Shown here piece after piece: positions 1 to 54,684 of a stretch of 54,684 nt of DNA. Within the stretch, counting starts at the first letter, position 1. Every line of letters starts with the position of its first letter. A program made the position numbers and the translations under genes. Source of the DNA: a virus; the IMG/VR virus record IMGVR_UViG_3300036791_000093, positions 1-54,684 of that record. The stretch is one strand, 5' to 3'. Below the pieces are notes generated by a model. That model saw nothing but the letters and a program-made list of their open reading frames with translations. It made no database searches and was not told the origin of the DNA.

Positions 1-127
1 ATATTAACAGAAAGCTTTTCCACGCGGGCCATTATGAGATTATAGCGGCTCGCTTTCGTGAGGCTTTCGAGCCTTTCGTGATGGGTAACAATGTCAATGG
101 TGAGAACAGTCGTGAACTTACGGCTCT
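1..127. repeat. Terminal direct repeat, left copy
   Basis: These 127 bases are identical to 54558-54684. The gene begun at 54545 reads in frame through the right copy and continues here to position 266, so the contig closes into a circle of 54557 bp. A length of exactly 127 equals a common assembler k-mer, so the repeat is more likely an assembly overlap than a biological terminal repeat. Confidence 0.95.
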
Positions 128-266
128 TGCCAATCTGGCGTTGAGTCTTACCCGTAGGTTCGAGCTGGACAACTCTGACTTCGACCCTGTGCGGTTTTTG
201 TCAAGGTGTTCGCCTGATCCTACCACGTTCCAGATCGTTTACGAGCCAAAAGATGGGGGTGAGTAA
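1..266 (+). CDS. Hypothetical protein, 3' part (gene crosses the contig join)
   Basis: This is the continuation of the gene that starts at ATG 54545. Codons are read from base 3 and end at TGA-type stop context just before 267; the whole protein is about 104 residues once the circle is closed. It is a basic N-terminal helix followed by a Leu/Asn-rich helix and an acidic tail ending in KDGGE. I recognise no family. It belongs to the plus-strand run of small early genes, and the following gene starts at the next base, so the two are probably co-translated. Confidence 0.8.
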   Translation, partial: INRKLFHAGHYEIIAARFREAFEPFVMGNNVNGENSRELTALANLALSLTRRFELDNSDFDPVRFLSRCSPDPTTFQIVYEPKDGGE

Positions 267-458
267 ATGTCTGTAGCTCATTCCGATTGGCTCAATCCGC
301 TGGAAAAGATGACTGTTCGTACAGCGGTGTCCAAACGGGAGAAGGAAGTGACACTTCGCAACGGAACCAAGATCATGTTCGACTATGATCGCAGGCCAGG
401 AATGATCTGGTTCAAAGTCGAGGGTCATGTGGCTCCGTGTGGCTGGTGGTCACTGTGA
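267..458 (+). CDS. Hypothetical small protein
   Basis: 63 residues from ATG 267, with the strong Shine-Dalgarno-like GGGGGTGAG lying in the last codons of the gene before it. The middle has alternating basic and hydrophobic residues (VTLRNGTKIMFDYD) that suggest a short beta-rich fold. There are no metal-binding clusters and no membrane segment. Its stop overlaps the likely GTG start of the next gene in a GTGA arrangement, so the genes look translationally coupled. Function unknown. Confidence 0.7.
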   Translation: MSVAHSDWLNPLEKMTVRTAVSKREKEVTLRNGTKIMFDYDRRPGMIWFKVEGHVAPCGWWSL

Positions 459-676
459 CCAAGACGAAGTATGATCCGTTTTGGTCAAAGCTCATCGAAG
501 CTCACGATACGATCGTCATGCATCCTGAGACTGAGGTGAGCATCGAGGTTGGGGATAAGCGGGCAACGTTGTTTGCCAAGCGTAACCCAGAAACACGTGA
601 ACTTGACGTAGTGATAGAAGTTCAGCTACTCAAGGTCACACACGCGCCGATTGAAAATCAAGGTGGTGATAGCTAG
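455..676 (+). CDS. Hypothetical small protein
   Basis: 73 residues if translation starts at GTG 455, which overlaps the preceding TGA stop by the usual GTGA coupling. An upstream ATG at 437 is possible but would overlap the earlier gene by 22 bases. The sequence alternates charged and hydrophobic residues (VSIEVGDKRATLFAKRN), consistent with a small beta-sheet protein. I recognise no family. It ends one base before the ATG of the next gene, so it is part of the same operon. Confidence 0.65.
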   Translation: MTKTKYDPFWSKLIEAHDTIVMHPETEVSIEVGDKRATLFAKRNPETRELDVVIEVQLLKVTHAPIENQGGDS

Positions 677-1057
677 ATGGCAAAGCACGGACTGAGAACC
701 TCATTCGAGATGCAAACTCGCGATCGGTACACGAAAGTGAACTGTGAGCTTGGTTTGAATGTCGATGGTCGTGAGTTGCCCAACATGGAAGTGTTGGGTG
801 GCGCACTCGAAGAGGCATCCAAGCTCATTCAGGAGCGTGTTACCGAGTCTTACAAGGTAGTGCCTCCGCGTGATGCGTTCACTGATACCACGCAACCTGA
901 GCCTGTTCCACAAGTTCCGGCTGCTCCGGTAGCGAGTCCGGCCCCTGTTGCACAACCCGCACAGGTGCCTCAGCCTGCTCCGGTGGTTCCAGTGACTCCA
1001 ACGCCTGAGCCTACACCTGCTCCGGTGTTTCGTGATCCGAGGGTGAACGCTCAGTAA
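677..1057 (+). CDS. Hypothetical protein with Pro/Ala/Val-rich tail
   Basis: 126 residues from ATG 677. Residues 1 to about 65 form a compact, mixed-charge domain. From about residue 70 the protein becomes a Pro/Ala/Val repeat (PAPVAQPAQVPQPAPVV and similar) that should be an extended, disordered linker, ending in a short basic stretch. Such tails usually act as spacers or partner-binding arms. I cannot assign a function. It sits in the early operon between two small hypothetical genes. Confidence 0.8.
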   Translation: MAKHGLRTSFEMQTRDRYTKVNCELGLNVDGRELPNMEVLGGALEEASKLIQERVTESYKVVPPRDAFTDTTQPEPVPQVPAAPVASPAPVAQPAQVPQPAPVVPVTPTPEPTPAPVFRDPRVNAQ

Positions 1058-1084
1058 ACCTCAACCGTAACGAGGGGGGGTTAA

Positions 1085-1438
1085 GTGAGTAGTGATTTAC
1101 CCCGTGGCTTGTCGAATCAGAAGATCGCGGAGTTGATGACTAAGAAGTCAACACGTGCTCCACGATCTTCTAATACCACGACAGGCATAGGTAACAAGAA
1201 AGTGAATCTCGAAGTGAGAGATTTCACAACGTGGTTCGCGTTACCTCATCACATCTTAGGACGTGATGGGATGGAACTGGCAACGTGCGAGAATCCAGAC
1301 TGTATCGACACACGTGACAAATCGCGTGGTCAAACGTGTGTGGATATTCACGGTACGTGGATTTGCCGGATCTGTTTCTTGGGCGGGTACCTTGTTAAAA
1401 ACCCCGCACAGGGTGGGCTGACGCCACAAGCAAGATGA
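1085..1438 (+). CDS. Putative zinc-binding protein with LSNQKI-type N-terminus
   Basis: 117 residues from GTG 1085, behind the strong ribosome site GAGGGGGG. The N-terminus (GLSNQKIAELMTKK) resembles the start of two other proteins of this phage (1923-2309 and 48555-48941), suggesting a shared short helical module. The C-terminal half carries four cysteines as CENPDC and CRIC around a His/Trp-rich segment, which looks like a zinc ribbon. A nucleic-acid or protein-docking role is plausible but unproven. Its stop overlaps the next start (ATGA). Confidence 0.75.
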   Translation: MSSDLPRGLSNQKIAELMTKKSTRAPRSSNTTTGIGNKKVNLEVRDFTTWFALPHHILGRDGMELATCENPDCIDTRDKSRGQTCVDIHGTWICRICFLGGYLVKNPAQGGLTPQAR

Positions 1439-1926
1439 ACGGCGATAAGCGCAAAGCCTTGAAACGTCACACTTTTGAGTTCTACTCAGAACTCGAAAAG
1501 CGGTCGGAAGTGAATGAGTATGGAATACGTGTGTTCGTAGGTGAGTACACGAAGGTACTGACAGAGATGAAGGTATCGACAACTCACTGGTCTGCGATAC
1601 GCGAGATACTCATCACTTCCGGCTGCATCAGCATCGTACAGCGAGGTACGGCACACCAGCCGTCCATCGTTGTATTGATAACCGAGCCTACCGACGAAAA
1701 TTATTCGGCGGGAAGCTTGACAAGCGCGCCGCACCCTGCTATCCTAGTCGCATCGCTGGAGAAACGGGTAGCTGCCTTGGAAGCGTGGTTTATCACACTT
1801 GGCGGGGATAAAGTGAACTTCGCTGAAATCGTGAGAAACCACGAACGACGGATAACCAAGGTTGAAGTGGGTATGGAGAGAGCCAGCGAACCAAACCAAA
1901 CAACACCGAAAGGAAATAACCAATGA
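1435..1926 (+). CDS. Putative winged-helix/coiled-coil protein
   Basis: 163 residues from ATG 1435, overlapping the upstream stop by four bases. Residues about 15-85 look like a winged-helix domain: a helical segment followed by VSTTHWSAIREILITSGC and a beta hairpin (ISIVQRG, SIVVLI). Residues about 103-150 contain a helix with heptad-like spacing (LEKRVAALEAWFITLGG). A regulatory or DNA-binding role is inferred only from this fold impression. It is coupled to the next gene by another ATGA overlap. Confidence 0.7.
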   Translation: MNGDKRKALKRHTFEFYSELEKRSEVNEYGIRVFVGEYTKVLTEMKVSTTHWSAIREILITSGCISIVQRGTAHQPSIVVLITEPTDENYSAGSLTSAPHPAILVASLEKRVAALEAWFITLGGDKVNFAEIVRNHERRITKVEVGMERASEPNQTTPKGNNQ

Positions 1927-2309
1927 GTGCTACGGGACTTCCCGCAGCCCTGACTAACGACAAGATTCGCAATCTCTACGCGAATCGTCGCAAGAAGGGT
2001 CTGTATCTCGATCTGCTTCACAACTTCCTCGCGATGAACATCGCGGGTGTCGGTGCTCGTGAGACTTGGCCGACTGAGTTCCCGGTGGTCACCATCGATG
2101 AGGATGGTGAGAAGTCTGGCAAGCAGGTCACTTCCATCAAGCAGGGATTCGATAACGCGAAGGAGAAGAAGGACGCTCCTGAGGGTGCTGACAAGGTGGA
2201 CGTGATCGTCGATGGTGATGAGGTCTACCTCATCAACCGCGGAATCTACAACCCGGATGAGGTCGAGGCCGAGGTCGAGGTTCCCGATGTCGAGGCTGCC
2301 ACGGTCTAG
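1923..2309 (+). CDS. Conserved phage protein, paralogue of the 48555 gene
   Basis: 128 residues from ATG 1923. It begins with ALTNDKIRNLYANRRKKG, then has RETWPTEF, a QGFDNA motif and a DVIVDGDEVYL strand; the tail is acidic and Val-rich. The protein encoded at 48555-48941 has the same motifs in the same order (LSNDKI..LYSDRRQKG, REAWPLDF, QGFRNA, DVIQRDGEVYV), so the two are paralogues. Proteins of this type recur in actinophages, but I know of no established function. The downstream spacer holds two overlapping strong hairpins. Confidence 0.8.
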   Translation: MSATGLPAALTNDKIRNLYANRRKKGLYLDLLHNFLAMNIAGVGARETWPTEFPVVTIDEDGEKSGKQVTSIKQGFDNAKEKKDAPEGADKVDVIVDGDEVYLINRGIYNPDEVEAEVEVPDVEAATV

Positions 2310-2317
2310 TAACAAAT

Positions 2318-2393
2318 CAAGCCTAGCCTTCATGGCTAGGCTTGATAGACTAGCTCTCAAGCGAATGCGGTCGCAGGGAGCTAGTCTATCAAG
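2318..2393 (+). promoter_or_regulatory. Two overlapping, mutually exclusive hairpins
   Basis: Hairpin 1 pairs 2318-2328 with 2334-2344 (11 bp, 5-nt loop). Hairpin 2 pairs 2341-2356 with 2378-2393 (16 bp, 21-nt loop). They share 2341-2344, so they cannot both form completely. They lie between the gene ending at 2309 and the ATG at 2412. An attenuator, terminator or RNA-processing role is inferred. There is no U-run, so a classical intrinsic terminator is less likely. The same layout recurs at 49721-49814. Confidence 0.7.
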
Positions 2394-2411
2394 TCTAGTG
2401 GAGGTAATCAC

Positions 2412-2576
2412 ATGACACTCGAAGAGTTCATCAATCGTGAAATCAACGTGTGGTCGGAAGATTACATCTTCGATCTGCTCGATCGGGGTTACGAGCCTGT
2501 CGAGCTTATCTCGGACACGGGACAAACCAAGTGGTCATGGGTAAAGCCGGTTACGGTGGAAATCCCAGTAAACTAG
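2412..2576 (+). CDS. Small acidic hypothetical protein
   Basis: 54 residues from ATG 2412 (start MTLEEFINREINVWSEDYIF, end VEIPVN), stop TAG 2574-2576. The ribosome site is GTGGAGG at 2398-2404. It reads as a helix followed by a short beta-rich segment, and is acidic. The gene lies immediately behind the double hairpin at 2318-2393 and just ahead of a promoter-like sequence at 2579, so it is probably the last gene of the upstream transcript. Function unknown. Confidence 0.65.
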   Translation: MTLEEFINREINVWSEDYIFDLLDRGYEPVELISDTGQTKWSWVKPVTVEIPVN

Positions 2577-2578
2577 GT

Positions 2579-2607
2579 TTGACAAAGGCTGGGATTTGTG
2601 CTACCGT
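2579..2607 (+). promoter_or_regulatory. Sigma70-type promoter
   Basis: TTGACA at 2579-2584, a 17-base spacer, and TACCGT at 2602-2607. The stretch GATTTGTGCTA spanning the spacer end and the -10 also occurs in the promoters at 5748 and 53484, which argues for a real recurring phage promoter. It would drive the zinc-ribbon gene and the helicase gene at 3129. Confidence 0.7.
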
Positions 2608-2620
2608 TAGGGAGGCGGCG

Positions 2621-2703
2621 GGTAACCGTTTCTCCCGTTTCGGTTACCACGCCTGTTGCGGCAAACGGGGTTGAGCAGCTTGTCGAGTGCTCCCCCGTTT
2701 GCC
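2621..2703 (+). promoter_or_regulatory. Two hairpins in the leader, the second over the likely start codon
   Basis: Hairpin A pairs 2621-2628 with 2641-2648 (8 bp, 12-nt loop). Hairpin B pairs 2660-2670 with 2693-2703 (11 bp), with an inner GAGCA/TGCTC helix. The likely TTG start at 2680 lies in the apical loop of hairpin B. No good ribosome site is seen, so the structure may control translation of the gene that follows. That role is inferred. Confidence 0.6.
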
Positions 2704-3114
2704 AGCTTTCCTGAGATTGAAGTATGCCCCTCGTGTGGCGAATTTGTCGATAGTCTCGAAGATGTTACTGGTTGGTGTAGGTCGTGTTCAGGTACAGTAA
2801 TCCACGAACACACTAGTAACAAGTTTGAGATGGCATTAGCGGCAAATGCAGACGCGATTGAATACTACACCAGGATAACAACAGTCAGTGGTGGTAGTAT
2901 AACAGTACGTCAAGCGTTGAAACTAGCGCGACAAGACAGAGCAATCTGTGTAGTGTGTGGTAAACCTATGCCACGTGCCCCACGGAATGCTGTGTTCTGT
3001 CGCAGGTTTCAATTGTGTCGTCGTTATTCAAGACGATACGTTTACCTGTATACAGAGCGAAAACCACCGATGACCAAAGCTGTAGCATTAGCCACAGTCC
3101 TCGGTGAGTTATAA
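2680..3114 (+). CDS. Zinc-ribbon protein
   Basis: About 144 residues from TTG 2680; TTG 2656 is the only other start upstream before an in-frame stop, and neither has a clear ribosome site. The N-terminal part has CPSC and CRSC, a classic zinc ribbon. The C-terminal part has a second cluster (ICVVCGKPM ... FC ... C) followed by a basic RRYSRRY stretch, resembling small phage zinc-finger proteins. A nucleic-acid-binding role is plausible. The gene is first behind the promoter at 2579 and lies just upstream of the helicase gene. Confidence 0.65.
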   Translation: MSSAPPFASFPEIEVCPSCGEFVDSLEDVTGWCRSCSGTVIHEHTSNKFEMALAANADAIEYYTRITTVSGGSITVRQALKLARQDRAICVVCGKPMPRAPRNAVFCRRFQLCRRYSRRYVYLYTERKPPMTKAVALATVLGEL

Positions 3115-3128
3115 ACACGGGAGAAAAC

Positions 3129-4757
3129 ATGAGCGAAATGCTGACCCGGAGGCCGCTTCTTAAGAAGAAGCCAACCGGGAAATTCAAGATGCGTGACTTC
3201 CAAGAGGAAGATATCGCATACATGGATGACATCAGCCGCGGCTCTTGTAACTGGTCTGAGATGGGAAGCTTCAAAACAACCACCGCTGAGTGGTTGATTG
3301 AGCTTAAGACTAAGGACATTCCTAATCCGCGTGTCCTTGTCATCACCACAAAGACTGGTAAGGGGCCGTATCTGGAGTCTCTGTGGGAAGTTCTCCCGGA
3401 GTGGGATATCTATACGGTTGGGACTAAGAAGTTCCAATTCGTTGTAGGTGCTCGTCCTGCTCCGTGGGACGTGTCTCTTCCTAGTCCTCTGAAAATGCGT
3501 CCGACGATCGTGCTAGCGCACTATCACTGTTTCACCAATCGGGCGTGTGTTCCACAAGAGGTCAAAGAGAAGATCAACGTTGCTGGTAGGGAAATCACTA
3601 GGCCAGTCATCGATCCTGAGACTGGTTTGGTGAAGATGATCGTCCCTCGATGCAATGAGTTGTTCACCAAGCATTGGGATATGATCGTGGTCGATGAGGC
3701 CCATCGTATCAAGAATCACGATGCTCAGTGGACACGCAACATCAAGAAGCTCAAGGCTCCGTATCGTCACATCATGACTGGTACGGGATTTGTCAACAAT
3801 CCAGCAGAGATTTGGAGTCTGCTTGATTTCGTGTGGCCCGGTGCCAACAGTCCACATCACGCGGTTGTCGGTACTAAGGGTTATTGGGGATTCCGCGAAT
3901 ACTTCTGTGAAGAGGATAACTTCGCAGGATACAGAAAGATCGTGGGAATCAAGCCCAAGAAGGAAGCGGAGTTCAAGGAGCTGGTTCGTAGCGTTGGCGT
4001 GAGACGCACGATGTTGGAGTGTTTCCCCGACATCAAGGAACCGATGGAAACTGTGGTTCCTGTGGAGTTGTCGCCTACACAGAGGCGCATGTACGAGCAG
4101 ATTAAGCAGATGCTTATGACGATGGATGCGAATGGTACTCCGCTTCACAGTCCGTCGGTTCTGGCTATGCTTAGTAGGCTGCGTCAGATTGCTATCGCAA
4201 CTCCCGAGGTTGTCAGTGAGAGATACGACGAGATACTGGAAAAGCGTGTCGTCGAAGTCAAGCTCACTGAGCCTAGCTCCAAGTTGGATGCCTGCATGGA
4301 AGTGATTGAAGGACTGGAATGGGACTCTGATCGTAAAGATCAGGTTGTCGTGTTCTCCAACTTCAAGCAGCCACTCGAATTGCTCAAGAAGAGGTTCGAC
4401 AAGGCTGGTATCACTTACTTGCACATGGTAGCCAGCATGAACGAGAAGCAGCGGTATGAGTTGTGGCACGAAACTTGGCCGAAGGGTGAACATCAGGTAT
4501 TTCTTAGCACGCTGGATCTTGGTGCTGAGTCAATCAATCTCACCGCAGCTCACAGGGCAATCTTCCTCGATCAACACTGGAGTCCTGCAAAGAACGCACA
4601 GGCAATCGGTCGTGTGTATCGTCCTGGTCAGACTGGTGCGGTTCAGTTGATCTACATCAGAGCGACTGGTACGGTGGACTACAGGGTTCTCGATGCTGTC
4701 AACGAGAAGAGGGGTTGGTTTAGGCAGATTTTCGGAGCAGATGAGGACGATGAGTAG
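3129..4757 (+). CDS. SNF2-family DEAD/DEAH-box helicase
   Basis: 542 residues from ATG 3129, ribosome site ACGGGAG. Helicase superfamily 2 motifs are visible in order: a Walker A site SEMGSFKTTT (Lys near residue 49), VVDEAHRIKN near 187-196, a motif III-like MTGTGFVNN, a motif V region STLDLGAESINLT and motif VI QAIGRVYRPGQ near 490. The spacing and the WSLLDFVWPG block match the SNF2 branch (an ATP-driven translocase on DNA). Phage members are usually placed with replication and recombination genes, as here. The full set of motifs suggests it is active. Confidence 0.93.
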   Translation: MSEMLTRRPLLKKKPTGKFKMRDFQEEDIAYMDDISRGSCNWSEMGSFKTTTAEWLIELKTKDIPNPRVLVITTKTGKGPYLESLWEVLPEWDIYTVGTKKFQFVVGARPAPWDVSLPSPLKMRPTIVLAHYHCFTNRACVPQEVKEKINVAGREITRPVIDPETGLVKMIVPRCNELFTKHWDMIVVDEAHRIKNHDAQWTRNIKKLKAPYRHIMTGTGFVNNPAEIWSLLDFVWPGANSPHHAVVGTKGYWGFREYFCEEDNFAGYRKIVGIKPKKEAEFKELVRSVGVRRTMLECFPDIKEPMETVVPVELSPTQRRMYEQIKQMLMTMDANGTPLHSPSVLAMLSRLRQIAIATPEVVSERYDEILEKRVVEVKLTEPSSKLDACMEVIEGLEWDSDRKDQVVVFSNFKQPLELLKKRFDKAGITYLHMVASMNEKQRYELWHETWPKGEHQVFLSTLDLGAESINLTAAHRAIFLDQHWSPAKNAQAIGRVYRPGQTGAVQLIYIRATGTVDYRVLDAVNEKRGWFRQIFGADEDDE

Positions 4758-4971
4758 TCAGGAGAGAATCCAATTCGCGAAGGATCACGCGCCCAGCTAT
4801 TTCAATCTGCTGGACGATGGTGCTCCTTTCACCTGTCGTGAGTGTGGTGAGCAATCTCGCAAAGGGATGATAGTCACTTACACTCCCGATGGTAAGCCGC
4901 CTGTCACGCTTCACTATGACTGTGCGGATGAGGACTGGATCAAAAAAGCTACTTGCTACGGAGCCATCTAG
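4750..4971 (+). CDS. Small zinc-finger protein
   Basis: 73 residues from ATG 4750, overlapping the helicase stop by eight bases. It contains FTCRECGEQSRKG followed by LHYDCADEDW and a late Cys, a likely Cys3His or Cys4 zinc site. It lacks the four-cysteine pattern and tryptophan turn of WhiB regulators, so I do not call it WhiB. The overlap with the helicase gene points to co-translation and perhaps a helper role. Function unknown. Confidence 0.75.
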   Translation: MSSQERIQFAKDHAPSYFNLLDDGAPFTCRECGEQSRKGMIVTYTPDGKPPVTLHYDCADEDWIKKATCYGAI

Positions 4972-4973
4972 CG

Positions 4974-5342
4974 TTGGCCCACTACTTCGACAGGGATGGG
5001 TGGCCCATTCATATGCTTGAATGGGCTGCCCTGCACGTAAACGATGAATACATCATCGTCAAGCAAGAAGATGTCGGTAGTTTCTGGGTTTCGACCGTCT
5101 GGATAGGATTGGATATGAGTGGTTCTTATAGGGAGCCACTCATCTTCGAGACGATGGTGTTCCAGGATGACATGCAAGCGGTTCTACAACAGCGTTACGC
5201 CACGGAAGAAGAGGCTAAGAAAGGTCACGATCAAATCGTGAATGACCTCAAGAAGTCTCTGGAAGAGATCGAAACTCTTACAAACGGGAGCGCAAGTGAC
5301 ACTTCTACTCCAAGTCAAGGGACTGATAGAGAGTCAGATTGA
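4974..5342 (+). CDS. Conserved small phage protein
   Basis: 122 residues from TTG 4974, chosen because GGAG lies nine bases upstream; an in-frame TTG at 4953 would overlap the previous gene. It begins HYFDRDGWPI, then has VSTVWIGLD, LIFETMVF and an ATEEEAKKGH segment. This arrangement is familiar from small phage proteins of unknown function found with many tailed phages, especially of actinobacteria. The C-terminal 25 residues are Ser/Thr-rich and acidic. It overlaps the next gene by 47 bases. Confidence 0.75.
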   Translation: MAHYFDRDGWPIHMLEWAALHVNDEYIIVKQEDVGSFWVSTVWIGLDMSGSYREPLIFETMVFQDDMQAVLQQRYATEEEAKKGHDQIVNDLKKSLEEIETLTNGSASDTSTPSQGTDRESD

Positions 5343-5505
5343 GTTTGAGTGGGATATGGGAACGGAGTTTGCATCCCAGCTACTCAACGACATCAATCTC
5401 GCAGCCTCACGTCAAGCACCGTTTCGTATCGATACCGAGGATTACAAGATTTACTGGGCCGGTACGATCCTTCGTGTAGACATTCCGAAGGCATCGGTGA
5501 GCTAG
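5296..5505 (+). CDS. Hypothetical small protein
   Basis: 69 residues from GTG 5296, chosen for the strong ribosome site AAACGGGAG five bases upstream, the same sequence used by many genes of this phage. This start lies inside the previous gene in another frame, a 47-base overlap. Residues VTLLLQVKGLIE, then a helical region and a beta-rich end (YKIYWAGTILRVDIP) are visible. No family recognised. It is followed directly by the ATG of the next gene. Confidence 0.6.
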   Translation: MTLLLQVKGLIESQIEFEWDMGTEFASQLLNDINLAASRQAPFRIDTEDYKIYWAGTILRVDIPKASVS

Positions 5506-5661
5506 ATGAATGGCAAGAGCAAGACTGTTCATCAGCTAAGACTGGATGCACAGACGCAAGCACGTAAAGAGCGTGCAGCGTGGGCGCGTAGCGTTGATCG
5601 TGTGTCATTTGACGAATGGGTCAGACACACAGTTTCGCTTTACGTGTGGCGCCAGTTCTAA
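5506..5661 (+). CDS. Small basic hypothetical protein
   Basis: 51 residues from ATG 5506 directly after the upstream stop; TAA at 5659-5661. The protein is very basic and helical (RLDAQTQARKERAAWARS, then FDEWVRHTVSLYVWRQF). It could bind nucleic acid, but there is no recognisable motif. It is the last gene before a strong hairpin and a new promoter, so it probably closes its transcription unit. Confidence 0.6.
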   Translation: MNGKSKTVHQLRLDAQTQARKERAAWARSVDRVSFDEWVRHTVSLYVWRQF

Positions 5662-5667
5662 TCAGGT

Positions 5668-5717
5668 TGCGTGGAAACGGGTTAAATCCTGGAAGCGGGG
5701 CTTAGCCCGTTTACGCA
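5668..5717 (+). terminator. Hairpin terminator candidate
   Basis: TGCGT and AAACGGGTTAA (5668-5685) pair with TTAGCCCGTTT and ACGCA (5702-5717), giving 16 bp with one G-U pair, a two-base bulge and a 16-nt loop. A short T-run follows. It lies between the end of one gene group and the promoter at 5748, which fits transcription termination. Confidence 0.65.
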
Positions 5718-5747
5718 TTTCTCATGGAAGAAAATTTTCAGATTTGC

Positions 5748-5776
5748 TTGCAATTGTTAGCGATTTGTGCTAGACT
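5748..5776 (+). promoter_or_regulatory. Sigma70-type promoter
   Basis: TTGCAA at 5748-5753, a 17-base spacer, TAGACT at 5771-5776 with the extended element TGC before it. It shares GATTTGTGCTA with the promoters at 2579 and 53484. It would start the transcript that carries the HNH genes, the nuclease and the recombination and replication genes. Confidence 0.7.
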
Positions 5777-5852
5777 CTGCCCTTCGCGCCGATCGTAACG
5801 ACTCGGCTAACGCGCAAACCGCGCCAAACCACGAAACGGGAGAGACGTGGAT

Positions 5853-6065
5853 ATGGCAGAAATTCGCCTTACCGATGGGCAGGTGGCTCTCGTTGACGAC
5901 GAGGATTTCGAGCGTGTATCGCAATTCACATGGCAACCTATAAAGATAAACGGGAATACGCACGCAGGGACTTACGACATACCAACGCCGGACGGACGAC
6001 CTGTGTTAATGGAAAACCTCGTTATGCATCTAGCAGAAATCGATAAAGCTAGTAGAGAAAACTGA
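5853..6065 (+). CDS. Truncated HNH-endonuclease-like protein (N-terminal domain only)
   Basis: 70 residues from ATG 5853 (a GTG at 5847 is also possible; GGGAG lies at 5838-5842). The start, EIRLTDGQVALVDDEDFERV, matches the N-terminal domain of phage HNH-AP2 endonucleases and resembles the complete HNH protein at 16167-16577 (KQIKLSDGNITIVDDDVYDW). The protein stops before any HNH residues. The next gene, a different HNH type, begins on the stop codon. The simplest reading is a homing gene broken by insertion of another one. It is probably not an active nuclease. Confidence 0.65.
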   Translation: MAEIRLTDGQVALVDDEDFERVSQFTWQPIKINGNTHAGTYDIPTPDGRPVLMENLVMHLAEIDKASREN

Positions 6066-6589
6066 TGTTACTACCAAAAGAACTCAGAGAAATTTCAGGT
6101 TTCCCTGGTTATTTTGTTTCTTCTGGTGGTAGAGTCTTTTCGACTTTCTACAATAGAGGCACAGATTTCAGAGAACTCAAACTTAAACGCGGTTGGCACG
6201 GTTATATGGAAGTAACTTTGTATTCTTCTGGGGATTCTCCTAAAACCATGTTAGTCCACAGAATTGTAGCCCTAGCTTGGCTACCTGCCCCAGAAAATTC
6301 TTCATTTATACAGGTTCGACATTTAGATGATGATCCAACCAATAACGAGGTTAGTAATCTTGCTTGGGGTACTGCTGCAACAAACAATCGAGAACGTTCT
6401 ACTACTCTTCTAACAGAACAAAAAGTGAGAGAAATAAAAGAACTTCTCAAAATACATAGAAGATCGCGCGGAGAAACTGGACATGCAGACGGTAAATTAA
6501 CTTACGCAGAAATAGGAAAAATGTATGGTGTATCGAAACTTACAATTTCTTCTATAGCAAATGGGAAGAGTTGGAGAGATGTTGACTGA
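6065..6589 (+). CDS. HNH homing endonuclease (NUMOD4 type)
   Basis: 174 residues from ATG 6065. Residues about 5-45 (ELREISGFPGYFVSSGGRVFS) match the NUMOD4 module. Then comes the HNH core (LVHRIVALAWLP ... VRHLDDDPTNNEVSNLAWGT), and a C-terminal helix-turn-helix (TYAEIGKMYGVSKLTISSI) typical of DNA-recognition modules in these enzymes. Such free-standing enzymes cut at a recognition site and spread their own gene. The coding sequence is visibly more AT-rich than its neighbours, as expected for a recent arrival. It overlaps the start of the nuclease gene. Confidence 0.88.
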   Translation: MLLPKELREISGFPGYFVSSGGRVFSTFYNRGTDFRELKLKRGWHGYMEVTLYSSGDSPKTMLVHRIVALAWLPAPENSSFIQVRHLDDDPTNNEVSNLAWGTAATNNRERSTTLLTEQKVREIKELLKIHRRSRGETGHADGKLTYAEIGKMYGVSKLTISSIANGKSWRDVD

Positions 6590-7859
6590 GATCGCTCAAA
6601 CAGCGTCAGGTCTGTATAAGCCCCCAGAGATACCTAATAAATTTGACATCATTCCAATCCATAATTCTGACCGTGCATCGTTTAAACACTGTCGCAGATA
6701 CTTTGATTGGTCTAGTCCGACTCGTCATAATCTTAGCCTACGTGCAGATACACTTGGAATCAATACGGATCTTTTCTTCGGAACCGGGATACACTACGCA
6801 CTCGAACAATACTACCACCCAGGACTTAGACGTGATCCGGTAGAGTCATGGAGAACTTGGTTTGATGTTCAGTGGAGAGGCGGTACAGTAACAGAAGATT
6901 GGCTGGATAAGGTGTATGATCTGGCTCCCAAAGCGGTCGGGGGCGTCGATAATGGGAAGCCAGATCATAGACTTTATCTAGTAAGAGGCTTGCAGGACAT
7001 TCTTCCTGATGCCGATAGTGAACTGTATGATGAATTGTTCACACTCGGCGTTGAAATGATGACTGCGTATAAGCCTTATGCTGCTAGGAAAGATGAGTTT
7101 GAAGTCCTAGTAGTTGAGCATGATTTCTCAATCCCCGTATGGGATTTTGAGAATGAGTGCATCCTCACCGCTGTAGATTTGCGTGAGCAATCACCTAACT
7201 ACGGTAAGCGGTTAGAGGTACATTCTCGTGGTCGTATGGATGCCATTTGGCAGAAGCCTAGTGGTAAGTACGGCATCATCGACCACAAGACATCAAGCCG
7301 GATAGACGATGACTACTTTGATAAGTTGGAGACTGATGAGCAGGTCACGTCATACGCTCATGCAGCCGAAATTGAAGCCAAGTATTACGGACTTCCGTAT
7401 GCTGGTTTCCAAGTCGAGGAAGTGGTGTATAATGTACTCCGCAAGACATTCCCGCGTCCTCCTACGATGGTTCGTTCTGGCCTATTCTCCGTCGATAGAC
7501 AAAACGAATCAACCACATACGAAATGCTTATGGAGTTCATCCAGCAGAACAACATCGACATCGAATCGCTCGACGAGAAGCATCAGGCGTACATCGCATA
7601 CGTGCGGGATTCGGGCGTAGAACAGTGGTTCATTCGTAAGCTGGTAAGACGGAATCGTAGTCAGCTACAACAAGCCGGATATAGGCTGTACCTTGAAAGC
7701 CTAGACATGCTTGACCCGGATCTGCGTATCTATCCCAACTTGTCAAACAACTACAGGTGTATGCGTTGCCAGTTCCGCGCGCCATGTCTGATGATCGAAT
7801 CAGGAAATGATTGGCAGAGCGTACTGGAAAGCAACTACACGCACAGTCGGGATCGCTAA
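6579..7859 (+). CDS. PD-(D/E)XK nuclease, RecB/Cas4-like
   Basis: About 426 residues; ATG 6579 and TTG 6582 are both possible starts and both overlap the HNH gene. The nuclease core is seen as GTGIHYALEQYY near residue 65, VVEHDF near 180, GRMDAIW near 217 and YGIIDHKTSS near 230, with a DEQVTSYAHA helix after it. The C-terminus has CMRCQFRAPC, the cysteine group that often holds an iron-sulfur cluster in this family. It is likely an exonuclease that processes DNA ends for recombination, working with the Sak4-like ATPase encoded downstream. Confidence 0.9.
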   Translation: MLTEIAQTASGLYKPPEIPNKFDIIPIHNSDRASFKHCRRYFDWSSPTRHNLSLRADTLGINTDLFFGTGIHYALEQYYHPGLRRDPVESWRTWFDVQWRGGTVTEDWLDKVYDLAPKAVGGVDNGKPDHRLYLVRGLQDILPDADSELYDELFTLGVEMMTAYKPYAARKDEFEVLVVEHDFSIPVWDFENECILTAVDLREQSPNYGKRLEVHSRGRMDAIWQKPSGKYGIIDHKTSSRIDDDYFDKLETDEQVTSYAHAAEIEAKYYGLPYAGFQVEEVVYNVLRKTFPRPPTMVRSGLFSVDRQNESTTYEMLMEFIQQNNIDIESLDEKHQAYIAYVRDSGVEQWFIRKLVRRNRSQLQQAGYRLYLESLDMLDPDLRIYPNLSNNYRCMRCQFRAPCLMIESGNDWQSVLESNYTHSRDR

Positions 7860-7955
7860 TTCGATTGAAAGCGATTAGTCTCCAAGGTTCCCATTAAGCA
7901 TCTGGAGCCAAGGTGCGCACGCAGGGAATACAGGGACTAATCGCTGTCAATCGAA
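7860..7955 (+). promoter_or_regulatory. 19-bp leader hairpin with 54-nt loop
   Basis: TTCGATTG (7860-7867) pairs with CAATCGAA (7948-7955), and AGCGATTAGTC (7870-7880) pairs with GACTAATCGCT (7935-7945). Only a two-base internal loop separates the helices. The stem starts on the base after the nuclease stop and ends just before the ribosome site of the next gene. It fits an RNA-processing site or translational switch better than a terminator, as no U-run follows. Confidence 0.75.
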
Positions 7956-7968
7956 GGAAAGGAGTGTC

Positions 7969-8130
7969 ATGGAAACAACGGAAACTCCGCAGCCGAGTGG
8001 TGATCCCACTGGCGAGCCTGGCATCGAAGGCCCGCCTGGTATCGAGAATCCGGTTGACCCGGATACCACAGAGGAAGAGAACGGCAACGACAACGATGAG
8101 GCCAACGAAGGTAACGGAGCCGACGAGTAA
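7969..8130 (+). CDS. Small, very acidic disordered protein
   Basis: 53 residues from ATG 7969, with ribosome site GGAAAGGAG. The sequence is almost entirely Glu, Asp, Gly, Pro, Asn and Thr (for example GEPGIEGPPGIENPVDPD and EEENGNDNDEANEG), so it should be disordered and strongly negative. DNA-mimic or chaperone-like roles are possible but only a guess. It is separated from the nuclease by a long hairpin and followed within six bases by the next gene. Confidence 0.7.
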   Translation: METTETPQPSGDPTGEPGIEGPPGIENPVDPDTTEEENGNDNDEANEGNGADE

Positions 8131-8135
8131 CAATC

Positions 8136-8633
8136 ATGCCACTTGATCCAACCGAAATAGCTAAACTCTACGCCAAGAAAGAAAAGCCTAAAGCGGTAGC
8201 TAGAGTCGCAGCTAAAGCCACAAGCACGCATTTTGAAACACTCCCTATGCCTGGCTTCGTGCGTTCGCTTGATCCAACGAAGAAAACGACACGTTGCTGT
8301 AGTAGGGGCTGCATGACAAGCGCACACTGGACTGTAAGAGGAATCCCGTACTGCGAGATTCACACAGTTCGGACGCTAGGGTACATGCTGGCTGAGTTAG
8401 CTGGTGAGGAAGTCCAGAGTAACGCACCTGGATATCCTAGTCCAATCGATGTCATGGAGTTGCTGGACATTCTGTTTGATGTCTTGCAAGACACGCAAGA
8501 AGCTTACGATTACATCGAACGTATCGAGAAAGTGATGACTGAAACTGGTTATCCAAACCTTCGACGACAATACGATGTATTCAACGAGCTAAGGAGACAA
8601 AGGGAAAGTGTCGGTAGCAGCAATACAACCTGA
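8136..8633 (+). CDS. Hypothetical zinc-binding protein
   Basis: 165 residues from ATG 8136. A likely zinc site lies near residues 50-70 (CCSRGC, then YCEIH). The N-terminus (LDPTEIAKLYAKKEKP) is a basic helix loosely like the ND/QKI-type start seen in other proteins here. The C-terminal half is acidic and helical. It overlaps the Sak4-like gene by 26 bases, so the two may be co-translated; a role alongside recombination is inferred from position only. Confidence 0.7.
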   Translation: MPLDPTEIAKLYAKKEKPKAVARVAAKATSTHFETLPMPGFVRSLDPTKKTTRCCSRGCMTSAHWTVRGIPYCEIHTVRTLGYMLAELAGEEVQSNAPGYPSPIDVMELLDILFDVLQDTQEAYDYIERIEKVMTETGYPNLRRQYDVFNELRRQRESVGSSNTT

Positions 8634-9417
8634 TCTGAGGGAAATCCTGCAAGTTAGGCCACCCGACGAAATTTTGGACTGGCTTAACATGCTTGTCTAC
8701 GGTGATCCTGGTGCTGGTAAGACGTGGCTAGCAGGTACAGCAGATGATGACCCACGTACTAGCCCTGTGCTGTACTTGGATTGTGAGGGTGGCGTTACTA
8801 CGATCAGGCATCGCAGAGAGATTGATGTGGTGCCTGTTCGTTCCATCCCGCAACTCGAAGATATCTACAACAAGCTGTATCACTCGATCGATCAAGAAAC
8901 CAACAGCATCCAGTATCGTACTGTTGTCATCGATCCCGTGACTGAGCTAGCCGATCTGGATATGCGTACCATAATGAAAGCCGCGTATGCATCCAAGCCG
9001 GAAACGGTGGATATCGACGTGCCAAGCCCACGTGAATGGGGTAAGAACAGGAATCACATTCGTTTGATCGTTAGAGCGTTTCGTGATCTTCCATGTCACC
9101 TCATCATCACAGCACACGCCAACAAGAAGGAAGAAGAGAATCAGCCTACCAAATATTTTCCTGGTTTCGCTGGTAAGTTGGCAACGGAGATTCCCGGTTT
9201 CATGGATATTGTGGGATACTTGTATGCAGAATCAAAGACGGGTACCGTGCAGCGTAAGATGCAAGTGCAAGGTACTCGCAGAATCCAAGCGAAAGATCGT
9301 ACATCTCGCTTGGGTGCTGTTGTCACAGATCCCACGATCCCGATGTTATGGGACATGATATCGGAAGATGATGTGTCTCGCAGTACACTTGATTCAACTG
9401 AAGAGACAATCGGGTAA
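8608..9417 (+). CDS. Sak4-like RecA-fold recombination ATPase
   Basis: 269 residues from GTG 8608, with AAGGAG about ten bases upstream. Walker A is YGDPGAGKTWLAG near residues 30-42. A Walker B-like strand (TVVIDPVTEL) lies near 108-117, and HLIITAHANKKEEEN near 165 matches the sensor region of the AAA_24/Sak4 group. Sak4 proteins are short RecA-like ATPases that support single-strand annealing in phages and are usually paired with an ssDNA-binding protein. The next gene fits that partner. Confidence 0.87.
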   Translation: MSVAAIQPDLREILQVRPPDEILDWLNMLVYGDPGAGKTWLAGTADDDPRTSPVLYLDCEGGVTTIRHRREIDVVPVRSIPQLEDIYNKLYHSIDQETNSIQYRTVVIDPVTELADLDMRTIMKAAYASKPETVDIDVPSPREWGKNRNHIRLIVRAFRDLPCHLIITAHANKKEEENQPTKYFPGFAGKLATEIPGFMDIVGYLYAESKTGTVQRKMQVQGTRRIQAKDRTSRLGAVVTDPTIPMLWDMISEDDVSRSTLDSTEETIG

Positions 9418-9454
9418 CAACGGCTAACAACGGTTAACAACGGCTAACAAGGAG
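9415..9454 (+). repeat. Four tandem 10-base units
   Basis: Units of the form TAACAACGGC/T are repeated three times, and the fourth ends in the ribosome site (TAACAAGGAG). The first unit includes the stop codon of the Sak4-like gene. The array fills the whole gap before ATG 9459. Similar single 'TAACAA' sequences follow several other stops in this genome. Confidence 0.9.
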
Positions 9455-9458
9455 TGAT

Positions 9459-9962
9459 ATGGCTGGCCCACTGAACCTCAGTGATGCTGATCTTTCTGGT
9501 TTCGAGCCTGTCGATGCCGGACGCTACAACGCGGAAATCGTGGAAATCAACTGGGACACGGTGAAGAACCTGGATGGCAGGGGTAAGATGCCTGCTGGTA
9601 CTCCCATGTTGAAGATCCGCTTCAAGATCGTCGATGATGGCCCTGCCCACAATCGCAACGTGTGGGTCACGTATGTCAATCCTCCGGCGGATTACGATCC
9701 GTCGAAGGCTGCGAAGATGCGTGGCATGATCGCTCGTTTCTTCATCGCTTGTGGTGACACCGAAGAGACGGTACGCAGCGAGTCTTTCGATCCTGACTTC
9801 GATGACTACAAGGACAAGGAAGTCGTGGTTGTCGTGGGTAAGGAGCCGAAGCGCGATCGTGAGGGTAACCTCATCGATGGCGAGTTTAACAATCCCGTCA
9901 AGGGAGTTAAGCCCGCCGGTTCCATCGCTACTGCTACTGCGACGGGTAGCGATCTGCTCTAG
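9459..9962 (+). CDS. Putative ssDNA-binding protein (DUF669-like)
   Basis: 167 residues from ATG 9459 behind AAGGAG. The pattern GRYNAEIVEINWDTVKN, then a beta-strand block (MLKIRFKIVDDGPAHNRNVWVTYV), a helical FFIACGDTEE region and KEVVVVVGKEPKRDREGN matches the DUF669-type proteins that accompany Sak4-like recombinases. They are thought to bind single-stranded DNA through an OB-like fold. The tail ends in TATGSDLL, not the acidic DDDIPF-type tip of bacterial SSB. The assignment rests on family pattern and neighbourhood. Confidence 0.7.
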   Translation: MAGPLNLSDADLSGFEPVDAGRYNAEIVEINWDTVKNLDGRGKMPAGTPMLKIRFKIVDDGPAHNRNVWVTYVNPPADYDPSKAAKMRGMIARFFIACGDTEETVRSESFDPDFDDYKDKEVVVVVGKEPKRDREGNLIDGEFNNPVKGVKPAGSIATATATGSDLL

Positions 9963-9970
9963 TCAGATGT

Positions 9971-10095
9971 GATTGACCTCCTTCCGCGGTGGTCAGTCCA
10001 AGACGGGTATTAGCAGCTCAAACTTGAGATGGGTTACTAGCAAGTTACTCTCTCCGATCTGCTGATATTAAATAACCAACGGGTGCCCGTCACCC
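9971..10095 (+). promoter_or_regulatory. Hairpin-rich leader of the primase gene
   Basis: Four pairings are visible: 9971-9978 with 9991-9998; 10008-10016 with 10059-10067 (9 bp around a 42-nt loop); 10002-10007 with 10086-10091; and a small hairpin 10081-10085/10091-10095 that competes with the third. The start at 10105 has no evident ribosome site, so this leader may govern its translation. The role is inferred. Confidence 0.55.
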
Positions 10096-10104
10096 TACCG
10101 CATA

Positions 10105-12249
10105 ATGGCTAATCAATCAGAGAGCGAACAGCGGCTCAAATTCTTCGAGTTATTGTTTGGCGTCCAAAAAGGAATCTTCTGCTTAGCCACATCCGATCCA
10201 AGATCACCTAAGACAACATTCCAGAATACTTACTTCCGTTGGCCCGAAGAATCACTCAGGATAGAAAACTATATACACAAGGCAGCAAGTAAGTACAACG
10301 TCTACTTCTGCGTCAATCTTCTTAAAGCACCGAAGCGTATCAAAGATAACTGTTTGCCTACACGTCTTGTGTGGGCAGATTTGGACGAGGTAGCTCCCGA
10401 CTCCATCGAGGATATCCCTCCGCCTATCGTGATTCAATCGAGTCCGGGGCGTTGGCAGGGTATCTGGCGTGTATCGGTTGAGCTTCCTCCGTTTCAGGCT
10501 GAGGAATACAGTAAGCGTGTAGCCTATCACGTAGGCGCAGACTTGTCTGGATGGGATTTGGGACAACTCCTACGTGTTCCGCTTACTCAAAATTTCAAGT
10601 ACGATCCACCAGGTTTCATTCAGATAGTACGCGCGCTCGAAATTGAGGCTGTACCACTTGCATTTGAAGCACTCAAACCCCAGAGCGTAGAGCCTGATGT
10701 TGGCATCGTACCAAAGATCATAGAAGGTGAAGCTTTAAAGATTCTAACCAGATATGGTCCAAATCTTGAGCCAATGTTTCACGATATTTATCTTCAAGAG
10801 CCTCACGAAGATTGGTCAAAATCTTTGTGGAAGCTTATCAATATATGTTTCCGCGCCGGTATGCTAGAAGAAGAAGTTTTTGCTGTTGCATATGAGGCTA
10901 AGTGTAATAAGTATGCACGCGACGGTCGTCCCATTAAAGACCTTTGGCGCGAGGTACTTAAAGCAGCAGAAGCATATAGTACAAAAGCGGCATTCGACAA
11001 AATATTAAAAATGCCTATATTGGTAAATGCCCCACATTCCAGAACAATCGTAGATGAATACAGAGAATGGGCAAGTGAACTCACTGATGCTCCCGCACAA
11101 TTCCATGATCTATCTATCACGATCGTCCTAAGCATCATCTTCTCTAACTCAGTAAGATACGATATGTCTGGAAACGAGACAGTCCCACTTCTTTGGGGTC
11201 TCATTTTGGGCGAATCCACTCTCACAAGAAAAACAACATCTATGAAGATGGCTCTCGGCTATCCGTATAGTTTTGATACCGAACTAATAACTGGTACAGA
11301 TGCTACACCAGAAGGACTGCTTAGTCTACTGCAAGCACGCCCAGATAAAGTCAGCGTTTTCTTTAGAGATGAGGTTTCAGGACTTTTTGCGACAATGCAA
11401 AGAAAAGATTACATGGCTGGATTTATGGAAATTCTTGCACAACTTTATGATACTCCGGGTAATTATAACAGAGCGCTTCGCAAAGAGAAAATTAGTCTCA
11501 ATAATCCTCTGCTTATTTTCTTTGGTGGTGGCGTAGCAGAGCGTGTCTTTGAGACAATTGACGAATCATTTATTGAACAAGGATTTCTGCCCAGATTCAT
11601 AGTAGCCAGAGGTCGTCCGCCAAATAAAGAAGATCGCAAGCGGCCAGGTTCAGCATCAGAAGAAAGCAAAAAGAAAAAGATGCGGATGATGAATAGACTC
11701 GCTGATTTGTACGAGGATTATTCGGGTAGCGTAGAACAAGTAATTGGTGGACAAAAGATGATGTCTCCAAAAAGAATCACGGCCGAAATTCCTCAAGAAG
11801 TGTGGGACATGTATTACAAATTTGAGGATATTTTGTTGGACTCCGCCGAAAATAGTTCATTGAGTACATTTGCTCTACCAACTCTCAATCGATTGGCTAA
11901 CAGTCTTTTGAAGATGGCAGTATGTCTCGCCGCGGAAAGACAGCCAAAGCCATTAGATGGTATCATCATGGTCGAAGAGGGTGATTTAATCAACGCAGCC
12001 TGGTATATTCAAGAATGGGGCAAAAATTCAATCGAGCTTATGGTTAATGCCGGTAGGACTCCAGCCGAAAGGAAGTTGGATAAGGTATATCAAGCCATAG
12101 TCGATATGCCTAAAGTCTCTCGTAGCACAATCATGAATAGATTTAGACTTAACGCCCGCGAAGCTTCTATCATCTTTGAAACGTTAGAACAACGTGGGCG
12201 TATAACAATTACCAGAGATGGGAAAGCAACCTACTATTGGCCCACATAA
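10105..12249 (+). CDS. Primase-helicase-like replication protein
   Basis: 714 residues from ATG 10105. The N-terminal part has VWADLDEV near 90 and VIQSSPGRWQGIWRVSVE near 110-127. This matches the RepB/prim-pol primase type, where the acidic residues bind metal. The middle holds a P-loop-like GLILGESTLTRKTTSMKMAL near 366-385 and FFRDEVSGLF near 420, as in DUF3987-type ATPases. The last 70 residues look like a winged helix (STIMNRFRLNAREASIIFETLEQRG). It probably primes and opens DNA at the fork. It is more AT-rich than nearby genes. Confidence 0.8.
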   Translation: MANQSESEQRLKFFELLFGVQKGIFCLATSDPRSPKTTFQNTYFRWPEESLRIENYIHKAASKYNVYFCVNLLKAPKRIKDNCLPTRLVWADLDEVAPDSIEDIPPPIVIQSSPGRWQGIWRVSVELPPFQAEEYSKRVAYHVGADLSGWDLGQLLRVPLTQNFKYDPPGFIQIVRALEIEAVPLAFEALKPQSVEPDVGIVPKIIEGEALKILTRYGPNLEPMFHDIYLQEPHEDWSKSLWKLINICFRAGMLEEEVFAVAYEAKCNKYARDGRPIKDLWREVLKAAEAYSTKAAFDKILKMPILVNAPHSRTIVDEYREWASELTDAPAQFHDLSITIVLSIIFSNSVRYDMSGNETVPLLWGLILGESTLTRKTTSMKMALGYPYSFDTELITGTDATPEGLLSLLQARPDKVSVFFRDEVSGLFATMQRKDYMAGFMEILAQLYDTPGNYNRALRKEKISLNNPLLIFFGGGVAERVFETIDESFIEQGFLPRFIVARGRPPNKEDRKRPGSASEESKKKKMRMMNRLADLYEDYSGSVEQVIGGQKMMSPKRITAEIPQEVWDMYYKFEDILLDSAENSSLSTFALPTLNRLANSLLKMAVCLAAERQPKPLDGIIMVEEGDLINAAWYIQEWGKNSIELMVNAGRTPAERKLDKVYQAIVDMPKVSRSTIMNRFRLNAREASIIFETLEQRGRITITRDGKATYYWPT

Positions 12250-12269
12250 GCGGGCATGAGGGAGGATAG

Positions 12270-12536
12270 ATGATAGAGGGAATGGTAGTACATAAAGTTA
12301 CTTCTTATGTGGTTCTCTCCCTTGATACAAAAACTCAACTTGGTTTCGTAACAAGAAATTTCGTTAGAGATGGAATAATGCAACGCGAGACTGATTCGAT
12401 TATCAAGGACATTCACGACAAGAGTGGAACATGGACAGCCATTCTCTTCGACGGTAGAGTATTGGGTACGGATTACGAAACTGCCAACGATGCTATTGCA
12501 GATGTATCAGATTGTTTACTTGGGATACCTGAATGA
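12270..12536 (+). CDS. Hypothetical small protein
   Basis: 88 residues from ATG 12270 with the ribosome site GGGAGGATAG. It is a mix of beta strands (MVVHKVTSYVVLSL, TAILFDGRVLG) and a C-terminal acidic helix. No family recognised. The stop overlaps the start of the dNMP kinase gene by four bases, so it is translationally coupled to nucleotide metabolism. Confidence 0.7.
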   Translation: MIEGMVVHKVTSYVVLSLDTKTQLGFVTRNFVRDGIMQRETDSIIKDIHDKSGTWTAILFDGRVLGTDYETANDAIADVSDCLLGIPE

Positions 12537-13123
12537 TTATCGGGCTGACAGGTTTGAAAGGTTCGGGCAAGGATACGGTTGGTGCGTATCTGGTGAAGGA
12601 GTTTGGCTTTGAACGAAAAGCATTTGCTGATCCTCTTAAGCGTTCTGTTGCTGCTCTCTTTGATATTCCTTTCTCGGAGATAGACAAGCTCAAAGATATG
12701 CTTGATAATTGGATATTTCTCGACATGGATGGTGTTCTTGAGCCTGTCTCGAAAATGAATTTCCGCACGTTTCTCCAGCGATACGGGACAGAAGCACATC
12801 GCGACATATTCGGTAAAAACTTTTGGGTAGACCTCACACTCCCTGTGCAGGGTTTTTATCCGGGGCGCGCGATTGTCGTAACTGATGTGAGATTCAGAAA
12901 CGAAGCTGAACGTGTTAAATATCTTGACGGTATCATAATCCGCATTAAGCGCGGCTCCCTTGAACAACACCCGCACGGGGTCGAGGGTGAGCCCGATGTC
13001 CATGAATCCGAGATTATGGACTATCCCGACTTGGTTGACTTCACGCTTTACAACGATGGAACGATCGAAGAGTTGTTTGAAACAGTAAATCAATTGCTAA
13101 GTAACATCGATGCCAAAGCGTAA
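12533..13123 (+). CDS. Deoxynucleoside monophosphate kinase
   Basis: 196 residues from ATG 12533. The P-loop is IGLTGLKGSGKDTVGAYL at residues 3-20. It is followed by KAFADPLKR, RTFLQRYGTEAHR and VVTDVRFRNEAE, all typical of phage dNMP kinases related to T4 gp1. The enzyme converts dNMPs to dNDPs and helps supply dNTPs for replication. It is coupled to genes on both sides by overlapping start and stop codons and lies just before the polymerase. Confidence 0.9.
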   Translation: MIIGLTGLKGSGKDTVGAYLVKEFGFERKAFADPLKRSVAALFDIPFSEIDKLKDMLDNWIFLDMDGVLEPVSKMNFRTFLQRYGTEAHRDIFGKNFWVDLTLPVQGFYPGRAIVVTDVRFRNEAERVKYLDGIIIRIKRGSLEQHPHGVEGEPDVHESEIMDYPDLVDFTLYNDGTIEELFETVNQLLSNIDAKA

Positions 13124-13467
13124 TGGCTCGTCGATCGTATCTGTCCGAGAAGGATTTTCGTGTTTTGTATGGCCTGTATCTAAATGGATACAACCTCTAT
13201 CTGCTTGCGGATGAAAGCTGGGAGAAGTACGGTTACGCATCCTCAGAATCTTTCCGTCTGTCATTTCGAGGTAGATGCGTCAGAATGAATCTGCCACTAC
13301 GTGATTGTTCCGCAAGTAGAAAGAGTAAAGAAGCGAGAGCCAAAGAATTTTCTGTGCTTCGCGCGCGCAGACTGACACCACAGGAGCGCGAAGAATTGAA
13401 AGCCAAGATTTCCGAAGCACAAAAAGAACGATATAAACGTGCATTGAGATTGGAGAGATCACTTTGA
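13123..13467 (+). CDS. Putative helix-turn-helix protein
   Basis: 114 residues from ATG 13123, sharing one base with the kinase stop. Residues 8-55 look helix-turn-helix-like (DFRVLYGLYLNGYNLYLLAD, then SFRLSFRGRCVRM). The remainder is a strongly basic helical tail (RARRLTPQEREELKAKI). DNA binding is likely, but the partner is unknown. The overlap with the next gene is four bases. Confidence 0.65.
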   Translation: MARRSYLSEKDFRVLYGLYLNGYNLYLLADESWEKYGYASSESFRLSFRGRCVRMNLPLRDCSASRKSKEARAKEFSVLRARRLTPQEREELKAKISEAQKERYKRALRLERSL

Positions 13468-13598
13468 CGTGTGAACTTCATCCAAACTGTAAAGAGCCTG
13501 TTGTCGCTAAAGTAGGCGTACCGAGCCGTCGTGCAATTTGGGTTTGTCAACGCGGATTTGACGAGTTTGAAATTGCCAAAGGATTACGAAAGCCATAA
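13464..13598 (+). CDS. Very small zinc-knuckle-like protein
   Basis: 44 residues from TTG 13464, with GGAGAG seven bases upstream. It contains CELHPNC and a later VCQRGF cysteine with a His between, so a small metal site is possible. It ends GLRKP at TAA 13596. Real because of the ribosome site and four-base overlap with the gene before it. Function unknown. Confidence 0.55.
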   Translation: MTCELHPNCKEPVVAKVGVPSRRAIWVCQRGFDEFEIAKGLRKP

Positions 13599-13731
13599 AT
13601 ATATCACCAAGTTTGCTTACGGTAGATGGTGGTTCTACACTGGAACTAGGAAGAAGTGGAAGAGCCGGCATTTCCGTATCTTACGTTGGTGGGTTGTAGT
13701 CGTATCTTACAGGAGAATCAAAGATGTCTGA
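13567..13731 (+). CDS. Small basic aromatic-rich protein (tentative)
   Basis: About 54 residues if it starts at TTG 13567; GTG 13531 is also open but overlaps the preceding gene more. The protein is rich in Lys, Arg, Trp and Tyr (FAYGRWWFYTGTRKKWKSRH, then RWWVVVVSYRRIKDV). Its stop overlaps the polymerase start by eight bases, which supports it as a real gene. No family recognised. Confidence 0.4.
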   Translation: MKLPKDYESHKYITKFAYGRWWFYTGTRKKWKSRHFRILRWWVVVVSYRRIKDV

Positions 13732-16189
13732 GCGCAAGCATCCACTAGCTATATGTGAAAAGTGTCCATTCAAGAACAGATCGGTTGCATATACAACCGG
13801 GCCAGAAGATGCCAAGATTGCTGTAGTATCGCGTAGTCCTGGTCATTACGAGGCTCTTGCGGGTAAGTCGTTCTCTGGCCCATCTGGACGTGTGTTGGAT
13901 CATTTGTTGCAAATCCACGGTTACCAACGTGGTGATATTTTGACAACTAATGTGGTTCTCTGCCAGTCCGATGGAACGGAGCAGGGCTGGGGGGTCGCTG
14001 CTGCCTGCTGCGAGCCACGCCTAGCGTCAGAGATAGAGACGGCCGATACAGTGATTGCCTGCGGTAAGGAGGCCGTGTACGCCGTTCTAGGCGAGTCCAA
14101 CATATCGCAGAACCGAGGATACCCACACGTCAGGGAAATCCACGCCTCAGATCAGACCTCATTAAAACAGCGAGTTATCGTTACCACGAATCCTGCCGTG
14201 GTTTTGCGCGATGATGCTAACTATCCTGAGATGGTTAGAGACTTTCGTCTCGCGCTCGATCCACTTCCTGCGCCTAAACTGCCAACTGTGCGAATCATCG
14301 ACAACATTCGTGAGGCCAGAGACGCCATTGTAGATATGCTTGAGTTAATAACCACTGGCACTAAAGAGATCGTGGCGTCAGACCTTGAGACTCGATGGCA
14401 GACTGGCGAGACTGAAATCGTCTGTGCGGCATTTGCAACTAGAGCCGAGCGGGCCGTAGTTTTCGGTGAAGGAGTGTGTTCAAATAAACACTTCGTCACT
14501 CACGAACTGTCTCAGTTGTGGATGATTCCAGGAGTTAAATATCTGTGGCATAACGGGAAGTACGACATCAAAGTCTTGCGTAGCTCGTATGGAATTCCAG
14601 CTACAGTAGGCGAAGATTCAATGTTGCTCTCGTGGGCATTGGATGAAAGACCAGGTGATCCTGAAAGTGGAGCAGGTGGACATTCACTCGAATGGCTACT
14701 CAAGGACGAGCTTGGCTGGCCCAAGTACGAGCCAACCTCAGTCCGCAACTTTAAAAGAACTGGTAACTTGGAGAAGCCGAGGGAGCTTTATGAGTATAAC
14801 GGCTTTGATACTGCTGGCTCTCTGGCCCTTTTTGAAGTTCTCAAGCATAGGGCAATCAATGACAATGTTTGGGAGAAACCTTATAAGGGCATCATCTCGC
14901 GTCTTTCGATGGCGCTCGCGCGTATTGAGCTAGTCGGCAATCTATACGACGCAGAGAAAGCCTGCGACATTCTCGAATACGAGGTATGGCCCAAGCTAGA
15001 CGATCAACGCCAAAGGTTGAGGCGCATATCAAGCAGGCCCACACTCAATCCGAATTCACCAAAACAGCTAGAGAAGCTAATGTATGACGATTGGGGCATC
15101 GAACATGATTTGATGCGTCCGAAGATTGAACGGCAAGGCAAACGCAGCACAGACAAGTATGTGCGCGAAGCTATGTTGCTTGGTCTATACAGACTACCTG
15201 CTGCTAACGGGAATCGAGACAGCATCGATCAATTCATTCAGACGCTCGATGATTTCAAAGAATTGGACACACAGCGCAGTAGATACCTTGAAGGTTTGGT
15301 GTTGAAGCGTAAGGCAGACGGGAGGATCTACACGGAGTTTAAGATTCACGGTACGGAGTCTGGGAGGTTGTCAAGTGCCAATCCAAACCTTCAGAATATC
15401 ACTCGGACAAAGGAGGGTCTACCTAACATTAGAAGCTGCTTTATCCCAGACCCCGGATGTGTTTTCGTTTCAGCTGATCTTTCCCAGGCCGAACTCAGGA
15501 CGATTGCTGTTCTTAGCGGAGACATCAATCTTAGGAGTATCTACCTTGATACAAATAGATCGCTCCACAAGGAAGTAGCCGCCGAGTTCTATGGGGAAAA
15601 CTACACGTATGAACAATACGTGAGAGCGAAGAACATCAACTTCGGTGTGGCTTATTGGCAAAGCGCATTCAGCTTCGCTCAGTTGTACCACATGCCACGC
15701 GAAGAAGCGCAGAAGTTCATTGACTTTTGGTGGGATCGATTCCCGCAAGTGTGGGCATGGACGAAAGAAACCGAGAAAGCTGTGTTGACCACGGGTGAGC
15801 TGCAATCTCCGTTTGGTCACAAGCGTCGGTTCTTCGTGATTCCCGCGGACGAGTCATCCCGTCTGCATATCATCAAAGAGGGCATCAACTTCAAGCCTCA
15901 GAACATCGCAGCGAACATAACTTTGTGGGCACTTTGCGATTTCGTGGATCATCTAATCAAATACGATATGTGGCATATTGCTCAACCGAGAATCACAGTT
16001 CACGACTCAATCCTAGTCAATGTTCGTATGGGACACGAGGAAGAAATCGGTTATCTTCTAAAAGGGTTCCTTGAAGATGCGCCTATGAAGGCTATCGGAT
16101 GGGACTTTCCTTATTTGGCCGACCTTAGTATTGGGCCTACGTGGGGAGAATTGAGGGAAATAAATTTTGAAACAAATCAAGCTATCTGA
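13724..16189 (+). CDS. Family A DNA polymerase with N-terminal uracil-DNA-glycosylase-like domain
   Basis: 821 residues from ATG 13724, with AGGAG nine bases upstream. Residues about 8-185 match the UDG superfamily: CEKCPF, ISRSPG-like VVSRSPGHYE, FSGPSGRVLD and TNVVLC, with cysteines that could hold an Fe-S cluster. Residues 210-400 are a 3'-5' exonuclease (SDLETRW, WHNGKYDIKVL, YNGFDT). The polymerase part has motif A SADLSQAELR near 582, motif B RAKNINFGVAYW near 632 and motif C TVHDSIL near 758. Motif B ends in YW where YG is usual. It is the replicative polymerase. The end overlaps an HNH gene. Confidence 0.95.
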   Translation: MSERKHPLAICEKCPFKNRSVAYTTGPEDAKIAVVSRSPGHYEALAGKSFSGPSGRVLDHLLQIHGYQRGDILTTNVVLCQSDGTEQGWGVAAACCEPRLASEIETADTVIACGKEAVYAVLGESNISQNRGYPHVREIHASDQTSLKQRVIVTTNPAVVLRDDANYPEMVRDFRLALDPLPAPKLPTVRIIDNIREARDAIVDMLELITTGTKEIVASDLETRWQTGETEIVCAAFATRAERAVVFGEGVCSNKHFVTHELSQLWMIPGVKYLWHNGKYDIKVLRSSYGIPATVGEDSMLLSWALDERPGDPESGAGGHSLEWLLKDELGWPKYEPTSVRNFKRTGNLEKPRELYEYNGFDTAGSLALFEVLKHRAINDNVWEKPYKGIISRLSMALARIELVGNLYDAEKACDILEYEVWPKLDDQRQRLRRISSRPTLNPNSPKQLEKLMYDDWGIEHDLMRPKIERQGKRSTDKYVREAMLLGLYRLPAANGNRDSIDQFIQTLDDFKELDTQRSRYLEGLVLKRKADGRIYTEFKIHGTESGRLSSANPNLQNITRTKEGLPNIRSCFIPDPGCVFVSADLSQAELRTIAVLSGDINLRSIYLDTNRSLHKEVAAEFYGENYTYEQYVRAKNINFGVAYWQSAFSFAQLYHMPREEAQKFIDFWWDRFPQVWAWTKETEKAVLTTGELQSPFGHKRRFFVIPADESSRLHIIKEGINFKPQNIAANITLWALCDFVDHLIKYDMWHIAQPRITVHDSILVNVRMGHEEEIGYLLKGFLEDAPMKAIGWDFPYLADLSIGPTWGELREINFETNQAI

Positions 16190-16577
16190 CGGTAATATCA
16201 CAATCGTAGATGATGATGTCTACGATTGGGCTAATAAAATCAGATGGAATAATAATGGATTAAATTATGTTGTAACGGGTAGAGGTAACACAAAAAAATA
16301 TCTTCACAGAATGATTACAGAATGTCCTCCAGAAAAAGTTGTAGATCATATCAACATGAACACATTTGATAATAGACGAGAAAATCTGAGAATAGTAACT
16401 CGTTCAATCAATAATAGAAATAATTTAGGAAAAGGATACCATTTTCACAAGCAGACACAAAAATGGTGTGCCCAACTCAAACGTGATGGAAAGAAGATTT
16501 ACATAGGTCTTTTCGTCACCGAACAAGAAGCAAAAGAAGCAGTCAGGCAGTTCAAGGATAAGGAGCAAGCGATATGA
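16167..16577 (+). CDS. HNH-AP2 homing endonuclease
   Basis: 136 residues from TTG 16167, inside the last codons of the polymerase gene. The N-terminal module is IKLSDGNITIVDDDVYDW, the HNH core is LHRMI ... VVDHINMNTFDNRRENLRIV, and the C-terminal part (KWCAQLKRDGKKIYIGLF ... EAKEAVRQ) is an AP2 DNA-binding domain. The gene is much more AT-rich than the polymerase. Insertion right at the polymerase end is typical of homing genes that target conserved replication genes. Confidence 0.9.
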   Translation: MKQIKLSDGNITIVDDDVYDWANKIRWNNNGLNYVVTGRGNTKKYLHRMITECPPEKVVDHINMNTFDNRRENLRIVTRSINNRNNLGKGYHFHKQTQKWCAQLKRDGKKIYIGLFVTEQEAKEAVRQFKDKEQAI

Positions 16578-16921
16578 CCCCACAGCAACGTCGTACCCGT
16601 ACTCGTGCTTCGGGAGCACCAGCCGCAGAAACAGCACCTTCCGAATCAATTCAAGTTCCCGAAGATACCACATCTAACGCCATGACTTTGACCAGTTTTC
16701 CTGCTGACGTGTTCGATGAAATCAAGCGTCAAGTGGAAAAGTGGAGTGATTCAAATCGTGCATGTGACGATGATCGCTGGCTCGAAATCGCGATTGATGA
16801 GTTCAACGATCTTCGCTGGGCTTGCAGGACTCGCGCAGAAGTCGATGGACACACGATCGCCAAAGAGCGTGCCCAACTCATCGCTGTTCTGATTCGATGG
16901 CATCTAGCTGGTATTCTTTAA
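16574..16921 (+). CDS. Hypothetical helical protein
   Basis: 115 residues from ATG 16574, overlapping the HNH stop by four bases. The first 40 residues are a Thr/Ala/Ser/Pro-rich, disordered leader. The rest is helical (FPADVFDEIKRQVEKW, DEFNDLRWACRTRAEV, QLIAVLIRWHLAGIL). No family recognised. The next gene starts on its stop codon, and this pairing suggests a joint function. Confidence 0.7.
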   Translation: MTPQQRRTRTRASGAPAAETAPSESIQVPEDTTSNAMTLTSFPADVFDEIKRQVEKWSDSNRACDDDRWLEIAIDEFNDLRWACRTRAEVDGHTIAKERAQLIAVLIRWHLAGIL

Positions 16922-17397
16922 TGACATACGACTCAAGACCGGATACACATGCACACATCGAACGTGTGAGAGACTTTCTGGATTTGGTAATCAAGAATCT
17001 AGAAAATCGTTCTCGTGCTCACGATGCCAGTAAGCTCGTATCACCAGAGCTGGAGGCGTTTGACATCGCTACTCCGAAACTCGCAGGACTGGAATACGGT
17101 AGCGAAGAATATCGTCAAGCACTACGTGAAATCAAGCCTGCCATTCAGCACCACAACGAGCACAACGATCATCACCCAGAACATTATGAGAATGGCATAC
17201 GAGGCATGAGCTTGATGGCATTGGTAGAGATGCTGTGTGATTGGCGAGCAGCGAGTGAACGCAACAAACAAAGAACAGATGAAGCAGGAAATCCTCTACC
17301 GTTTGAGGCCAGTCTAGCTTATAGCCAAACACGATATGGTTACTCAGATGAACTTGCTGAAATCTTGCTGAACACGGTACGCGAGTTGGGTATGTGA
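16921..17397 (+). CDS. DUF5662-family protein
   Basis: 158 residues from ATG 16921, which overlaps the previous TAA. The pattern HIERVRDFL, then RAHDASKLVSPELEAFD, EYGSEEYRQAL and IQHHNEHNDHHPEHYENG, followed by LMALVEMLCDWRAA, matches DUF5662. This phage family has His/Asp spacing like HD-domain phosphohydrolases. A nucleotide- or phosphate-ester-hydrolysing activity is suggested by those residues but not established. Confidence 0.85.
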   Translation: MTYDSRPDTHAHIERVRDFLDLVIKNLENRSRAHDASKLVSPELEAFDIATPKLAGLEYGSEEYRQALREIKPAIQHHNEHNDHHPEHYENGIRGMSLMALVEMLCDWRAASERNKQRTDEAGNPLPFEASLAYSQTRYGYSDELAEILLNTVRELGM

Positions 17398-17759
17398 TGG
17401 ATGAAGATATTGACAAGCTGATCGCGCTCGTGAAGAAAGAGCGCAAGGCCAACGAGTTCTACGGACTCGCGAACGACCGCATAGACGCGCTTGTTTCCGC
17501 GCTCGAAGCGCTTGTTTCCGCGCTGGAACAGGCCCAGGAGAGCAATACCGGGTTGACCGAACGAGCGAGTGAGAACGCTGTGCGCCTCGCTGCTGCGATG
17601 CGACAGCGCGAGGCGGCTGAGGCCGACCTGGCACGGGCGCGGGAAGCGCTCGCGGAAATCGCGAACGGGTTCGCCGAGGCTAATGATGAGCGTTCTCGTT
17701 CGTCCGAAATGCAGCGGGTCGCTCGCGCTGCTCTCGCGGCCGGGAGCGGCGATGAGTGA
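17397..17759 (+). CDS. Coiled-coil protein (first of a paralogous pair)
   Basis: 120 residues from ATG 17397, overlapping the previous TGA by one base. It is almost wholly helical and Ala/Glu-rich (DKLIALVKKERKANEFYG, EADLARAREALAEIANG), a long coiled coil. A 21-base unit is duplicated in tandem at 17487-17528, giving ALVSALE twice. The coding sequence is markedly more GC-rich than the surrounding genes, suggesting separate origin. The next gene is related. Function unknown. Confidence 0.7.
   Translation: MDEDIDKLIALVKKERKANEFYGLANDRIDALVSALEALVSALEQAQESNTGLTERASENAVRLAAAMRQREAAEADLARAREALAEIANGFAEANDERSRSSEMQRVARAALAAGSGDE
17487..17528 (+). repeat. 21-base tandem duplication inside a coiled-coil gene
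   Basis: Two 21-base units (17487-17507 and 17508-17528) differ at one base and encode ALVSALE twice. The seven-residue step keeps the heptad of the coiled coil in register. Confidence 0.9.
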
Positions 17760-18048
17760 CACCGACAAGCTGATCGCGCAGGCGCGCGCCTGGCAGCACG
17801 ACCTGATGCCGCACACGGTAGAGCTTCTAAACGCGCTCGCTGACGAGTTAGAACAATCCCAGGCCGAGACGCTGGACGCGCGAGTGCAGACCGCGTGGAA
17901 GGTAGCTGAGGTTCGAGAACAGCTAGAGGCGGCTGAAGTCGAGTTGGCACAGGCGCGAGAAGCACTTAAATGGATTGAAGCAGAACCGGAAAATCAGGTG
18001 AAAGTGTTGATGTGGGCACGCGCCGGTCTTGGAATGGTTGATTCGTGA
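17752..18048 (+). CDS. Coiled-coil protein (second of a paralogous pair)
   Basis: 98 residues from ATG 17752, overlapping the previous stop by eight bases. It shares DKLIAQAR near the start and VELAQAREALKWIE near the end with the protein before it (DKLIALVK and ADLARAREALAEIA), so the two probably arose by duplication. It is helical and Ala/Glu-rich. The GC-rich character fades toward its 3' end. The stop overlaps the GTG of the resolvase gene (GTGA). Confidence 0.7.
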   Translation: MSDTDKLIAQARAWQHDLMPHTVELLNALADELEQSQAETLDARVQTAWKVAEVREQLEAAEVELAQAREALKWIEAEPENQVKVLMWARAGLGMVDS

Positions 18049-18521
18049 GAATCATCGCGATTGATCCGGGGATAATGACTGGCTACGTCTACGCGGAGCT
18101 TAACGAAACGGCTGGAACAGTTGAATACTACCCATTTCAGATGACAGACGAGGTTGACGATCTGTGGCGTAGACTCATTAAGTTTGAGCCTCGTTATATC
18201 ATCATCGAGGATTTCGAGTTTAGGAGTCGTTCGCGTACCGGCCTTGTTCTTTTCCCTGTTCAGCTAATTGGTGTAACTCGCTTATATGAGCTGGTAGCTG
18301 CGCCGAACGGAAAATGCGCTACTTTTATTCAAAAGGCCGCACAGGGGAAGTCGTACTATACAGACAACATGCTCAAGGCATTGGATCTGTATAAGCGTGG
18401 TGTCCCGCATGGCATGGATGCCTCACGGCATCTCATGCAATGGCTGACGTTTGGCGCGGGATATCAGTACATCCAGGGAAATCAAAAGTTTGCAACTCTG
18501 CTCGATAACTGGGCAGACTAA
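18045..18521 (+). CDS. RuvC-like Holliday junction resolvase
   Basis: 158 residues from GTG 18045. The RNase H-like fold of RuvC is indicated by RIIAIDPGIMTGY at residues 2-14 (first Asp), YIIIEDFEF near 53-61 (Glu) and a final acidic site at HGMDASRH near 121-128. Such enzymes cut branched DNA before packaging. It is the last replication-type gene of the arm, and its place after the polymerase and DUF5662 genes fits this role. Confidence 0.87.
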   Translation: MRIIAIDPGIMTGYVYAELNETAGTVEYYPFQMTDEVDDLWRRLIKFEPRYIIIEDFEFRSRSRTGLVLFPVQLIGVTRLYELVAAPNGKCATFIQKAAQGKSYYTDNMLKALDLYKRGVPHGMDASRHLMQWLTFGAGYQYIQGNQKFATLLDNWAD

Positions 18522-18595
18522 TACAAGGTAGACAGAAAGGAGATGAAGAGAATCTGAGGTAAGCAAGGTCATGTAATCTAACGGGAGGTTAGTCC

Positions 18596-18958
18596 TTGTT
18601 AGCCAAGCTGTCAGTCACCACAACTGTCGTAGTCTTTCTAGCCGTGCTAGGAGGCGCGGCAGGACAAACAGCAACAGCGAAACAGGAGTACCACAACTGG
18701 AGCAGGATGGTTTACAGTTGTGAGGCCAGGGGAATATACAATCCGTGGTATGCCAACACTGGCAACGGATTCTACTTTGGCCCACAGTTCACCCGCTCCA
18801 CATGGCACGTGGAGGGCGGAGGCCCGGTATCAGAAATGGGAGATCGTGGTGGTAGGCCAATGAAATACTACAGCATACCGTACATCATCCAAATCGCAGA
18901 GAACACAATACGCGATCAAGGGTACGGTGCTTGGCCTAACTGTCACGGGTACTTGTAG
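18596..18958 (+). CDS. Secreted Rpf-like transglycosylase
   Basis: 120 residues from TTG 18596, with GGGAGG about seven bases upstream. Residues 1-24 form a signal peptide (AKLSVTT, a hydrophobic VVVFLAVLGGAAG core, then AxA-like site). Residues 33-120 match the lysozyme-fold domain of resuscitation-promoting factors: WSRMVYSCEARG with the likely catalytic Glu43 after Cys42, TGNGFYFGPQF, STWHVEGGG, and the end QGYGAWPNCHGYL with the partner Cys. It should cut peptidoglycan outside the membrane. It lies at the end of the early arm, away from the endolysin. Confidence 0.85.
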   Translation: MLAKLSVTTTVVVFLAVLGGAAGQTATAKQEYHNWSRMVYSCEARGIYNPWYANTGNGFYFGPQFTRSTWHVEGGGPVSEMGDRGGRPMKYYSIPYIIQIAENTIRDQGYGAWPNCHGYL

Positions 18959-18969
18959 TAGTGTAAAGA

Positions 18970-19034
18970 GTTAGAGGGATCGCAGCTCACTTGTAGTGGG
19001 AGAGAGTCACACACAAGGGCGCGATCCCTCTAAC
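18970..19034. terminator. Bidirectional hairpin between convergent arms
   Basis: GTTAGAGGGATCGC at 18970-18983 pairs perfectly with 19021-19034 (14 bp) around a 37-nt loop. It lies exactly between the end of the plus-strand arm (18958) and the end of the minus-strand late arm (19046). Position and symmetry support a two-way stop. There is no strong U-run on either side. Confidence 0.75.
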
Positions 19035-19045
19035 ACTTCACTGAC

Positions 19046-19348
19046 CTATTCGTCGTCGGGTGGTTTTGGCACGCCTGACCAGCCGTGAACAGGCCACGCT
19101 TGATGGGCCTCGGTGACCTTTTCGCTCGTTTCGGTCTTAGTGGTTTTGGTTTCTGTGGATGGTAGACCACTCGGGTTTTCCTCTTCATCGTCATCATATC
19201 TGTCACGCTCCACAAAGAAGCCGTATCGTATTCTCCTAACATTCACGTCGCGGCGGACGAGGCGGTAGGCTAGCACCATCCCAAAGACCACGACGAAAGC
19301 GACTACAATGAACGCCTTGAAATCCCAAACAAACGCCGCACAAAACAT
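19046..19348 (-). CDS. Single-pass membrane protein of the lysis region
   Basis: 100 residues from ATG 19348, with GGGGGG just upstream on the minus strand. One long hydrophobic segment (FKAFIVVAFVVVFGMVLAYRL) near residues 10-30 is followed by a basic stretch and a long acidic, Thr/Pro-rich tail ending PKPPDDE. Placed 10 bases after the holin gene, it could be a second holin, an anti-holin or a spanin-like accessory. I cannot tell which. Confidence 0.7.
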   Translation of the reverse strand: MFCAAFVWDFKAFIVVAFVVVFGMVLAYRLVRRDVNVRRIRYGFFVERDRYDDDEEENPSGLPSTETKTTKTETSEKVTEAHQAWPVHGWSGVPKPPDDE

Positions 19349-19358
19349 GACCCCCCAT

Positions 19359-19538
19359 TCATTTGTCTTTACCGTTTGGTGGAAGCGAAACGATGATGAT
19401 TGCCACAGCACCTACGATGCCTATCACAGCTAACAGGTCGCTCGGTGTATCACGGTTCAGAACGAGCACGATGATCGCGAGCGTGAGTACAACAACCCCG
19501 CACAGGATCAGATAGACTGTTCGTTTAACCGGATTCAT
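19359..19538 (-). CDS. Holin (two membrane segments)
   Basis: 59 residues from ATG 19538, sharing one base with the endolysin stop. A short basic start (MNPVKRTVYL) leads into hydrophobic segment 1 (ILCGVVVLTLAIIVLVL), a polar turn NRDTPSD, hydrophobic segment 2 (LLAVIGIVGAVAIIIVSL) and the polar end PPNGKDK. Size, topology and position directly after the endolysin fit a class II holin, which opens the membrane for lysis. Confidence 0.82.
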   Translation of the reverse strand: MNPVKRTVYLILCGVVVLTLAIIVLVLNRDTPSDLLAVIGIVGAVAIIIVSLPPNGKDK

Positions 19539-20461
19539 CAGGCTACTCGAACAAACACCGTTCCTTGTGAGTTCTTGTTTCTAGTACGACGCATCACTTC
19601 ACCACCGTTTGAGTTATTGCTGGTTGATGTGTTGCCTTCAATCGCTGTGAAATTCCCGTTGTTGTCTGGCGGATTTTCCACGATTCCTATGTGATCGTAT
19701 TCACCATCCCGATCCCAATCGAAGCAAACCAGATCACCGGGTTTGGGACTTGATACGATCGATAGCCCTCTGTATCCCATGCGTGCATCGCTGACGATAT
19801 AGGGCACATAGGCATAGTACAATCCTTTTGAGAAAGACTTGGTTGGTTGTCCACCGAGTTGATCGCACCATGTGCAGAACATGGCACACCATGGGCCTAC
19901 CATGTTGTACCAGTCTGTGTATTTGCATAGGTTGGAGTCAGGTGGCGATTCCTTGACACCAATTTCTTTCAACGCCTTTGCCAACCGAGCCTGTGCGGGG
20001 GTTTGAGTGGGGGCCGGCGGATCTGGTTCAGGTTCTTTACCACCAAATCTGTCGAATGCAGCATTAATGAATTCTACAGCTCTTGCATCCATAGCTGGTT
20101 CACCAGCATGAGGCAATCCTGCTGGAACTCTGATTGAGCGTAGCGTGTTAAACGTTGGCTCACCGATCCAGCCTGTAGCCTGTACATTCTGTTGACGTTG
20201 GATACCCTCGATACCTGAGTCTTTTACCTGTCCGCCAGCTTTGCCGTGTGAAAATGCGTTATTGAATTCTTGATCGTATGCTTGCCAGGGCCAGCGTCCA
20301 GCTCTACTCACTGTTCGCTTGTATCCTTCGATGTCCGATCCGTCCATCGACGGATTTTTTCCTTGACTTGCGGAGTCAGGTGGGTAACAGGGACGGGGGA
20401 ATCCTTTGACCGCCACCATCGGGCCACCCGGATAACCTTTCTCATACCAGTTAGTACTCAC
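19538..20461 (-). CDS. Endolysin: peptidoglycan-binding and CHAP domains
   Basis: 307 residues from GTG 20461. The N-terminal half (DIEGYKRTVSRAGRWPW, IQRQQNVQATGWIGEPTFN) is the peptidoglycan-binding-like domain found in many actinophage lysins. A Pro-rich linker follows (EPEPDPPAPTQTP). The C-terminal half is a CHAP amidase/peptidase: Cys in GPWCAMFC near 195, His in YDHIGIVEN and the ending TAIEGNTST. It breaks the host wall at the end of infection. The holin starts on its stop codon. Confidence 0.9.
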   Translation of the reverse strand: MSTNWYEKGYPGGPMVAVKGFPRPCYPPDSASQGKNPSMDGSDIEGYKRTVSRAGRWPWQAYDQEFNNAFSHGKAGGQVKDSGIEGIQRQQNVQATGWIGEPTFNTLRSIRVPAGLPHAGEPAMDARAVEFINAAFDRFGGKEPEPDPPAPTQTPAQARLAKALKEIGVKESPPDSNLCKYTDWYNMVGPWCAMFCTWCDQLGGQPTKSFSKGLYYAYVPYIVSDARMGYRGLSIVSSPKPGDLVCFDWDRDGEYDHIGIVENPPDNNGNFTAIEGNTSTSNNSNGGEVMRRTRNKNSQGTVFVRVA

Positions 20462-20473
20462 GCTGTCACCGTC

Positions 20474-21760
20474 CTAAAGTTTGATGATGTAAGGCATAAC
20501 GATGTATGCGCCTGAGTCATTAGCCATACCTGCTGCTCCAATCGTTCCATCGATTCCGGGATTAGACGTGGGATTTCCGATTGCTCCGTTGATTGTGGGA
20601 TTCGTCGTTGGATTACCGACCGAACCAGACTTGACCAGAACAGCATTTCCTGTGTTAACAGTCACGCTACCAGACTTGGTAAGAACAGCAGCAGCGGTCT
20701 GAATACCGATACCTGTTCCATTTGCTGCCGTAGTACCACCGATCGCAGCGGAGTTAACACCCAAACTACGGTCTGTATCTGCGGAAGGCTGATCGCCGTT
20801 GTAGAATCCATTTAGACCGAGATACGTGGTATCAACGTAGAGTGATCCTGGGCCGTGGGCATGACCGTTATCGTTGATACCATGACTATGACCTGAATCG
20901 GCAAAGTTGAGACTGTTGGTTACACCGTGAGCATGGCCTGTATCTGCGAAACTAAAGGTATCCGAGTGAACGTGATTAGGCTCGGTGAGCGTGTGAACGT
21001 GAGCATGATTAGGAAGCGTCAACGTGTTGCTATGTGGGTGGCGTGGCCTACGATTGGCAACCGTTGCCATTCCCTCGTTCTTACCAACAGCATTTACATC
21101 TACATGACCAGCGGGAGCAAGACCAACGATGTTTCGTCCCTGAATGTCCGGTACGTTGAATGTCGTTGAGTTATCGCCGGAACCGAATGTTGTGCCAATA
21201 ATCGCGAAGAGATTGGCATAAGTTGTTCTCGAAATTGCCGATCCATCACAGAGTTGCCATCCTGATGGAGCAGCCGAGGTAGGCCACGGCATCATCATTC
21301 CAGTAGAGAACGAGGTAGGCGCCGGAAGTACAGCAGCCACTCGTTTATCGGTAATCTTCTGACTATTGATTGACGCTGCTGCCGCAGGAACCCGCACAGC
21401 GGCCAACACAACGTTATTCGCTGGGATTACTGGGAATACTGGTTGAGCAGCAGCAGTACCGGGAACGGATGTCTTATTGCCGGCGTTGTCTACACAGATG
21501 AGACTGAATCGTGGATTGGATGGATCGGCTGCGGCAATCGTGACATTACCAGCAGTCACGGCAACCTGTGTTCCTGCGACAGCCACAGTACCTCCGGCAA
21601 CTGCAACTGTCATGTTAGGAGTACCTTGCGCTGTAACCGCGCAACCAGACACAACTCCGTTTCCTGAGAACGCAGCGACAAGGATCGAGAAGTCTACGGA
21701 GTCAGGCTGTGCCTGGGATACATCTTCTGCGTTCGCAGCATTCGGAATCGTGAACGGCAT
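20474..21760 (-). CDS. Tail fibre/collar protein with His-x-His repeats
   Basis: 428 residues from ATG 21760, chosen over ATG 21763 for its spacing from GGAGGGG. Residues about 155-215 match the phage tail-collar domain (PWPTSAAPSGWQLCDGSAIS, FNVPDIQGRNIVG). Residues about 240-300 repeat His-x-His motifs (HPHSN, NHAHVH, NHVHSD, GHAHG, GHSHG), which in T4 gp37 bind iron along a trimeric needle. The C-terminus ends AYIVMPYIIKL. A trimeric receptor-binding or baseplate-tip role is likely. Confidence 0.85.
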   Translation of the reverse strand: MPFTIPNAANAEDVSQAQPDSVDFSILVAAFSGNGVVSGCAVTAQGTPNMTVAVAGGTVAVAGTQVAVTAGNVTIAAADPSNPRFSLICVDNAGNKTSVPGTAAAQPVFPVIPANNVVLAAVRVPAAAASINSQKITDKRVAAVLPAPTSFSTGMMMPWPTSAAPSGWQLCDGSAISRTTYANLFAIIGTTFGSGDNSTTFNVPDIQGRNIVGLAPAGHVDVNAVGKNEGMATVANRRPRHPHSNTLTLPNHAHVHTLTEPNHVHSDTFSFADTGHAHGVTNSLNFADSGHSHGINDNGHAHGPGSLYVDTTYLGLNGFYNGDQPSADTDRSLGVNSAAIGGTTAANGTGIGIQTAAAVLTKSGSVTVNTGNAVLVKSGSVGNPTTNPTINGAIGNPTSNPGIDGTIGAAGMANDSGAYIVMPYIIKL

Positions 21761-21769
21761 CATCCCCTC

Positions 21770-22345
21770 CTAGATAACAAGCCTTAGTGCGTCCGGTGGA
21801 GTACCACGCAGAGCTGAACCTCCACCTATTGTGAAAGCTTTCTGTCCTGAGTAGGTAAAGTAGTTCATCACGAGTCCCGCTGGTTTCTGTGTGAGTAGAG
21901 CTGCACGTGCTTTGTTGATATCTACGGTTTCAGAGGCCAGTGTGTAAACCTCGAAATGATATGGACTAGTATCTCTCTCCTTGACCACGATTGTCTGCGA
22001 ACCAGTCAAAAGAGGTTTAACGGCAGCTTCAAGAGCAGCAACAGTTCCCCGTTTCCAGTTACCAAGACCAATTAGTTGCACTCGTTGATCTGCATCAGAT
22101 AAACCGGACGTGATCGTGACACCTACAAATTGTCCCAACCAAGGAATTCCCTCAGTCGGGACTCTATCTGGATCTACGAGAATGCTGTATCCTGGTGATC
22201 CATCATCTCCATCACTAGCCCAATCTTCTACTTCCTGAAACAGTGGATCAGCAAGTGATCTGAGATAGGTGTCCAGTGATCCATCATCGTCATAGAACAT
22301 AGGTTGCAACATTGCAACCAAGCTGTCTGCGAATGACTCAGGCAT
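21770..22345 (-). CDS. Tail protein I-like baseplate protein
   Basis: 191 residues from ATG 22345, overlapping the baseplate J stop by eight bases. WLGQFVGVTI near residue 70, GNWKRGTVAALEAAVKPLL near 95-113 and the beta-rich end (FEVYTLASE, RAALLTQKPAGLVMNY) match P2 gpI/DUF2313-type proteins. They sit between baseplate J and the fibres. Order in the genome (gp25-like, J, I, fibre) is the standard myovirus order, which strengthens the call. Confidence 0.85.
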   Translation of the reverse strand: MPESFADSLVAMLQPMFYDDDGSLDTYLRSLADPLFQEVEDWASDGDDGSPGYSILVDPDRVPTEGIPWLGQFVGVTITSGLSDADQRVQLIGLGNWKRGTVAALEAAVKPLLTGSQTIVVKERDTSPYHFEVYTLASETVDINKARAALLTQKPAGLVMNYFTYSGQKAFTIGGGSALRGTPPDALRLVI

Positions 22346-23495
22346 GAGTTATCGTGATAGTTCCGACTGTTGTAAGAGCAGCCGGAGTAGTAAGTGGTAC
22401 ATCGGCTGTGCCGCCGTTCACGGTTAGGCTAATTACTCTGGCAACTCCGGTAACATTGGAAATCATGGTGATGATTTCGTTGTAATAAACTGTGGGAGTT
22501 TCAACCCAAGTTGCGTCGTTAACCTGTTGCTGGAAACCCCAGTTCTGAGGATCGAGATAATTGTGAATGGCTCCCGTGATTGCGCTTTCTACAGCGGCAT
22601 CAGTGTAGCCATCTGCATTATGAACTTGAGTCGTGATGTTGATTGTAGTATAGTGAGGATCAATCACGTTGACGATGAAATTGATTTCTCTATTAGACTG
22701 GAGATAGGAATCAATTGCCGTTTTGGCTGCTGCTGAAACTGGTTGGCCTTGACTAGTTATTGCAGCTATGGCCACCATTCTTTCGTTGTTATATGTACTG
22801 TCTGCTGGATTGTATCCATCGATGGCAACAGCTCTAGCAACTTCTGTGCTGGCATCCAAAGTCATTGATGCATAATCCGCCGGAAGAATGGGTCTTTGCG
22901 AAAGATTCTGCAATTTTCTTGTTAGCCTATCGAGATACACGGCATCAGTCTCGTCATCAATTCCACCAGCAGTCGGAGCCGTGAGCGTGATTGAGTTTAC
23001 CCAATCCAAGACATCGATCAGATCCACAACTGATCCTGGTGCTCCGAGATTGGAACCGGCCGAACCGGGTGTGACAGCGTTAATCAAAACTTGTCCGTTG
23101 CTTGTAGCTGTATTTCCCTGAGGAACAGACACATCATTGGCTACCTGAAATGGAATCGTGTTTCCGAGCGAGTCTGAGATTCCCACAATTGTTCCGGCTG
23201 GAATAGTATATCCGTTACCATCGATGAGTGCCCATGTAGTTTGGCCCGTTGCTGAGACAGCATTGATTGGCTGCAAACCCATGAGATTTGCGCCAAACCA
23301 ACGAAAGATGTCGTCCTGAACATCACCGGCGATACTGCGATTTGATGCCGCCAAAGCAGTAACAGCACGGATGATCCATACTTCGAGATTTCCCTCTTGA
23401 GGCGACCAGTTGGGAGCTTGGTTAATGATGTAACTGAATACATCATTAGCCAAGTTTACTGGATCTGTCTCAATAGGGATTCTGATGTAGGTCAT
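22338..23495 (-). CDS. Baseplate J-like wedge protein
   Basis: 385 residues from ATG 23495, overlapping the upstream stop by four bases. It has the baseplate J features: an N-terminal helical part, a beta-rich core with AGTIVGISDSLGNTIPFQV and GSNLGAPGSVVDLIDVL, the signature GGIDDETDAVYLDRLTRKLQ, and a C-terminal part (INITTQVHNADGYT, YYNEIITMISNVTGV) matching later J domains. It joins wedge units around the hub of a contractile tail. Confidence 0.92.
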   Translation of the reverse strand: MTYIRIPIETDPVNLANDVFSYIINQAPNWSPQEGNLEVWIIRAVTALAASNRSIAGDVQDDIFRWFGANLMGLQPINAVSATGQTTWALIDGNGYTIPAGTIVGISDSLGNTIPFQVANDVSVPQGNTATSNGQVLINAVTPGSAGSNLGAPGSVVDLIDVLDWVNSITLTAPTAGGIDDETDAVYLDRLTRKLQNLSQRPILPADYASMTLDASTEVARAVAIDGYNPADSTYNNERMVAIAAITSQGQPVSAAAKTAIDSYLQSNREINFIVNVIDPHYTTINITTQVHNADGYTDAAVESAITGAIHNYLDPQNWGFQQQVNDATWVETPTVYYNEIITMISNVTGVARVISLTVNGGTADVPLTTPAALTTVGTITITHA

Positions 23496-24514
23496 AGAGT
23501 CACCAAACCTTCTGAATTATCGGTGGTCTGAGCCGTCGAAACATCTGGGGGCTGGCTGATCTGGATTGTGATTCTATCGATGAGTGCGTCATACTGATCC
23601 GGTCGCTCGGCCATCACTATGTCAGCTCTGGGTTCTTGTGAAGTAATTACGTCTGTGAAGAGTTGAGCAAGAACAGGCTGTGGCATGAGTTCGACGTGCG
23701 GGAATCCGAACGAAAGATTGTCTTGTCTGAATCCAACAGGAGTGCGGACAATAGCTTCCACGCAATTGGCAATTTCTTCAAAAGTATTTTGTTCGACCAC
23801 AGCAGCACCCTGTTGAAGATAATGACCAACATTTCCTGTGACGTAGTGATGTTCAATTTCAACTTGAGTCATGGCATAATCATACACAGCCACTTCATCG
23901 ATGTAGCCCTTCCACCAGTAGAGATTATTTTGCGCTCCGACGATGAAATTGCTCGCCATATTTACTGTTCCAGGAGATTTTCCCACAGTAGCACTAGGCA
24001 CACCGTTCAAATAGATGGTACATAGTCCATTATCGAAAACCCAGACAACATGATACTTTTTATTAGCAGCTATGATTCCACCAATACCTGGACCAAAGTT
24101 GCCATTACTTGTAATGAATGAGCTGGTTAAAGCTCCGGTTGAATCGATATATATTTGTTGTCCGTTGTTATACCATACAACTGCAAAATTGCCCGGAAGA
24201 GCATCTGGTTGTATCCACGCTTCCACTGTGGCATATGACATGGCATTGCTCAACCACGGTGTAGCAGTTCCCTTACCACTTGTGCCGTCAAAGTGCAATC
24301 CTTGGTCTGCGGGATCGTTGATGAGCGAGCCTGATCCAGAAACTCCCCCTGTAAACGTTAGAGGATGATTACGATTGGATGAATCGAGTCCTGGGTTAGC
24401 AGACAAAAATCTCCAATATGCTTGTGGATTGGCATCCAAAATCATGTCCTTATAAAGAACAATTCCAGACGGGTTGCTGAATCTAAATGGTATGTCGAAG
24501 TGTGGGGCTTGCAT
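23492..24514 (-). CDS. gp25-like baseplate wedge protein with inserted LamG domain
   Basis: 340 residues from ATG 24514. The first 20 residues (APHFDIPFRFSNPSG) and the last 110 (VVEQNTFEEIANCVEAIVRT, PVGFRQDNLSFGFP, EPRADIV) together make a gp25-like wedge protein. Between them, residues about 24-228 form a LamG/concanavalin-A-like sandwich: YWRF, FDGTSGKG, VEAWIQPDALPG, KYHVVWVFDNGLCTIYLNG and WWKGYIDEVAVYDYAMTQVE. LamG folds bind sugars or proteins, so this would display a binding domain on the baseplate. The two parts are in one frame without a break. Confidence 0.87.
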   Translation of the reverse strand: MQAPHFDIPFRFSNPSGIVLYKDMILDANPQAYWRFLSANPGLDSSNRNHPLTFTGGVSGSGSLINDPADQGLHFDGTSGKGTATPWLSNAMSYATVEAWIQPDALPGNFAVVWYNNGQQIYIDSTGALTSSFITSNGNFGPGIGGIIAANKKYHVVWVFDNGLCTIYLNGVPSATVGKSPGTVNMASNFIVGAQNNLYWWKGYIDEVAVYDYAMTQVEIEHHYVTGNVGHYLQQGAAVVEQNTFEEIANCVEAIVRTPVGFRQDNLSFGFPHVELMPQPVLAQLFTDVITSQEPRADIVMAERPDQYDALIDRITIQISQPPDVSTAQTTDNSEGLVTL

Positions 24515-24517
24515 GAT

Positions 24518-24736
24518 TTAACCGATGCTTCTCGGTGCAGGCGGTTCAGTAGGCACACCCGCAGGGAATCCGGCGGGTGCAACAGTCATGCTTCCTGCCG
24601 TAGCAGAAACCGATACTGTTACGGTATCCAGCTCCGAATCACCGCCGATAGCCGTAAGAATAGCCGCAGCCATATCAGATGCGGTTTTCATGAGTGTCTC
24701 GTTCTGATTCGTGTTGATCTGGACATTCACGTTCAT
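24518..24736 (-). CDS. Small hypothetical baseplate-region protein
   Basis: 72 residues from ATG 24736, overlapping the previous stop by four bases. It begins MNVNVQINTNQNETLMKT, has a short helix (SDMAAAILTAIGG), a Val/Thr-rich beta stretch and a Pro-rich tail. No family recognised. It is embedded in the baseplate gene run, so a structural or assembly role is likely. Confidence 0.7.
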   Translation of the reverse strand: MNVNVQINTNQNETLMKTASDMAAAILTAIGGDSELDTVTVSVSATAGSMTVAPAGFPAGVPTEPPAPRSIG

Positions 24737-24945
24737 CTTAGCCTCCCTTCACTTGGCATGATAACCCTGCCATCTAGTTGATTTGTCGGCTCTTCGATCT
24801 TGAACTCATCCGCAAACTTCCTGAGTCCATCAAGGCCGAACACGGCCGTCGGCTCCTGTGCTTGAAGCTCGCGAACAACAACGCCATCGTCGTCCACTTC
24901 TTGAATCACAGCAACGACGAGAAACTTGTACGGTCTGTATTCCAT
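24733..24945 (-). CDS. Small hypothetical baseplate-region protein
   Basis: 70 residues from ATG 24945, with AAGGAG upstream. It is a small mixed alpha/beta protein: a hydrophobic strand (KFLVVAVIQEV), an acidic segment, VVVRELQAQEP and FGLDGLRKFADEF. It lies directly after the giant fibre gene. No family recognised. Confidence 0.7.
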   Translation of the reverse strand: MEYRPYKFLVVAVIQEVDDDGVVVRELQAQEPTAVFGLDGLRKFADEFKIEEPTNQLDGRVIMPSEGRLR

Positions 24946-24953
24946 GTTCCTCC

Positions 24954-27900
24954 TTACTGGTCTGCATAGAAGCTGACACCAGTTAGTGAAACCCAGATAC
25001 TACCAGATGCTATACCACTAGTTACAGTTCCGTCTGTATTGACACGCCACGTTTCGGCTGGTTGAGCACCCGAAAGAGAAGTCGCAGTTTGGAAAATCAT
25101 ATTTATCGTGGGTCGATAACCAACCGGAAGTGTAAATGCTGTCGTGCCTGCGGCAGCATATGTAGTCCACGATGTCAGTCCTCTCAATACGACAAGTCCG
25201 CTAGACAACTTCCGATAACTACATGGCCCGTACGGAGCGGAATAATCGGTAATGCCAGCAGCCCACCCGAGTGATGCAATTGATAGCCAAGCACCATCGG
25301 GACTAGCCGTTACTCTCACCCATGCCTGGAATGTTCCACCAGCTTGCTGACGCATCCACACTTCTTCTTTGTCATTGCCAGTGAGTAAGTAGGCAACTTG
25401 AACGGCATAACCCGCGCCCCAACTAATGACCTGCAAATAAATTTGTGAGTTTATTGTGCTAGGTGGACTATTAGTAACGCTATTGCCGAGATACCATCCT
25501 GTCGCTGTTGCTAAGTTCAAGTCTGTGATTTGTCCAGAAACTCCCGCAAGCCGCGCAGGAGAAACTATATCACTTGCTGAGAAAGTGCCATCTGTCTTGA
25601 GTGCGCCCGCTGCTGTGCGGTACAGGGTCGTATCGGATGCGGCGTTGCCCGGCCCCCATTGCATCACACCGTTGGCTTGTATGTACCAGTACCAGTTACT
25701 ACCTCCATCGACGTTGGTTGCTAACGCAACACCGGCAGCAGTTGCCGAAGGTGTAAGTATCAAAGCAGCATTTGCGGTGAACACCCGTGCGCTGTTGCGA
25801 GAGAGATATGTATCGAGTGCAGCGTTACCAGGCCCGAAATAGAGAACTGCATCGTTACGAAGGAAAACACGCGGTTGTGTGTCACCAGTTGCGAGTGTTT
25901 TAAATCCCCAGCCGGTGAGTGCTCCCTCCGACTGGATAGACCCAATGAAAGAAATCTGGCTCGCCGCCGAGCGCCACATATAGGCGTCCCCAGCGGTAGA
26001 GTATCCGATGTAGAGGTAAGCGCCGACGAGAACGTTGGAAGTCGCGTTGAAAGATCCGTCTGTCCTAAGAAGGCCAGCACCATTGCGATATAGATTTGTG
26101 TCTATGGTGGTGCCGTCGCTCCATTGAAGATATCCGTCTGTACGTTGCAAGAACCGTGGTTGTGATTCTCCTGAAACTTGTGAATACGAGGCATAGTCAG
26201 TCGCGTTGACCTTGTAGTGAAAGATTCCGAGACTAGTCTGTTGATAAGCTGGGTAAATCGTGCCCTGCGTGACGAACGAGCTATTTGTCGTAAGCTGACT
26301 GACACCACTACGAAAAAGATTCGTATCTATTCCTGCTGTACCTGGCCCCCAACCCATCGTTCCAATAACGTTCATCTGGAACCGATTATTGGCATCACCA
26401 GCATCAGAAGAAAAGGCTGTGTCTCCTGTCGCAGCCCCTCTGAAGATTAGCCAAGAATTAGTGAGCAAACCTTTTGCGAACACACGCTGGATATACGAAT
26501 CTGTTCCAGCGGTGCCTGGCCCAAACCGGAGGGAACTGTCATTCACTATCTGCGCGCGTGCCCAACCATCTCCACCCTGGATAACAGTGACATCTCCGTT
26601 ACCACCACTAAGTCCGTCACCCGCCCAGAAACGTCCATGTGTCCATAGCCAGTTTGCCGCATAACGATAGAGACTTGTGTCTACTCCGGTTGCTCCACCC
26701 GGCCCCCAGTTAAGAGCGCCGTTACTACCTGCGATGTAAAAGATTGAGTTAGCATCGGTCTTGTTGAGGAACATTGCGAATGTCCCAGCGCCACGCATCC
26801 AGAAATTGCCATCAGTCTGTAGCTGATTTGCCGCACCACGGTAGAGATTTGTGTCGGGTGCGGTTGCTCCGCCTGGCCCCCAATCAAACTCACCACTACC
26901 AAGAACACGCCAAGCCGGTTGAGCATCAGTGGCGACATACTTGTTAGCAATGATCCGTGTTGCAGCAGCAATAGTTGTATCAGCGGGGAGGATTCCTGAT
27001 CCAGTTGCACCTGTTGGGCCTTGTGGGCCTGTTGGGCCTATTGGGCCTTGTGGGCCAGTTAGATTTCCTTGAAGTGTCCATGTACTTGTAGCAGTTTTTT
27101 GGTAGTAAGCACCAGTCGTTGTGTTGATGTACCAGTCACCCACAACTCCTGTACCAGCGGCGGGAGCAGTAGTTCCTTGATACCAAACAGAACCCGGTGT
27201 ACCTGCTGGGCCTTGTGGGCCTGTAGCACCAGTATTACCTATTGGCCCTTGTGGGCCTTGCGGGCCTGTACCACCTGCTGCACCAGTTGGGCCTGGTGGG
27301 CCAGTTGCACCTGGTGGGCCTTGTGGGCCTGGTGCGCCTGGTACACGAACAACAACCGACGTATCGCGGTTGTTTAGCGGGATGATGCCACCCGAATCTA
27401 CGAGTGTAACAGTCCAATATCCCCAAGTACCTTGATCTTGAAAGGCGCCAGTAACTGTGTAATGAGCATACTTTGTTGCGTCTGCTTGATCTTGGAGATA
27501 AACCGTATCGTCAGGTTGGATTTGTGTCAAAACATTAGTAACATCAGTACCTGCTTTATTCGTCTTGCTGATTTGAATCCGAGTAGCAACTCCCCATGAA
27601 GCTGCATTAAGGTTTATATCACCACTGTTTGTTGGTTGTGCTTTAGTTGTCCAGTTCCAGGTTCCTGTAATGATAGCGCCACCACCGCCACCAGAACCGC
27701 CATCTGGATTTGCGGGCCACCACATCACCACCCACATCTCGTGATTATCATCTACAACAACGACACATTCGTCGCCACGCTGCGGAACAGTTGAGTCAGT
27801 CCTGGTTACCCATTTGCAATCTTCCCATCTAACCGTATCATCCAAATTGGGGATGACAACCGAAATGAGTTCGCTTGAGTCAGTAGGAGCAGTAGCAACC

Positions 27901-27962
27901 CAGCCGCCCCAAATGCGCTGATAGGGTTGCAGAACGTCTACCTCATCATTCAAGTATGTCAT
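24954..27962 (-). CDS. Giant collagen-like tail fibre/spike protein
   Basis: 1002 residues from ATG 27962. Residues 1-95 look like a beta-rich attachment domain ([34 protein letters not shown]). Collagen-like Gly-X-Y runs lie at about 205-255 and 299-321. From about 355 to 800 there are eight diverged units of roughly the form WGPG..A..DT.LYR..A..L.T.G.F, likely shaft repeats. A pyocin-knob-like segment ([20 protein letters not shown]) lies near 840. The C-terminal 100 residues are beta-rich ([11 protein letters not shown]). It is likely a trimeric host-binding fibre. Confidence 0.85.
26998..27345 (-). repeat. Collagen-like Gly-X-Y coding repeats
   Basis: Two blocks (about 27196-27345 and 26998-27065) repeat nine-base units like GGGCCTTGTGGGCCT on the plus strand, coding GPQGP-type triplets on the minus strand. 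Such arrays vary in number by slippage. Confidence 0.9.
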
Positions 27963-30218
27963 CTAATACCCCACATGGATATGATTCTCGTGCTCACTCA
28001 TGGTTGTTTCACCGTAATATCCGACAGCGGGCTGAGGAATAGTCAATGAGCGACAAGTAGTATCTGCATGACCTCCAAAACCGCCCGAAATTAGTTGTCT
28101 AGGTTTAAGAACAGTAGGAAGTGTATAGCCGTTGATTGTTTGACTGTTGAAGATTCTGTCCACCGTAACAGTGTCCGAACCTGCTGCATCAGTATTGACA
28201 TAATTGCCATTAAGACGATCAATGTCTACAGCGTGGCCACCCCAATGTCCAGTCATCCCATCATTACTACTGTGATCCGTACACCACGCATATGTGCCTA
28301 CCTGATATCCAATGGAGATGAGATACAAGACAGCCTGCATCGTTTTCGGATCGAGCCAAACGGGCGTTCCACCTGGATTAAGAATCTGTTGGCCTTTGGC
28401 AGTTATCTGAATTTGACTCAAACCTCCGCCATTGTCATCAGTCCACTTCTTGTTTTTATACATCTGAAGCAAAGTCTGAGCAAGCTTGACTCTATCACCC
28501 TCAGGGATACCGGGAGCATTCGGAAGGATTTGTCCTGCGCCAGCACCGTAGTTAGGTTGAGCATTAGGCCAACTAGGCGCACCCTCATACTGTTGACCGC
28601 CCGGAAGAGGCTCAGGAAGTGCAGGCATGATTTTCGTGCATGTGATTGTGGCGTTCAAATCGAAGAGGCTTCTGTCGTACTGAGACACAATCCATCTTCC
28701 ATTCCAAGGCCCCATATTTTTCGCAACAATGACTGATCCCGGTGGAACACTCCATCTGCCTACCCTGGCTTGGATTGTCAGAGTAGCTGTCTTTGCGTTG
28801 TTGTCGTATGATCCATCGACTTCAGTGATTCCATCTGCAAATTCATTGAGAATCATCATGGGCTGTTGTGAAAGCATGTCATCTTCGCTGAGATAATAGA
28901 ACGTACCACTTACGAAGAATGCACGCCAATTGACCTCTTTAGCTAGTCTCTGGATACATGACCAACTGTTTTCGGGCTTTCTATATTTTCTGTTTCCGAT
29001 ATCGTAAAAGTCTCCACGCCAGAAGTAGTAATCGCCGCTTGCCGTAGCCGCTGTCTTTTTCTTTTTGGAACCAGTAGTTGTGTTACTACCATTGCCACTT
29101 GGTATAGGAGGATCAACAACATTGCTGCCATTTGCAGCTGTTTGATTTGTGTCATTAACTCCACCAGTAATGCCATAATCGCTCACAATTTTATCGGCTT
29201 CGTTTTGCCACTGACCATATTTTCCGCGATTAAAAACTGCCGGGCCTTCTACGTGCCAACAAAGATCGTTGAACGAGAGATTCGGATTGTCTCTGTCAAT
29301 CGGGATGGCTGTATTAAAGTACCAGGTTGCGGCAAATTCGGGATCGGTTCGTTGATCGACAGTCCCTTTGTCATTGAGCATCTGGAATAAACCGGCACTT
29401 GTACTATCTTGTGTTCCTGTACTTGAGATGTTGCTTTGAAGATCATTCTCTTGAATGGCACACATGATGGCGCAGACAAAGACCTTACGACGGACGTTCT
29501 GAGTCTTGCGAAAATGTTCACCAACAGCGAGAATGATGTTTGCATTCGTTCTCTGATCTTGGGTAATTTTTGATCCCTTAACCGTCAAGCTCGGATCTTT
29601 CCACAATGGATTTCCTGGGAGCAGATTAGGATATTGGGAATTGCCCGGAGTTATGTTAACTCCTTTAGTCTTGTTGATGATAGTATCGAATCCAATTAGA
29701 TCACCAGTATACGATTCCATAGGCTGAACGATCGTTAGTTCTGGGATCACTACAGGAATCGTGAATTCCTTTACTTCTCGAATCAGGTTGAGGATGAACT
29801 CGGCGCGCGTCACCTTGCTTCTGCGTGCTTTCTTCCACTTGGAATATGTACGCAAGACAGCAATCTCTCTATCCTCGAAAGTGAGAACTAACTCATCACC
29901 GTTCTTGTCCACGCTTCTCAGTCTGAACCACAGGCCATCAAGCTCCACGTCCAGCTTGTTACTAAGCAGACCTGATGTAAGAAGAGTCCTATCGTAGTCA
30001 TTGACAGTCACGACTAATGCGGTAGAAGCATCAATACTACGCGAGAATGTGGCATCAATGACTCTTTCGACAAGATCAACTCTGACTTGACTAGATAGAT
30101 ACTGAACAAACTTGTTCATGTCAACATCGGTTCCCATGCCTTCGCGCTGCAACGCTTGCGGTGTGAGCTGCGAAAGCTCAAGTAGCCGATTGGCTGCTAT
30201 TGTCTTTGATGGTGGCAT
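27963..30218 (-). CDS. Tail hub protein with lysozyme-like and M15-like peptidase domains
   Basis: 751 residues from ATG 30218. Residues 1-200 (NKFVQYLSSQVRVDLV, DRTLLTSGLLSNKLDVELDG) resemble hub proteins of gp27/gpD type. Residues about 220-345 resemble an SLT/goose-type lysozyme: VFVCAIMCAIQENDLQ with the likely catalytic Glu, TSAGLFQML, and YFNTAIP. Residues about 430-560 form a second beta-rich hub part. The end has HWGGHAVDID (658-667) and ENHIHVGY (744-751), the His/Asp/His-x-His zinc pattern of M15-type peptidases. It would cut wall glycan and peptide during infection. Confidence 0.83.
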   Translation of the reverse strand: MPPSKTIAANRLLELSQLTPQALQREGMGTDVDMNKFVQYLSSQVRVDLVERVIDATFSRSIDASTALVVTVNDYDRTLLTSGLLSNKLDVELDGLWFRLRSVDKNGDELVLTFEDREIAVLRTYSKWKKARRSKVTRAEFILNLIREVKEFTIPVVIPELTIVQPMESYTGDLIGFDTIINKTKGVNITPGNSQYPNLLPGNPLWKDPSLTVKGSKITQDQRTNANIILAVGEHFRKTQNVRRKVFVCAIMCAIQENDLQSNISSTGTQDSTSAGLFQMLNDKGTVDQRTDPEFAATWYFNTAIPIDRDNPNLSFNDLCWHVEGPAVFNRGKYGQWQNEADKIVSDYGITGGVNDTNQTAANGSNVVDPPIPSGNGSNTTTGSKKKKTAATASGDYYFWRGDFYDIGNRKYRKPENSWSCIQRLAKEVNWRAFFVSGTFYYLSEDDMLSQQPMMILNEFADGITEVDGSYDNNAKTATLTIQARVGRWSVPPGSVIVAKNMGPWNGRWIVSQYDRSLFDLNATITCTKIMPALPEPLPGGQQYEGAPSWPNAQPNYGAGAGQILPNAPGIPEGDRVKLAQTLLQMYKNKKWTDDNGGGLSQIQITAKGQQILNPGGTPVWLDPKTMQAVLYLISIGYQVGTYAWCTDHSSNDGMTGHWGGHAVDIDRLNGNYVNTDAAGSDTVTVDRIFNSQTINGYTLPTVLKPRQLISGGFGGHADTTCRSLTIPQPAVGYYGETTMSEHENHIHVGY

Positions 30219-30877
30219 TAGTTCTTACCAATCTGTGGCGGAATCATGATTGTGATTCCTGGCTTGAGAGCCTTACCGTCACGAATGTTGTTAGCTGTTT
30301 TAAGAGCAGCCTCTGTGCTGTGGTGACGTGCGGCAATCAAAGCAAGTGTGTCTCCGCGCTTCACGATGTATGGCACACTCATAGGTGGTGGCTTGTTAAT
30401 TTGAAGCACAGTCTCTGCTACATACTCAAGACAATGGAAGGTAGCGTCTTGTCTGACTCTGTATCCAGAACCGTGGTTGTCTGGTTCCCAATAGACGACA
30501 TCCCCCCAATCGATTCCTTCCATGACCCATACAGCACCTACGACCGGCAATCCGCCATCGAGATAGAATGTCCACGGAGTTATCAGATCACCGCGAGATT
30601 GTTCCATTTGAGTTACTTTCCTGATATCTCGTTCCACGCTTATGGATGGATAACTAGGTGGTTGGACACCGATGTACCCATCGAAAATGACTGGAACATC
30701 CATTCTCCATGGATCATCGCCATCCCACTGTACTACTGATCTTCTGCGTGGACGATTGACTTGGTTGTATCTTGCACCGCCGCTGATGATCTTCGGTGAT
30801 GAAGTACCACGTCTCATCATGATACTCCACCCGTTTGAAGAACGCAGAAGATAAAACTGACTTGAATCGAGTGGCAT
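30218..30877 (-). CDS. LysM-containing tail protein
   Basis: 219 residues from ATG 30877, with its stop overlapping the hub start. The C-terminal 50 residues are a LysM module (YIVKRGDTLALIAARHH ... LKPGITIMIPP). Upstream is a beta-rich domain (VPVIFDGYIGVQPPSY, TPWTFYLDGGLPVVGAVWVM). This layout matches the LysM proteins that sit at the top of the hub, between tape measure and hub, in contractile tails. It likely binds the hub and peptidoglycan. Confidence 0.88.
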   Translation of the reverse strand: MPLDSSQFYLLRSSNGWSIMMRRGTSSPKIISGGARYNQVNRPRRRSVVQWDGDDPWRMDVPVIFDGYIGVQPPSYPSISVERDIRKVTQMEQSRGDLITPWTFYLDGGLPVVGAVWVMEGIDWGDVVYWEPDNHGSGYRVRQDATFHCLEYVAETVLQINKPPPMSVPYIVKRGDTLALIAARHHSTEAALKTANNIRDGKALKPGITIMIPPQIGKN

Positions 30878-33012
30878 TATCGCCTGGCCCTGTAGTCTTG
30901 ATTGGCTCTGGCTACAGCCTGTGCGAGCACTTTTCTATCAACCACGAGCTGCACAACGATCGGCTGTTCGTTACCATTCATTTGGTTAGCAGACCAGCCT
31001 ATTGGTTGGATCTGAGAATTGGGAGTGATTCGTGTTCCACCAGGAAGCCGTACAAGCTCCGGCCCACGCTCACCAACCAAAGACACTCCACCCGGCACCA
31101 TTCCACCCATCGCGTGTGAACCATAATAGCCACCAGAGGGTGATGCGTAACTAGCCACGTGCCCGATGAAGTGGCCTATTCTCCCGAAGAAACCACCTAC
31201 TGCTCTGACAGGAGTTGCGAAAACGTCCCAAAGCTTCTTTGCCCAGTTATAAGCAGATTGAATCCATCCAGAAATAGTTTTCCAATATTTTGCGATAAGA
31301 ATCACTGGCTGTATCAGGGGGAATAGAAGAGATACAATCAATGCAACGTAGAACCAGTTCTTCCACAGATACTTGGCTGTGTTGTTTACTGCATCGTGGA
31401 AAAGCTTCCATCTAAAATAGAGAACGGTTAGCGTGTAAACAATTAGTACCGCCAAACCGATCGGCCAGACTACTGCCCACAGAGTAGCGAATGAGACTTC
31501 TAGGCCGGTGATAGCTGGAATCAGACTCTCAGTTATAATCGTCACAAGGGCTCCGATTCCGGCTTTAGCTGCTCTACCAACGATGAAGAATGCTCTCGTA
31601 AGTTTGGCTAGGGCACTCTGGTTTGCGCTAACTTTGGTAGCAGTTTCTCCTATTCCTGTTCCAACCCACTTCTCAGCAAACGCCCACTTTTCGAGAGCTT
31701 TGATGACAGCTTTGATTCCTGCAACTCCGCCGCCGCCCTCCATAAAAGCCTTCTGAATAGCTTGCCAGATTGTCGTTACTTTAATTGCTCTACCAAGTCC
31801 CCATTGAGCAGCAGTATACGCTTCTGTGGCTAGAGTTACTCCTATAGTTACAGACTTTTCAAGAATGAATGCAGCGATCAGAACTCCGATAAGGACACCA
31901 AGTATCTTGGCAGCGTAGATATTTGCCCCAAAAATACTGGCAAGATAATCAAATGGAATAAGCAGATATTGGATAGCCTTCGTCAAAACGAAAAACAAAC
32001 CTACCACAGTTTTTAGAGCATATTCGAACGTGGTAAACAGATTGATGATGATATGGGTTTTCGGCGAAAGCGCAGTATCCATCGCCTGTGCGAGTAGTGC
32101 TAGTGTGATGGGCTTACCACCCTTAGTCAATGGAAGCAAGGCTTTATCAACGTCCACCAATCCTCTTCTGACAGCATCGAATGGGCCTTGTTCGGCTTTA
32201 CCCGCACCCATACCCAACAAGTCTTTGAATGTCGTCCATGCGCCTGAGAGAGTCCTGGTGGCTTGTCTGAAACCAGCGCCCGCGAATCCTTTTGTATTCA
32301 TGTAAGCATTGAATGCTTTTGTCGCATCCAGAGCTGAGATGATTCCAGCAGATACTTCTTGCTTAATTGTAGCTCCTGATTGATGGTAATAATATTCGAG
32401 AGCCTTGGTCATCTGCAAGTTGTCTCGGTTCAACTGGAGAAGGACTTGTCCCGTTAGATGACCAATTGAGTACATGTGCGCGAAAGCTAGAGTAGCCCTA
32501 TTCAGCGCAGCACTGGTTGTAAATCCCATAGCTGACAAACCGTTGATGACAGATTGCATGAGTTGATTTGTTTGAACGAGGCTACCATTGAAGATGTATA
32601 GACGTCTGGCACCCTGAACAATGTCTGGGAATAAGAATGGTGATCTGGCTGCTAAGGCGTAGAGATCATTTACTTCTTTCTTGACAAGCGCGTTATTGTG
32701 AATGAATCCCTGGAGTGCAACAGTTGCTGTGTTCGTTACAGAGTCATATTGGAATCCGAGTTTCGCGAGAGCGGCTCCCATTCCGAGTATGCCAAGTGTT
32801 CCATAGAACAATCCGCGTCGTGCCATGAACAAACCCTGATTCAGCATGAATGAACGCTTCGTAGCCTTCTCCATAGCCATACCAGAACTATTTACGGCAC
32901 CGGCGAATCCTCTCGTAACGAGGCCAGATTCTTCCATTTCTGCGCGATATTTTGGCCCACCCAACATGTACAGGCGAACCATAATATCTTGCGATCTTGT
33001 TAGGCCGTTCAT
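30877..33012 (-). CDS. Tape measure protein
   Basis: 711 residues from ATG 33012, overlapping the chaperone stop by four bases. It has the expected traits: a basic start, alpha-helical N-terminal third (MVRLYMLGGPKYRAEME), several hydrophobic membrane-type segments (FEYALKTVVGLFFVLTKAI, ILGVLIGVLIAAFILEK, ATLWAVVWPIGLAVLIVYTL) and a C-terminal end with PGGTRITPNSQIQ. At about 0.15 nm per residue this predicts a tail near 105 nm (inferred). It follows the frameshifted chaperones, the normal order. Confidence 0.9.
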   Translation of the reverse strand: MNGLTRSQDIMVRLYMLGGPKYRAEMEESGLVTRGFAGAVNSSGMAMEKATKRSFMLNQGLFMARRGLFYGTLGILGMGAALAKLGFQYDSVTNTATVALQGFIHNNALVKKEVNDLYALAARSPFLFPDIVQGARRLYIFNGSLVQTNQLMQSVINGLSAMGFTTSAALNRATLAFAHMYSIGHLTGQVLLQLNRDNLQMTKALEYYYHQSGATIKQEVSAGIISALDATKAFNAYMNTKGFAGAGFRQATRTLSGAWTTFKDLLGMGAGKAEQGPFDAVRRGLVDVDKALLPLTKGGKPITLALLAQAMDTALSPKTHIIINLFTTFEYALKTVVGLFFVLTKAIQYLLIPFDYLASIFGANIYAAKILGVLIGVLIAAFILEKSVTIGVTLATEAYTAAQWGLGRAIKVTTIWQAIQKAFMEGGGGVAGIKAVIKALEKWAFAEKWVGTGIGETATKVSANQSALAKLTRAFFIVGRAAKAGIGALVTIITESLIPAITGLEVSFATLWAVVWPIGLAVLIVYTLTVLYFRWKLFHDAVNNTAKYLWKNWFYVALIVSLLFPLIQPVILIAKYWKTISGWIQSAYNWAKKLWDVFATPVRAVGGFFGRIGHFIGHVASYASPSGGYYGSHAMGGMVPGGVSLVGERGPELVRLPGGTRITPNSQIQPIGWSANQMNGNEQPIVVQLVVDRKVLAQAVARANQDYRARR

Positions 33013-33766
33013 CCCTTAAACAGTTTCCCTACTTGATTGGCGATTTCCACAGCAAGATTGTTATCGAGCGTCTTGCGAACTCTCGCAAGTTCGTTGGCTA
33101 GTTCCACCATCAGGCTTCTCTCAAATGGGTCTGTTGTCATCAGAAAACGTATGGGATCTAAGCCGAGGGCACAAAGCTCAGCAGCGGTCTTTATGCCCTC
33201 TTTACTTATTCCCCCACTTGCCAGAATTCGACTTCGAGGTCTGCCTTGGTATTCTGCAACCAGCGACTCAGCCTTTCAGCATGACTCATGATTGCCATAT
33301 CGTTATCACCAAAGAGACGCTTCACCACTTGTCTGGCTGATCCTTGTGAACCGTTCATGCCCATCATTTCTGCGAGTGTCGAATCGAAATAACACGCGGC
33401 ACCTGTGCTGTTTGGATCAAGCATGACGGGTTCAGGCACGTCGTCTGGTTGAACATAGAGTCCATCACAGAGAGCGATCATTGTGTCCATCGCGGTGAAC
33501 AGGTTACGAGAGTAAGTATCCTTAACCTCTCGATTCACTTTACGAGCGATAGCATCAAGCTGTTTGCCGGTTTCAGGCATCGCATACTTTACCTGCAATC
33601 CGGTACGCTCATATCCCTTTACAGGGATCATCACCGTTCTGGTTTCAGCAAGTTCTTGTAGCTCTTGCTTGAACGTATCGATTAGCGAAGCATCGGCGCC
33701 CTCCCTTTCTAACCCCTGCACAGGGTCGTCGGGAACCGATGTATCAGTAACTTCCTCGTCAGCCAT
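33009..33766 (-). CDS. Tail assembly chaperone, frameshifted long form
   Basis: The long form would be made by a -1 frameshift at the G-run near 33211-33215, just before the stop of the short form. After GGG the -1 frame continues for about 66 codons (GISKEGIKTAAELCALG, later FERSLMVELANELAR, end QVGKLFKG) and stops at 33009, overlapping the tape measure start. This mirrors the lambda G/GT pair: the long form links tail tube subunits to the tape measure. The -1 frame has no start codon of its own with a ribosome site, which supports frameshifting. Confidence 0.7.
33206..33766 (-). CDS. Tail assembly chaperone, short form
   Basis: 186 residues from ATG 33766, stop TAA at 33206-33208. It starts with an acidic flexible segment, then RTVMIPVKGYERTGLQVKY, a helical core (QLDAIARKVNREVKDTY, LFTAMDTMIALCDGLYV) and AERLSRWLQNTKADLEVEFW. 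Size, helical makeup and position between tail tube and tape measure fit the G-type chaperone. A five-G slippery run lies two codons before its stop. Confidence 0.8.
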   Translation of the reverse strand: MADEEVTDTSVPDDPVQGLEREGADASLIDTFKQELQELAETRTVMIPVKGYERTGLQVKYAMPETGKQLDAIARKVNREVKDTYSRNLFTAMDTMIALCDGLYVQPDDVPEPVMLDPNSTGAACYFDSTLAEMMGMNGSQGSARQVVKRLFGDNDMAIMSHAERLSRWLQNTKADLEVEFWQVGE

Positions 33767-33784
33767 GACTCTCTCCTTCCATGA

Positions 33785-33952
33785 CTATGGGTTTTTAAAT
33801 CTAGCCCAGTTAAATAAACCTAGAGCCAGAGCAAGAAAGCCTCCGATCATCCACGAAGTTTGATCTTGTGCGTTACCAAAGCTTGAGATGAGAGACATTA
33901 GTAAAGCGATGACGAAGCAAACGATCGCGGCGAGGATAAAGAGGTCTTTCAT
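33785..33952 (-). CDS. Small two-pass membrane protein within the tail genes
   Basis: 55 residues from ATG 33952, stop TAG 33785-33787. Two hydrophobic segments (LFILAAIVCFVIALLMSLI and WMIGGFLALALGLFNWA) flank a polar loop GNAQDQTS, and the end is basic (RFKNP). It looks like a small holin but is far from the lysis genes, between tail tube and chaperone. Function unknown. Confidence 0.7.
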   Translation of the reverse strand: MKDLFILAAIVCFVIALLMSLISSFGNAQDQTSWMIGGFLALALGLFNWARFKNP

Positions 33953-33953
33953 G

Positions 33954-34427
33954 TTATGACGCTGTGGGAACGCCCTCGACGGTTACTTCGATTTCGATGA
34001 GAGCGGCTGCTGTGCCTTCGGAATCCACATCGGGGAACAGAACACGCTTGAGTTTGCCATTCCACGTGACGAGTGGGCCACCCTTGTAAGGATTGCCATC
34101 AACATCGAGAGCACGCTGTGTGATTGTCACGGTTTGCTTGCCGACAGCCTCGAACATCTGTTGCAAGCGTGTCTTGTTGGTGCCGATGGGCGACATACCG
34201 ATGTCACCCACGTCGTACAACTTCTGGAGTGTGAGGTTACCCGGAAGAACACGACCACCGAGACTCAGCCTTGTACCCATCGCACCTGGGTAGTACACGA
34301 CTTCATCGGAGTCCAGCTCGCCGCCGGTTTTCTTGTCCCACACGCCGAAGCTGTTTCCGCCGATGGTCACGTTTACTGACCAGGTATCCTGTCTCGTACT
34401 CTTCTGACGAGTTGCAACGTATGCCAT
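33954..34427 (-). CDS. Tail tube protein
   Basis: 157 residues from ATG 34427. It is beta-rich (WSVNVTIGGNSFGVWDKK, SLGGRVLPGNLTLQKLYD, VTITQRALDVDGNPY) and ends in EIEVTVEGVPTAS. A protein of this size directly after the sheath gene is the tube protein in contractile-tailed phages; the pattern also fits phage tube families of the gpFII/XkdM kind. It forms the inner tube. Confidence 0.88.
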   Translation of the reverse strand: MAYVATRQKSTRQDTWSVNVTIGGNSFGVWDKKTGGELDSDEVVYYPGAMGTRLSLGGRVLPGNLTLQKLYDVGDIGMSPIGTNKTRLQQMFEAVGKQTVTITQRALDVDGNPYKGGPLVTWNGKLKRVLFPDVDSEGTAAALIEIEVTVEGVPTAS

Positions 34428-34441
34428 TCAGTTCACCCCCT

Positions 34442-35881
34442 TTACGTGATAGACTGGGTGACCATCAACTTGACGATGTTGATCGCCACGAACTCGGCCA
34501 TCGGAGACATCTTGACCATACAAACCGCGTGGAGTTCGTTGTTTGCGAGGGTTGCAAGTGTGTTCACCTTGTCACTGGTATCCACGGCAAACGCTTGATC
34601 TGCGGTATCACCGAAAAGCTCACCTGCGGTGTAGTGTCCCAGCAAGTTACCGTAGAGCTGATCGTGGAACTGTTGAATGGTCTGACCATTCTGACCATCG
34701 ATCTGAGAGAACACGAAGTTCTCACCAATGGAATCGAGTTCGGCAGCAAGATCCATGTAGAATCTGCCGTTACCGAAATCGACCCATGACGGATCACCCA
34801 CGGCATTGACGAGAGCACGCCAACCGTAGTTACGGATTCCGCCATACAACCTACGGATGATGTTGCAGCTTGAGCTGTTGAGTGTGGTGCGGTTTGCATC
34901 ATTCCAGTCTGGCTGAGAAAGATCAGTACCGAAACGCGCGACACCATTGTTTCCTGCGGCGGGCTGATTTGCTCCGACAGATGGATCGTTGCGACCGCAC
35001 AGTCCAGCGATCATTCCACACGGAGGCACGGTACGCACCGTTCCCCCTGTAACACCAGGAACGATGATCCACGGAGCAAACGAAGCACAGAAGCGAGACG
35101 TGACTCCCGCTGCGGCAGCTTGCAACGTAGCAACCGTGGGTGAATCAGGAAGATCAAGAAGTCCGACTCGACCAAAGCTTTCCACGTGAGCCTTGATCTG
35201 ACCGTAACTTGTGGAACTCGTGCGACCCGGAGCACTAACCTGACCAGGGCCGAGCGAAGAACTGAACAACGTGAGTGCGTTTGCCCATTGGGTATCAGTG
35301 ATGTTGGTACGATCATCGTTACCCGCTGAAAGTGCGACAGGAGCAGCGACGGCAGGATTGTTCACGCTTGTACCGAGTGTGAGTCTGATGTAGTTACTGT
35401 ATGCGCTCCACGCGATAGCTGAGCTTTGATTGGTGAGATCGCTCGACTGTTCCAACACGTTGTTGCTGGCATCGGTTACCTGGATCTGGAAAGTGCCACC
35501 AGCACCACCAGCAACCACGCCAACCTTGTAAAGCGCGCTCCACGCACCCGGCCCGAGAGCAGTAACATTCAAGCTAGGTGCAGCAGCCGCGTCATTCAGT
35601 ACAAGTGTGCCTGATGCGGCAGCAGGGCCAACCACGCGACCGACGTAGACCCTGTTTCCACCTTCACGGAAGAAAGTCTCGACGGCATCATACAAGATGC
35701 TGTATGACTGACGTGCTCCGTAGACAGTCACGAACTGATCGAGTGTCTGGATTAGCATCGCAACACTCGATGGCCCGCGATCCGATGTTCCAGTCACAAA
35801 CCATGTCCCTGTATCTTGTGGGACAGAAACCGGAGTCGCTACGTCTTGAAGTGTAACTGCAACTCCAGGTCTGCTCGTCAT
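34442..35881 (-). CDS. Tail sheath protein
   Basis: 479 residues from ATG 35881. The start (RPGVAVTLQDVATPVSVPQD) and the GTWFVTGTSDRGP pattern are the sheath N-terminus. NGVARFGTDLSQPDWN, LNSSSCNIIRRLYGGIRNYG and the C-terminal alternating strand region (HAVCMVKMSPMAEFVAINIV) match the conserved sheath core. It surrounds the tube and contracts on infection. The preceding gene's stop overlaps its start. Confidence 0.94.
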   Translation of the reverse strand: MTSRPGVAVTLQDVATPVSVPQDTGTWFVTGTSDRGPSSVAMLIQTLDQFVTVYGARQSYSILYDAVETFFREGGNRVYVGRVVGPAAASGTLVLNDAAAAPSLNVTALGPGAWSALYKVGVVAGGAGGTFQIQVTDASNNVLEQSSDLTNQSSAIAWSAYSNYIRLTLGTSVNNPAVAAPVALSAGNDDRTNITDTQWANALTLFSSSLGPGQVSAPGRTSSTSYGQIKAHVESFGRVGLLDLPDSPTVATLQAAAAGVTSRFCASFAPWIIVPGVTGGTVRTVPPCGMIAGLCGRNDPSVGANQPAAGNNGVARFGTDLSQPDWNDANRTTLNSSSCNIIRRLYGGIRNYGWRALVNAVGDPSWVDFGNGRFYMDLAAELDSIGENFVFSQIDGQNGQTIQQFHDQLYGNLLGHYTAGELFGDTADQAFAVDTSDKVNTLATLANNELHAVCMVKMSPMAEFVAINIVKLMVTQSIT

Positions 35882-36075
35882 TACTCTTCACCACCCTTCG
35901 ACGACGACTTAGTAGTGGCAGGAGCAGGTGCGACATCTTCGGGAGCCTCGATAAACACAGACTCCATCTCTTCTGCGATCGAGTCCATCTCGATGAAATC
36001 GCCTGGGCCTACTTGAACCCGTGTATCACCGATAGGAATCTCGATAGCATGATTCCCAACGTATCTGTACCTCAC
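35881..36075 (-). CDS. Small head-tail-region protein
   Basis: 64 residues from ATG 36075. The first 40 residues form a beta-rich unit (YVGNHAIEIPIGDTRVQVGP), and the end is a disordered Ala/Pro/Ser/Lys tail. Small genes of this type often precede the sheath in this order and are joined to neck or tail completion. No firm family. Its stop shares a base with the sheath start. Confidence 0.65.
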   Translation of the reverse strand: MRYRYVGNHAIEIPIGDTRVQVGPGDFIEMDSIAEEMESVFIEAPEDVAPAPATTKSSSKGGEE

Positions 36076-36707
36076 AGTTCCTCCTCAGTTGGCGCCAATT
36101 CGACATCAATGATTACCTTCTCCACTGTCTTATAAGCAGGAATAGGCTCGACTGTGGGCGTATCAGGCCCGCCATACCTGCTTGCAACGTTATTGATGTC
36201 GAATGCAAACTCAAGACTTGCCGCTTTGTACAGTTGGAGTTGATTTGGGATAGGCAGATCGTCGTAAGATTCGTTTAACCACGTCACTCTAGTTACTGAA
36301 AGTGACGAATCTCCTATATTCTTTTGGAGAACGATATCCCTCGCAGCGCCACTGTATGCTTTCATAAGCATGTTCGCTTGTGTCTCGTCTTTTGCTGCCG
36401 TAGCAACTCCCACCCCAAGTCTCCATGTAGCTCTGTAAGTACCATCACCACTTACTTGTGGGGTAGTAAAAAGTCCGGGCGAAAGAACGACGACCTTGGG
36501 AATCTTTTCTCCAATCTCGGCATCGAAACTGTTGCGGTTCGTGTAGTTCTGCGGCTGAGGCAGACTATTGGGACTGATGCCAAGATTACGTGCGGCTTCT
36601 GCGAGATATGTTGGGAACCACATGTGCAAGCTATCGATGACAGCTTCCTCAAGCTGCGAAGCTATGAACATATAGCCGATCTGTTGTTCAATAGCTGACG
36701 CGCTCAT
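36072..36707 (-). CDS. Neck/tail terminator-like protein
   Basis: 211 residues from ATG 36707. A helical N-terminus (FIASQLEEAVIDSLHMWFP) leads into a beta-rich core (PKVVVLSPGLF, WRLGVGVATAAKDETQANML) and a further strand-rich part ending VIIDVELAPTEEEL. Position between the tail completion gene and the sheath, with size and fold type, suggests a tail terminator or neck protein. It is coupled to both neighbours by four-base overlaps. Confidence 0.6.
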   Translation of the reverse strand: MSASAIEQQIGYMFIASQLEEAVIDSLHMWFPTYLAEAARNLGISPNSLPQPQNYTNRNSFDAEIGEKIPKVVVLSPGLFTTPQVSGDGTYRATWRLGVGVATAAKDETQANMLMKAYSGAARDIVLQKNIGDSSLSVTRVTWLNESYDDLPIPNQLQLYKAASLEFAFDINNVASRYGGPDTPTVEPIPAYKTVEKVIIDVELAPTEEEL

Positions 36708-37192
36708 AGGACTGCTTCCGATGACGGCTTATCGAATGGCTTAGTCAGGTATTCGAGTAGCCAGTTGTTCCATTTTGTTTCATCGGAATCGATGAATCTC
36801 AAGAATGGCCGAGCAACAATGGTTTTATCTACTCGTCCGTATTGATGGACGAATGCCCACGGCCTATCAGTTCCGAAGTTGAGTCCTTCTTTGTCAAAGT
36901 CTAGAATCTGGAATGGTGCTCCGGCTTCTGTTACGCTCGCTTTAAGGGCACCTGTGTCTACGAGAATAGTGTCGTGTCCTTTTCTCTCGATAGTTGATGG
37001 AGCCAATCGTTTCCACGAACCTCCACCACGTCTGCCGCCTGACGAGAAGTTGATTCCCGTTATTCGCATCATGTCAAGTGCGATTCGAGCCATAGGTTCC
37101 ATCATATCGCTAGCCAAGAGGCCACTTTCTTCCATGTGTTTAGCGACAATTTGAGGGCTACCGTAGTCCGTTATCTTAAGAATCAGGGGCAT
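36704..37192 (-). CDS. Tail completion protein (gpS/virion morphogenesis type)
   Basis: 162 residues from ATG 37192. The pattern HMEESGLL, MARIALDMMRITGINFSSGG, WKRLAPSTIERKG, LVDTGALKASVTEAG, HQYGR and the ending RPFLRFIDSDE matches the Phage_tail_S/virion morphogenesis family (P2 gpS and relatives). It finishes the head-proximal end of the tail. Confidence 0.87.
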   Translation of the reverse strand: MPLILKITDYGSPQIVAKHMEESGLLASDMMEPMARIALDMMRITGINFSSGGRRGGGSWKRLAPSTIERKGHDTILVDTGALKASVTEAGAPFQILDFDKEGLNFGTDRPWAFVHQYGRVDKTIVARPFLRFIDSDETKWNNWLLEYLTKPFDKPSSEAVL

Positions 37193-37195
37193 GAT

Positions 37196-37936
37196 CTACA
37201 ACTGCATACTCAGTGTGAAGGCTCGATCTGTGTCATCGATCGGAAAGAAGTCATTGATTGACATGACTTCGACTGGAGTTACTCCACCAATCGGTTCTCC
37301 GTCAGGCCCGATAATCGATATAGATCCCTCGATTACACCTTGTAGGAGAGCCATCGCTTCGTCGTATTTGCGCTGGGCAAACGAATTTTGATCGACAAGC
37401 AGGGCTGTGCGGGCACCTTCGTTGAAGTAGACTTGTGCGGCAATCAGCTTAGCTGCGATTTCACGGACAATCTCGGGTGTGGCTTCGGGTGTTATCCACG
37501 ACGACATCGTAGGTTGATCTACGATCCGAGCCAGATAAGCTCGGACAACTCGCGCTACGCTGATTTGTACGAGGTCTGTGTTGTCCGGCGTAGCCTCGAT
37601 TACCTCGCCATCCAGGTTTGCGTTGACATCATCGAGAGTCGCCAAAATCTCGTTTACCGGGACGTTCTGGATAGATGTGGTGTCGAAGAAACCATTTTGG
37701 TCGTCAAGAAAACGCACCATGTACCAACCATTAACGACAGTACCGTTATTAGTGGAAAACGAGATGGGCAAAGGATCAGATGGATTCGCAGCCAGCGGAT
37801 CGATTGGTTGCGTATCAATCAAACTCGTCCAAGGCCCGTCCTCATTGTCTGCCTCGTAAATCTCCAACTGACTCCAAGGCACACCGTCGAAGCGAGGAAG
37901 CAAGTCATATCCCCTAAACGAAACTACGATTCCCAT
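37196..37936 (-). CDS. Head-tail connector-type protein
   Basis: 246 residues from ATG 37936, with GGGGGTGAG upstream. The first 90 residues are beta-rich, like a fibronectin/Ig unit (WSQLEIYEADNEDGPWTSL, GWYMVRFLDDQNGF). Residues about 115-205 are helical (VARVVRAYLARIVDQ, IVREIAAKLIAAQVYFNEG, FAQRKYDEAMALLQGVIEG), resembling gp6/DUF1320 head-tail adaptors. A connector role is inferred from this and from the gene order. Confidence 0.7.
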   Translation of the reverse strand: MGIVVSFRGYDLLPRFDGVPWSQLEIYEADNEDGPWTSLIDTQPIDPLAANPSDPLPISFSTNNGTVVNGWYMVRFLDDQNGFFDTTSIQNVPVNEILATLDDVNANLDGEVIEATPDNTDLVQISVARVVRAYLARIVDQPTMSSWITPEATPEIVREIAAKLIAAQVYFNEGARTALLVDQNSFAQRKYDEAMALLQGVIEGSISIIGPDGEPIGGVTPVEVMSINDFFPIDDTDRAFTLSMQL

Positions 37937-37972
37937 AACTCACCCCCTCTTTGACATTTGGAAACGCCAACA

Positions 37973-38083
37973 CGGACGCGAAAACAACTTTTCACGCGTC
38001 CGCGTTAGCAAGACCGGCTGGGGTTTTATTTGTAACCGTCTAAGTCACTTGAATCGGAGGATCATGTTGCTCGTATGATCCTC
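37973..38083 (-). terminator. Two hairpins between connector and capsid gene groups
   Basis: CGGACGCG (37973-37980) pairs with CGCGTCCG (37995-38002), and GAGGATCAT (38057-38065) pairs with ATGATCCTC (38075-38083), the second covering the stop of the gene ending at 38062. They divide the capsid genes from the connector and tail genes. They may lower transcription past the capsid genes or stabilise RNA ends. No U-run is seen, so full termination is unlikely. Confidence 0.55.
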
Positions 38084-38538
38084 GCGTACAGTGTCGCTGA
38101 GCCTTGTGTTGAGTTTGGATTACCTTGATTCTGGTCGAGTGTCACGATGAGCGACAAATCGAGCGCTTGAGTTGCTTCGACAGTCATGCCACCCAACGAG
38201 AATGAACCGATGTAAAGCAGACCATCTTGTTGTGGAGTCGGATTAACGACAGGTGTTTTCAAAGTAGATGCTTGTGCATTACCGTTAGCTGGGTATACGA
38301 TCACCATTGGTTGAACACCGTCTACATTATCAGTATCAAATGGCTGATGAGTAATGATGTATGAACTTGAATCTAAGATGTCTCCAACGTTGAGACTGAT
38401 TCCGGTTGGGATACCACCGTTAATACCAGGAGTGTTGAAATCAAAGTCGAATGAGATTGTCTCGATAGCACTAGCGGATGAGGATTGAGCTTGAGCCACC
38501 TTACTTAGTCTCCCTGTACTTCCTCGTGTGACGTTCAC
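38062..38538 (-). CDS. Putative minor head/structural protein
   Basis: 158 residues from ATG 38538, overlapping the previous stop by four bases. It is beta-rich and Ser/Thr/Asn/Gly-rich (FDFDFNTPGINGG, QPMVIVYPANGNAQAS, YIGSFSLGGMTVEA, LSLIVTLDQNQGNPN). A surface or decoration protein is possible. I recognise no family, and the call rests on position between capsid and connector genes. Confidence 0.55.
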   Translation of the reverse strand: MNVTRGSTGRLSKVAQAQSSSASAIETISFDFDFNTPGINGGIPTGISLNVGDILDSSSYIITHQPFDTDNVDGVQPMVIVYPANGNAQASTLKTPVVNPTPQQDGLLYIGSFSLGGMTVEATQALDLSLIVTLDQNQGNPNSTQGSATLYARIIRAT

Positions 38539-38882
38539 TTCGATGAAGTTGAAGCCTTCGTTGTAGTGTCAGCGGTTGCGTCAGGCGGATTTTGCGTGAC
38601 AGTCGGCTCGGCTGTCGAAGCTTCGCCACCCGACTCTGACATGATCTTCTGGTACTCATCAGGAGACAGCTCACCGCTCTGTACCTGACCAAGCAGACCA
38701 CGGAAGTAGTCATTGGGTGCGTCGCTCGTGTCTGGGAACTTGGATTCACGGACAACACCATTATCGATCATCTGTTGCCAAGTGCTGTCGTCCACGTTGA
38801 TCGTGCCCTGATCGACTTCCTCACCCACGTTGACCGTGACATCACCAGTGGTGATGTTAGACCATGCGTAATACTTTGCCAT
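38535..38882 (-). CDS. Hypothetical head-region protein
   Basis: 115 residues from ATG 38882, ribosome site GGAGGTGAG. The first 50 residues are a short beta-rich unit (KYYAWSNITTGDVTVNVGEE) with a SKFPDTSDAPN loop. A helix follows, and the last 35 residues are a disordered Thr/Ala/Ser tail. Located directly after the major capsid gene. Function unknown. Confidence 0.65.
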   Translation of the reverse strand: MAKYYAWSNITTGDVTVNVGEEVDQGTINVDDSTWQQMIDNGVVRESKFPDTSDAPNDYFRGLLGQVQSGELSPDEYQKIMSESGGEASTAEPTVTQNPPDATADTTTKASTSSK

Positions 38883-38897
38883 TTCTAACTCACCTCC

Positions 38898-39923
38898 TTA
38901 GAATGCCGTCGGGCTAAACGCCGTCTTAATCAGGTAACCAGCAGACGAAGCCACGACCTTCAGGTCATACTTGAAGTTGGAGCGAACGAGATCAGCCTTG
39001 CGAGGCTCTTCACGCCACCGCTCAGTCGGGCGAGTCGTGCCATCCGGGTAAACCTCGGCAAACGTCTTGCCGAAGGTCATCGTGTTCTGACCCGGAACCG
39101 GATCGACGATGCCGATCCAAACGTCCTTGCCCCAGAAGGAAGTCATCGCGACTGTGGAATCACGGTTGTTCGCTGCGTTGTAGACGGAATCGAGAAGAAG
39201 GATTTGACCCTGGAAACCAGTGAGGATCTGGAATGCGCCAGGAATGCTGAGGTTGAAGTTCTTGAAACGATCGACCACGCGGGGATGATTCTCGATGTAT
39301 GAGATTCCGAGAGTTGGGATAGCAAGCGTGTTAGGCCAACGCAGCGTGACTGCGTAAATAGCACGCATGGCCTTCAAGATGTCGTTGACTGGATCAGATG
39401 TGATTGTCGAGACGATGCCGGGTGTACCATACGTGATGTTGTCCCACTGTGATGCACCTGAAAGTGTGACTGTGTTTCCAGCTGGGTAGTTTGCGACGTT
39501 CCTGATGAGTCCAGAAACCTTGAACTCGTGATTGATGAAGATGCTGCGAATTGCCTTGGCAACAGCATCCTGCTCAGGATCGAGTTGCAGAGCACCACCG
39601 AACACTGGATCAGCAAGACCACCTTGCGAGTACAACTGCTGACGCTCTTCATCGAAGATCGGGACTTGCAACGAATGCTCGTGAGTCTGGAAGTTGTCCG
39701 TAGACCACTTAGCACCAGTAACCTCATGAGCCACCGCTCCCGGCTCGCGACGATCTTCCGAGAGAGTCCAGTCGCTGCGGTCGAACACACGGTACAGACC
39801 CGACTGAGTTCTGACTGGTGTTTCCGGCATGATCTGAATCCCGTAGTAGGTTTGGACTTTTGGGAGACTGACCGAAAGATTCGTCAGAACCGGATCGATA
39901 TAAAGTAGGGAAGGATCGTACAT
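38898..39923 (-). CDS. Major capsid protein
   Basis: 341 residues from ATG 39923, with the strong ribosome site GGGGGTGA. The protein has features of HK97-fold capsid proteins: an N-terminal arm with PKVQTYYGIQIMPETPV, RVFDRSDWTLSEDRREPGAV in the E-loop region, a long helix (DAVAKAIRSIFINHEFKV) and a C-terminal KFAEVYPDGTTR-like block before KADLVRSNFKYDLKVVAS. It follows the protease/scaffold and decoration genes, the expected order. Confidence 0.85.
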   Translation of the reverse strand: MYDPSLLYIDPVLTNLSVSLPKVQTYYGIQIMPETPVRTQSGLYRVFDRSDWTLSEDRREPGAVAHEVTGAKWSTDNFQTHEHSLQVPIFDEERQQLYSQGGLADPVFGGALQLDPEQDAVAKAIRSIFINHEFKVSGLIRNVANYPAGNTVTLSGASQWDNITYGTPGIVSTITSDPVNDILKAMRAIYAVTLRWPNTLAIPTLGISYIENHPRVVDRFKNFNLSIPGAFQILTGFQGQILLLDSVYNAANNRDSTVAMTSFWGKDVWIGIVDPVPGQNTMTFGKTFAEVYPDGTTRPTERWREEPRKADLVRSNFKYDLKVVASSAGYLIKTAFSPTAF

Positions 39924-39940
39924 CTAGTTTCACCCCCTTT

Positions 39941-40330
39941 CTAGGCGAGCATTCCTACGGGCTCGATGAGCAGGCTGATGCGATCACCTGCATTAGTTGA
40001 TGGATGTCCTACGCACTTACCCACGATGCGCTTGCCAGACGCGGCCACGTAAGCACTCACGCGACCATCGACTTCGAGCGTGACCATGTTGCCCACCGCA
40101 ATAGGCCCAACTGCAACGGCCTCGGTGACACCATGAACACGACAAGAACAACCCTTGCCTCGTGGAATTTCCGAAGCAAGTAGGCCGAACTGAGAGAACC
40201 CTGCGATGACATCAGCGATAGTCGTGACAGCCGTAACCTGCTCAGGTGCGGAATACTTCACCGCATAGAACTGTGTCAACGGTGTCGCGCTATCCATACC
40301 GATGTCGAGAAGGAAGTTACCCCATGCCAT
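39941..40330 (-). CDS. Capsid decoration protein (DUF2190-like)
   Basis: 129 residues from ATG 40330. A beta-barrel pattern is seen: LTQFYAVKYSAPEQV, GVTEAVAVGPIAVGNMVTLE, VDGRVSAYVAASGKRIVGKC and a closing RISLLIEPVG. Together with location between scaffold and capsid this fits DUF2190-type decoration proteins that stabilise the head. A helix region near residue 45 (FSQFGLLASEIPRG) is unusual. Confidence 0.7.
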   Translation of the reverse strand: MAWGNFLLDIGMDSATPLTQFYAVKYSAPEQVTAVTTIADVIAGFSQFGLLASEIPRGKGCSCRVHGVTEAVAVGPIAVGNMVTLEVDGRVSAYVAASGKRIVGKCVGHPSTNAGDRISLLIEPVGMLA

Positions 40331-40344
40331 GTTATGTCACCTCC

Positions 40345-42042
40345 TTAAGCGGGAGCAGGAACGCGGTATGCGGCCGCGATGTCGGGATAAAGCTCGGCTG
40401 TCTTGGCAATAGCATCTTGGTAACTCATGTCAGGATTGTCACGCTGCGTCTCTGCGATTTTCTCGGCAAACAACTTGCGAACGCTAGAAATGCCAGCAGC
40501 GTTACTAACGTCCAGGTCTTGCATCTCACGCACGCGAGAACTTCCGTTCTCACCATATGCGACTGTTCCGCCCTGTGTGATGGTCTTGACCACTTCCTCG
40601 AAGTCCGCGAGAGTAGCAATACCTTCCGCGAACTTGATGTGAACCTCTGTGATCTTGTCCATCGCGAGAGCACTCAGTCCCACACCCGTAGGCACGAACT
40701 TGTCACCTTCCGGCTTGGTGAAGTGTGAGACAGACTCGGAGAACGCGCGAGCACGACCGTTACGGTCACGCTGCATCAGCTCTTGATGTTCCCTCCAATA
40801 GCTAGGAAACTTCTCCGCAAACTGCTTCTCTTCCGCAGAAGCGTTGACAGCCCTGCGAAGCTCTGTCATCTCACTGAACAGCGTTGTGACAGTCTCCTTC
40901 ACCTTGTCAGGCGGGACACTGAGCAGCTCAGCAAGCTCATCATCCAGAGTTGTCTGATCGCCGTTCTCGGTTGCATCAGGTGGCACTTGTGAATCACCTC
41001 CTTGACTATTAGTATCCGGGCCAGTAGTCGGAATCTTCACTGATGGATTCGGTAGAGGATCACGACGCCAGCCTTGCTGAATCGCTGGATCATCTGAGCC
41101 ATCCTCGAAAGTACGCGGAGCAGGAGGACTACCAGTTCCAGGTTCAGCATGTTCCTTCTCTTTGGTTTCACCGGTGATCTCATATCCACGTTCGGTCAGA
41201 AGATCGAATGCGATTTGGACTGATTCATCTTCACTCATGCTCTGCGACTTCGCTCCGAGAAGTTTGCGTGCTCTGGCTTGAAGACTGGCTTTGAGTGAGT
41301 CACTGACTCCCGACATCTGAGGGATACGTGCTATGGCATTCCTGAGATGAGGAAGATCAATCTTGCCGGAAGAATCCTTGTACGGAAGATGGCGAAGAGT
41401 ACGTGGTGTGGTTTTACCGCTACTGTCCTTACTTCCGCCGGACTCGACATATAGAAACGCGGAGTCAGGCAGACCATTGACGAATGCGGTACTCCACACA
41501 GCAAACTCGCGTTTGGTATCGTCGTCAAGCTCTTGCCATAACGCTTCCGAGAAATTGATCGGCATGGTACGCTTAGCGACTGGCCGGTTCGTAAGGCCAC
41601 CACCCAGAATGACATCGGGAACCATCTCACCCGAGTCCGTGACGTATTCATCATCCCATTCCAGTGACCAGTACTTCCACTTTCCTTCCTGGATTTCTTT
41701 CTTCGCTTCGTCTGTGAATGCTACATTTGCGAAGAGAGACTGTTGCTCAGGATCATCACTAGACGGACGAATCTCGAATCCTCTGTACCAGCCGCTAGCA
41801 CCCAATCCCTTGGCAGGATCACGTCCATGCTCAAAGTCTGTTGCGATGTCTTGTCCTCGAACTCTGTTTGTGAAGTTTGCGATGAACCGTTCGAGTTTAT
41901 CGACGGTAACCGGAATCTCCCCATACTGCGGTGTGGTGTAAACACGCGCAGGTAGGGCTTCGATCCAGACTTCACCAGCGTCACCAGTATCAGAACTGGA
42001 AACCAACTCTGGTGAGACTTCTGCTACTGCTGTTTCGAGCAT
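40345..42042 (-). CDS. Capsid maturation protease fused to scaffold (Mu gpI-like)
   Basis: 565 residues from ATG 42042. The N-terminal 200 residues match Mu-type gpI proteases: EVWIEALPARVYTTPQYGEI, IATDFEHGRDPAKG, ASGWYRGFEI, YWSLEWDDEYVTDSGE and LTNRPVAKRTMPI. A middle segment near 215-270 (DLPHLRNAIARIP, LQARARKLLGAKSQ) is a small helical unit of unclear role. The C-terminal part (residues 365-565) is acidic and helical, as in scaffold. The scaffold shapes the procapsid and is then cut away. Confidence 0.85.
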   Translation of the reverse strand: MLETAVAEVSPELVSSSDTGDAGEVWIEALPARVYTTPQYGEIPVTVDKLERFIANFTNRVRGQDIATDFEHGRDPAKGLGASGWYRGFEIRPSSDDPEQQSLFANVAFTDEAKKEIQEGKWKYWSLEWDDEYVTDSGEMVPDVILGGGLTNRPVAKRTMPINFSEALWQELDDDTKREFAVWSTAFVNGLPDSAFLYVESGGSKDSSGKTTPRTLRHLPYKDSSGKIDLPHLRNAIARIPQMSGVSDSLKASLQARARKLLGAKSQSMSEDESVQIAFDLLTERGYEITGETKEKEHAEPGTGSPPAPRTFEDGSDDPAIQQGWRRDPLPNPSVKIPTTGPDTNSQGGDSQVPPDATENGDQTTLDDELAELLSVPPDKVKETVTTLFSEMTELRRAVNASAEEKQFAEKFPSYWREHQELMQRDRNGRARAFSESVSHFTKPEGDKFVPTGVGLSALAMDKITEVHIKFAEGIATLADFEEVVKTITQGGTVAYGENGSSRVREMQDLDVSNAAGISSVRKLFAEKIAETQRDNPDMSYQDAIAKTAELYPDIAAAYRVPAPA

Positions 42043-42064
42043 CGATCACCACCTACTTGTGCTA

Positions 42065-43663
42065 CTAGGCTGAGCTGGTTGGTTTTGGAACGTTCCCACT
42101 ACCAGCTCCCTTTGTGATTGCTACGTTACCTTTCTGGCTTTGTCCGTTACCAGGTGTGGTTGGTGGTGGTGGCGCAGTAGTGCTAACCGTAGCGGGCGGT
42201 GGGGCACCTGCGCCGCCACCTGTGTAAGTACCCTGTAGCAAGATTTGCTCACGTGTCGGGTATTGGTAGGGTTCAGCGTTGGGATTCTTGTCGGGCATGT
42301 CGAACACGCTACGAATCCAGTTCTCAGTCTCAAGATCCATCGAGATGGCATCTTGAGCAACTAGACTCGAAAGTGCCGAACCAATCATCTGAAGGTCTTT
42401 GGTTTCACCGATGTTCCTGACTTTCAAAATGGGGAAATTTGTCGTCGGATAGTTCCAAACAACCAGTTCTGGAATCAGATACATGTTCACCACGTCTGCG
42501 ATGTAATTCGCGATGTACCTGAGAGCCTTCATAAAGATGTCCGCTTGGACACCACCTGTGGCTCGACTACCGGACGATCCTTGCAAACCTAGAGCCATGA
42601 ACTCAGCCATGACATTCAGGAGAATCATGGTGTTGTGGTGTGCGGCACTTTCGAGCGCATTCACCAGATTACCATGAATCTCCGCAAAATCGACTGTGAT
42701 ATTCGGTGTGGTAATGAAGAATGATTCTTCGTTGGTTCTCAAGTTACGCAGCATAGTCCTCAGTGATTCTTTATCTTCTGCTGTAGCTGCTGGGCCAAGT
42801 GCTCCATGTGGAATACCTAGACTGTGCCGTTCTTTTTGGATAGCATCGATCTTGTAGAAGTGTGTTTTGTAGTACCAGTGTGCATATGCTGTCCTAAGCA
42901 GCGAACGACCCGTAAGATCGCCTCCACGCCGGCTAAACGTGAAAATCATGATCTTAGCGATATCCAACTGGACTTGTTCCACTGACAAATCAGCTCTGAT
43001 GGCTTGTTGGGTTATATTCTGTGGGCCACCGTTGTCATCGTATGTAATTAGGCTGAGTGTGCTTGGAGGCCGTACACCAAGCTTCTTAAGCATGGTGTAC
43101 TGCTTCGTATTACGTGCCTTACCTTTCGGCGTCCATTCCCGAAGTTCGTAAACTTTCTCCAACACGCTATAACCATCTTCAAAGAAGTGCAACACGTCCT
43201 CAAGACTGTTAAGAAAAGGTGCCGCCATGCCTTCAAACAGGTTTGCGCAGATGAAATCGCTCACTTCTTGGTTGATTGGTTGGTCATCATAAGGCTCTAC
43301 ATAGAAGTCTGCACCCAAGATTGGAGTCTTTTGCACACGCATCGATACATCAACCGCTGCATCGTTCATCATCTTTGCGTATGTTAGTGTGCGCTGGTAT
43401 GGTGAAACTAGGTCTGGTACCAGCTCGATGATTCTAATCGGCTGTGACGAACCCGTTTCTTGGTTGAGCGACGGCTGTGCAATACTTGGATCGTTAACTT
43501 GACCCGATGTGTAGCTTGTCCCTGTTTGCGCTTTCCGTGGTGGAGTCGCGCCCCCCTTTTCCAACCCCTGCACAGGTGCCGGGGGCGCGTCGGTAGGCGT
43601 AGTAGTGTTAGACGCGATGGGCGCGGTACCTGGCTTAGACCGTCTGCGTGGCAAGAGTGGCAT
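42065..43663 (-). CDS. Portal protein (Mu gp29/DUF935-like)
   Basis: 532 residues from ATG 43663, overlapping the terminase stop by one base. RIIELVPDLVSPYQRTLTYA, VDVSMRVQKTPILGADFYV, LNSLEDVLHFFEDGYSVLEKVYEL, ILAKIMIFTFSRRGGDLTGR-like and LLRTAYAHWYYKTHFYKID all match DUF935 portals. The first 70 and last 60 residues are Pro/Thr-rich and disordered. It forms the ring at the DNA entry vertex. Confidence 0.92.
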   Translation of the reverse strand: MPLLPRRRSKPGTAPIASNTTTPTDAPPAPVQGLEKGGATPPRKAQTGTSYTSGQVNDPSIAQPSLNQETGSSQPIRIIELVPDLVSPYQRTLTYAKMMNDAAVDVSMRVQKTPILGADFYVEPYDDQPINQEVSDFICANLFEGMAAPFLNSLEDVLHFFEDGYSVLEKVYELREWTPKGKARNTKQYTMLKKLGVRPPSTLSLITYDDNGGPQNITQQAIRADLSVEQVQLDIAKIMIFTFSRRGGDLTGRSLLRTAYAHWYYKTHFYKIDAIQKERHSLGIPHGALGPAATAEDKESLRTMLRNLRTNEESFFITTPNITVDFAEIHGNLVNALESAAHHNTMILLNVMAEFMALGLQGSSGSRATGGVQADIFMKALRYIANYIADVVNMYLIPELVVWNYPTTNFPILKVRNIGETKDLQMIGSALSSLVAQDAISMDLETENWIRSVFDMPDKNPNAEPYQYPTREQILLQGTYTGGGAGAPPPATVSTTAPPPPTTPGNGQSQKGNVAITKGAGSGNVPKPTSSA

Positions 43664-45129
43664 TAGAGCCTTATCAACTCATCGAGTGTTATGTTGTTGT
43701 GCAACGTGAAGAAATCCTCACTCTCACTACCCTTGTAATTGGCACCGTAAACATCGCTAAGGTGCATCCCTGCACCATTTACGAAGTACGGGCCAATGAA
43801 GTAGCGGAGCGCATCCACCGCATGATCGTCAACCTTATGTTGAATATTGCCGTCCGCAGTCAATTCTTGCAGGTCGGATCTACGCGCCACTCGTCCTTGT
43901 TCCTTAACATGAAGCTTTGGCATCTGCCTAATCAAATTAGTGCAACTAGGATTGACGAGCAGCTTGGCTGGCATCGACTTGAGCATACGCTTCATTTGCT
44001 CGATCGCCAGTTTCCATCGCACGTCCTCCTGCGCTACGTAACCGATCGTGAGTGCGAGAGTTGATGCCTCATCTGCACCACGCGGATCGCCCCACATGCC
44101 ATCAACATGATAGCCATCTGGATTTTCGCGATCACGCAGGTAGATGCCGTGTTCGTGTGTACTCAAGCCAGACTTATAGTATTCCCGCCACACGTAGACA
44201 AAGGGGTTGTTGACATCTGCGGGATCGGGTATGACTTGTACGTCAAGGCATACGAAAGGATTAACAAATCCGTAGTCAAATGCAAGGAAGTTTGGGTACT
44301 GCGGCTCGAAGGGATGATGGACAATGTGGACATTATCCTCCCACTCCTCGAAGATGGTGCCAGTCATCGTTGTGAACTTGGCACCATATTCCTGGTCGAA
44401 CCATCTCTTGCTCGCCACACGCTTTACACGTTGAATCTCAGGGTCGTTGTACCCGCCAGGAAAACGTACCGTATTCTCCCACGTGGGGAAGTTCCACGAC
44501 TGGTACAGTGTCTTACCGCCAGGAGTCAAATTGCTGAGATTAGCATCCTGGCCCAGCATGTACATGCCGTGATACCAGTTGTATCCCTGCGGCGTACTTG
44601 GGAAGTCACATGAGCCGCGCAGGTCGCTCAGCGCCGGCTCTACAAACTGTTCCCATGTAGCTCTGTTGTGCCTCGCCGCCTCGCTCATACATGCGTGACT
44701 GAGCGCTTCTCCAAGCAAGGCATCAGGCTTATCAGCAGACACCACTTCAATGTGGGCATTCCAGGGTGTGATGATGTACATGTCACCCTGGTGAGCTGAG
44801 TAGCCCTTCTTGCAATACTTGAGGATTCCAAGTTTCTGGAAGTCCTGCCAAACAACGCGGAACTCTTTCTCACCTAGCTTGTACGTTGGCCCGATGATCC
44901 AGTTCCACGTATCTGTCTTAAATGCTTTGAGTCCCATGCGATGGCCCGCCGGCAATGATTTGCCATATCGCCTACCGCAGCATGGGATGCTGAACCTAGC
45001 CTTAGAGAACAGGTATTCATTCTGACCTGGTGAGTGAGGCGCGAACCCGATCTTGGAGTAATACTGATCCGCTGGAATACCAGGTTCCAGATTCGGGTCT
45101 GGCCTCCCTACGTTAGTTGTTAAGGACAT
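43663..45129 (-). CDS. terL: Terminase large subunit
   Basis: 488 residues from ATG 45129. The ATPase part shows an atypical Walker A, SIPCCGRRYGKSLPAGH near residues 47-63, and a Walker B-like region near 130-145. The nuclease part includes FLAFDYGFVNPFVCLDVQ near 283-300 and later acidic residues (DDHAVDALRYFIG near 448), as usual for the RNase H-like nuclease of TerL. It packages and cuts DNA. Its start overlaps the end of an HNH gene that sits between it and the small subunit. Confidence 0.92.
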   Translation of the reverse strand: MSLTTNVGRPDPNLEPGIPADQYYSKIGFAPHSPGQNEYLFSKARFSIPCCGRRYGKSLPAGHRMGLKAFKTDTWNWIIGPTYKLGEKEFRVVWQDFQKLGILKYCKKGYSAHQGDMYIITPWNAHIEVVSADKPDALLGEALSHACMSEAARHNRATWEQFVEPALSDLRGSCDFPSTPQGYNWYHGMYMLGQDANLSNLTPGGKTLYQSWNFPTWENTVRFPGGYNDPEIQRVKRVASKRWFDQEYGAKFTTMTGTIFEEWEDNVHIVHHPFEPQYPNFLAFDYGFVNPFVCLDVQVIPDPADVNNPFVYVWREYYKSGLSTHEHGIYLRDRENPDGYHVDGMWGDPRGADEASTLALTIGYVAQEDVRWKLAIEQMKRMLKSMPAKLLVNPSCTNLIRQMPKLHVKEQGRVARRSDLQELTADGNIQHKVDDHAVDALRYFIGPYFVNGAGMHLSDVYGANYKGSESEDFFTLHNNITLDELIRL

Positions 45130-45589
45130 AATCAGAGCGAGGAAAGTTCAGACGTGCATACTCCCCAAAGCATTCTATTGCTGCTCTGTCATATGCTCTA
45201 GCGGCATCTTCCTCATTGTCATAGCGACCAAGAAAAATCTTTTTGTAATCTTTCTTAATTTCCGCTTGCCATTTGTTCTTGGTTTTTTGCCAGCATACAC
45301 CCTTGAATCTCGATGTACGCCGGCCCGCTATCTTTCTTTTGTTGGCATTGTTAAGTGTTCTGGTTGCAGCTCTGACATTTTCATTCTGCATGTTGAGAGG
45401 ATCGAGGTCCTTGTGATCCCATTCTCCACCATTCGGAGCCCTGCCAAACAAGAACACATGCATCTCCATCACGCCATTGGTTGGATAGCCAGTGCGATTG
45501 AGATACCAGTTTGATCTCATAGCCAAATCGTACTTGTCATCGCTGACAAGCACAACTTTATCTGAATTATTAAGAGGTACTGTTTTCAT
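45113..45589 (-). CDS. HNH-AP2 homing endonuclease between the terminase genes
   Basis: About 158 residues from ATG 45589 (the frame is open further upstream into the small-subunit gene). KVVLVSDDKYDLAMRSNWYL is the N-terminal module, EWDHKDLDPLNMQNENVRAA the HNH core, and RFKGVCWQKTKNKWQAEIKK with ARAYDRAAIECFGEYARLNF an AP2 domain. It is AT-rich. Its end overlaps the large terminase start by 17 bases, so the homing gene wedged itself tightly between two essential genes. Confidence 0.88.
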   Translation of the reverse strand: MKTVPLNNSDKVVLVSDDKYDLAMRSNWYLNRTGYPTNGVMEMHVFLFGRAPNGGEWDHKDLDPLNMQNENVRAATRTLNNANKRKIAGRRTSRFKGVCWQKTKNKWQAEIKKDYKKIFLGRYDNEEDAARAYDRAAIECFGEYARLNFPRSDYVLNN

Positions 45590-46052
45590 TTTTAAATTGT
45601 TGGAGTTCCTCATGGGTGTAAGTATTACCGGACTGCTTATCGGGTGCAGGCTCGGGTGTGGTTTCAAACAAGCCATTAATCAGATCGCGGATGGGATCGC
45701 CCTCGAAACGTCCTTCCTCGAAGGCTTCCTTGAGTACTGTGGTTGAGGCTCGCAATCTGATCGATTCACTATCGCTGTTCTGAGCAAGCCACACAATCTG
45801 GAGTGCAGCTTCCTCAGCATGTGTACGGAACAAATCTCGTGCGGCTTTCTCCACGTCCTGCGGTCGCCGCTTTTCCTCAGCTTCCTTGGCTTGTGCCTCA
45901 GCGAACTCTTCCCTGAGAGCTGCGGCGTACTCCTTAAGTGCGCTTTGCGCCATTTCCTCGGTAAGGCTGTCATCTGGGCTAACGGGGGTTTGCGGCGTGG
46001 GTGGGGTTTCTGCATCTGGATCGGGTACGTGAGTATGTGGCTCGTCGGCCAT
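45570..46052 (-). CDS. Putative terminase small subunit
   Basis: 160 residues if started at ATG 46052 (a GTG at 46085 would add 11). The first 40 residues are Pro/Thr-rich. The middle is a long charged helix (LKEYAAALREEFAEAQAKEA). Then comes EEAALQIVWLAQNSDSESIR with ASTTVLKEAFEEG, a helical repeat seen in small terminase-region proteins. It is the first gene of the late arm. An extended -10 element ends seven bases before its ATG, suggesting leaderless translation. The small-subunit call is by position and helical pattern. Confidence 0.65.
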   Translation of the reverse strand: MADEPHTHVPDPDAETPPTPQTPVSPDDSLTEEMAQSALKEYAAALREEFAEAQAKEAEEKRRPQDVEKAARDLFRTHAEEAALQIVWLAQNSDSESIRLRASTTVLKEAFEEGRFEGDPIRDLINGLFETTPEPAPDKQSGNTYTHEELQQFKNENSTS

Positions 46053-46059
46053 GCGTGGA

Positions 46060-46068
46060 AGTATAGCA
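46060..46068 (-). promoter_or_regulatory. Extended -10 element of the late promoter (candidate)
   Basis: On the minus strand TGCTATACT covers 46068-46060. It matches the TGCTA-type -10 of the other promoters in this genome. No good -35 lies 17 bases upstream. Transcription would begin around 46053-46052, at the ATG itself, giving a leaderless message. A perfect palindrome at 46117-46134 lies about 50 bases upstream and may bind a late activator. Confidence 0.5.
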
Positions 46069-46116
46069 ACGTTACTCGGTGGCACGGCTGGACACAGGGA
46101 TATCGCAGGAATGAGG

Positions 46117-46134
46117 TCAGATTATATAATCTGA
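46117..46134. promoter_or_regulatory. 18-bp perfect palindrome
   Basis: TCAGATTATATAATCTGA is its own reverse complement. It contains TATAAT on both strands. It lies upstream of the late arm and just downstream (minus-strand sense) of two terminators. An operator for a regulatory dimer or a -10 element are both possible. Confidence 0.7.
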
Positions 46135-46190
46135 TGTAGGCTCGTTTTGGTGATTCGGTACACCCAAGACGATAGCGCATCATGTATAAA

Positions 46191-46230
46191 AAAATGGCTG
46201 AAAACAATGCTTTTCGTTTTCAGCCATTTT
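46191..46230 (-). terminator. Intrinsic terminator with U-run (minus strand)
   Basis: A 15-bp stem pairs 46191-46205 with 46216-46230 around a 10-nt loop; on the minus strand seven or more U residues follow. It is a textbook intrinsic terminator closing the transcript of the gene at 46277-47353 ahead of the late promoter. The plus-strand side also has four T bases. Confidence 0.9.
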
Positions 46231-46235
46231 ACATT

Positions 46236-46265
46236 GGTGAGTGACTCATTTCTGAGTCACTCACC
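46236..46265 (-). terminator. Second hairpin terminator, in tandem
   Basis: A perfect 13-bp stem pairs 46236-46248 with 46253-46265 around the 4-nt loop TTTC. It starts 12 bases after the stop of the gene ending at 46277. Together with the hairpin at 46191-46230 it makes a tandem stop. Confidence 0.85.
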
Positions 46266-46276
46266 ATTCCAGTGTC

Positions 46277-47353
46277 CTAGTTCACATCGCCCACGTAGCC
46301 CACTACTGCGGCCATGCGCGCGACGTCCGGTGTTGCGAGTGCGGCTAGCCTTGCCTCGCTCACCTTGCTCACTGTGCTCACCTTGCTCACGTGAGTAGCC
46401 TCGCTCGTGTCCTCCACGGGCGCATCGTTGCGCGTCACGTAGTCACTCACGCGCCACAGTGTGCGCGTGTACTGCCTCGCTCCGTACCTCGTGCCAGCGC
46501 TCACGCGCGGCGTGTAGACCGTGAGGCTTGCCAGTGTCGGAGTCTTTCTCACGAGCGCGATTACACGCGCGTAGTCCTCGTGCGTAGCGTCCGGGTGAGT
46601 GCCAGTTCCCACTACGTTTAGCGGCGCGAGTAGGTCTACAGGGCCGTGTGCGTCGCGCACGCTGACCCGCTCGTTTAGACCCTTCACTCCACGGATTCCA
46701 GTAGCCCCGCGCGGTGAGACACGAGCCTCACGCGCGTTGACCATGCCGCGCCACGGCGCGGGATCGTAGCCCTCACGCGGTGAGTCTGACGTGAGTACCG
46801 CTCCCGATTCCATCGCGCGTGCCATAGCAGCGGCTACGCGCCTGCCTCGCGGCGTCAGTCCTTCCACGCGGTCTAGTTCCGCCACGCGCTCACGTGACGC
46901 TACATCACGCACGATTGCCACGAGATACCGCGCGTCACGGTTCAGTAGTGAGCGCGTCACGTTGTACGTGTGTGCCTCACGCGCGAGTGTGTCGGGACGA
47001 TTGAGTAGCGCGTCAGTAGCGGCGCTCACGTGCTCCCCCCAGTAGCCCTGTAGACCAGACTTGCGCGTGAGCATGCCGCACGTGTGATTCCAGCGTGCCG
47101 CGTGCCTTGCCTCACTCACGCGGCGCGCCTCACTCGCGAGTGTGTCTACGCTCACGTGTGCCGCGTAGCTCACGTCCGGCCGTGTGTCAGTGTGATTCGC
47201 CGCGAGGCATGCCGCGTGCGCCTCGTTGTACTCGCGCGCCATCCGTGCCGTGTACCGCTTGGCTAGTGCCAATCGTGCCGCATGATGCGCCATTGCGCGT
47301 TGCCGTAGCGCCGCTACGTTCCGCGCGATTTCCTCTCTCGTGTACGTGTTCAT
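46277..47353 (-). CDS. GC-rich orphan gene, Ala/Arg/Val-rich protein of unknown function
   Basis: 358 residues from ATG 47353, with AAAGGA seven bases upstream. The protein is Ala/Arg/Val/Thr-rich and mostly helical, with some His/Tyr/Trp: EEIARNVAALRQRAMAHHAA near the start, ARAMESGAVLTSD in the middle, SKVSTVSKVSEARLAALA near the end. No family recognised. Its DNA is far more GC-rich than the rest of the phage and is heavily loaded with CACG/CGCG/GTGAG words, which also fill the spacer upstream. It has its own promoter-like TGCTACTCT near 47412-47404 and tandem terminators. A foreign origin is likely. Confidence 0.75.
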   Translation of the reverse strand: MNTYTREEIARNVAALRQRAMAHHAARLALAKRYTARMAREYNEAHAACLAANHTDTRPDVSYAAHVSVDTLASEARRVSEARHAARWNHTCGMLTRKSGLQGYWGEHVSAATDALLNRPDTLAREAHTYNVTRSLLNRDARYLVAIVRDVASRERVAELDRVEGLTPRGRRVAAAMARAMESGAVLTSDSPREGYDPAPWRGMVNAREARVSPRGATGIRGVKGLNERVSVRDAHGPVDLLAPLNVVGTGTHPDATHEDYARVIALVRKTPTLASLTVYTPRVSAGTRYGARQYTRTLWRVSDYVTRNDAPVEDTSEATHVSKVSTVSKVSEARLAALATPDVARMAAVVGYVGDVN

Positions 47354-47403
47354 GGGTGAGTCCTTTCGGGTGAGTGTGACGCGCGCCTCATGCGCGCACC
47401 CCC

Positions 47404-47412
47404 AGAGTAGCA
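47404..47412 (-). promoter_or_regulatory. Extended -10-like element for the GC-rich gene
   Basis: On the minus strand TGCTACTCT covers 47412-47404, in the TGCTA style of the other promoters. No clear -35 is seen. It would give a leader of about 43 bases before ATG 47353. Confidence 0.4.
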
Positions 47413-47461
47413 GCGGCGCGCGGTTGCACGTGTCCCTACCCCTAGAGTACGCATAGCTTGG

Positions 47462-47700
47462 CTGAAATGTTAGGACTGTCCTTACATCTCAGCTTGGCTG
47501 GCTGGCACCGTGTCTCTCGTGAGGCACGGTGCCTCACACGGCACACGGCACACGTGAGGCACACGACACGTTTAGGTGTCGTGTCACACTTGTGTGTCAC
47601 GACTCAGATATGGGTCGTGTCACTTTTCTGTGACATGACCCAGATATGGGTCGTGTGACTTATCTGTCACCACACACTTTCCTTACATTTCAGGAAAGTG
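47462..47700. repeat. Dense inverted and direct repeats in the 47.4-47.8 kb intergenic region
   Basis: A 13-base motif CTGAAATGTTAGG occurs at 47462-47474 and, inverted with small changes, at 47480-47492 and 47681-47693. Perfect inverted repeats lie at 47519-47537 (9 bp) and 47562-47583 (8 bp, 6-nt loop). A 23-base direct repeat lies at 47601-47623 and 47637-47659, each copy holding GACCCA-GATA-TGGGTC or a near copy. A 9-bp hairpin lies at 47675-47700. The 484-base gap 47354-47837 has no gene. Confidence 0.8.
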
Positions 47701-47722
47701 GTGGCTACAGTGTGAGAGATGG

Positions 47723-47770
47723 CGCAAGTCAGCAAGTCAGCAAATTCGCAAGTCAGCAAGTGTACAAATT
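47723..47770 (+). repeat. Two tandem 24-base units
   Basis: Units at 47723-47746 and 47747-47770 both start CGCAAGTCAGCAAGT and end CAAATT; a partial third follows (CGCAATT). They stand just upstream of the plus-strand gene at 47838. Iteron-like binding sites are possible. Confidence 0.85.
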
Positions 47771-47837
47771 CGCAATTTGCTAACTTTTCAGATCGCGCGC
47801 CTGCTTTAATAAAAACAGCACAGGACGGGGGAATCAA

Positions 47838-48122
47838 GTGAAAGGCGTGAGCAACCTAGAGTTGCTTGCCTCATTTGGTAACTCTCGCAAGTCAAGTGGA
47901 AACGGACTGTTCCGAATCACTGAGGAAGATGGAACAGTCACCTTCCAACGTGGCGCCGCGAGTAGTTCGCAGATAGGCAAGTTTGAAGGAAAGTCGGGTG
48001 GCATGGTTCGCTCGGCTAAGGGTGCTACCCGTCGTAAGTTGGACGGCCGGCGTTACTACGTTCCCGGTGCAGACTCACCCTACCCGCTAGTCGCGTACAA
48101 AGCGGCTACGGTGGTTAAGTAG
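47838..48122 (+). CDS. Hypothetical small protein
   Basis: 94 residues from GTG 47838, with ACGGGGGAA upstream. Basic and Gly/Ser-rich (SFGNSRKSSGNGLFRITEED, GKFEGKSGGMVRSAKGATRR), with a beta-type end YYVPGADSPYPLVAYK. It is the first plus-strand gene after the repeat-rich region, under a TGCTTTAAT-type element near 47803. No family recognised. It may be an early host-interaction protein by position only. Confidence 0.65.
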   Translation: MKGVSNLELLASFGNSRKSSGNGLFRITEEDGTVTFQRGAASSSQIGKFEGKSGGMVRSAKGATRRKLDGRRYYVPGADSPYPLVAYKAATVVK

Positions 48123-48343
48123 GAAACGGTAATAGGCCGGATAAAGGGTTACTCAGTACCTTGTGTCGCCAGACACGAACGTGTGTTTTCTGAAAACTCT
48201 GAGTACTCTGGCGGGAACCGCCTCAGAAGTTACTATAACCTACTACTTAACTCTTACTAACCATGTATTCCAGAACGGAATAGTTAGTTGAGTTAATAAT
48301 CTTCTGCGAAAACTATTGAATCCTGCAACGGTTGGATAGAGGG

Positions 48344-48357
48344 CGAACATATGTTCT
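48344..48357. promoter_or_regulatory. LexA/SOS-type operator
   Basis: CGAACATATGTTCT contains the perfect palindrome GAACATATGTTC (48345-48356) and fits the Gram-positive SOS box pattern CGAACRNRYGTTYC at 13 of 14 positions. It ends two bases before the -35 hexamer at 48359. LexA binding there would block RNA polymerase. Confidence 0.65.
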
Positions 48358-48358
48358 C

Positions 48359-48387
48359 TTGACTTTCCCACGGCGCGCTGATAGGAT
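48359..48387 (+). promoter_or_regulatory. Sigma70-type promoter beside SOS-type box
   Basis: TTGACT at 48359-48364, a 17-base spacer and TAGGAT at 48382-48387. The start would be near 48394, about 160 bases ahead of the gene at 48555. Confidence 0.65.
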
Positions 48388-48554
48388 GGTTTACAACTTC
48401 CGAACTTTTCAGCCAAATCGTGGGTATCCTACAAGTGTGGGGCAGATGGGAGCTGCGTAAGTCACGTGGGGAAGGGTGAGCCTCACGTGACTCACGGAGC
48501 TTGACTCACAAACTCCACTCAACATAAACACAACGCAAGAAAGGAACAAAGCAA

Positions 48555-48941
48555 ATGGGTCTGTCGAATGACAAGATCCTTGCGCTTTACTCCGATCGCC
48601 GCCAGAAGGGTATCTACGGTGCCCGGCTTGGTGAGGCAATCGAGTCCGACGAGGCTGCTTTCAATCCTCGTGAGGCTTGGCCGCTTGACTTCAGTAAGAA
48701 GTCTGCGACGACTCTGTATCAGGGGTTTCGCAACGCGGCTGACAAGCTGGACAAGGGTATCGCGGAGGACATCGATGTCATCCAGCGTGATGGCGAGGTC
48801 TACGTGTGCTTCAAGTCTCGCATCGCTCTCATCCTCAACGAGTCCACCCAGGTGGACGAGGACGAGTCCGACGACAACTCCAACTCCGGTGACGAGCCGG
48901 AGTTGGAGGTCGAGTCCGGCGAGCCTGCTCTGGTCGCCTAG
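48555..48941 (+). CDS. Conserved phage protein, paralogue of the 1923 gene
   Basis: 128 residues from ATG 48555. It has LSNDKILALYSDRRQKGIYG, NPREAWPLDF, TTLYQGFRNAADKLD and DIDVIQRDGEVYVCF in the same order as the 1923-2309 protein, followed by a very acidic tail (DEDESDDNSNSGDEPELEVE). Similar proteins recur in actinophages with no known function. It is the first gene under the promoter at 48359 and so is likely made early and perhaps under SOS control. Confidence 0.8.
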   Translation: MGLSNDKILALYSDRRQKGIYGARLGEAIESDEAAFNPREAWPLDFSKKSATTLYQGFRNAADKLDKGIAEDIDVIQRDGEVYVCFKSRIALILNESTQVDEDESDDNSNSGDEPELEVESGEPALVA

Positions 48942-48949
48942 CAAGTCAC

Positions 48950-48980
48950 AGCTAGCTACGGTGTCACAACCTAGCTAGCT
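48950..48980 (+). terminator. Hairpin after the 48555 gene
   Basis: AGCTAGCTA (48950-48958) pairs with TAGCTAGCT (48972-48980) around 13 bases. It lies 9 bases after the stop. It may be a terminator or RNA-end stabiliser; no long U-run follows. Confidence 0.55.
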
Positions 48981-49171
48981 ATTGTACTAAAGTGTGCTGT
49001 CAAGGCAAGTTAGACAGCGGGGAAATCTCACGTCCCGGCAACAGAATAGTGAGTGACAGGTGCCGATAACCTGGATGAAAACGGTGTTGCGTAGGCAACT
49101 AATGACAACCCCGTAACCTACGATGCGGGGTTAACACAAGTTTGTTAAACCACAACGGGAAAGGAACCAAG
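48981..49171 (+). ncRNA. Structured leader upstream of the 49172 gene
   Basis: Several short helices are visible: GCTGTC/GACAGC near 48997-49018, CAGGT/ACCTG near 49057-49073, GTTGC-GTAG-GCAAC near 49086-49099, and AACCCCG (49107-49113) with CGGGGTT (49126-49132). CGTAGG near 49091 can instead pair with CCTACG near 49117, giving a possible two-state switch. A leader-RNA role is inferred only. Confidence 0.45.
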
Positions 49172-49711
49172 TTGTCCTCGGTTGAAACCAACGCGCCTGC
49201 TACTGAGCAGGACGAGTTTCTGGCGAGGGTCAAGAAGGAAAGGGTCAAGTACGATACTCTCGTGGCTTGGCACCTTACCGCGCATGTCGATGCCAAGCTG
49301 AGTCTGCCTTGGAGCGGTGACAACACGTACATCAGTTGTTCCGTGAACAAGGTGGATGACACTGGTAACGAGCTTTACGGTGAAGTGGACGAGGCTAAGA
49401 CAGTCGAGTACCTCGCTCGCGTCATCAAGTACGCTCGTCGCAGGAAGTTCAACGTGGAGAAGGACTACTCCGGTGACCAGTTCACCGTGAAAGTCAAGGT
49501 TCCCATGAACGGCTTGCGTGTCGATGCTGACCCGAACCAGTACGGCAACTATGTCATCGTGAACTACTACGCTGACAGGAATGCCGTGTGTACTGCGAAG
49601 GTCGTGGGACAGAAGGTTGTCCCGGCTCACACGACTCCTGAGCGTGTCGAAGATGTCGTGGAGTGGGAGTGTGCTAAGCTCTCATTCCTCGGCGTGGACA
49701 CCGAGGAGTAA
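49172..49711 (+). CDS. Hypothetical protein
   Basis: 179 residues from TTG 49172, chosen for GGGAAAGGAACC just upstream; an in-frame TTG at 49142 is possible. The N-terminal 30 residues are acidic and helical. The remainder alternates beta and helix (YDTLVAWHLTAHVDAKLSLP, EYLARVIKYARRRKFNVEKD, NYVIVNYYADRNAVCTAKVV) and ends FLGVDTEE. No family recognised. Its long hairpin-rich leader suggests tight control. Confidence 0.75.
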   Translation: MSSVETNAPATEQDEFLARVKKERVKYDTLVAWHLTAHVDAKLSLPWSGDNTYISCSVNKVDDTGNELYGEVDEAKTVEYLARVIKYARRRKFNVEKDYSGDQFTVKVKVPMNGLRVDADPNQYGNYVIVNYYADRNAVCTAKVVGQKVVPAHTTPERVEDVVEWECAKLSFLGVDTEE

Positions 49712-49720
49712 CAAGTTACA

Positions 49721-49814
49721 ACTAGCCCAAGTAGGGCTAGTGAAGTATAGCGGAAACAAAAAATGAGGTGGGGCCAATTGAGCGTCCATCCAAGGTTGCT
49801 GCTATACTTCACTA
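49721..49814 (+). promoter_or_regulatory. Two overlapping hairpins, second with 49-nt loop
   Basis: Hairpin 1 pairs 49721-49728 with 49734-49741 (8 bp, 5-nt loop). Hairpin 2 pairs 49738-49751 with 49801-49814 (14 bp perfect). They share 49738-49741, the same layout as at 2318-2393. They lie between stop 49711 and ATG 49842. Confidence 0.7.
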
Positions 49815-49841
49815 ACCCTACTAGCTAAGGCGGTGATTAAG

Positions 49842-49940
49842 ATGCTCGTTTGCAAGGTGCATGGCAAGATCGCTCTCAAGGAAGTGGTGATCGTCATCAC
49901 CAAGCCGATCATCTGCCCCCTCTGCCTGTGCGGGGTTTGA
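49842..49940 (+). CDS. 32-residue zinc-knuckle-like peptide
   Basis: From ATG 49842 to TGA 49938-49940, with a modest ribosome site (GGCGGTGA). It reads CKVHGKIALKEVVIVITKP then ICPLCLCGV, with Cys/His near the start and CxxCxC near the end, enough for one zinc ion. Tiny zinc proteins of this sort are common in actinophage early regions. Function unknown. Confidence 0.55.
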   Translation: MLVCKVHGKIALKEVVIVITKPIICPLCLCGV

Positions 49941-50252
49941 TTCAAGAGGGCCGCTCAAGTAACAAGCAAACCTTAGCAAGTAGGTTTGCTAGGCCATAGC
50001 GGATGAGAGAAACTAGAGGTAGTCTAGCGGCTAGCGTCTAGTGTAATCCGTGCGCTATAAAGACCGTTTTGGACAGTATAAAACAGAGCGGTTTTAAGTT
50101 GAAGCTAAGTCGCATGGCGCGACTAATGCGGACGGTAGCTCCGTCTTAGACTTAAGACTCAACTGTTGACTGTATCCTATATTCGGCTGCGTAAGCTATG
50201 GCCCAGCAAGCCTATTAAGGGCTAATCCACTCAGCTAAAGGGGGTGAGTTAA
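49941..50252 (+). ncRNA. Candidate structured RNA A (312-base gap without a gene)
   Basis: No credible gene is seen. Visible helices: 49965-49973 with 49982-49990 (9 bp, 8-nt loop); 49996-50001 with 50053-50058; 50097-50102 with 50159-50164, enclosing CTAAG/CTTAG (50105-50109, 50144-50148), a 6-bp hairpin AGTCGC/GCGACT (from 50109) and the hairpin GACGG-TAGCT-CCGTC (50131-50145). The nested pairs suggest a branched RNA. This is a sequence observation; folding software was not run. Confidence 0.55.
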
Positions 50253-50411
50253 TTGACTAGCGGAGATATCGCTAAGTGGCATTTCCAGCGTCTCTGGCAT
50301 GGTCGTAATGACGAGCAAGTGATTGTGTTCGCTAACGGTCACGTCTACGGCAAGTCCGAGCGTCGCAAGTCTGTCAAGCAACTCATCGTCCAAATGAGGC
50401 AAGGAAAGTAG
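50253..50411 (+). CDS. Small basic hypothetical protein
   Basis: 52 residues from TTG 50253, with GGGGGTGAG five bases upstream. Sequence pattern: TSGDIAKWHFQRLWHGRNDE, a VIVFANGHVYG strand turn, then a basic helix (RRKSVKQLIVQMRQGK). It looks like a small mixed alpha/beta nucleic-acid-associated protein, but this is a guess. It directly follows structured RNA A. Confidence 0.65.
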   Translation: MTSGDIAKWHFQRLWHGRNDEQVIVFANGHVYGKSERRKSVKQLIVQMRQGK

Positions 50412-50419
50412 GTGACGAC

Positions 50420-50578
50420 ATGGGCGCAGCGGTAAGATACAGGCCGTGTCCTAAGCATCCTAATCACAAAAGATTCGGTAACAGGATTGCTCAGACTCTC
50501 ACGGCGAGCAAGCCTCATCATCCGATCATCAAGCCCAACGCATGGATCTGTCACGGGTGCAGCGGGTACCATAACTAA
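50420..50578 (+). CDS. Small zinc-binding protein
   Basis: 52 residues from ATG 50420. It has CPKHPNHKRFGN near the start and ICHGCSGYHN at the end, giving Cys/His pairs at both ends that could hold a zinc ion. Basic. It is the middle of three small genes between the two structured RNAs. Function unknown. Confidence 0.65.
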   Translation: MGAAVRYRPCPKHPNHKRFGNRIAQTLTASKPHHPIIKPNAWICHGCSGYHN

Positions 50579-50604
50579 CCGACAAGAACGGGAGCGTATA
50601 ACAA

Positions 50605-50946
50605 GTGGCTAATCAGCTAGGTGCTGAGAGGCTTGAAAGGCTCATCAATCAGTGTCGCGAGAAGTGTGAGACACTTGGTCCCGATGAGCTTAACAAGCTC
50701 GATCAGGCCATGGCTGTTGAGTTTGACGAGCACTTCAAGTTTCAGCAGACTCAAGCTGAGGCTCACGTCATGGAGTTGCTCTCAAGTGACGCAGCTAACA
50801 TCGTGTACCAAGCCCTCGGTGAGGTTGGCTCCAGTAGCAATGGTGGCTGGGCCAAGAATACCGACACGGCTACCAAGGTCATCGTGACTCAACTCATGGC
50901 GGAGCTTCTCAAGATGAAGCTCAAGTCACGTGGCGTAGCCGTCTAG
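50605..50946 (+). CDS. Hypothetical helical protein
   Basis: 113 residues from GTG 50605, with AACGGGAG upstream. It is nearly all helix: LGAERLERLINQCREKCETL, DELNKLDQAMAVEFDEHFKF, SSDAANIVYQALGEVG and a C-terminal LMAELLKMKLKSRGVAV. No family recognised. It ends immediately before structured RNA B. Confidence 0.7.
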   Translation: MANQLGAERLERLINQCREKCETLGPDELNKLDQAMAVEFDEHFKFQQTQAEAHVMELLSSDAANIVYQALGEVGSSSNGGWAKNTDTATKVIVTQLMAELLKMKLKSRGVAV

Positions 50947-51388
50947 GCTAGTAACAAGTTGCGGGAAGTGTGACGTGTTGGATAGTAGCGGGTGTCACAC
51001 AAGTTGGTACGGGGTTAAGCCAACACCTGTAGTTGAATGAGACACACCCTAGTAACATGCCGAAAGGCAAAGGTAAGGGTTCGATTCCCAAACTAGTGCT
51101 AGGTTGGTAGCTACTGATGCCCTGTTGCATAGCACAAACCACGGGTTGGAGATTGTTGCAACAATCTTCCCAATTGTGGGACAAATGCTCTGGGTGTGTC
51201 TCATTGAACTACAAGCCCGAGGTTGTTGCGACGGGTGCAACGTGTAAGAGTCTAGTCAACCGCCTATGCACAGTTTGACTGACTGTGAAGCCAGAAGCTT
51301 TAGTTGGCTGGCAAGCCGGAGTCACGTGAAATTACCGGAAGGGTAACCGTTGCACCATTCGGAACAACTAAGGGGGTGATATAACCCA
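50947..51388 (+). ncRNA. Candidate large structured RNA B (442-base gap without a gene)
   Basis: No credible gene is seen, but many helices are. 50968-50974 pairs with 50994-51000, and 51003-51007 with 51020-51024. A long-range helix joins 51028-51049 to 51192-51213 (21 pairs, one G-G mismatch). A 9-bp long-range helix joins 51234-51242 to 51348-51356. Inside are TGCC-GAAA-GGCA (51058-51069), a tRNA T-arm lookalike GGGTTCGATTCCC (51077-51089), an 18-bp palindrome (51150-51167) and hairpins at 51269-51287, 51290-51312 and 51332-51346. It is likely a true RNA; class unknown. Confidence 0.7.
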
Positions 51389-51715
51389 GTGAAGAACATG
51401 GGAAGCAAGTTCGAGTACAAGTGGTTTGAAACCTGCGTCGAATGGGTCGGAGACAACGAAGATCCAGACGAGTGGGACAATTTCGATGACCAAGAGTGGG
51501 TTCCCGAGGATAGTATTCGTGCCGTCCTCAACGAGCTTGGTAAAGAGCCGTGGGATAGCATCGATGTCCGCACGGATGAAGTGATCTGCTATCCCGCAGA
51601 CAGTCATCAAGACTTCCGAACGGGAGTCCACACGAGTAACCAACTCATCATAAGGGTCAAGTACCCTCGGTGGGTTGATCGGCTCATGTCCTGTCACTAC
51701 AACCACAAGCACTAA
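51389..51715 (+). CDS. Acidic hypothetical protein
   Basis: 108 residues from GTG 51389, with GGGGGTGAT eleven bases upstream. It is acidic and Trp-rich (CVEWVGDNEDPDEWDNFDDQ, AVLNELGKEPWDSIDVRTDE) and ends with a basic/His-rich segment (WVDRLMSCHYNHKH). Acidic phage early proteins sometimes mimic DNA, but no motif proves it here. It directly follows structured RNA B. Confidence 0.7.
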   Translation: MKNMGSKFEYKWFETCVEWVGDNEDPDEWDNFDDQEWVPEDSIRAVLNELGKEPWDSIDVRTDEVICYPADSHQDFRTGVHTSNQLIIRVKYPRWVDRLMSCHYNHKH

Positions 51716-51716
51716 C

Positions 51717-51893
51717 GTGAAAGTTTCAGTGTCGTTGGATAACGAGACTGCACAACTTCTGTTGGCTATCAAGGCCGATCAGAAGCGGATGATATCGCAT
51801 ATCGTCCAAGATGCACTAAGACTCTACGCGGATCAGATGGGCTACGAGCTTATCCCCGCAAGAGTGGTCAAACACGACAAAGCAAGTCAGTAG
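51717..51893 (+). CDS. Ribbon-helix-helix DNA-binding protein
   Basis: 58 residues from GTG 51717. The pattern VSVSLDNETAQLLLAIKADQ followed by RMISHIVQDALRLYADQMG is the beta-strand, helix, helix of RHH (CopG/Arc-like) repressors, which bind DNA as dimers through the strand. It is the only clear stand-alone repressor-type protein seen here, so it is a candidate for early gene control. No toxin partner is evident beside it. Confidence 0.75.
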   Translation: MKVSVSLDNETAQLLLAIKADQKRMISHIVQDALRLYADQMGYELIPARVVKHDKASQ

Positions 51894-51924
51894 TAAGTCA
51901 ACAACAAAACGGGAGAACAAGCAC

Positions 51925-52194
51925 ATGGCTGGTGTCGTTCTCTTTCTGCTCGTGTATCTCGGTGGCCTGATCTGGGCTACTGTGATTGCCGTGCAGAAAG
52001 GCAAGGGCACGATGGCTGTTTGTGGGTGGTTGCTTTTCACGCCTCTGATCGTGATTGCGGCTTGCCGTATCGCGAAGCCTAACTCAAGTTGGGCGCGTGA
52101 GAAGTACCAGTACGATCCCATAAAGGCCAACGTGTCTCAGATGCGTTTCCCCAAGGAAGCGTACATGCTCAAGCAGCTCACTGAAACTGCGTAG
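51925..52194 (+). CDS. Small membrane protein
   Basis: 89 residues from ATG 51925, with AACGGGAG upstream. Two hydrophobic segments (VVLFLLVYLGGLIWATVIAV and TMAVCGWLLFTPLIVIAACRI) are joined by the basic loop QKGKG, then a polar tail of about 40 residues. A membrane role such as superinfection exclusion is possible but unproven. Confidence 0.7.
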   Translation: MAGVVLFLLVYLGGLIWATVIAVQKGKGTMAVCGWLLFTPLIVIAACRIAKPNSSWAREKYQYDPIKANVSQMRFPKEAYMLKQLTETA

Positions 52195-52201
52195 TTGAGC
52201 G

Positions 52202-52229
52202 GCTAGCCAAGGTTACATACTTGGCTAGC
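52202..52229 (+). terminator. Strong hairpin after the membrane gene
   Basis: GCTAGCCAAG (52202-52211) pairs with CTTGGCTAGC (52220-52229) around an 8-nt loop. An outer GTAGTT/AACTAC pair (52191-52196, 52236-52241) brackets it. It lies just after the stop at 52194. Terminator or RNA stabiliser. Confidence 0.6.
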
Positions 52230-52265
52230 TAACTGAACTACCTAGTAACAAGAAAGGCAGGTTGC

Positions 52266-52955
52266 ATGGCTAGTGAACCGCAAGTGAACTACATGCTTAA
52301 CCTAGCCGGCAAGAAGGACTTGACGAAGGTGTCTCCTGTAACCATTGCAAGGCTGAATTCTCTACAGGCTCTCGAATCTCTGAATAACACAGAGGTTAAC
52401 GTGATCCTTGATGAGTTGAAAGCTCAGCCCTGGTTGCCCAAAAAGCCCGCACAGGGTTCGACATCAACGGCAAGTCCTACTCAAACGGCTCCTGCAACTC
52501 AGCCGGTTCAAGAGGATGAGCATGTTCCACTCAACATGAGTGGAAGGTACTTCATCACTGATCCGACTGATGGAGTGGAGAAGTTTGTGATCGTGTCGGT
52601 TAGCGTCCAAGCAAGTGACTTCCTGTATCCGGTGAAAGAGCCGGTTCACAGGAACACGATACTGCAAACCATTGCAAAGAACCCGGTGACTTCCATGAAC
52701 GAGTATGGAATGAAGCTCGGTATCTGTGGTGTCTGTGGTCGCACGCTAACTCGGCGTGACTCAAGGCTCAGGGGTATGGGGCCAATCTGTGCAGCCAGGT
52801 TTGGTAGTGTGGCTACACCGGAGCAAGTTGACATGCTTAGGGAGCTTGGGCTTATCAAGCCTGAATCACACGACAGCCCGTTTTCAGAGCTTGGCCCTCA
52901 TGGTGAGGATCTAAGTTCTGACGAGTACGACGCAAGCGACCTCGAAACTGAGTAA
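52266..52955 (+). CDS. DUF6011-type zinc protein
   Basis: 229 residues from ATG 52266. The C-terminal part has GICGVCGRTLTRRDSRLRGM and GPICAARFG, a four-cysteine motif matching DUF6011, a module widespread in actinophage and actinobacterial proteins. The N-terminus (SEPQVNYMLNLAGKKDL) and a later TPEQVDMLRELGLI are small helical repeats. A Pro/Thr-rich linker lies near residues 60-90. Function unknown; single-strand nucleic-acid binding is a common guess for the fold. Confidence 0.75.
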   Translation: MASEPQVNYMLNLAGKKDLTKVSPVTIARLNSLQALESLNNTEVNVILDELKAQPWLPKKPAQGSTSTASPTQTAPATQPVQEDEHVPLNMSGRYFITDPTDGVEKFVIVSVSVQASDFLYPVKEPVHRNTILQTIAKNPVTSMNEYGMKLGICGVCGRTLTRRDSRLRGMGPICAARFGSVATPEQVDMLRELGLIKPESHDSPFSELGPHGEDLSSDEYDASDLETE

Positions 52956-52960
52956 AGGCC

Positions 52961-53440
52961 ATGACTGGCACACTGGATAAGCTCGTGTTCACCATGAGTC
53001 TGGCTAACAAGCTCATGCGTGAACACGGGCTGGACGAAAGGGGTTGGCGTTTCGATATCGATAGCGCGAAGAAGCGACTCGGTAGCTGTAATCACACGGA
53101 TAAAGTGATTACCTACAGCAAGCACTTCCTCGATGAGACAGATGAAATAATCGAGGATACCATCTTGCACGAGATAGCTCACGCGCTTGTTGGTGGTGGT
53201 CATGGTCACGATAACGTGTGGAGACACATGGCTATGACTGTTGGTGCTGATCCAACAAGACTCACCGAAACCATCAGTAAGCCTAAGCCCAACTTTCTCA
53301 TCAAGTGTGAGAATCCAAGCTGTTCACGCAAACCACAGTGGACAAGGCTACGGCTCAAGAAGGACTTTCACGCAAGAGCCATCTGTCCCTACTGCGGTGG
53401 AAGGCTCACGTACTACAAGTATCGCAGGTATGGAGGGTGA
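52961..53440 (+). CDS. SprT-like zinc metalloprotease
   Basis: 159 residues from ATG 52961. TMSLANKLMREHGLDERGWR, GSCNHTDKVITYSKHFL and the zinc site TILHEIAHALVGGGHGHDNVW (HExxH and a later His) match SprT-like proteases. A C-terminal zinc ribbon follows (CENPSC ... CPYCGG). In cells such enzymes remove DNA-protein crosslinks, so this one may clear proteins from phage or host DNA. The ATG lies five bases after the preceding stop. Confidence 0.9.
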   Translation: MTGTLDKLVFTMSLANKLMREHGLDERGWRFDIDSAKKRLGSCNHTDKVITYSKHFLDETDEIIEDTILHEIAHALVGGGHGHDNVWRHMAMTVGADPTRLTETISKPKPNFLIKCENPSCSRKPQWTRLRLKKDFHARAICPYCGGRLTYYKYRRYGG

Positions 53441-53483
53441 GTCAAGCCTAGAGCTTGAGTCAGAAACCGAGCTTAACTTGCTC

Positions 53484-53512
53484 TTGACAAGTGGCCTGAT
53501 TTGTGCTACAAT
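53484..53512 (+). promoter_or_regulatory. Strong sigma70-type promoter
   Basis: TTGACA at 53484-53489 (perfect), a 17-base spacer and TACAAT at 53507-53512 with TGC directly before it. It shares GATTTGTGCTA with the promoters at 2579 and 5748. Start near 53519. Confidence 0.85.
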
Positions 53513-53530
53513 GATGGTACGAAGGCGTGA

Positions 53531-53546
53531 TCGAACACACGTTCGC
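53531..53546. promoter_or_regulatory. SOS-type box downstream of the 53484 promoter
   Basis: TCGAACACACGTTCGC matches the actinobacterial SOS box TCGAAC-N4-GTTCGA at 11 of the 12 fixed positions. It lies about 12-27 bases after the expected start site, where bound LexA would act as a roadblock. The core CGAAC-ACAC-GTTCG can also form a 5-bp hairpin. Confidence 0.65.
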
Positions 53547-53583
53547 CTGCAACGCCATCTGAACCAGCAAACGGGAGCAATAC

Positions 53584-53808
53584 GTGAAGAAACGACTAAC
53601 CATAGTTGTGGTTAGCATTCTTCTTCTAGTTGCATTGGCTATCTTCCCCGGTTTGGTATTAGGAATCGGGTTAGCTGTGCTTGTCGTTGCAACCGTTCTC
53701 TACGTCGGTTATCTTGGCAAGCAAGATGCCGGGCCGTATGAAAACACCGATTACGTTTGGCTGTACAAGTCAGACGCGGCTGAGAACGAAGATGGAGAGT
53801 GGAACTAA
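53584..53808 (+). CDS. Small membrane protein
   Basis: 74 residues from GTG 53584, with AACGGGAG upstream. A basic start (KKRLT) is followed by two adjoining hydrophobic segments (IVVVSILLLVALAIFPG and LVLGIGLAVLVVATVLYVGY) and a polar acidic tail. It is the first gene behind the strong 53484 promoter and SOS-type box. Role unknown. Confidence 0.7.
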   Translation: MKKRLTIVVVSILLLVALAIFPGLVLGIGLAVLVVATVLYVGYLGKQDAGPYENTDYVWLYKSDAAENEDGEWN

Positions 53809-53832
53809 TCAACCAAACGGGAGAAACATCGA

Positions 53833-54039
53833 ATGACACTGATGGTGGTTGTTACCAATCCATGTGTCGTGTGTGGCAAGGCTTCGGAGGTCACGGTGGA
53901 ATCCGCGAACTACGAGGCTTGGCGTCGTGGCATGAAGATCCAGGAAGCATTTGCTTTGCTATCTCCTGATGAGCGTGAGTTGCTTATCTCAGGTACGCAT
54001 CCCAAGTGCTGGGATATCCTGTTTGGTGAGGAAGAGTAG
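53833..54039 (+). CDS. Conserved small zinc-type actinophage protein
   Basis: 68 residues from ATG 53833, with ACGGGAG upstream. NPCVVCGKASEVTV, then YEAWRRGMKIQEAFALLSPD and ERELLISGTHPKCWDILFG form a pattern often met in small actinophage early proteins. Its cysteines (CxxC ... C) may hold zinc. No established function; its recurrence in actinophages supports the host inference. Confidence 0.75.
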   Translation: MTLMVVVTNPCVVCGKASEVTVESANYEAWRRGMKIQEAFALLSPDERELLISGTHPKCWDILFGEEE

Positions 54040-54041
54040 CA

Positions 54042-54272
54042 ATGATTCTCGTCTCTTATTCACTTGACGTGAGTAAGGATGGTTTCGTTCTCATCAAGGT
54101 CACAGGACGTAGCAGGGATATGGTGTACTACAAGGGCAAGACGAGAGTACAGGTTACTCGTGACGTGTTGTTTCTGTTGCGAGTGACTGATGTTCCTGTC
54201 AACAAGGACAGACTCCAAAGCGAACTAGACCAGCTCATCTGGAACAAGGTTCCTAAGCGTGACTGGTACTAA
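54042..54272 (+). CDS. Hypothetical small protein
   Basis: 76 residues from ATG 54042, two bases after the previous stop. Beta-rich first half (SYSLDVSKDGFVLIKVTGRS) and a helical second half (VTRDVLFLLRVTDV, LQSELDQLIWNKV). No family recognised. Part of the transcript from the 53484 promoter. Confidence 0.7.
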   Translation: MILVSYSLDVSKDGFVLIKVTGRSRDMVYYKGKTRVQVTRDVLFLLRVTDVPVNKDRLQSELDQLIWNKVPKRDWY

Positions 54273-54291
54273 CCAACCACGAAAGGAGAAC

Positions 54292-54474
54292 ATGCTCACA
54301 CATCAAGATTGTGTGAACGAGTTGGAAGCTCAGCTAAGCGATTGGGACGCTGAGAACGGTGACACACCGCTTGTCGAGTTTGTCTTGGACGACGTGGAAA
54401 CCAAGACAGAGCTGGTGCTCACCGATGTCCGGTTCGATGATGGAGTCATCAAGTGCATGATGGCTCGGTTCTGA
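54292..54474 (+). CDS. Small acidic hypothetical protein
   Basis: 60 residues from ATG 54292, with GAAAGGAG close upstream. An upstream ATG at 54259 would overlap the previous gene and has no ribosome site. Acidic, with an N-terminal helix (HQDCVNELEAQLSDWDAENG) and a beta-type C-terminus (VEFVLDDVETKTELVLTDVR). No family recognised. Confidence 0.7.
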   Translation: MLTHQDCVNELEAQLSDWDAENGDTPLVEFVLDDVETKTELVLTDVRFDDGVIKCMMARF

Positions 54475-54476
54475 AT

Positions 54477-54529
54477 CGGTAGTAGAACGGAGCACTCACT
54501 AATCAAGTGAGTGCTCTACTGTACTACCG
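54477..54529 (+). promoter_or_regulatory. Double-stem hairpin ahead of the join-crossing gene
   Basis: Inner stem: 54490-54500 with 54506-54516 (11 bp, 5-nt loop). Outer stem: 54477-54484 with 54522-54529 (8 bp). A symmetric five-base internal loop separates them. It ends just before the ribosome site of the gene at 54545 and follows a stop at 54474 by two bases. Confidence 0.7.
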
Positions 54530-54544
54530 GAAAGGAAAAACAAC

Positions 54545-54684
54545 ATGCGCGAAAGGGATATTAACAGAAAGCTTTTCCACGCGGGCCATTATGAGATTAT
54601 AGCGGCTCGCTTTCGTGAGGCTTTCGAGCCTTTCGTGATGGGTAACAATGTCAATGGTGAGAACAGTCGTGAACTTACGGCTCT
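54545..54684 (+). CDS. Hypothetical protein, 5' part (gene crosses the contig join)
   Basis: It starts at ATG 54545, with GGAAAGGAAA upstream, and runs off the window; the same frame resumes at base 3 of the window and ends at 266, giving about 104 residues. It begins MRERDINRKLFHAGHYEI, a basic helical start. No family recognised. This gene shows that the contig closes into a circle. Confidence 0.85.
   Translation, partial: MRERDINRKLFHAGHYEIIAARFREAFEPFVMGNNVNGENSRELTA
54558..54684. repeat. Terminal direct repeat, right copy
   Basis: Identical to bases 1-127. It shows that the contig is circular or circularly permuted. The exact length of 127 is suspiciously that of an assembly k-mer. Confidence 0.95.

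Follow-up and report, generated by a model that had tools for sequence, protein, structure and literature searches.

The window analysed here, the whole 54,684-nucleotide stretch of virus record IMGVR_UViG_3300036791_000093, encodes a 120-residue protein that we consider, with a probability of roughly 60%, to be a host-exported accessory lysis enzyme working like Tgl of Kayvirus; it is of the Rpf family, with which bacteria loosen the cell wall and leave dormancy. The protein carries an Rpf-type domain with conserved catalytic and cysteine positions and a signal-like N-terminus; its gene faces a lysis cassette, and this position is conserved in relatives. Position is the better guide to function, and in relatives it points to the lysis module. 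The features are listed in Table 1.

Table 1. Features of the Rpf-like gene, its surroundings and the related loci
Feature	Position	Strand	Basis
RuvC-like nuclease gene, directly upstream; used to mark the slot in relatives	18045..18521	+	PHROG matches
Ribosome-binding-like site GGGAGG, 7 bases before the TTG start	18583..18588	+	sequence
Rpf-type transglycosylase-like protein, predicted secreted, 120 aa, TTG start	18596..18958	+	ORF and profile matches
Predicted signal peptide, residues 1-28, A-T-A at 26-28	18596..18679	+	heuristic
PF06737 Rpf/transglycosylase-like domain, residues 34-116	18695..18943	+	Pfam profile
Cys42-Glu43, the conserved Cys beside the likely catalytic Glu	18719..18724	+	invariant in alignment A1
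Cys116 codon	18941-18943	+	invariant in alignment A1
14-base inverted repeat (18970-18983 / 19021-19034), part of the strong hairpin that separates the convergent arms	18970..19034	.	sequence and folding
Small membrane protein, lysis-cassette candidate	19046..19411	-	sequence; no family match
Holin candidate, a membrane protein of 58 aa; L092 counterpart 79% identical	19359..19538	-	sequence; no holin family match
CHAP endolysin	19538..20461	-	PF05257 E 6e-12; phrog_21825 endolysin E 1.3e-30
Collagen-like G-P-P proteins in related loci	L109:4818-5114; L128:9766-10095; L130:7236-7637(-); L141:14290-15030(-)		

The sequence-only reading had proposed a stand-alone secreted protein with an Rpf-type domain, a likely catalytic Glu43 and paired cysteines, to be checked by profile search and structure prediction. 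The profile search bore out the domain, PF06737 matching residues 34-116 with an E-value of 2e-11 and 44.8 bits against a curated cut-off of 27. PHROG 29757, 'transglycosylase', also matched (E 4.9e-15), and the closest solved structures by sequence were M. tuberculosis RpfE (6e-9), RpfB and RpfC. PF06737 was found once in the whole record of 54,684 bases, in this 120-residue frame. Cys42, Glu43 and Cys116 were invariant in the eight phage proteins of alignment A1 (the window protein and seven others), in agreement with the residues named beforehand; from knowledge of the Rpf family we take Glu43 to be the catalytic residue, as it adjoins Cys42 in the Rpf manner. The AlphaFold model of the protein was of moderate confidence (pLDDT 61). 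All 15 of its 15 Foldseek matches in the PDB at E <= 0.001 were Rpf chains, and it gave a VIA Z of 8.2 against RpfE. Since the alignment behind the model included Rpf relatives and its confidence was moderate, the model supports an Rpf fold without proving it. The catalytic domain, the Cys-Glu motif, the cysteine pair and the signal-like N-terminus are common to this protein and the actinobacterial RpfC/RpfE-type proteins (PF06737). It differs from them in being encoded by a phage and in carrying two insertions, one of 3 residues behind the Cys-Glu motif and one of about 7 ahead of the last helix. It also lies below the NCBIfam equivalog cut-offs, far below in the case of RpfC (NF046107, 44.8 of 200 bits; Rpf NF046106, 41.4 of 180).

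At the N-terminus are a Lys and a hydrophobic core, together with an A-T-A site whose last residue is number 28. Signals were called not by SignalP but by a simple rule that looks for charge, a hydrophobic core and an A-x-A site (here at 26-28); 2 of the 56 window genes passed it, namely the Rpf-like gene and that of the 58-residue membrane protein in the lysis cassette. The proposal of a stand-alone secreted protein is supported, secretion by this heuristic signal.

Between the RuvC-like gene and the Rpf-like gene lie 74 bases; the RuvC-like product matched phrog_1981, of unknown function (E 4e-15), and, at E 0.0012, the Holliday junction resolvase family phrog_1770. The rightward genes end with the Rpf-like one, and the leftward lysis and tail genes begin beyond the hairpin (-44 kcal/mol, z -7.35), a putative terminator from which a clean T-run is absent. 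The distance from the Rpf-like gene to the first, convergent, ORF of the lysis cassette is 87 bases. The earlier placement of the gene at the end of the early arm therefore agrees with what was found. It lies on the early-side strand; no sigma-70-like promoter was found in 17300-20700.

A tail sheath (phrog_23) is present in the record, which therefore represents a contractile-tailed phage. Every one of the 88 phage records with a sheath relative belongs to a phage of Arthrobacter, Gordonia or Brevibacterium, and the 5 with an endolysin relative all belong to phages of Actinomyces or Bifidobacterium. Since all are from actinobacterial phages, a host in the Actinomycetota is likely. The polymerase was also tried as a host clue and was uninformative, matching 3749 records across many host phyla; megablast of window positions 10001-35000 against phages gave no match.

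Stand-alone secreted Rpf-like phage proteins are not new, and the novelty that the sequence-only reading had implied is lost: they are already found in isolated Rhodococcus and Streptomyces phages and in an M. abscessus prophage. In a tblastn search of 50,697 phage records 57 matched, of which 33 were annotated tape-measure genes of Mycobacterium phages and 24 were otherwise. Ten of these 24 loci were inspected. Two were in faecal contigs and encode longer, unannotated relatives; eight were in named phages or prophages (Shagrat 107, Weasels2 gp46, REQ1 gp63, prophi79-1 gp102, BRock gp43, Dorin 28, GiJojo 174 and Trina gp44). The eight named proteins are of 102-358 residues and have, as in the window protein, a single Rpf domain behind a hydrophobic N-terminus; prophi79-1 gp102, from the M. 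abscessus prophage, is annotated 'resuscitation-promoting factor'. The seven aligned proteins share 37-43% identity with the window protein and most have extra C-terminal regions, and the gene neighbourhoods differ from that in the window. The IMG/VR search gave 191 candidate loci coding for relatives. Among the best 80 of these 191, 73 domain sequences are distinct; 69 of them lie in frames no longer than 450 codons and one in a frame of more than 600. Among the 69 short-frame relatives, 63 were signal-like at the start by a liberal rule, an upper-side figure because every possible start was tried and the query alignment contained signal peptides. A single-protein scan of IMG/VR confirmed no close relative of the window protein.

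The endolysin, the sheath, the RuvC-like protein and the polymerase served as queries to gather related contigs, and the slot beyond the RuvC-like gene was examined in 15 loci with a RuvC-like match (L143 and L144, second copies of two contigs, were uncounted). Five of them (L129, L137, L138, L140 and L142) could not be judged because their contigs end 0-1.3 kb after the match. The ten judged loci, with at least 3 kb past the RuvC-like gene, were L109, L128, L130-L136 and L141, and include near-duplicates in the slot gene (L130/L131 and L135/L136). A small signal-like protein, starting 0.1-1.8 kb after the RuvC-like gene, occupied the slot in 10/10; in L133 the signal rule was met only from an internal Met, by eye. 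Six of the ten proteins were Rpf-type, two weakly lysozyme-like and two unrecognised, and their identity to the window protein was only 19-34%. In Pfam, PF06737 was above its cut-off in L109, L132, L133 and L141, SLT_3 matched L130/L131 weakly (E 0.03), and nothing relevant matched L128, L134, L135 or L136. The L128 and L134 proteins are of the CIHxYEG type, like those of L109 and L141, and count as Rpf-type by their similarity to the PF06737-positive slot proteins in alignment A3; their matches to the A3 profile hold by construction, since both belong to that alignment, and the profile also finds the non-members L132, L133, G028 and the window protein. Whole-record scans found no second Rpf-type gene in the records of the six Rpf-type slot loci. 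The slot is thus apparently kept occupied while the enzyme family inside it changes, and it is for this that we regard it as of moderate interest.

The L135/L136 protein was also considered as lysozyme-like; Pfam and PHROGs gave nothing useful and it was left uncounted. By eye it has C..SEGG and GSGAxGWxQF, resembling lytic transglycosylases, and its model was uninformative (pLDDT 35). Close cellular matches to the CIHxYEG-type profile were rare, at 2 of 396 genomes at E <= 1e-20 (L246 and L247), the scanned genomes coming from the phylum of G046. One of the two is a YEG form; the other, an HESGG form that contains TGNGYYGGLQ, bridges both types. Two genomes were too few for placing the host. 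In the record of L107 a second CIHxYEG-type copy, interrupted by one TGA, was seen near the intact one (G006:C1:59517-59648).

The link to lysis genes recurs in relatives. L109 and L128 have, on one strand, the order RuvC-like gene, endolysin, small membrane or short protein, collagen-like secreted protein and slot enzyme; the slot gene is thus on the endolysin strand, 0.55-0.7 kb beyond the endolysin. In L092, where 3 of 12 queried window genes matched (endolysin 76%, 58-residue membrane protein 79% and polymerase 25% identical) and the RuvC-like gene did not, a CIHxYEG-type secreted-looking protein again faces the lysis cassette. The Streptomyces phages BRock and GiJojo carry their Rpf-like gene two genes from the endolysin.

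The N-terminal part of the window endolysin is conserved at about 61-66% in L128, L129 and L132, the match stopping near residue 143-155. In L128 an amidase-like C-terminal part, by eye, replaces CHAP, so the catalytic domains of the endolysin look exchanged. Relatives repeatedly have, in their lysis region, a small protein that looks secreted and bears collagen-like G-P-P repeats; it was not seen in the lysis cassette of the window. Its ends in L109 and L130 share a CPTGxxxGxLVINHPGGQxTxxTCIK-like motif, L128 more loosely.

The closest functional parallel is Tgl of Kayvirus. According to the available text of PMC7150955, Tgl is a secreted transglycosylase with a lysozyme core common with Rpf and early-type transcription, its gene lies a few genes from lysK, near the endolysin and holin, and the enzyme is tolerated until the membrane is depolarised; it was proposed as an additional endolysin. 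The window protein likewise has a predicted signal peptide (heuristic) and a transglycosylase-like domain, and its gene is near those for endolysin and holin candidate; the two are likened by these features, and the host phylum differs, Kayvirus infecting Staphylococcus. For the window protein, export, enzymatic activity, timing and cooperation with the endolysin are inferred. The Sec machinery of the host would export the Rpf-family enzyme during infection, and the enzyme would nick glycan strands from outside the membrane, which the cell would tolerate while energised and growing. The holin would then release the CHAP endolysin, which would cut peptides, and the pre-nicked wall would come apart quickly. 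As described in the consulted part of PMC2262848, RpfB and the endopeptidase RipA together hydrolyse peptidoglycan more than additively, which is the pairing expected with a CHAP peptidase/amidase. According to a 2018 review (PMC6116114), the mycobacteriophage endolysins known by that year lack export signals, so a partner enzyme that is exported would genuinely add to the picture.

Several observations count against a role in lysis. The gene is on the early-side strand, outside the lysis operon, and no sigma-70-like promoter turned up nearby. The slot proteins are distant from the window protein (19-34% identical), and four of the ten are not Rpf-type by profile. Records found via the endolysin often give no match to the enzyme: the A3 profile matched in 5 of the 21 found through high endolysin identity (L092-L112), many of the rest being short, and in G003, a 52 kb record found in this way, it had no match. 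The copy in L107 is distant from the endolysin and that in L112 lies about 9 kb from it, beside a terminase-like gene (by eye). In Weasels2, Trina and Dorin the gene sits among nucleotide-metabolism genes.

A rival reading is early remodelling, in which the exported enzyme would keep the host wall growing or block dormancy and so let replication finish. The early-side arm and the nucleotide-metabolism neighbourhoods in Rhodococcus phages favour this reading, as does the up-regulation of 4 of 6 host rpf genes on infection by phage WC1, which its authors suggest prevents dormancy (PMC10986025, in the part available). It leaves unexplained, however, the repeated placement against the lysis cassette in the lineage of the window, and we hold it to be rather unlikely. 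A role beyond the infected cell may also be imagined. The biology of the Rpf family is tied to dormancy. This biology, also treated in PMC1796659, speaks together with the heuristic secretion signal for a released enzyme that would resuscitate neighbouring dormant hosts and so provide new hosts for progeny. Nothing in the data is specific to neighbours, though, and the open-licence literature searched, where an absence is weak because most subscription papers lie outside it, yielded no account of cells being woken by a phage Rpf; the main text of PMC13313380, on Rhodococcus phages, as far as available, contains neither 'resuscitation' nor 'Rpf', and PMC6950372, in its accessible portion, deals with PRD1-type virion transglycosylases and not Rpf. 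Such waking of neighbours we consider improbable. A broader form of the idea, quite doubtful in our estimate, is that the lineage keeps a slot for an exported, early-made glycan cutter, with deeply diverged or unrelated lysozyme-like families swapped in it, which would loosen or wake non-growing actinobacteria beyond the infected cell. Phages would complete infection there, and dormant soil populations would become infectable.

A function in entry or in the virion is suggested by the 33 of 57 matched phage records that are annotated tape-measure genes. The Rpf motif of mycobacteriophage tape measures (Barnyard motif 1; Giles and BigNuz groups) belongs to the same domain family, and the TM4 tape-measure hydrolase motif aids infection of stationary cells (PMC1796659, available part). 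There, however, the motif is embedded in a virion protein, whereas the window protein is stand-alone, signal-bearing and away from the tail genes, and the sole PF06737 match of the record falls outside the tape measure (30877-33012), where Pfam matched only TMP_3. This reading is quite improbable and its tape-measure form was rejected. The low identity to the slot proteins of relatives could mean that a host rpf gene was picked up recently, without a selected role. Yet among the best 80 the nearest cellular proteins reach no more than 46% identity with the window protein (tblastn), the GC3 of the gene (0.587) is inside the range of seven other phage genes (0.39-0.60), and the slot is filled in all readable relatives. 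Recent acquisition was rejected as highly improbable.

If the lysis reading of the slot is true, phages of uncultured soil actinobacteria would use a two-enzyme wall attack, one of the enzymes being exported before the holin acts, in the way put forward for Kayvirus. The system would offer a clean test case for Rpf-type activity in lysis versus host physiology, with isolated Streptomyces and Rhodococcus phages as laboratory models.

Other genes of the window also deserve mention. A 750-residue protein beside the tail genes (27963-30218, minus strand) matched nothing in Pfam or PHROGs; inspection by eye shows a stretch like that of lysozymes (AGLFQML) and a C-terminus that is His-rich and peptidase-like, and the protein may be the virion wall enzyme. 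Three ORFs (6065-6589, 16167-16577 and 45113-45676) are, by eye, HNH/AP2 homing endonuclease-like, and the tail collar protein (PF07484) at 20474-21763 on the minus strand contains a run of histidine-rich HxH repeats.

Follow-up and report, generated by a model that had tools for sequence, protein, structure and literature searches.

Does a gap of 442 nucleotides in a phage genome (positions 50947-51388) hold one large structured RNA, or is it built of something else? The window, by which we mean the whole stretch analysed here, is the uncultured soil phage record IMGVR_UViG_3300036791_000093 of 54,684 bases, and is probably a complete phage genome because it carries a 127-bp direct repeat at both ends (1-127 and 54558-54684). 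It encodes a contractile-tail sheath, and its portal and terminase are distant kin of Gordonia, Microbacterium, Arthrobacter and Curtobacterium phage proteins; a search of GTDB genomes with the terminase found no prophage and identified no host genome. Relatives were gathered as 26 related contigs via the terminase, with more via the neighbour proteins. Upstream, a gene of 113 amino acids (50605-50946, + strand) adjoins the gap, and downstream follows one of 108 amino acids (51389-51715, + strand), whose GTG start is preceded by the ribosome-binding site AAGGGGGTGAT. A search for relatives of the downstream gene gave none, and the neighbour proteins of 113, 108 and 229 amino acids, each searched singly in viral contigs, returned no kin; in G009, a homologue of the 113-aa gene (64%) is directly followed by the next gene, with no intervening RNA. 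Within the window, TAACAAG is over-represented (19 occurrences against 5.9 expected) and often lies at or just past the stop codon that opens a + strand gap (for example at 49709, 49960, 50952 and 52246); the divergent intergenic region at 47360-47840, in which both CAGATATGGGTCGTGTCAC motifs and CAAGTCAG recur, is likely an early promoter/operator region; and a large tail fibre gene contains collagen-like 9-nt repeats at 26982-27349.

The initial annotation described the gap as free of genes and filled with many nested helices. No conserved coding frame runs through it among the fetched kin, in which its open reading frames of at least 30 amino acids have no meaningful relative (best E 0.06), and every helix and motif that had been named was located in a base-by-base check. 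The helices are thus present, but only two significant stalks remain of the nested set. The fold signal of the gap sits in these two long helices, the remaining parts being near chance; the first 81 nt (50947-51027, + strand), for instance, form a weak GTGTGAC/GTCACAC hairpin that is not significant (z = -0.4). The folding z of the whole gap, -4.9, is not discriminating because nearby protein genes score alike (-5.2, -2.7, -3.3 and -5.3 for four coding controls), and the z-score was dropped as evidence for RNA; such scores fail to separate RNA from coding sequence in phages of this kind. Across the whole window, on the other hand, eight helices spanning up to 420 nt score at least 16, where 20 dinucleotide shuffles average 0.2. 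Searching the gap DNA directly in phages and in the 26 related contigs gave nothing useful, nhmmer with the gap interior matched only the window itself among the fetched relatives, and Rfam scans of window, gap and relatives returned tRNAs only. What can safely be said is that the gap holds two stalked elements between genes, of which one is conserved by covariation; they do not add up to one giant ornate RNA, a caution that a long gap with strong folding in a phage need not be a single large RNA.

The first of these elements, D1 (51020-51218, + strand), is a stalk around a 142-nt interior, and its fold z of -5.8 comes essentially from the stalk, the interior alone scoring -1.5. Its 5' strand (TGTAGTTGAATGAGACACACCC, 51028-51049) and 3' strand (GGGTGTGTCTCATTGAACTACA, 51192-51213) form the near-perfect 21-pair helix of the annotation, with 21 of 22 positions paired and one G.G mismatch. 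Taken alone the helix is suggestive, since one of 20 whole-genome shuffles equalled its score; it is secure because it is conserved in L047, a 59-kb contig and the best relative for the gap locus. There, between the same two gene families, L047:5657-5755 (TAGTTGAATAAGACAGTGAC...GTCACTGTCTTATTGAACTA) is the counterpart of D1: 14 pairs are unchanged, five have changed on both sides, none is broken and the G.G mismatch is retained, so that all five variable pairs are compensatory. The outer half of the D1 5' arm is identical to that of L047:5657-5676 and the inner half covaries, whereas the L047 interior is just 59 nt long and unrelated. The comparison therefore indicates that the stalk covaries and tells against conservation of what it encloses. 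This covariation is read from a single relative, at a level that 15 of 500 shuffles reach, and a search of viral contigs with the D1 arm pattern found the partner arm in the L047 contig only. Covariation, together with the lack of a conserved reading frame, supports a base-pairing function for the helix. A GAAA tetraloop hairpin was confirmed inside D1 at 51058-51069 (+ strand; TGCC-GAAA-GGCA, UGCC-GAAA-GGCA as RNA) from the sequence of the window alone.

The second element, D2 (51214-51375, + strand), is an interrupted stalk with a 105-nt interior (z = -4.5 for the whole, 0.0 for the interior). The 9-bp helix that had been noted is perfectly paired (GGTGCAACG at 51234-51242 with CGTTGCACC at 51348-51356), and on the helix check the pairing runs outwards from it to 51222 and 51368 (86%), giving strands of 51222-51242 and 51348-51368. 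Support for D2 comes from its own sequence only, no relative backing the stalk.

The tRNA T-arm-like motif reported inside D1 is likewise present, as GGGTTCGATTCCC at 51077-51089 (+ strand), but its occurrence is not above chance: there is one in the window where 0.12 are expected, and 11 of 100 shuffles contain it. The hairpin, GGG-UUCGAUU-CCC, may be a tRNA-like module, a reading by analogy with D-armless tRNA-like elements seen at other places in the clade. Those elements, on the sense strand and intergenic, combine an acceptor stem, one hairpin and a T-arm without a D-arm (L031:3922-3981, L057:~3785-3850, L047:~6685-6745 and L057:~190-240); an 8-nt loop that ends in CGGAA is common to two tRNA-like elements, and none is called by ARAGORN. 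At L051:2100-2135 a T-arm lies inside a stalk. In the window itself ARAGORN finds no genes and Rfam matches neither tRNA nor tmRNA; the idea of a tmRNA or permuted tmRNA, prompted by the T-arm, was dropped for want of a match, as was a group I or II intron, there being no split gene and no Rfam match.

The stalks of the gap have many sisters. We counted 58 intergenic stalks, at a cut-off of at least 16 bp, in 320 kb of sequence from the clade, most of it from early regions; the median length is 21.5 bp (most 20-25), with roughly 5-220 nt enclosed, and G015 has about nine or ten within 20 kb. The arms vary from copy to copy yet remain complementary, but the search itself selects complementary arms, a circularity that elements A, B and D1 alone escape. 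Across the arms G.U pairs outnumber A.C (45 against 31), which weakly points to the sense strand. The related isolates Wollypog, Shrew, Krampus and Perlina carry few stalks, several of them terminator-like, and no cultured phage with a stalk array is thus known yet.

Element A (2311-2411, + strand; stalk 2335-2358/2376-2399 with an overlapping 13-bp hairpin) is the cleanest test because its copies are located via the downstream gene, not via complementarity. Its position upstream of the orthologous gene is maintained, with a long stalk, in most relatives, the exceptions among orthologues being L136 and L132 (only 9 bp) and L046 (none of such length). Five copies can be aligned: all cells (100%) are paired and both sides have changed in 10 of the 18 pairs, a level of covariation reached by none of 500 shuffles; strand 3, the 3' arm, ends 11-40 nt before the gene start. 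Element B (49712-49840, + strand) has a stalk at 49730-49753/49799-49822, conserved in L047:4756-4873, and an overlapping upstream hairpin, ACTAGCCC-AAGTA-GGGCTAGT. Element C (49959-50240, + strand) encloses a 194-nt interior in its stalk, 49979-50000/50195-50216, again overlapped by an upstream hairpin (AGCAAACCT/AGGTTTGCT), and a further intergenic sister lies at 7860-7955 (+ strand; arms 7860-7882/7933-7955). One stalk with 25-nt arms, at 6902-6982 of the window, differs from the intergenic ones in lying inside the exonuclease gene (6561-7859).

Other structured or repetitive features were seen in the clade. A stalked RNA motif with the conserved core CTCAGCCGGATAANGCNATTAG ... GCTGTAACNAATGNCGGTGATG, absent from the window, occurs in five clade phages (L031:1-151, L008:6439-6628 (-), L032:1683-1827, L017:40-174 (-) and L057:236-379), with compensatory changes in 19 of 30 predicted pairs; it has no Rfam match, a pattern search found none elsewhere in IMG/VR, and it has the appearance of a new family of small structured RNAs. 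In L018, ~2450 nt into the reverse complement of the first 2700 nt, tandem telomere-like repeats of CTAGGGTTACTAGGGTT lie beside a stalk.

A more specific feature of the sister stalks lies in their flanks. Upstream, a flank strand (strand 1) can often pair with the outer portion of arm 2 (for example CTAACCC-GAAA-GGGTTAG); downstream, a flank strand (strand 4) can in some cases pair with the outer portion of arm 3. Overlapping hairpins of this kind occur upstream at 26 of the 58 stalks (45%) and downstream at 13 (22%), against 4% with shuffled flanks in each case, while alternative hairpins on the inner side are nearly absent (0 and 2 of 38). The median reach into the stalk is 11 nt for the upstream hairpins (10-12 nt in 19 of 26) and 10 nt for the downstream ones (p = 0.037), a small difference; in a stalk of ~22 bp, both therefore extend to its middle.

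Which known systems do these elements resemble? The proposal that the gap is an ornate RNA of the GOLLD or ROOL kind finds no support, given unconserved interiors and stalks that recur between many genes. The window has no Rfam hit at the gathering threshold, and the gap, scanned at E values up to 10, gives chance-level matches only and neither GOLLD nor ROOL. The likeness to those RNAs lies in a non-coding structured phage RNA, tRNA association and a GAAA loop (PMC12286853); unlike them, the elements here match no covariance model, have no conserved multi-helix core and are many, small and independent, and in length the gap falls short of many GOLLD RNAs. Its interior has no homologue in the fetched relatives, the D1 stalk alone being shared, with L047.

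Nearest among known kinds are the RNase III sites of T7 and, in cluster K mycobacteriophages, the inverted repeats called extended start-associated sequences (ESAS). As in the early genes of T7, long helices lie between cistrons in the sense transcript, here a predicted one, and, as in the processing stalks of pre-rRNA, a large RNA can be enclosed. T7 sites are hairpins of irregular shape in which a single cut, within an internal loop, is common; the stalks here, on the other hand, are near-perfect, with copy-variable arms and flanks that refold onto the outer half only. ESAS are paired, imperfect inverted repeats of ~17 bp with a variable spacer, found upstream of translation starts in a subset of genes of actinobacterial phages, with one consensus shared by all arms and a 13-bp SAS in attendance (PMC3203893, PMC12699233). 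The stalks share with them the inverted repeats, the variable spacer and the position just upstream of a gene start, but have arms of 20-25 bp that differ between copies in a compensatory way instead of following a 17-bp consensus, enclose up to ~220 nt and are overlapped by flank hairpins; no SAS (GGGATAGGAGCCC) was seen before the gene starts inspected.

From these comparisons, and on sequence grounds, we consider that the stalks are quite possibly, if just short of probably, RNase III processing sites that would cut the phage mRNA between genes. RNase III requires a duplex of at least ~22 nt and leaves a 2-nt 3' overhang (PMC5371410), and the two-turn length of the stalks suits it: in the predicted transcript the intercistronic duplexes have the median of 21.5 bp given above. 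Observed directly are the stalks with their intergenic placement and length, the covariation of A, B and D1, and where the alternative hairpins lie, with their bias towards the outer side. That the stalks are transcribed, that RNase III cuts them, that the ends are capped and that the freed RNA has any role, we infer. Each stalk would form in the transcript a double helix of about two turns, near-perfect in D1 and interrupted in D2, which host RNase III (a phage-encoded enzyme is absent among the window proteins scanned) would cleave near the middle with the usual 2-nt stagger. The cut would part upstream from downstream mRNA and set the enclosed RNA free; in D1, cuts are predicted after ~51038 and before ~51205, freeing ~166 nt. 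In many other copies the outer half of an arm could then pair with the mRNA beside it, giving a short capping hairpin, strand 1 with strand 2 capping the new 3' end and strand 3 with strand 4 the new 5' end. The hairpin reaches of 11 and 10 nt appear compatible with cleavage leaving a 2-nt 3' overhang, and a processing site is preferred because a cut in mid-stalk by RNase III would free exactly those outer halves. Against this reading in the gap itself stands the absence of its most specific feature, the capping hairpins, from both D1 (none above threshold in the flanks) and D2 (none on inspection by eye), and for these two elements we thus propose the cutting step alone.

Nor is the pairing of strands 1-2 and 3-4 against 2-3 unique to processing, since it also fits a switch that uses the same four strands to couple the translation of neighbouring genes, the main rival to a processing site, which we think unlikely yet worth serious thought. 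A terminating ribosome would mask strand 1 and allow strands 2 and 3 to pair, the hairpins 1-2 and 3-4 forming otherwise. Such a set of pairings is typical of an attenuator. Strand 1 lies directly behind the upstream stop codon, its start being within ~2-11 nt of a stop in elements A, B and C; in several phages the 3' arm of element A (strand 3) runs right up to the ribosome-binding site, and one downstream hairpin overlaps an SD (L019). A helix of 20 bp or more, however, is far stronger than alternatives of mostly 7-9 bp, so that switching back is unlikely; most downstream hairpins leave the ribosome-binding site uncovered, and D1 lacks the alternative hairpins altogether. Stalks that follow genes and are very stable might instead protect transcripts or end them, blocking 3' exonucleases or RNA polymerase without specific cutting, and one, at 18970-19034 between convergent genes, does resemble a bidirectional terminator. 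This is distinctly less likely, as there is no U-run behind D1, D2, A, B or C, the next ribosome-binding site is close behind A, B, C and D2, and loops of 40-220 nt are ill-suited to intrinsic terminators.

That the stalks are recombination linkers, their repeated outer arms (GGGTTAGTGA, CTAGGCTTG) allowing exchange of small genes and inserts between phages, would account for an element B that follows the 189-aa gene in the window and precedes it in L047, for the unrelated D1 interiors (142 and 59 nt) and for the G009 copy of the 113-aa gene with no stalk behind it. We nonetheless hold it improbable: homologous recombination needs no inner arms that vary while staying complementary in each copy, and the two-turn length and the outer-half hairpins are left unexplained. 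That all 442 nt act as one functional non-coding RNA, a large ornate phage RNA of a new class, is more improbable still; the covarying long helix, T-arm-like motif and tetraloop, and the presence of another conserved RNA module in the clade, speak for it, but interiors that are unconserved and of chance-level stability, the lack of an Rfam match and a counterpart in L047 enclosing just 59 nt weigh against it. Inverted repeats acting as DNA, for example as protein-binding or replication sites, we regard as the most far-fetched reading. In its favour, the arms are almost purely Watson-Crick, with a weak G.U excess; they differ among copies, however, and so offer no common protein site, the distance between them can be anything from 5 to 220 nt, more of the alternative hairpins are on the upstream side, taken in the direction of the genes (26 against 13), and the strong intergenic stalks are located in the early region, in one transcription direction.

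Taken further, RNase III processing suggests an early polycistronic mRNA cut at an array of copy-specific two-turn stalks, with outer halves built to cap the ends and interiors that are exchangeable cargo RNAs, some tRNA-like; we offer this fuller scheme tentatively and with more doubt than belief. If true, it would be a simple and general design giving each gene of one long transcript protected ends, and such sites would be recognisable in any genome as paired sequence. Unexplained intergenic inverted repeats of phages, including ESAS, would then become testable by RNase III assay.
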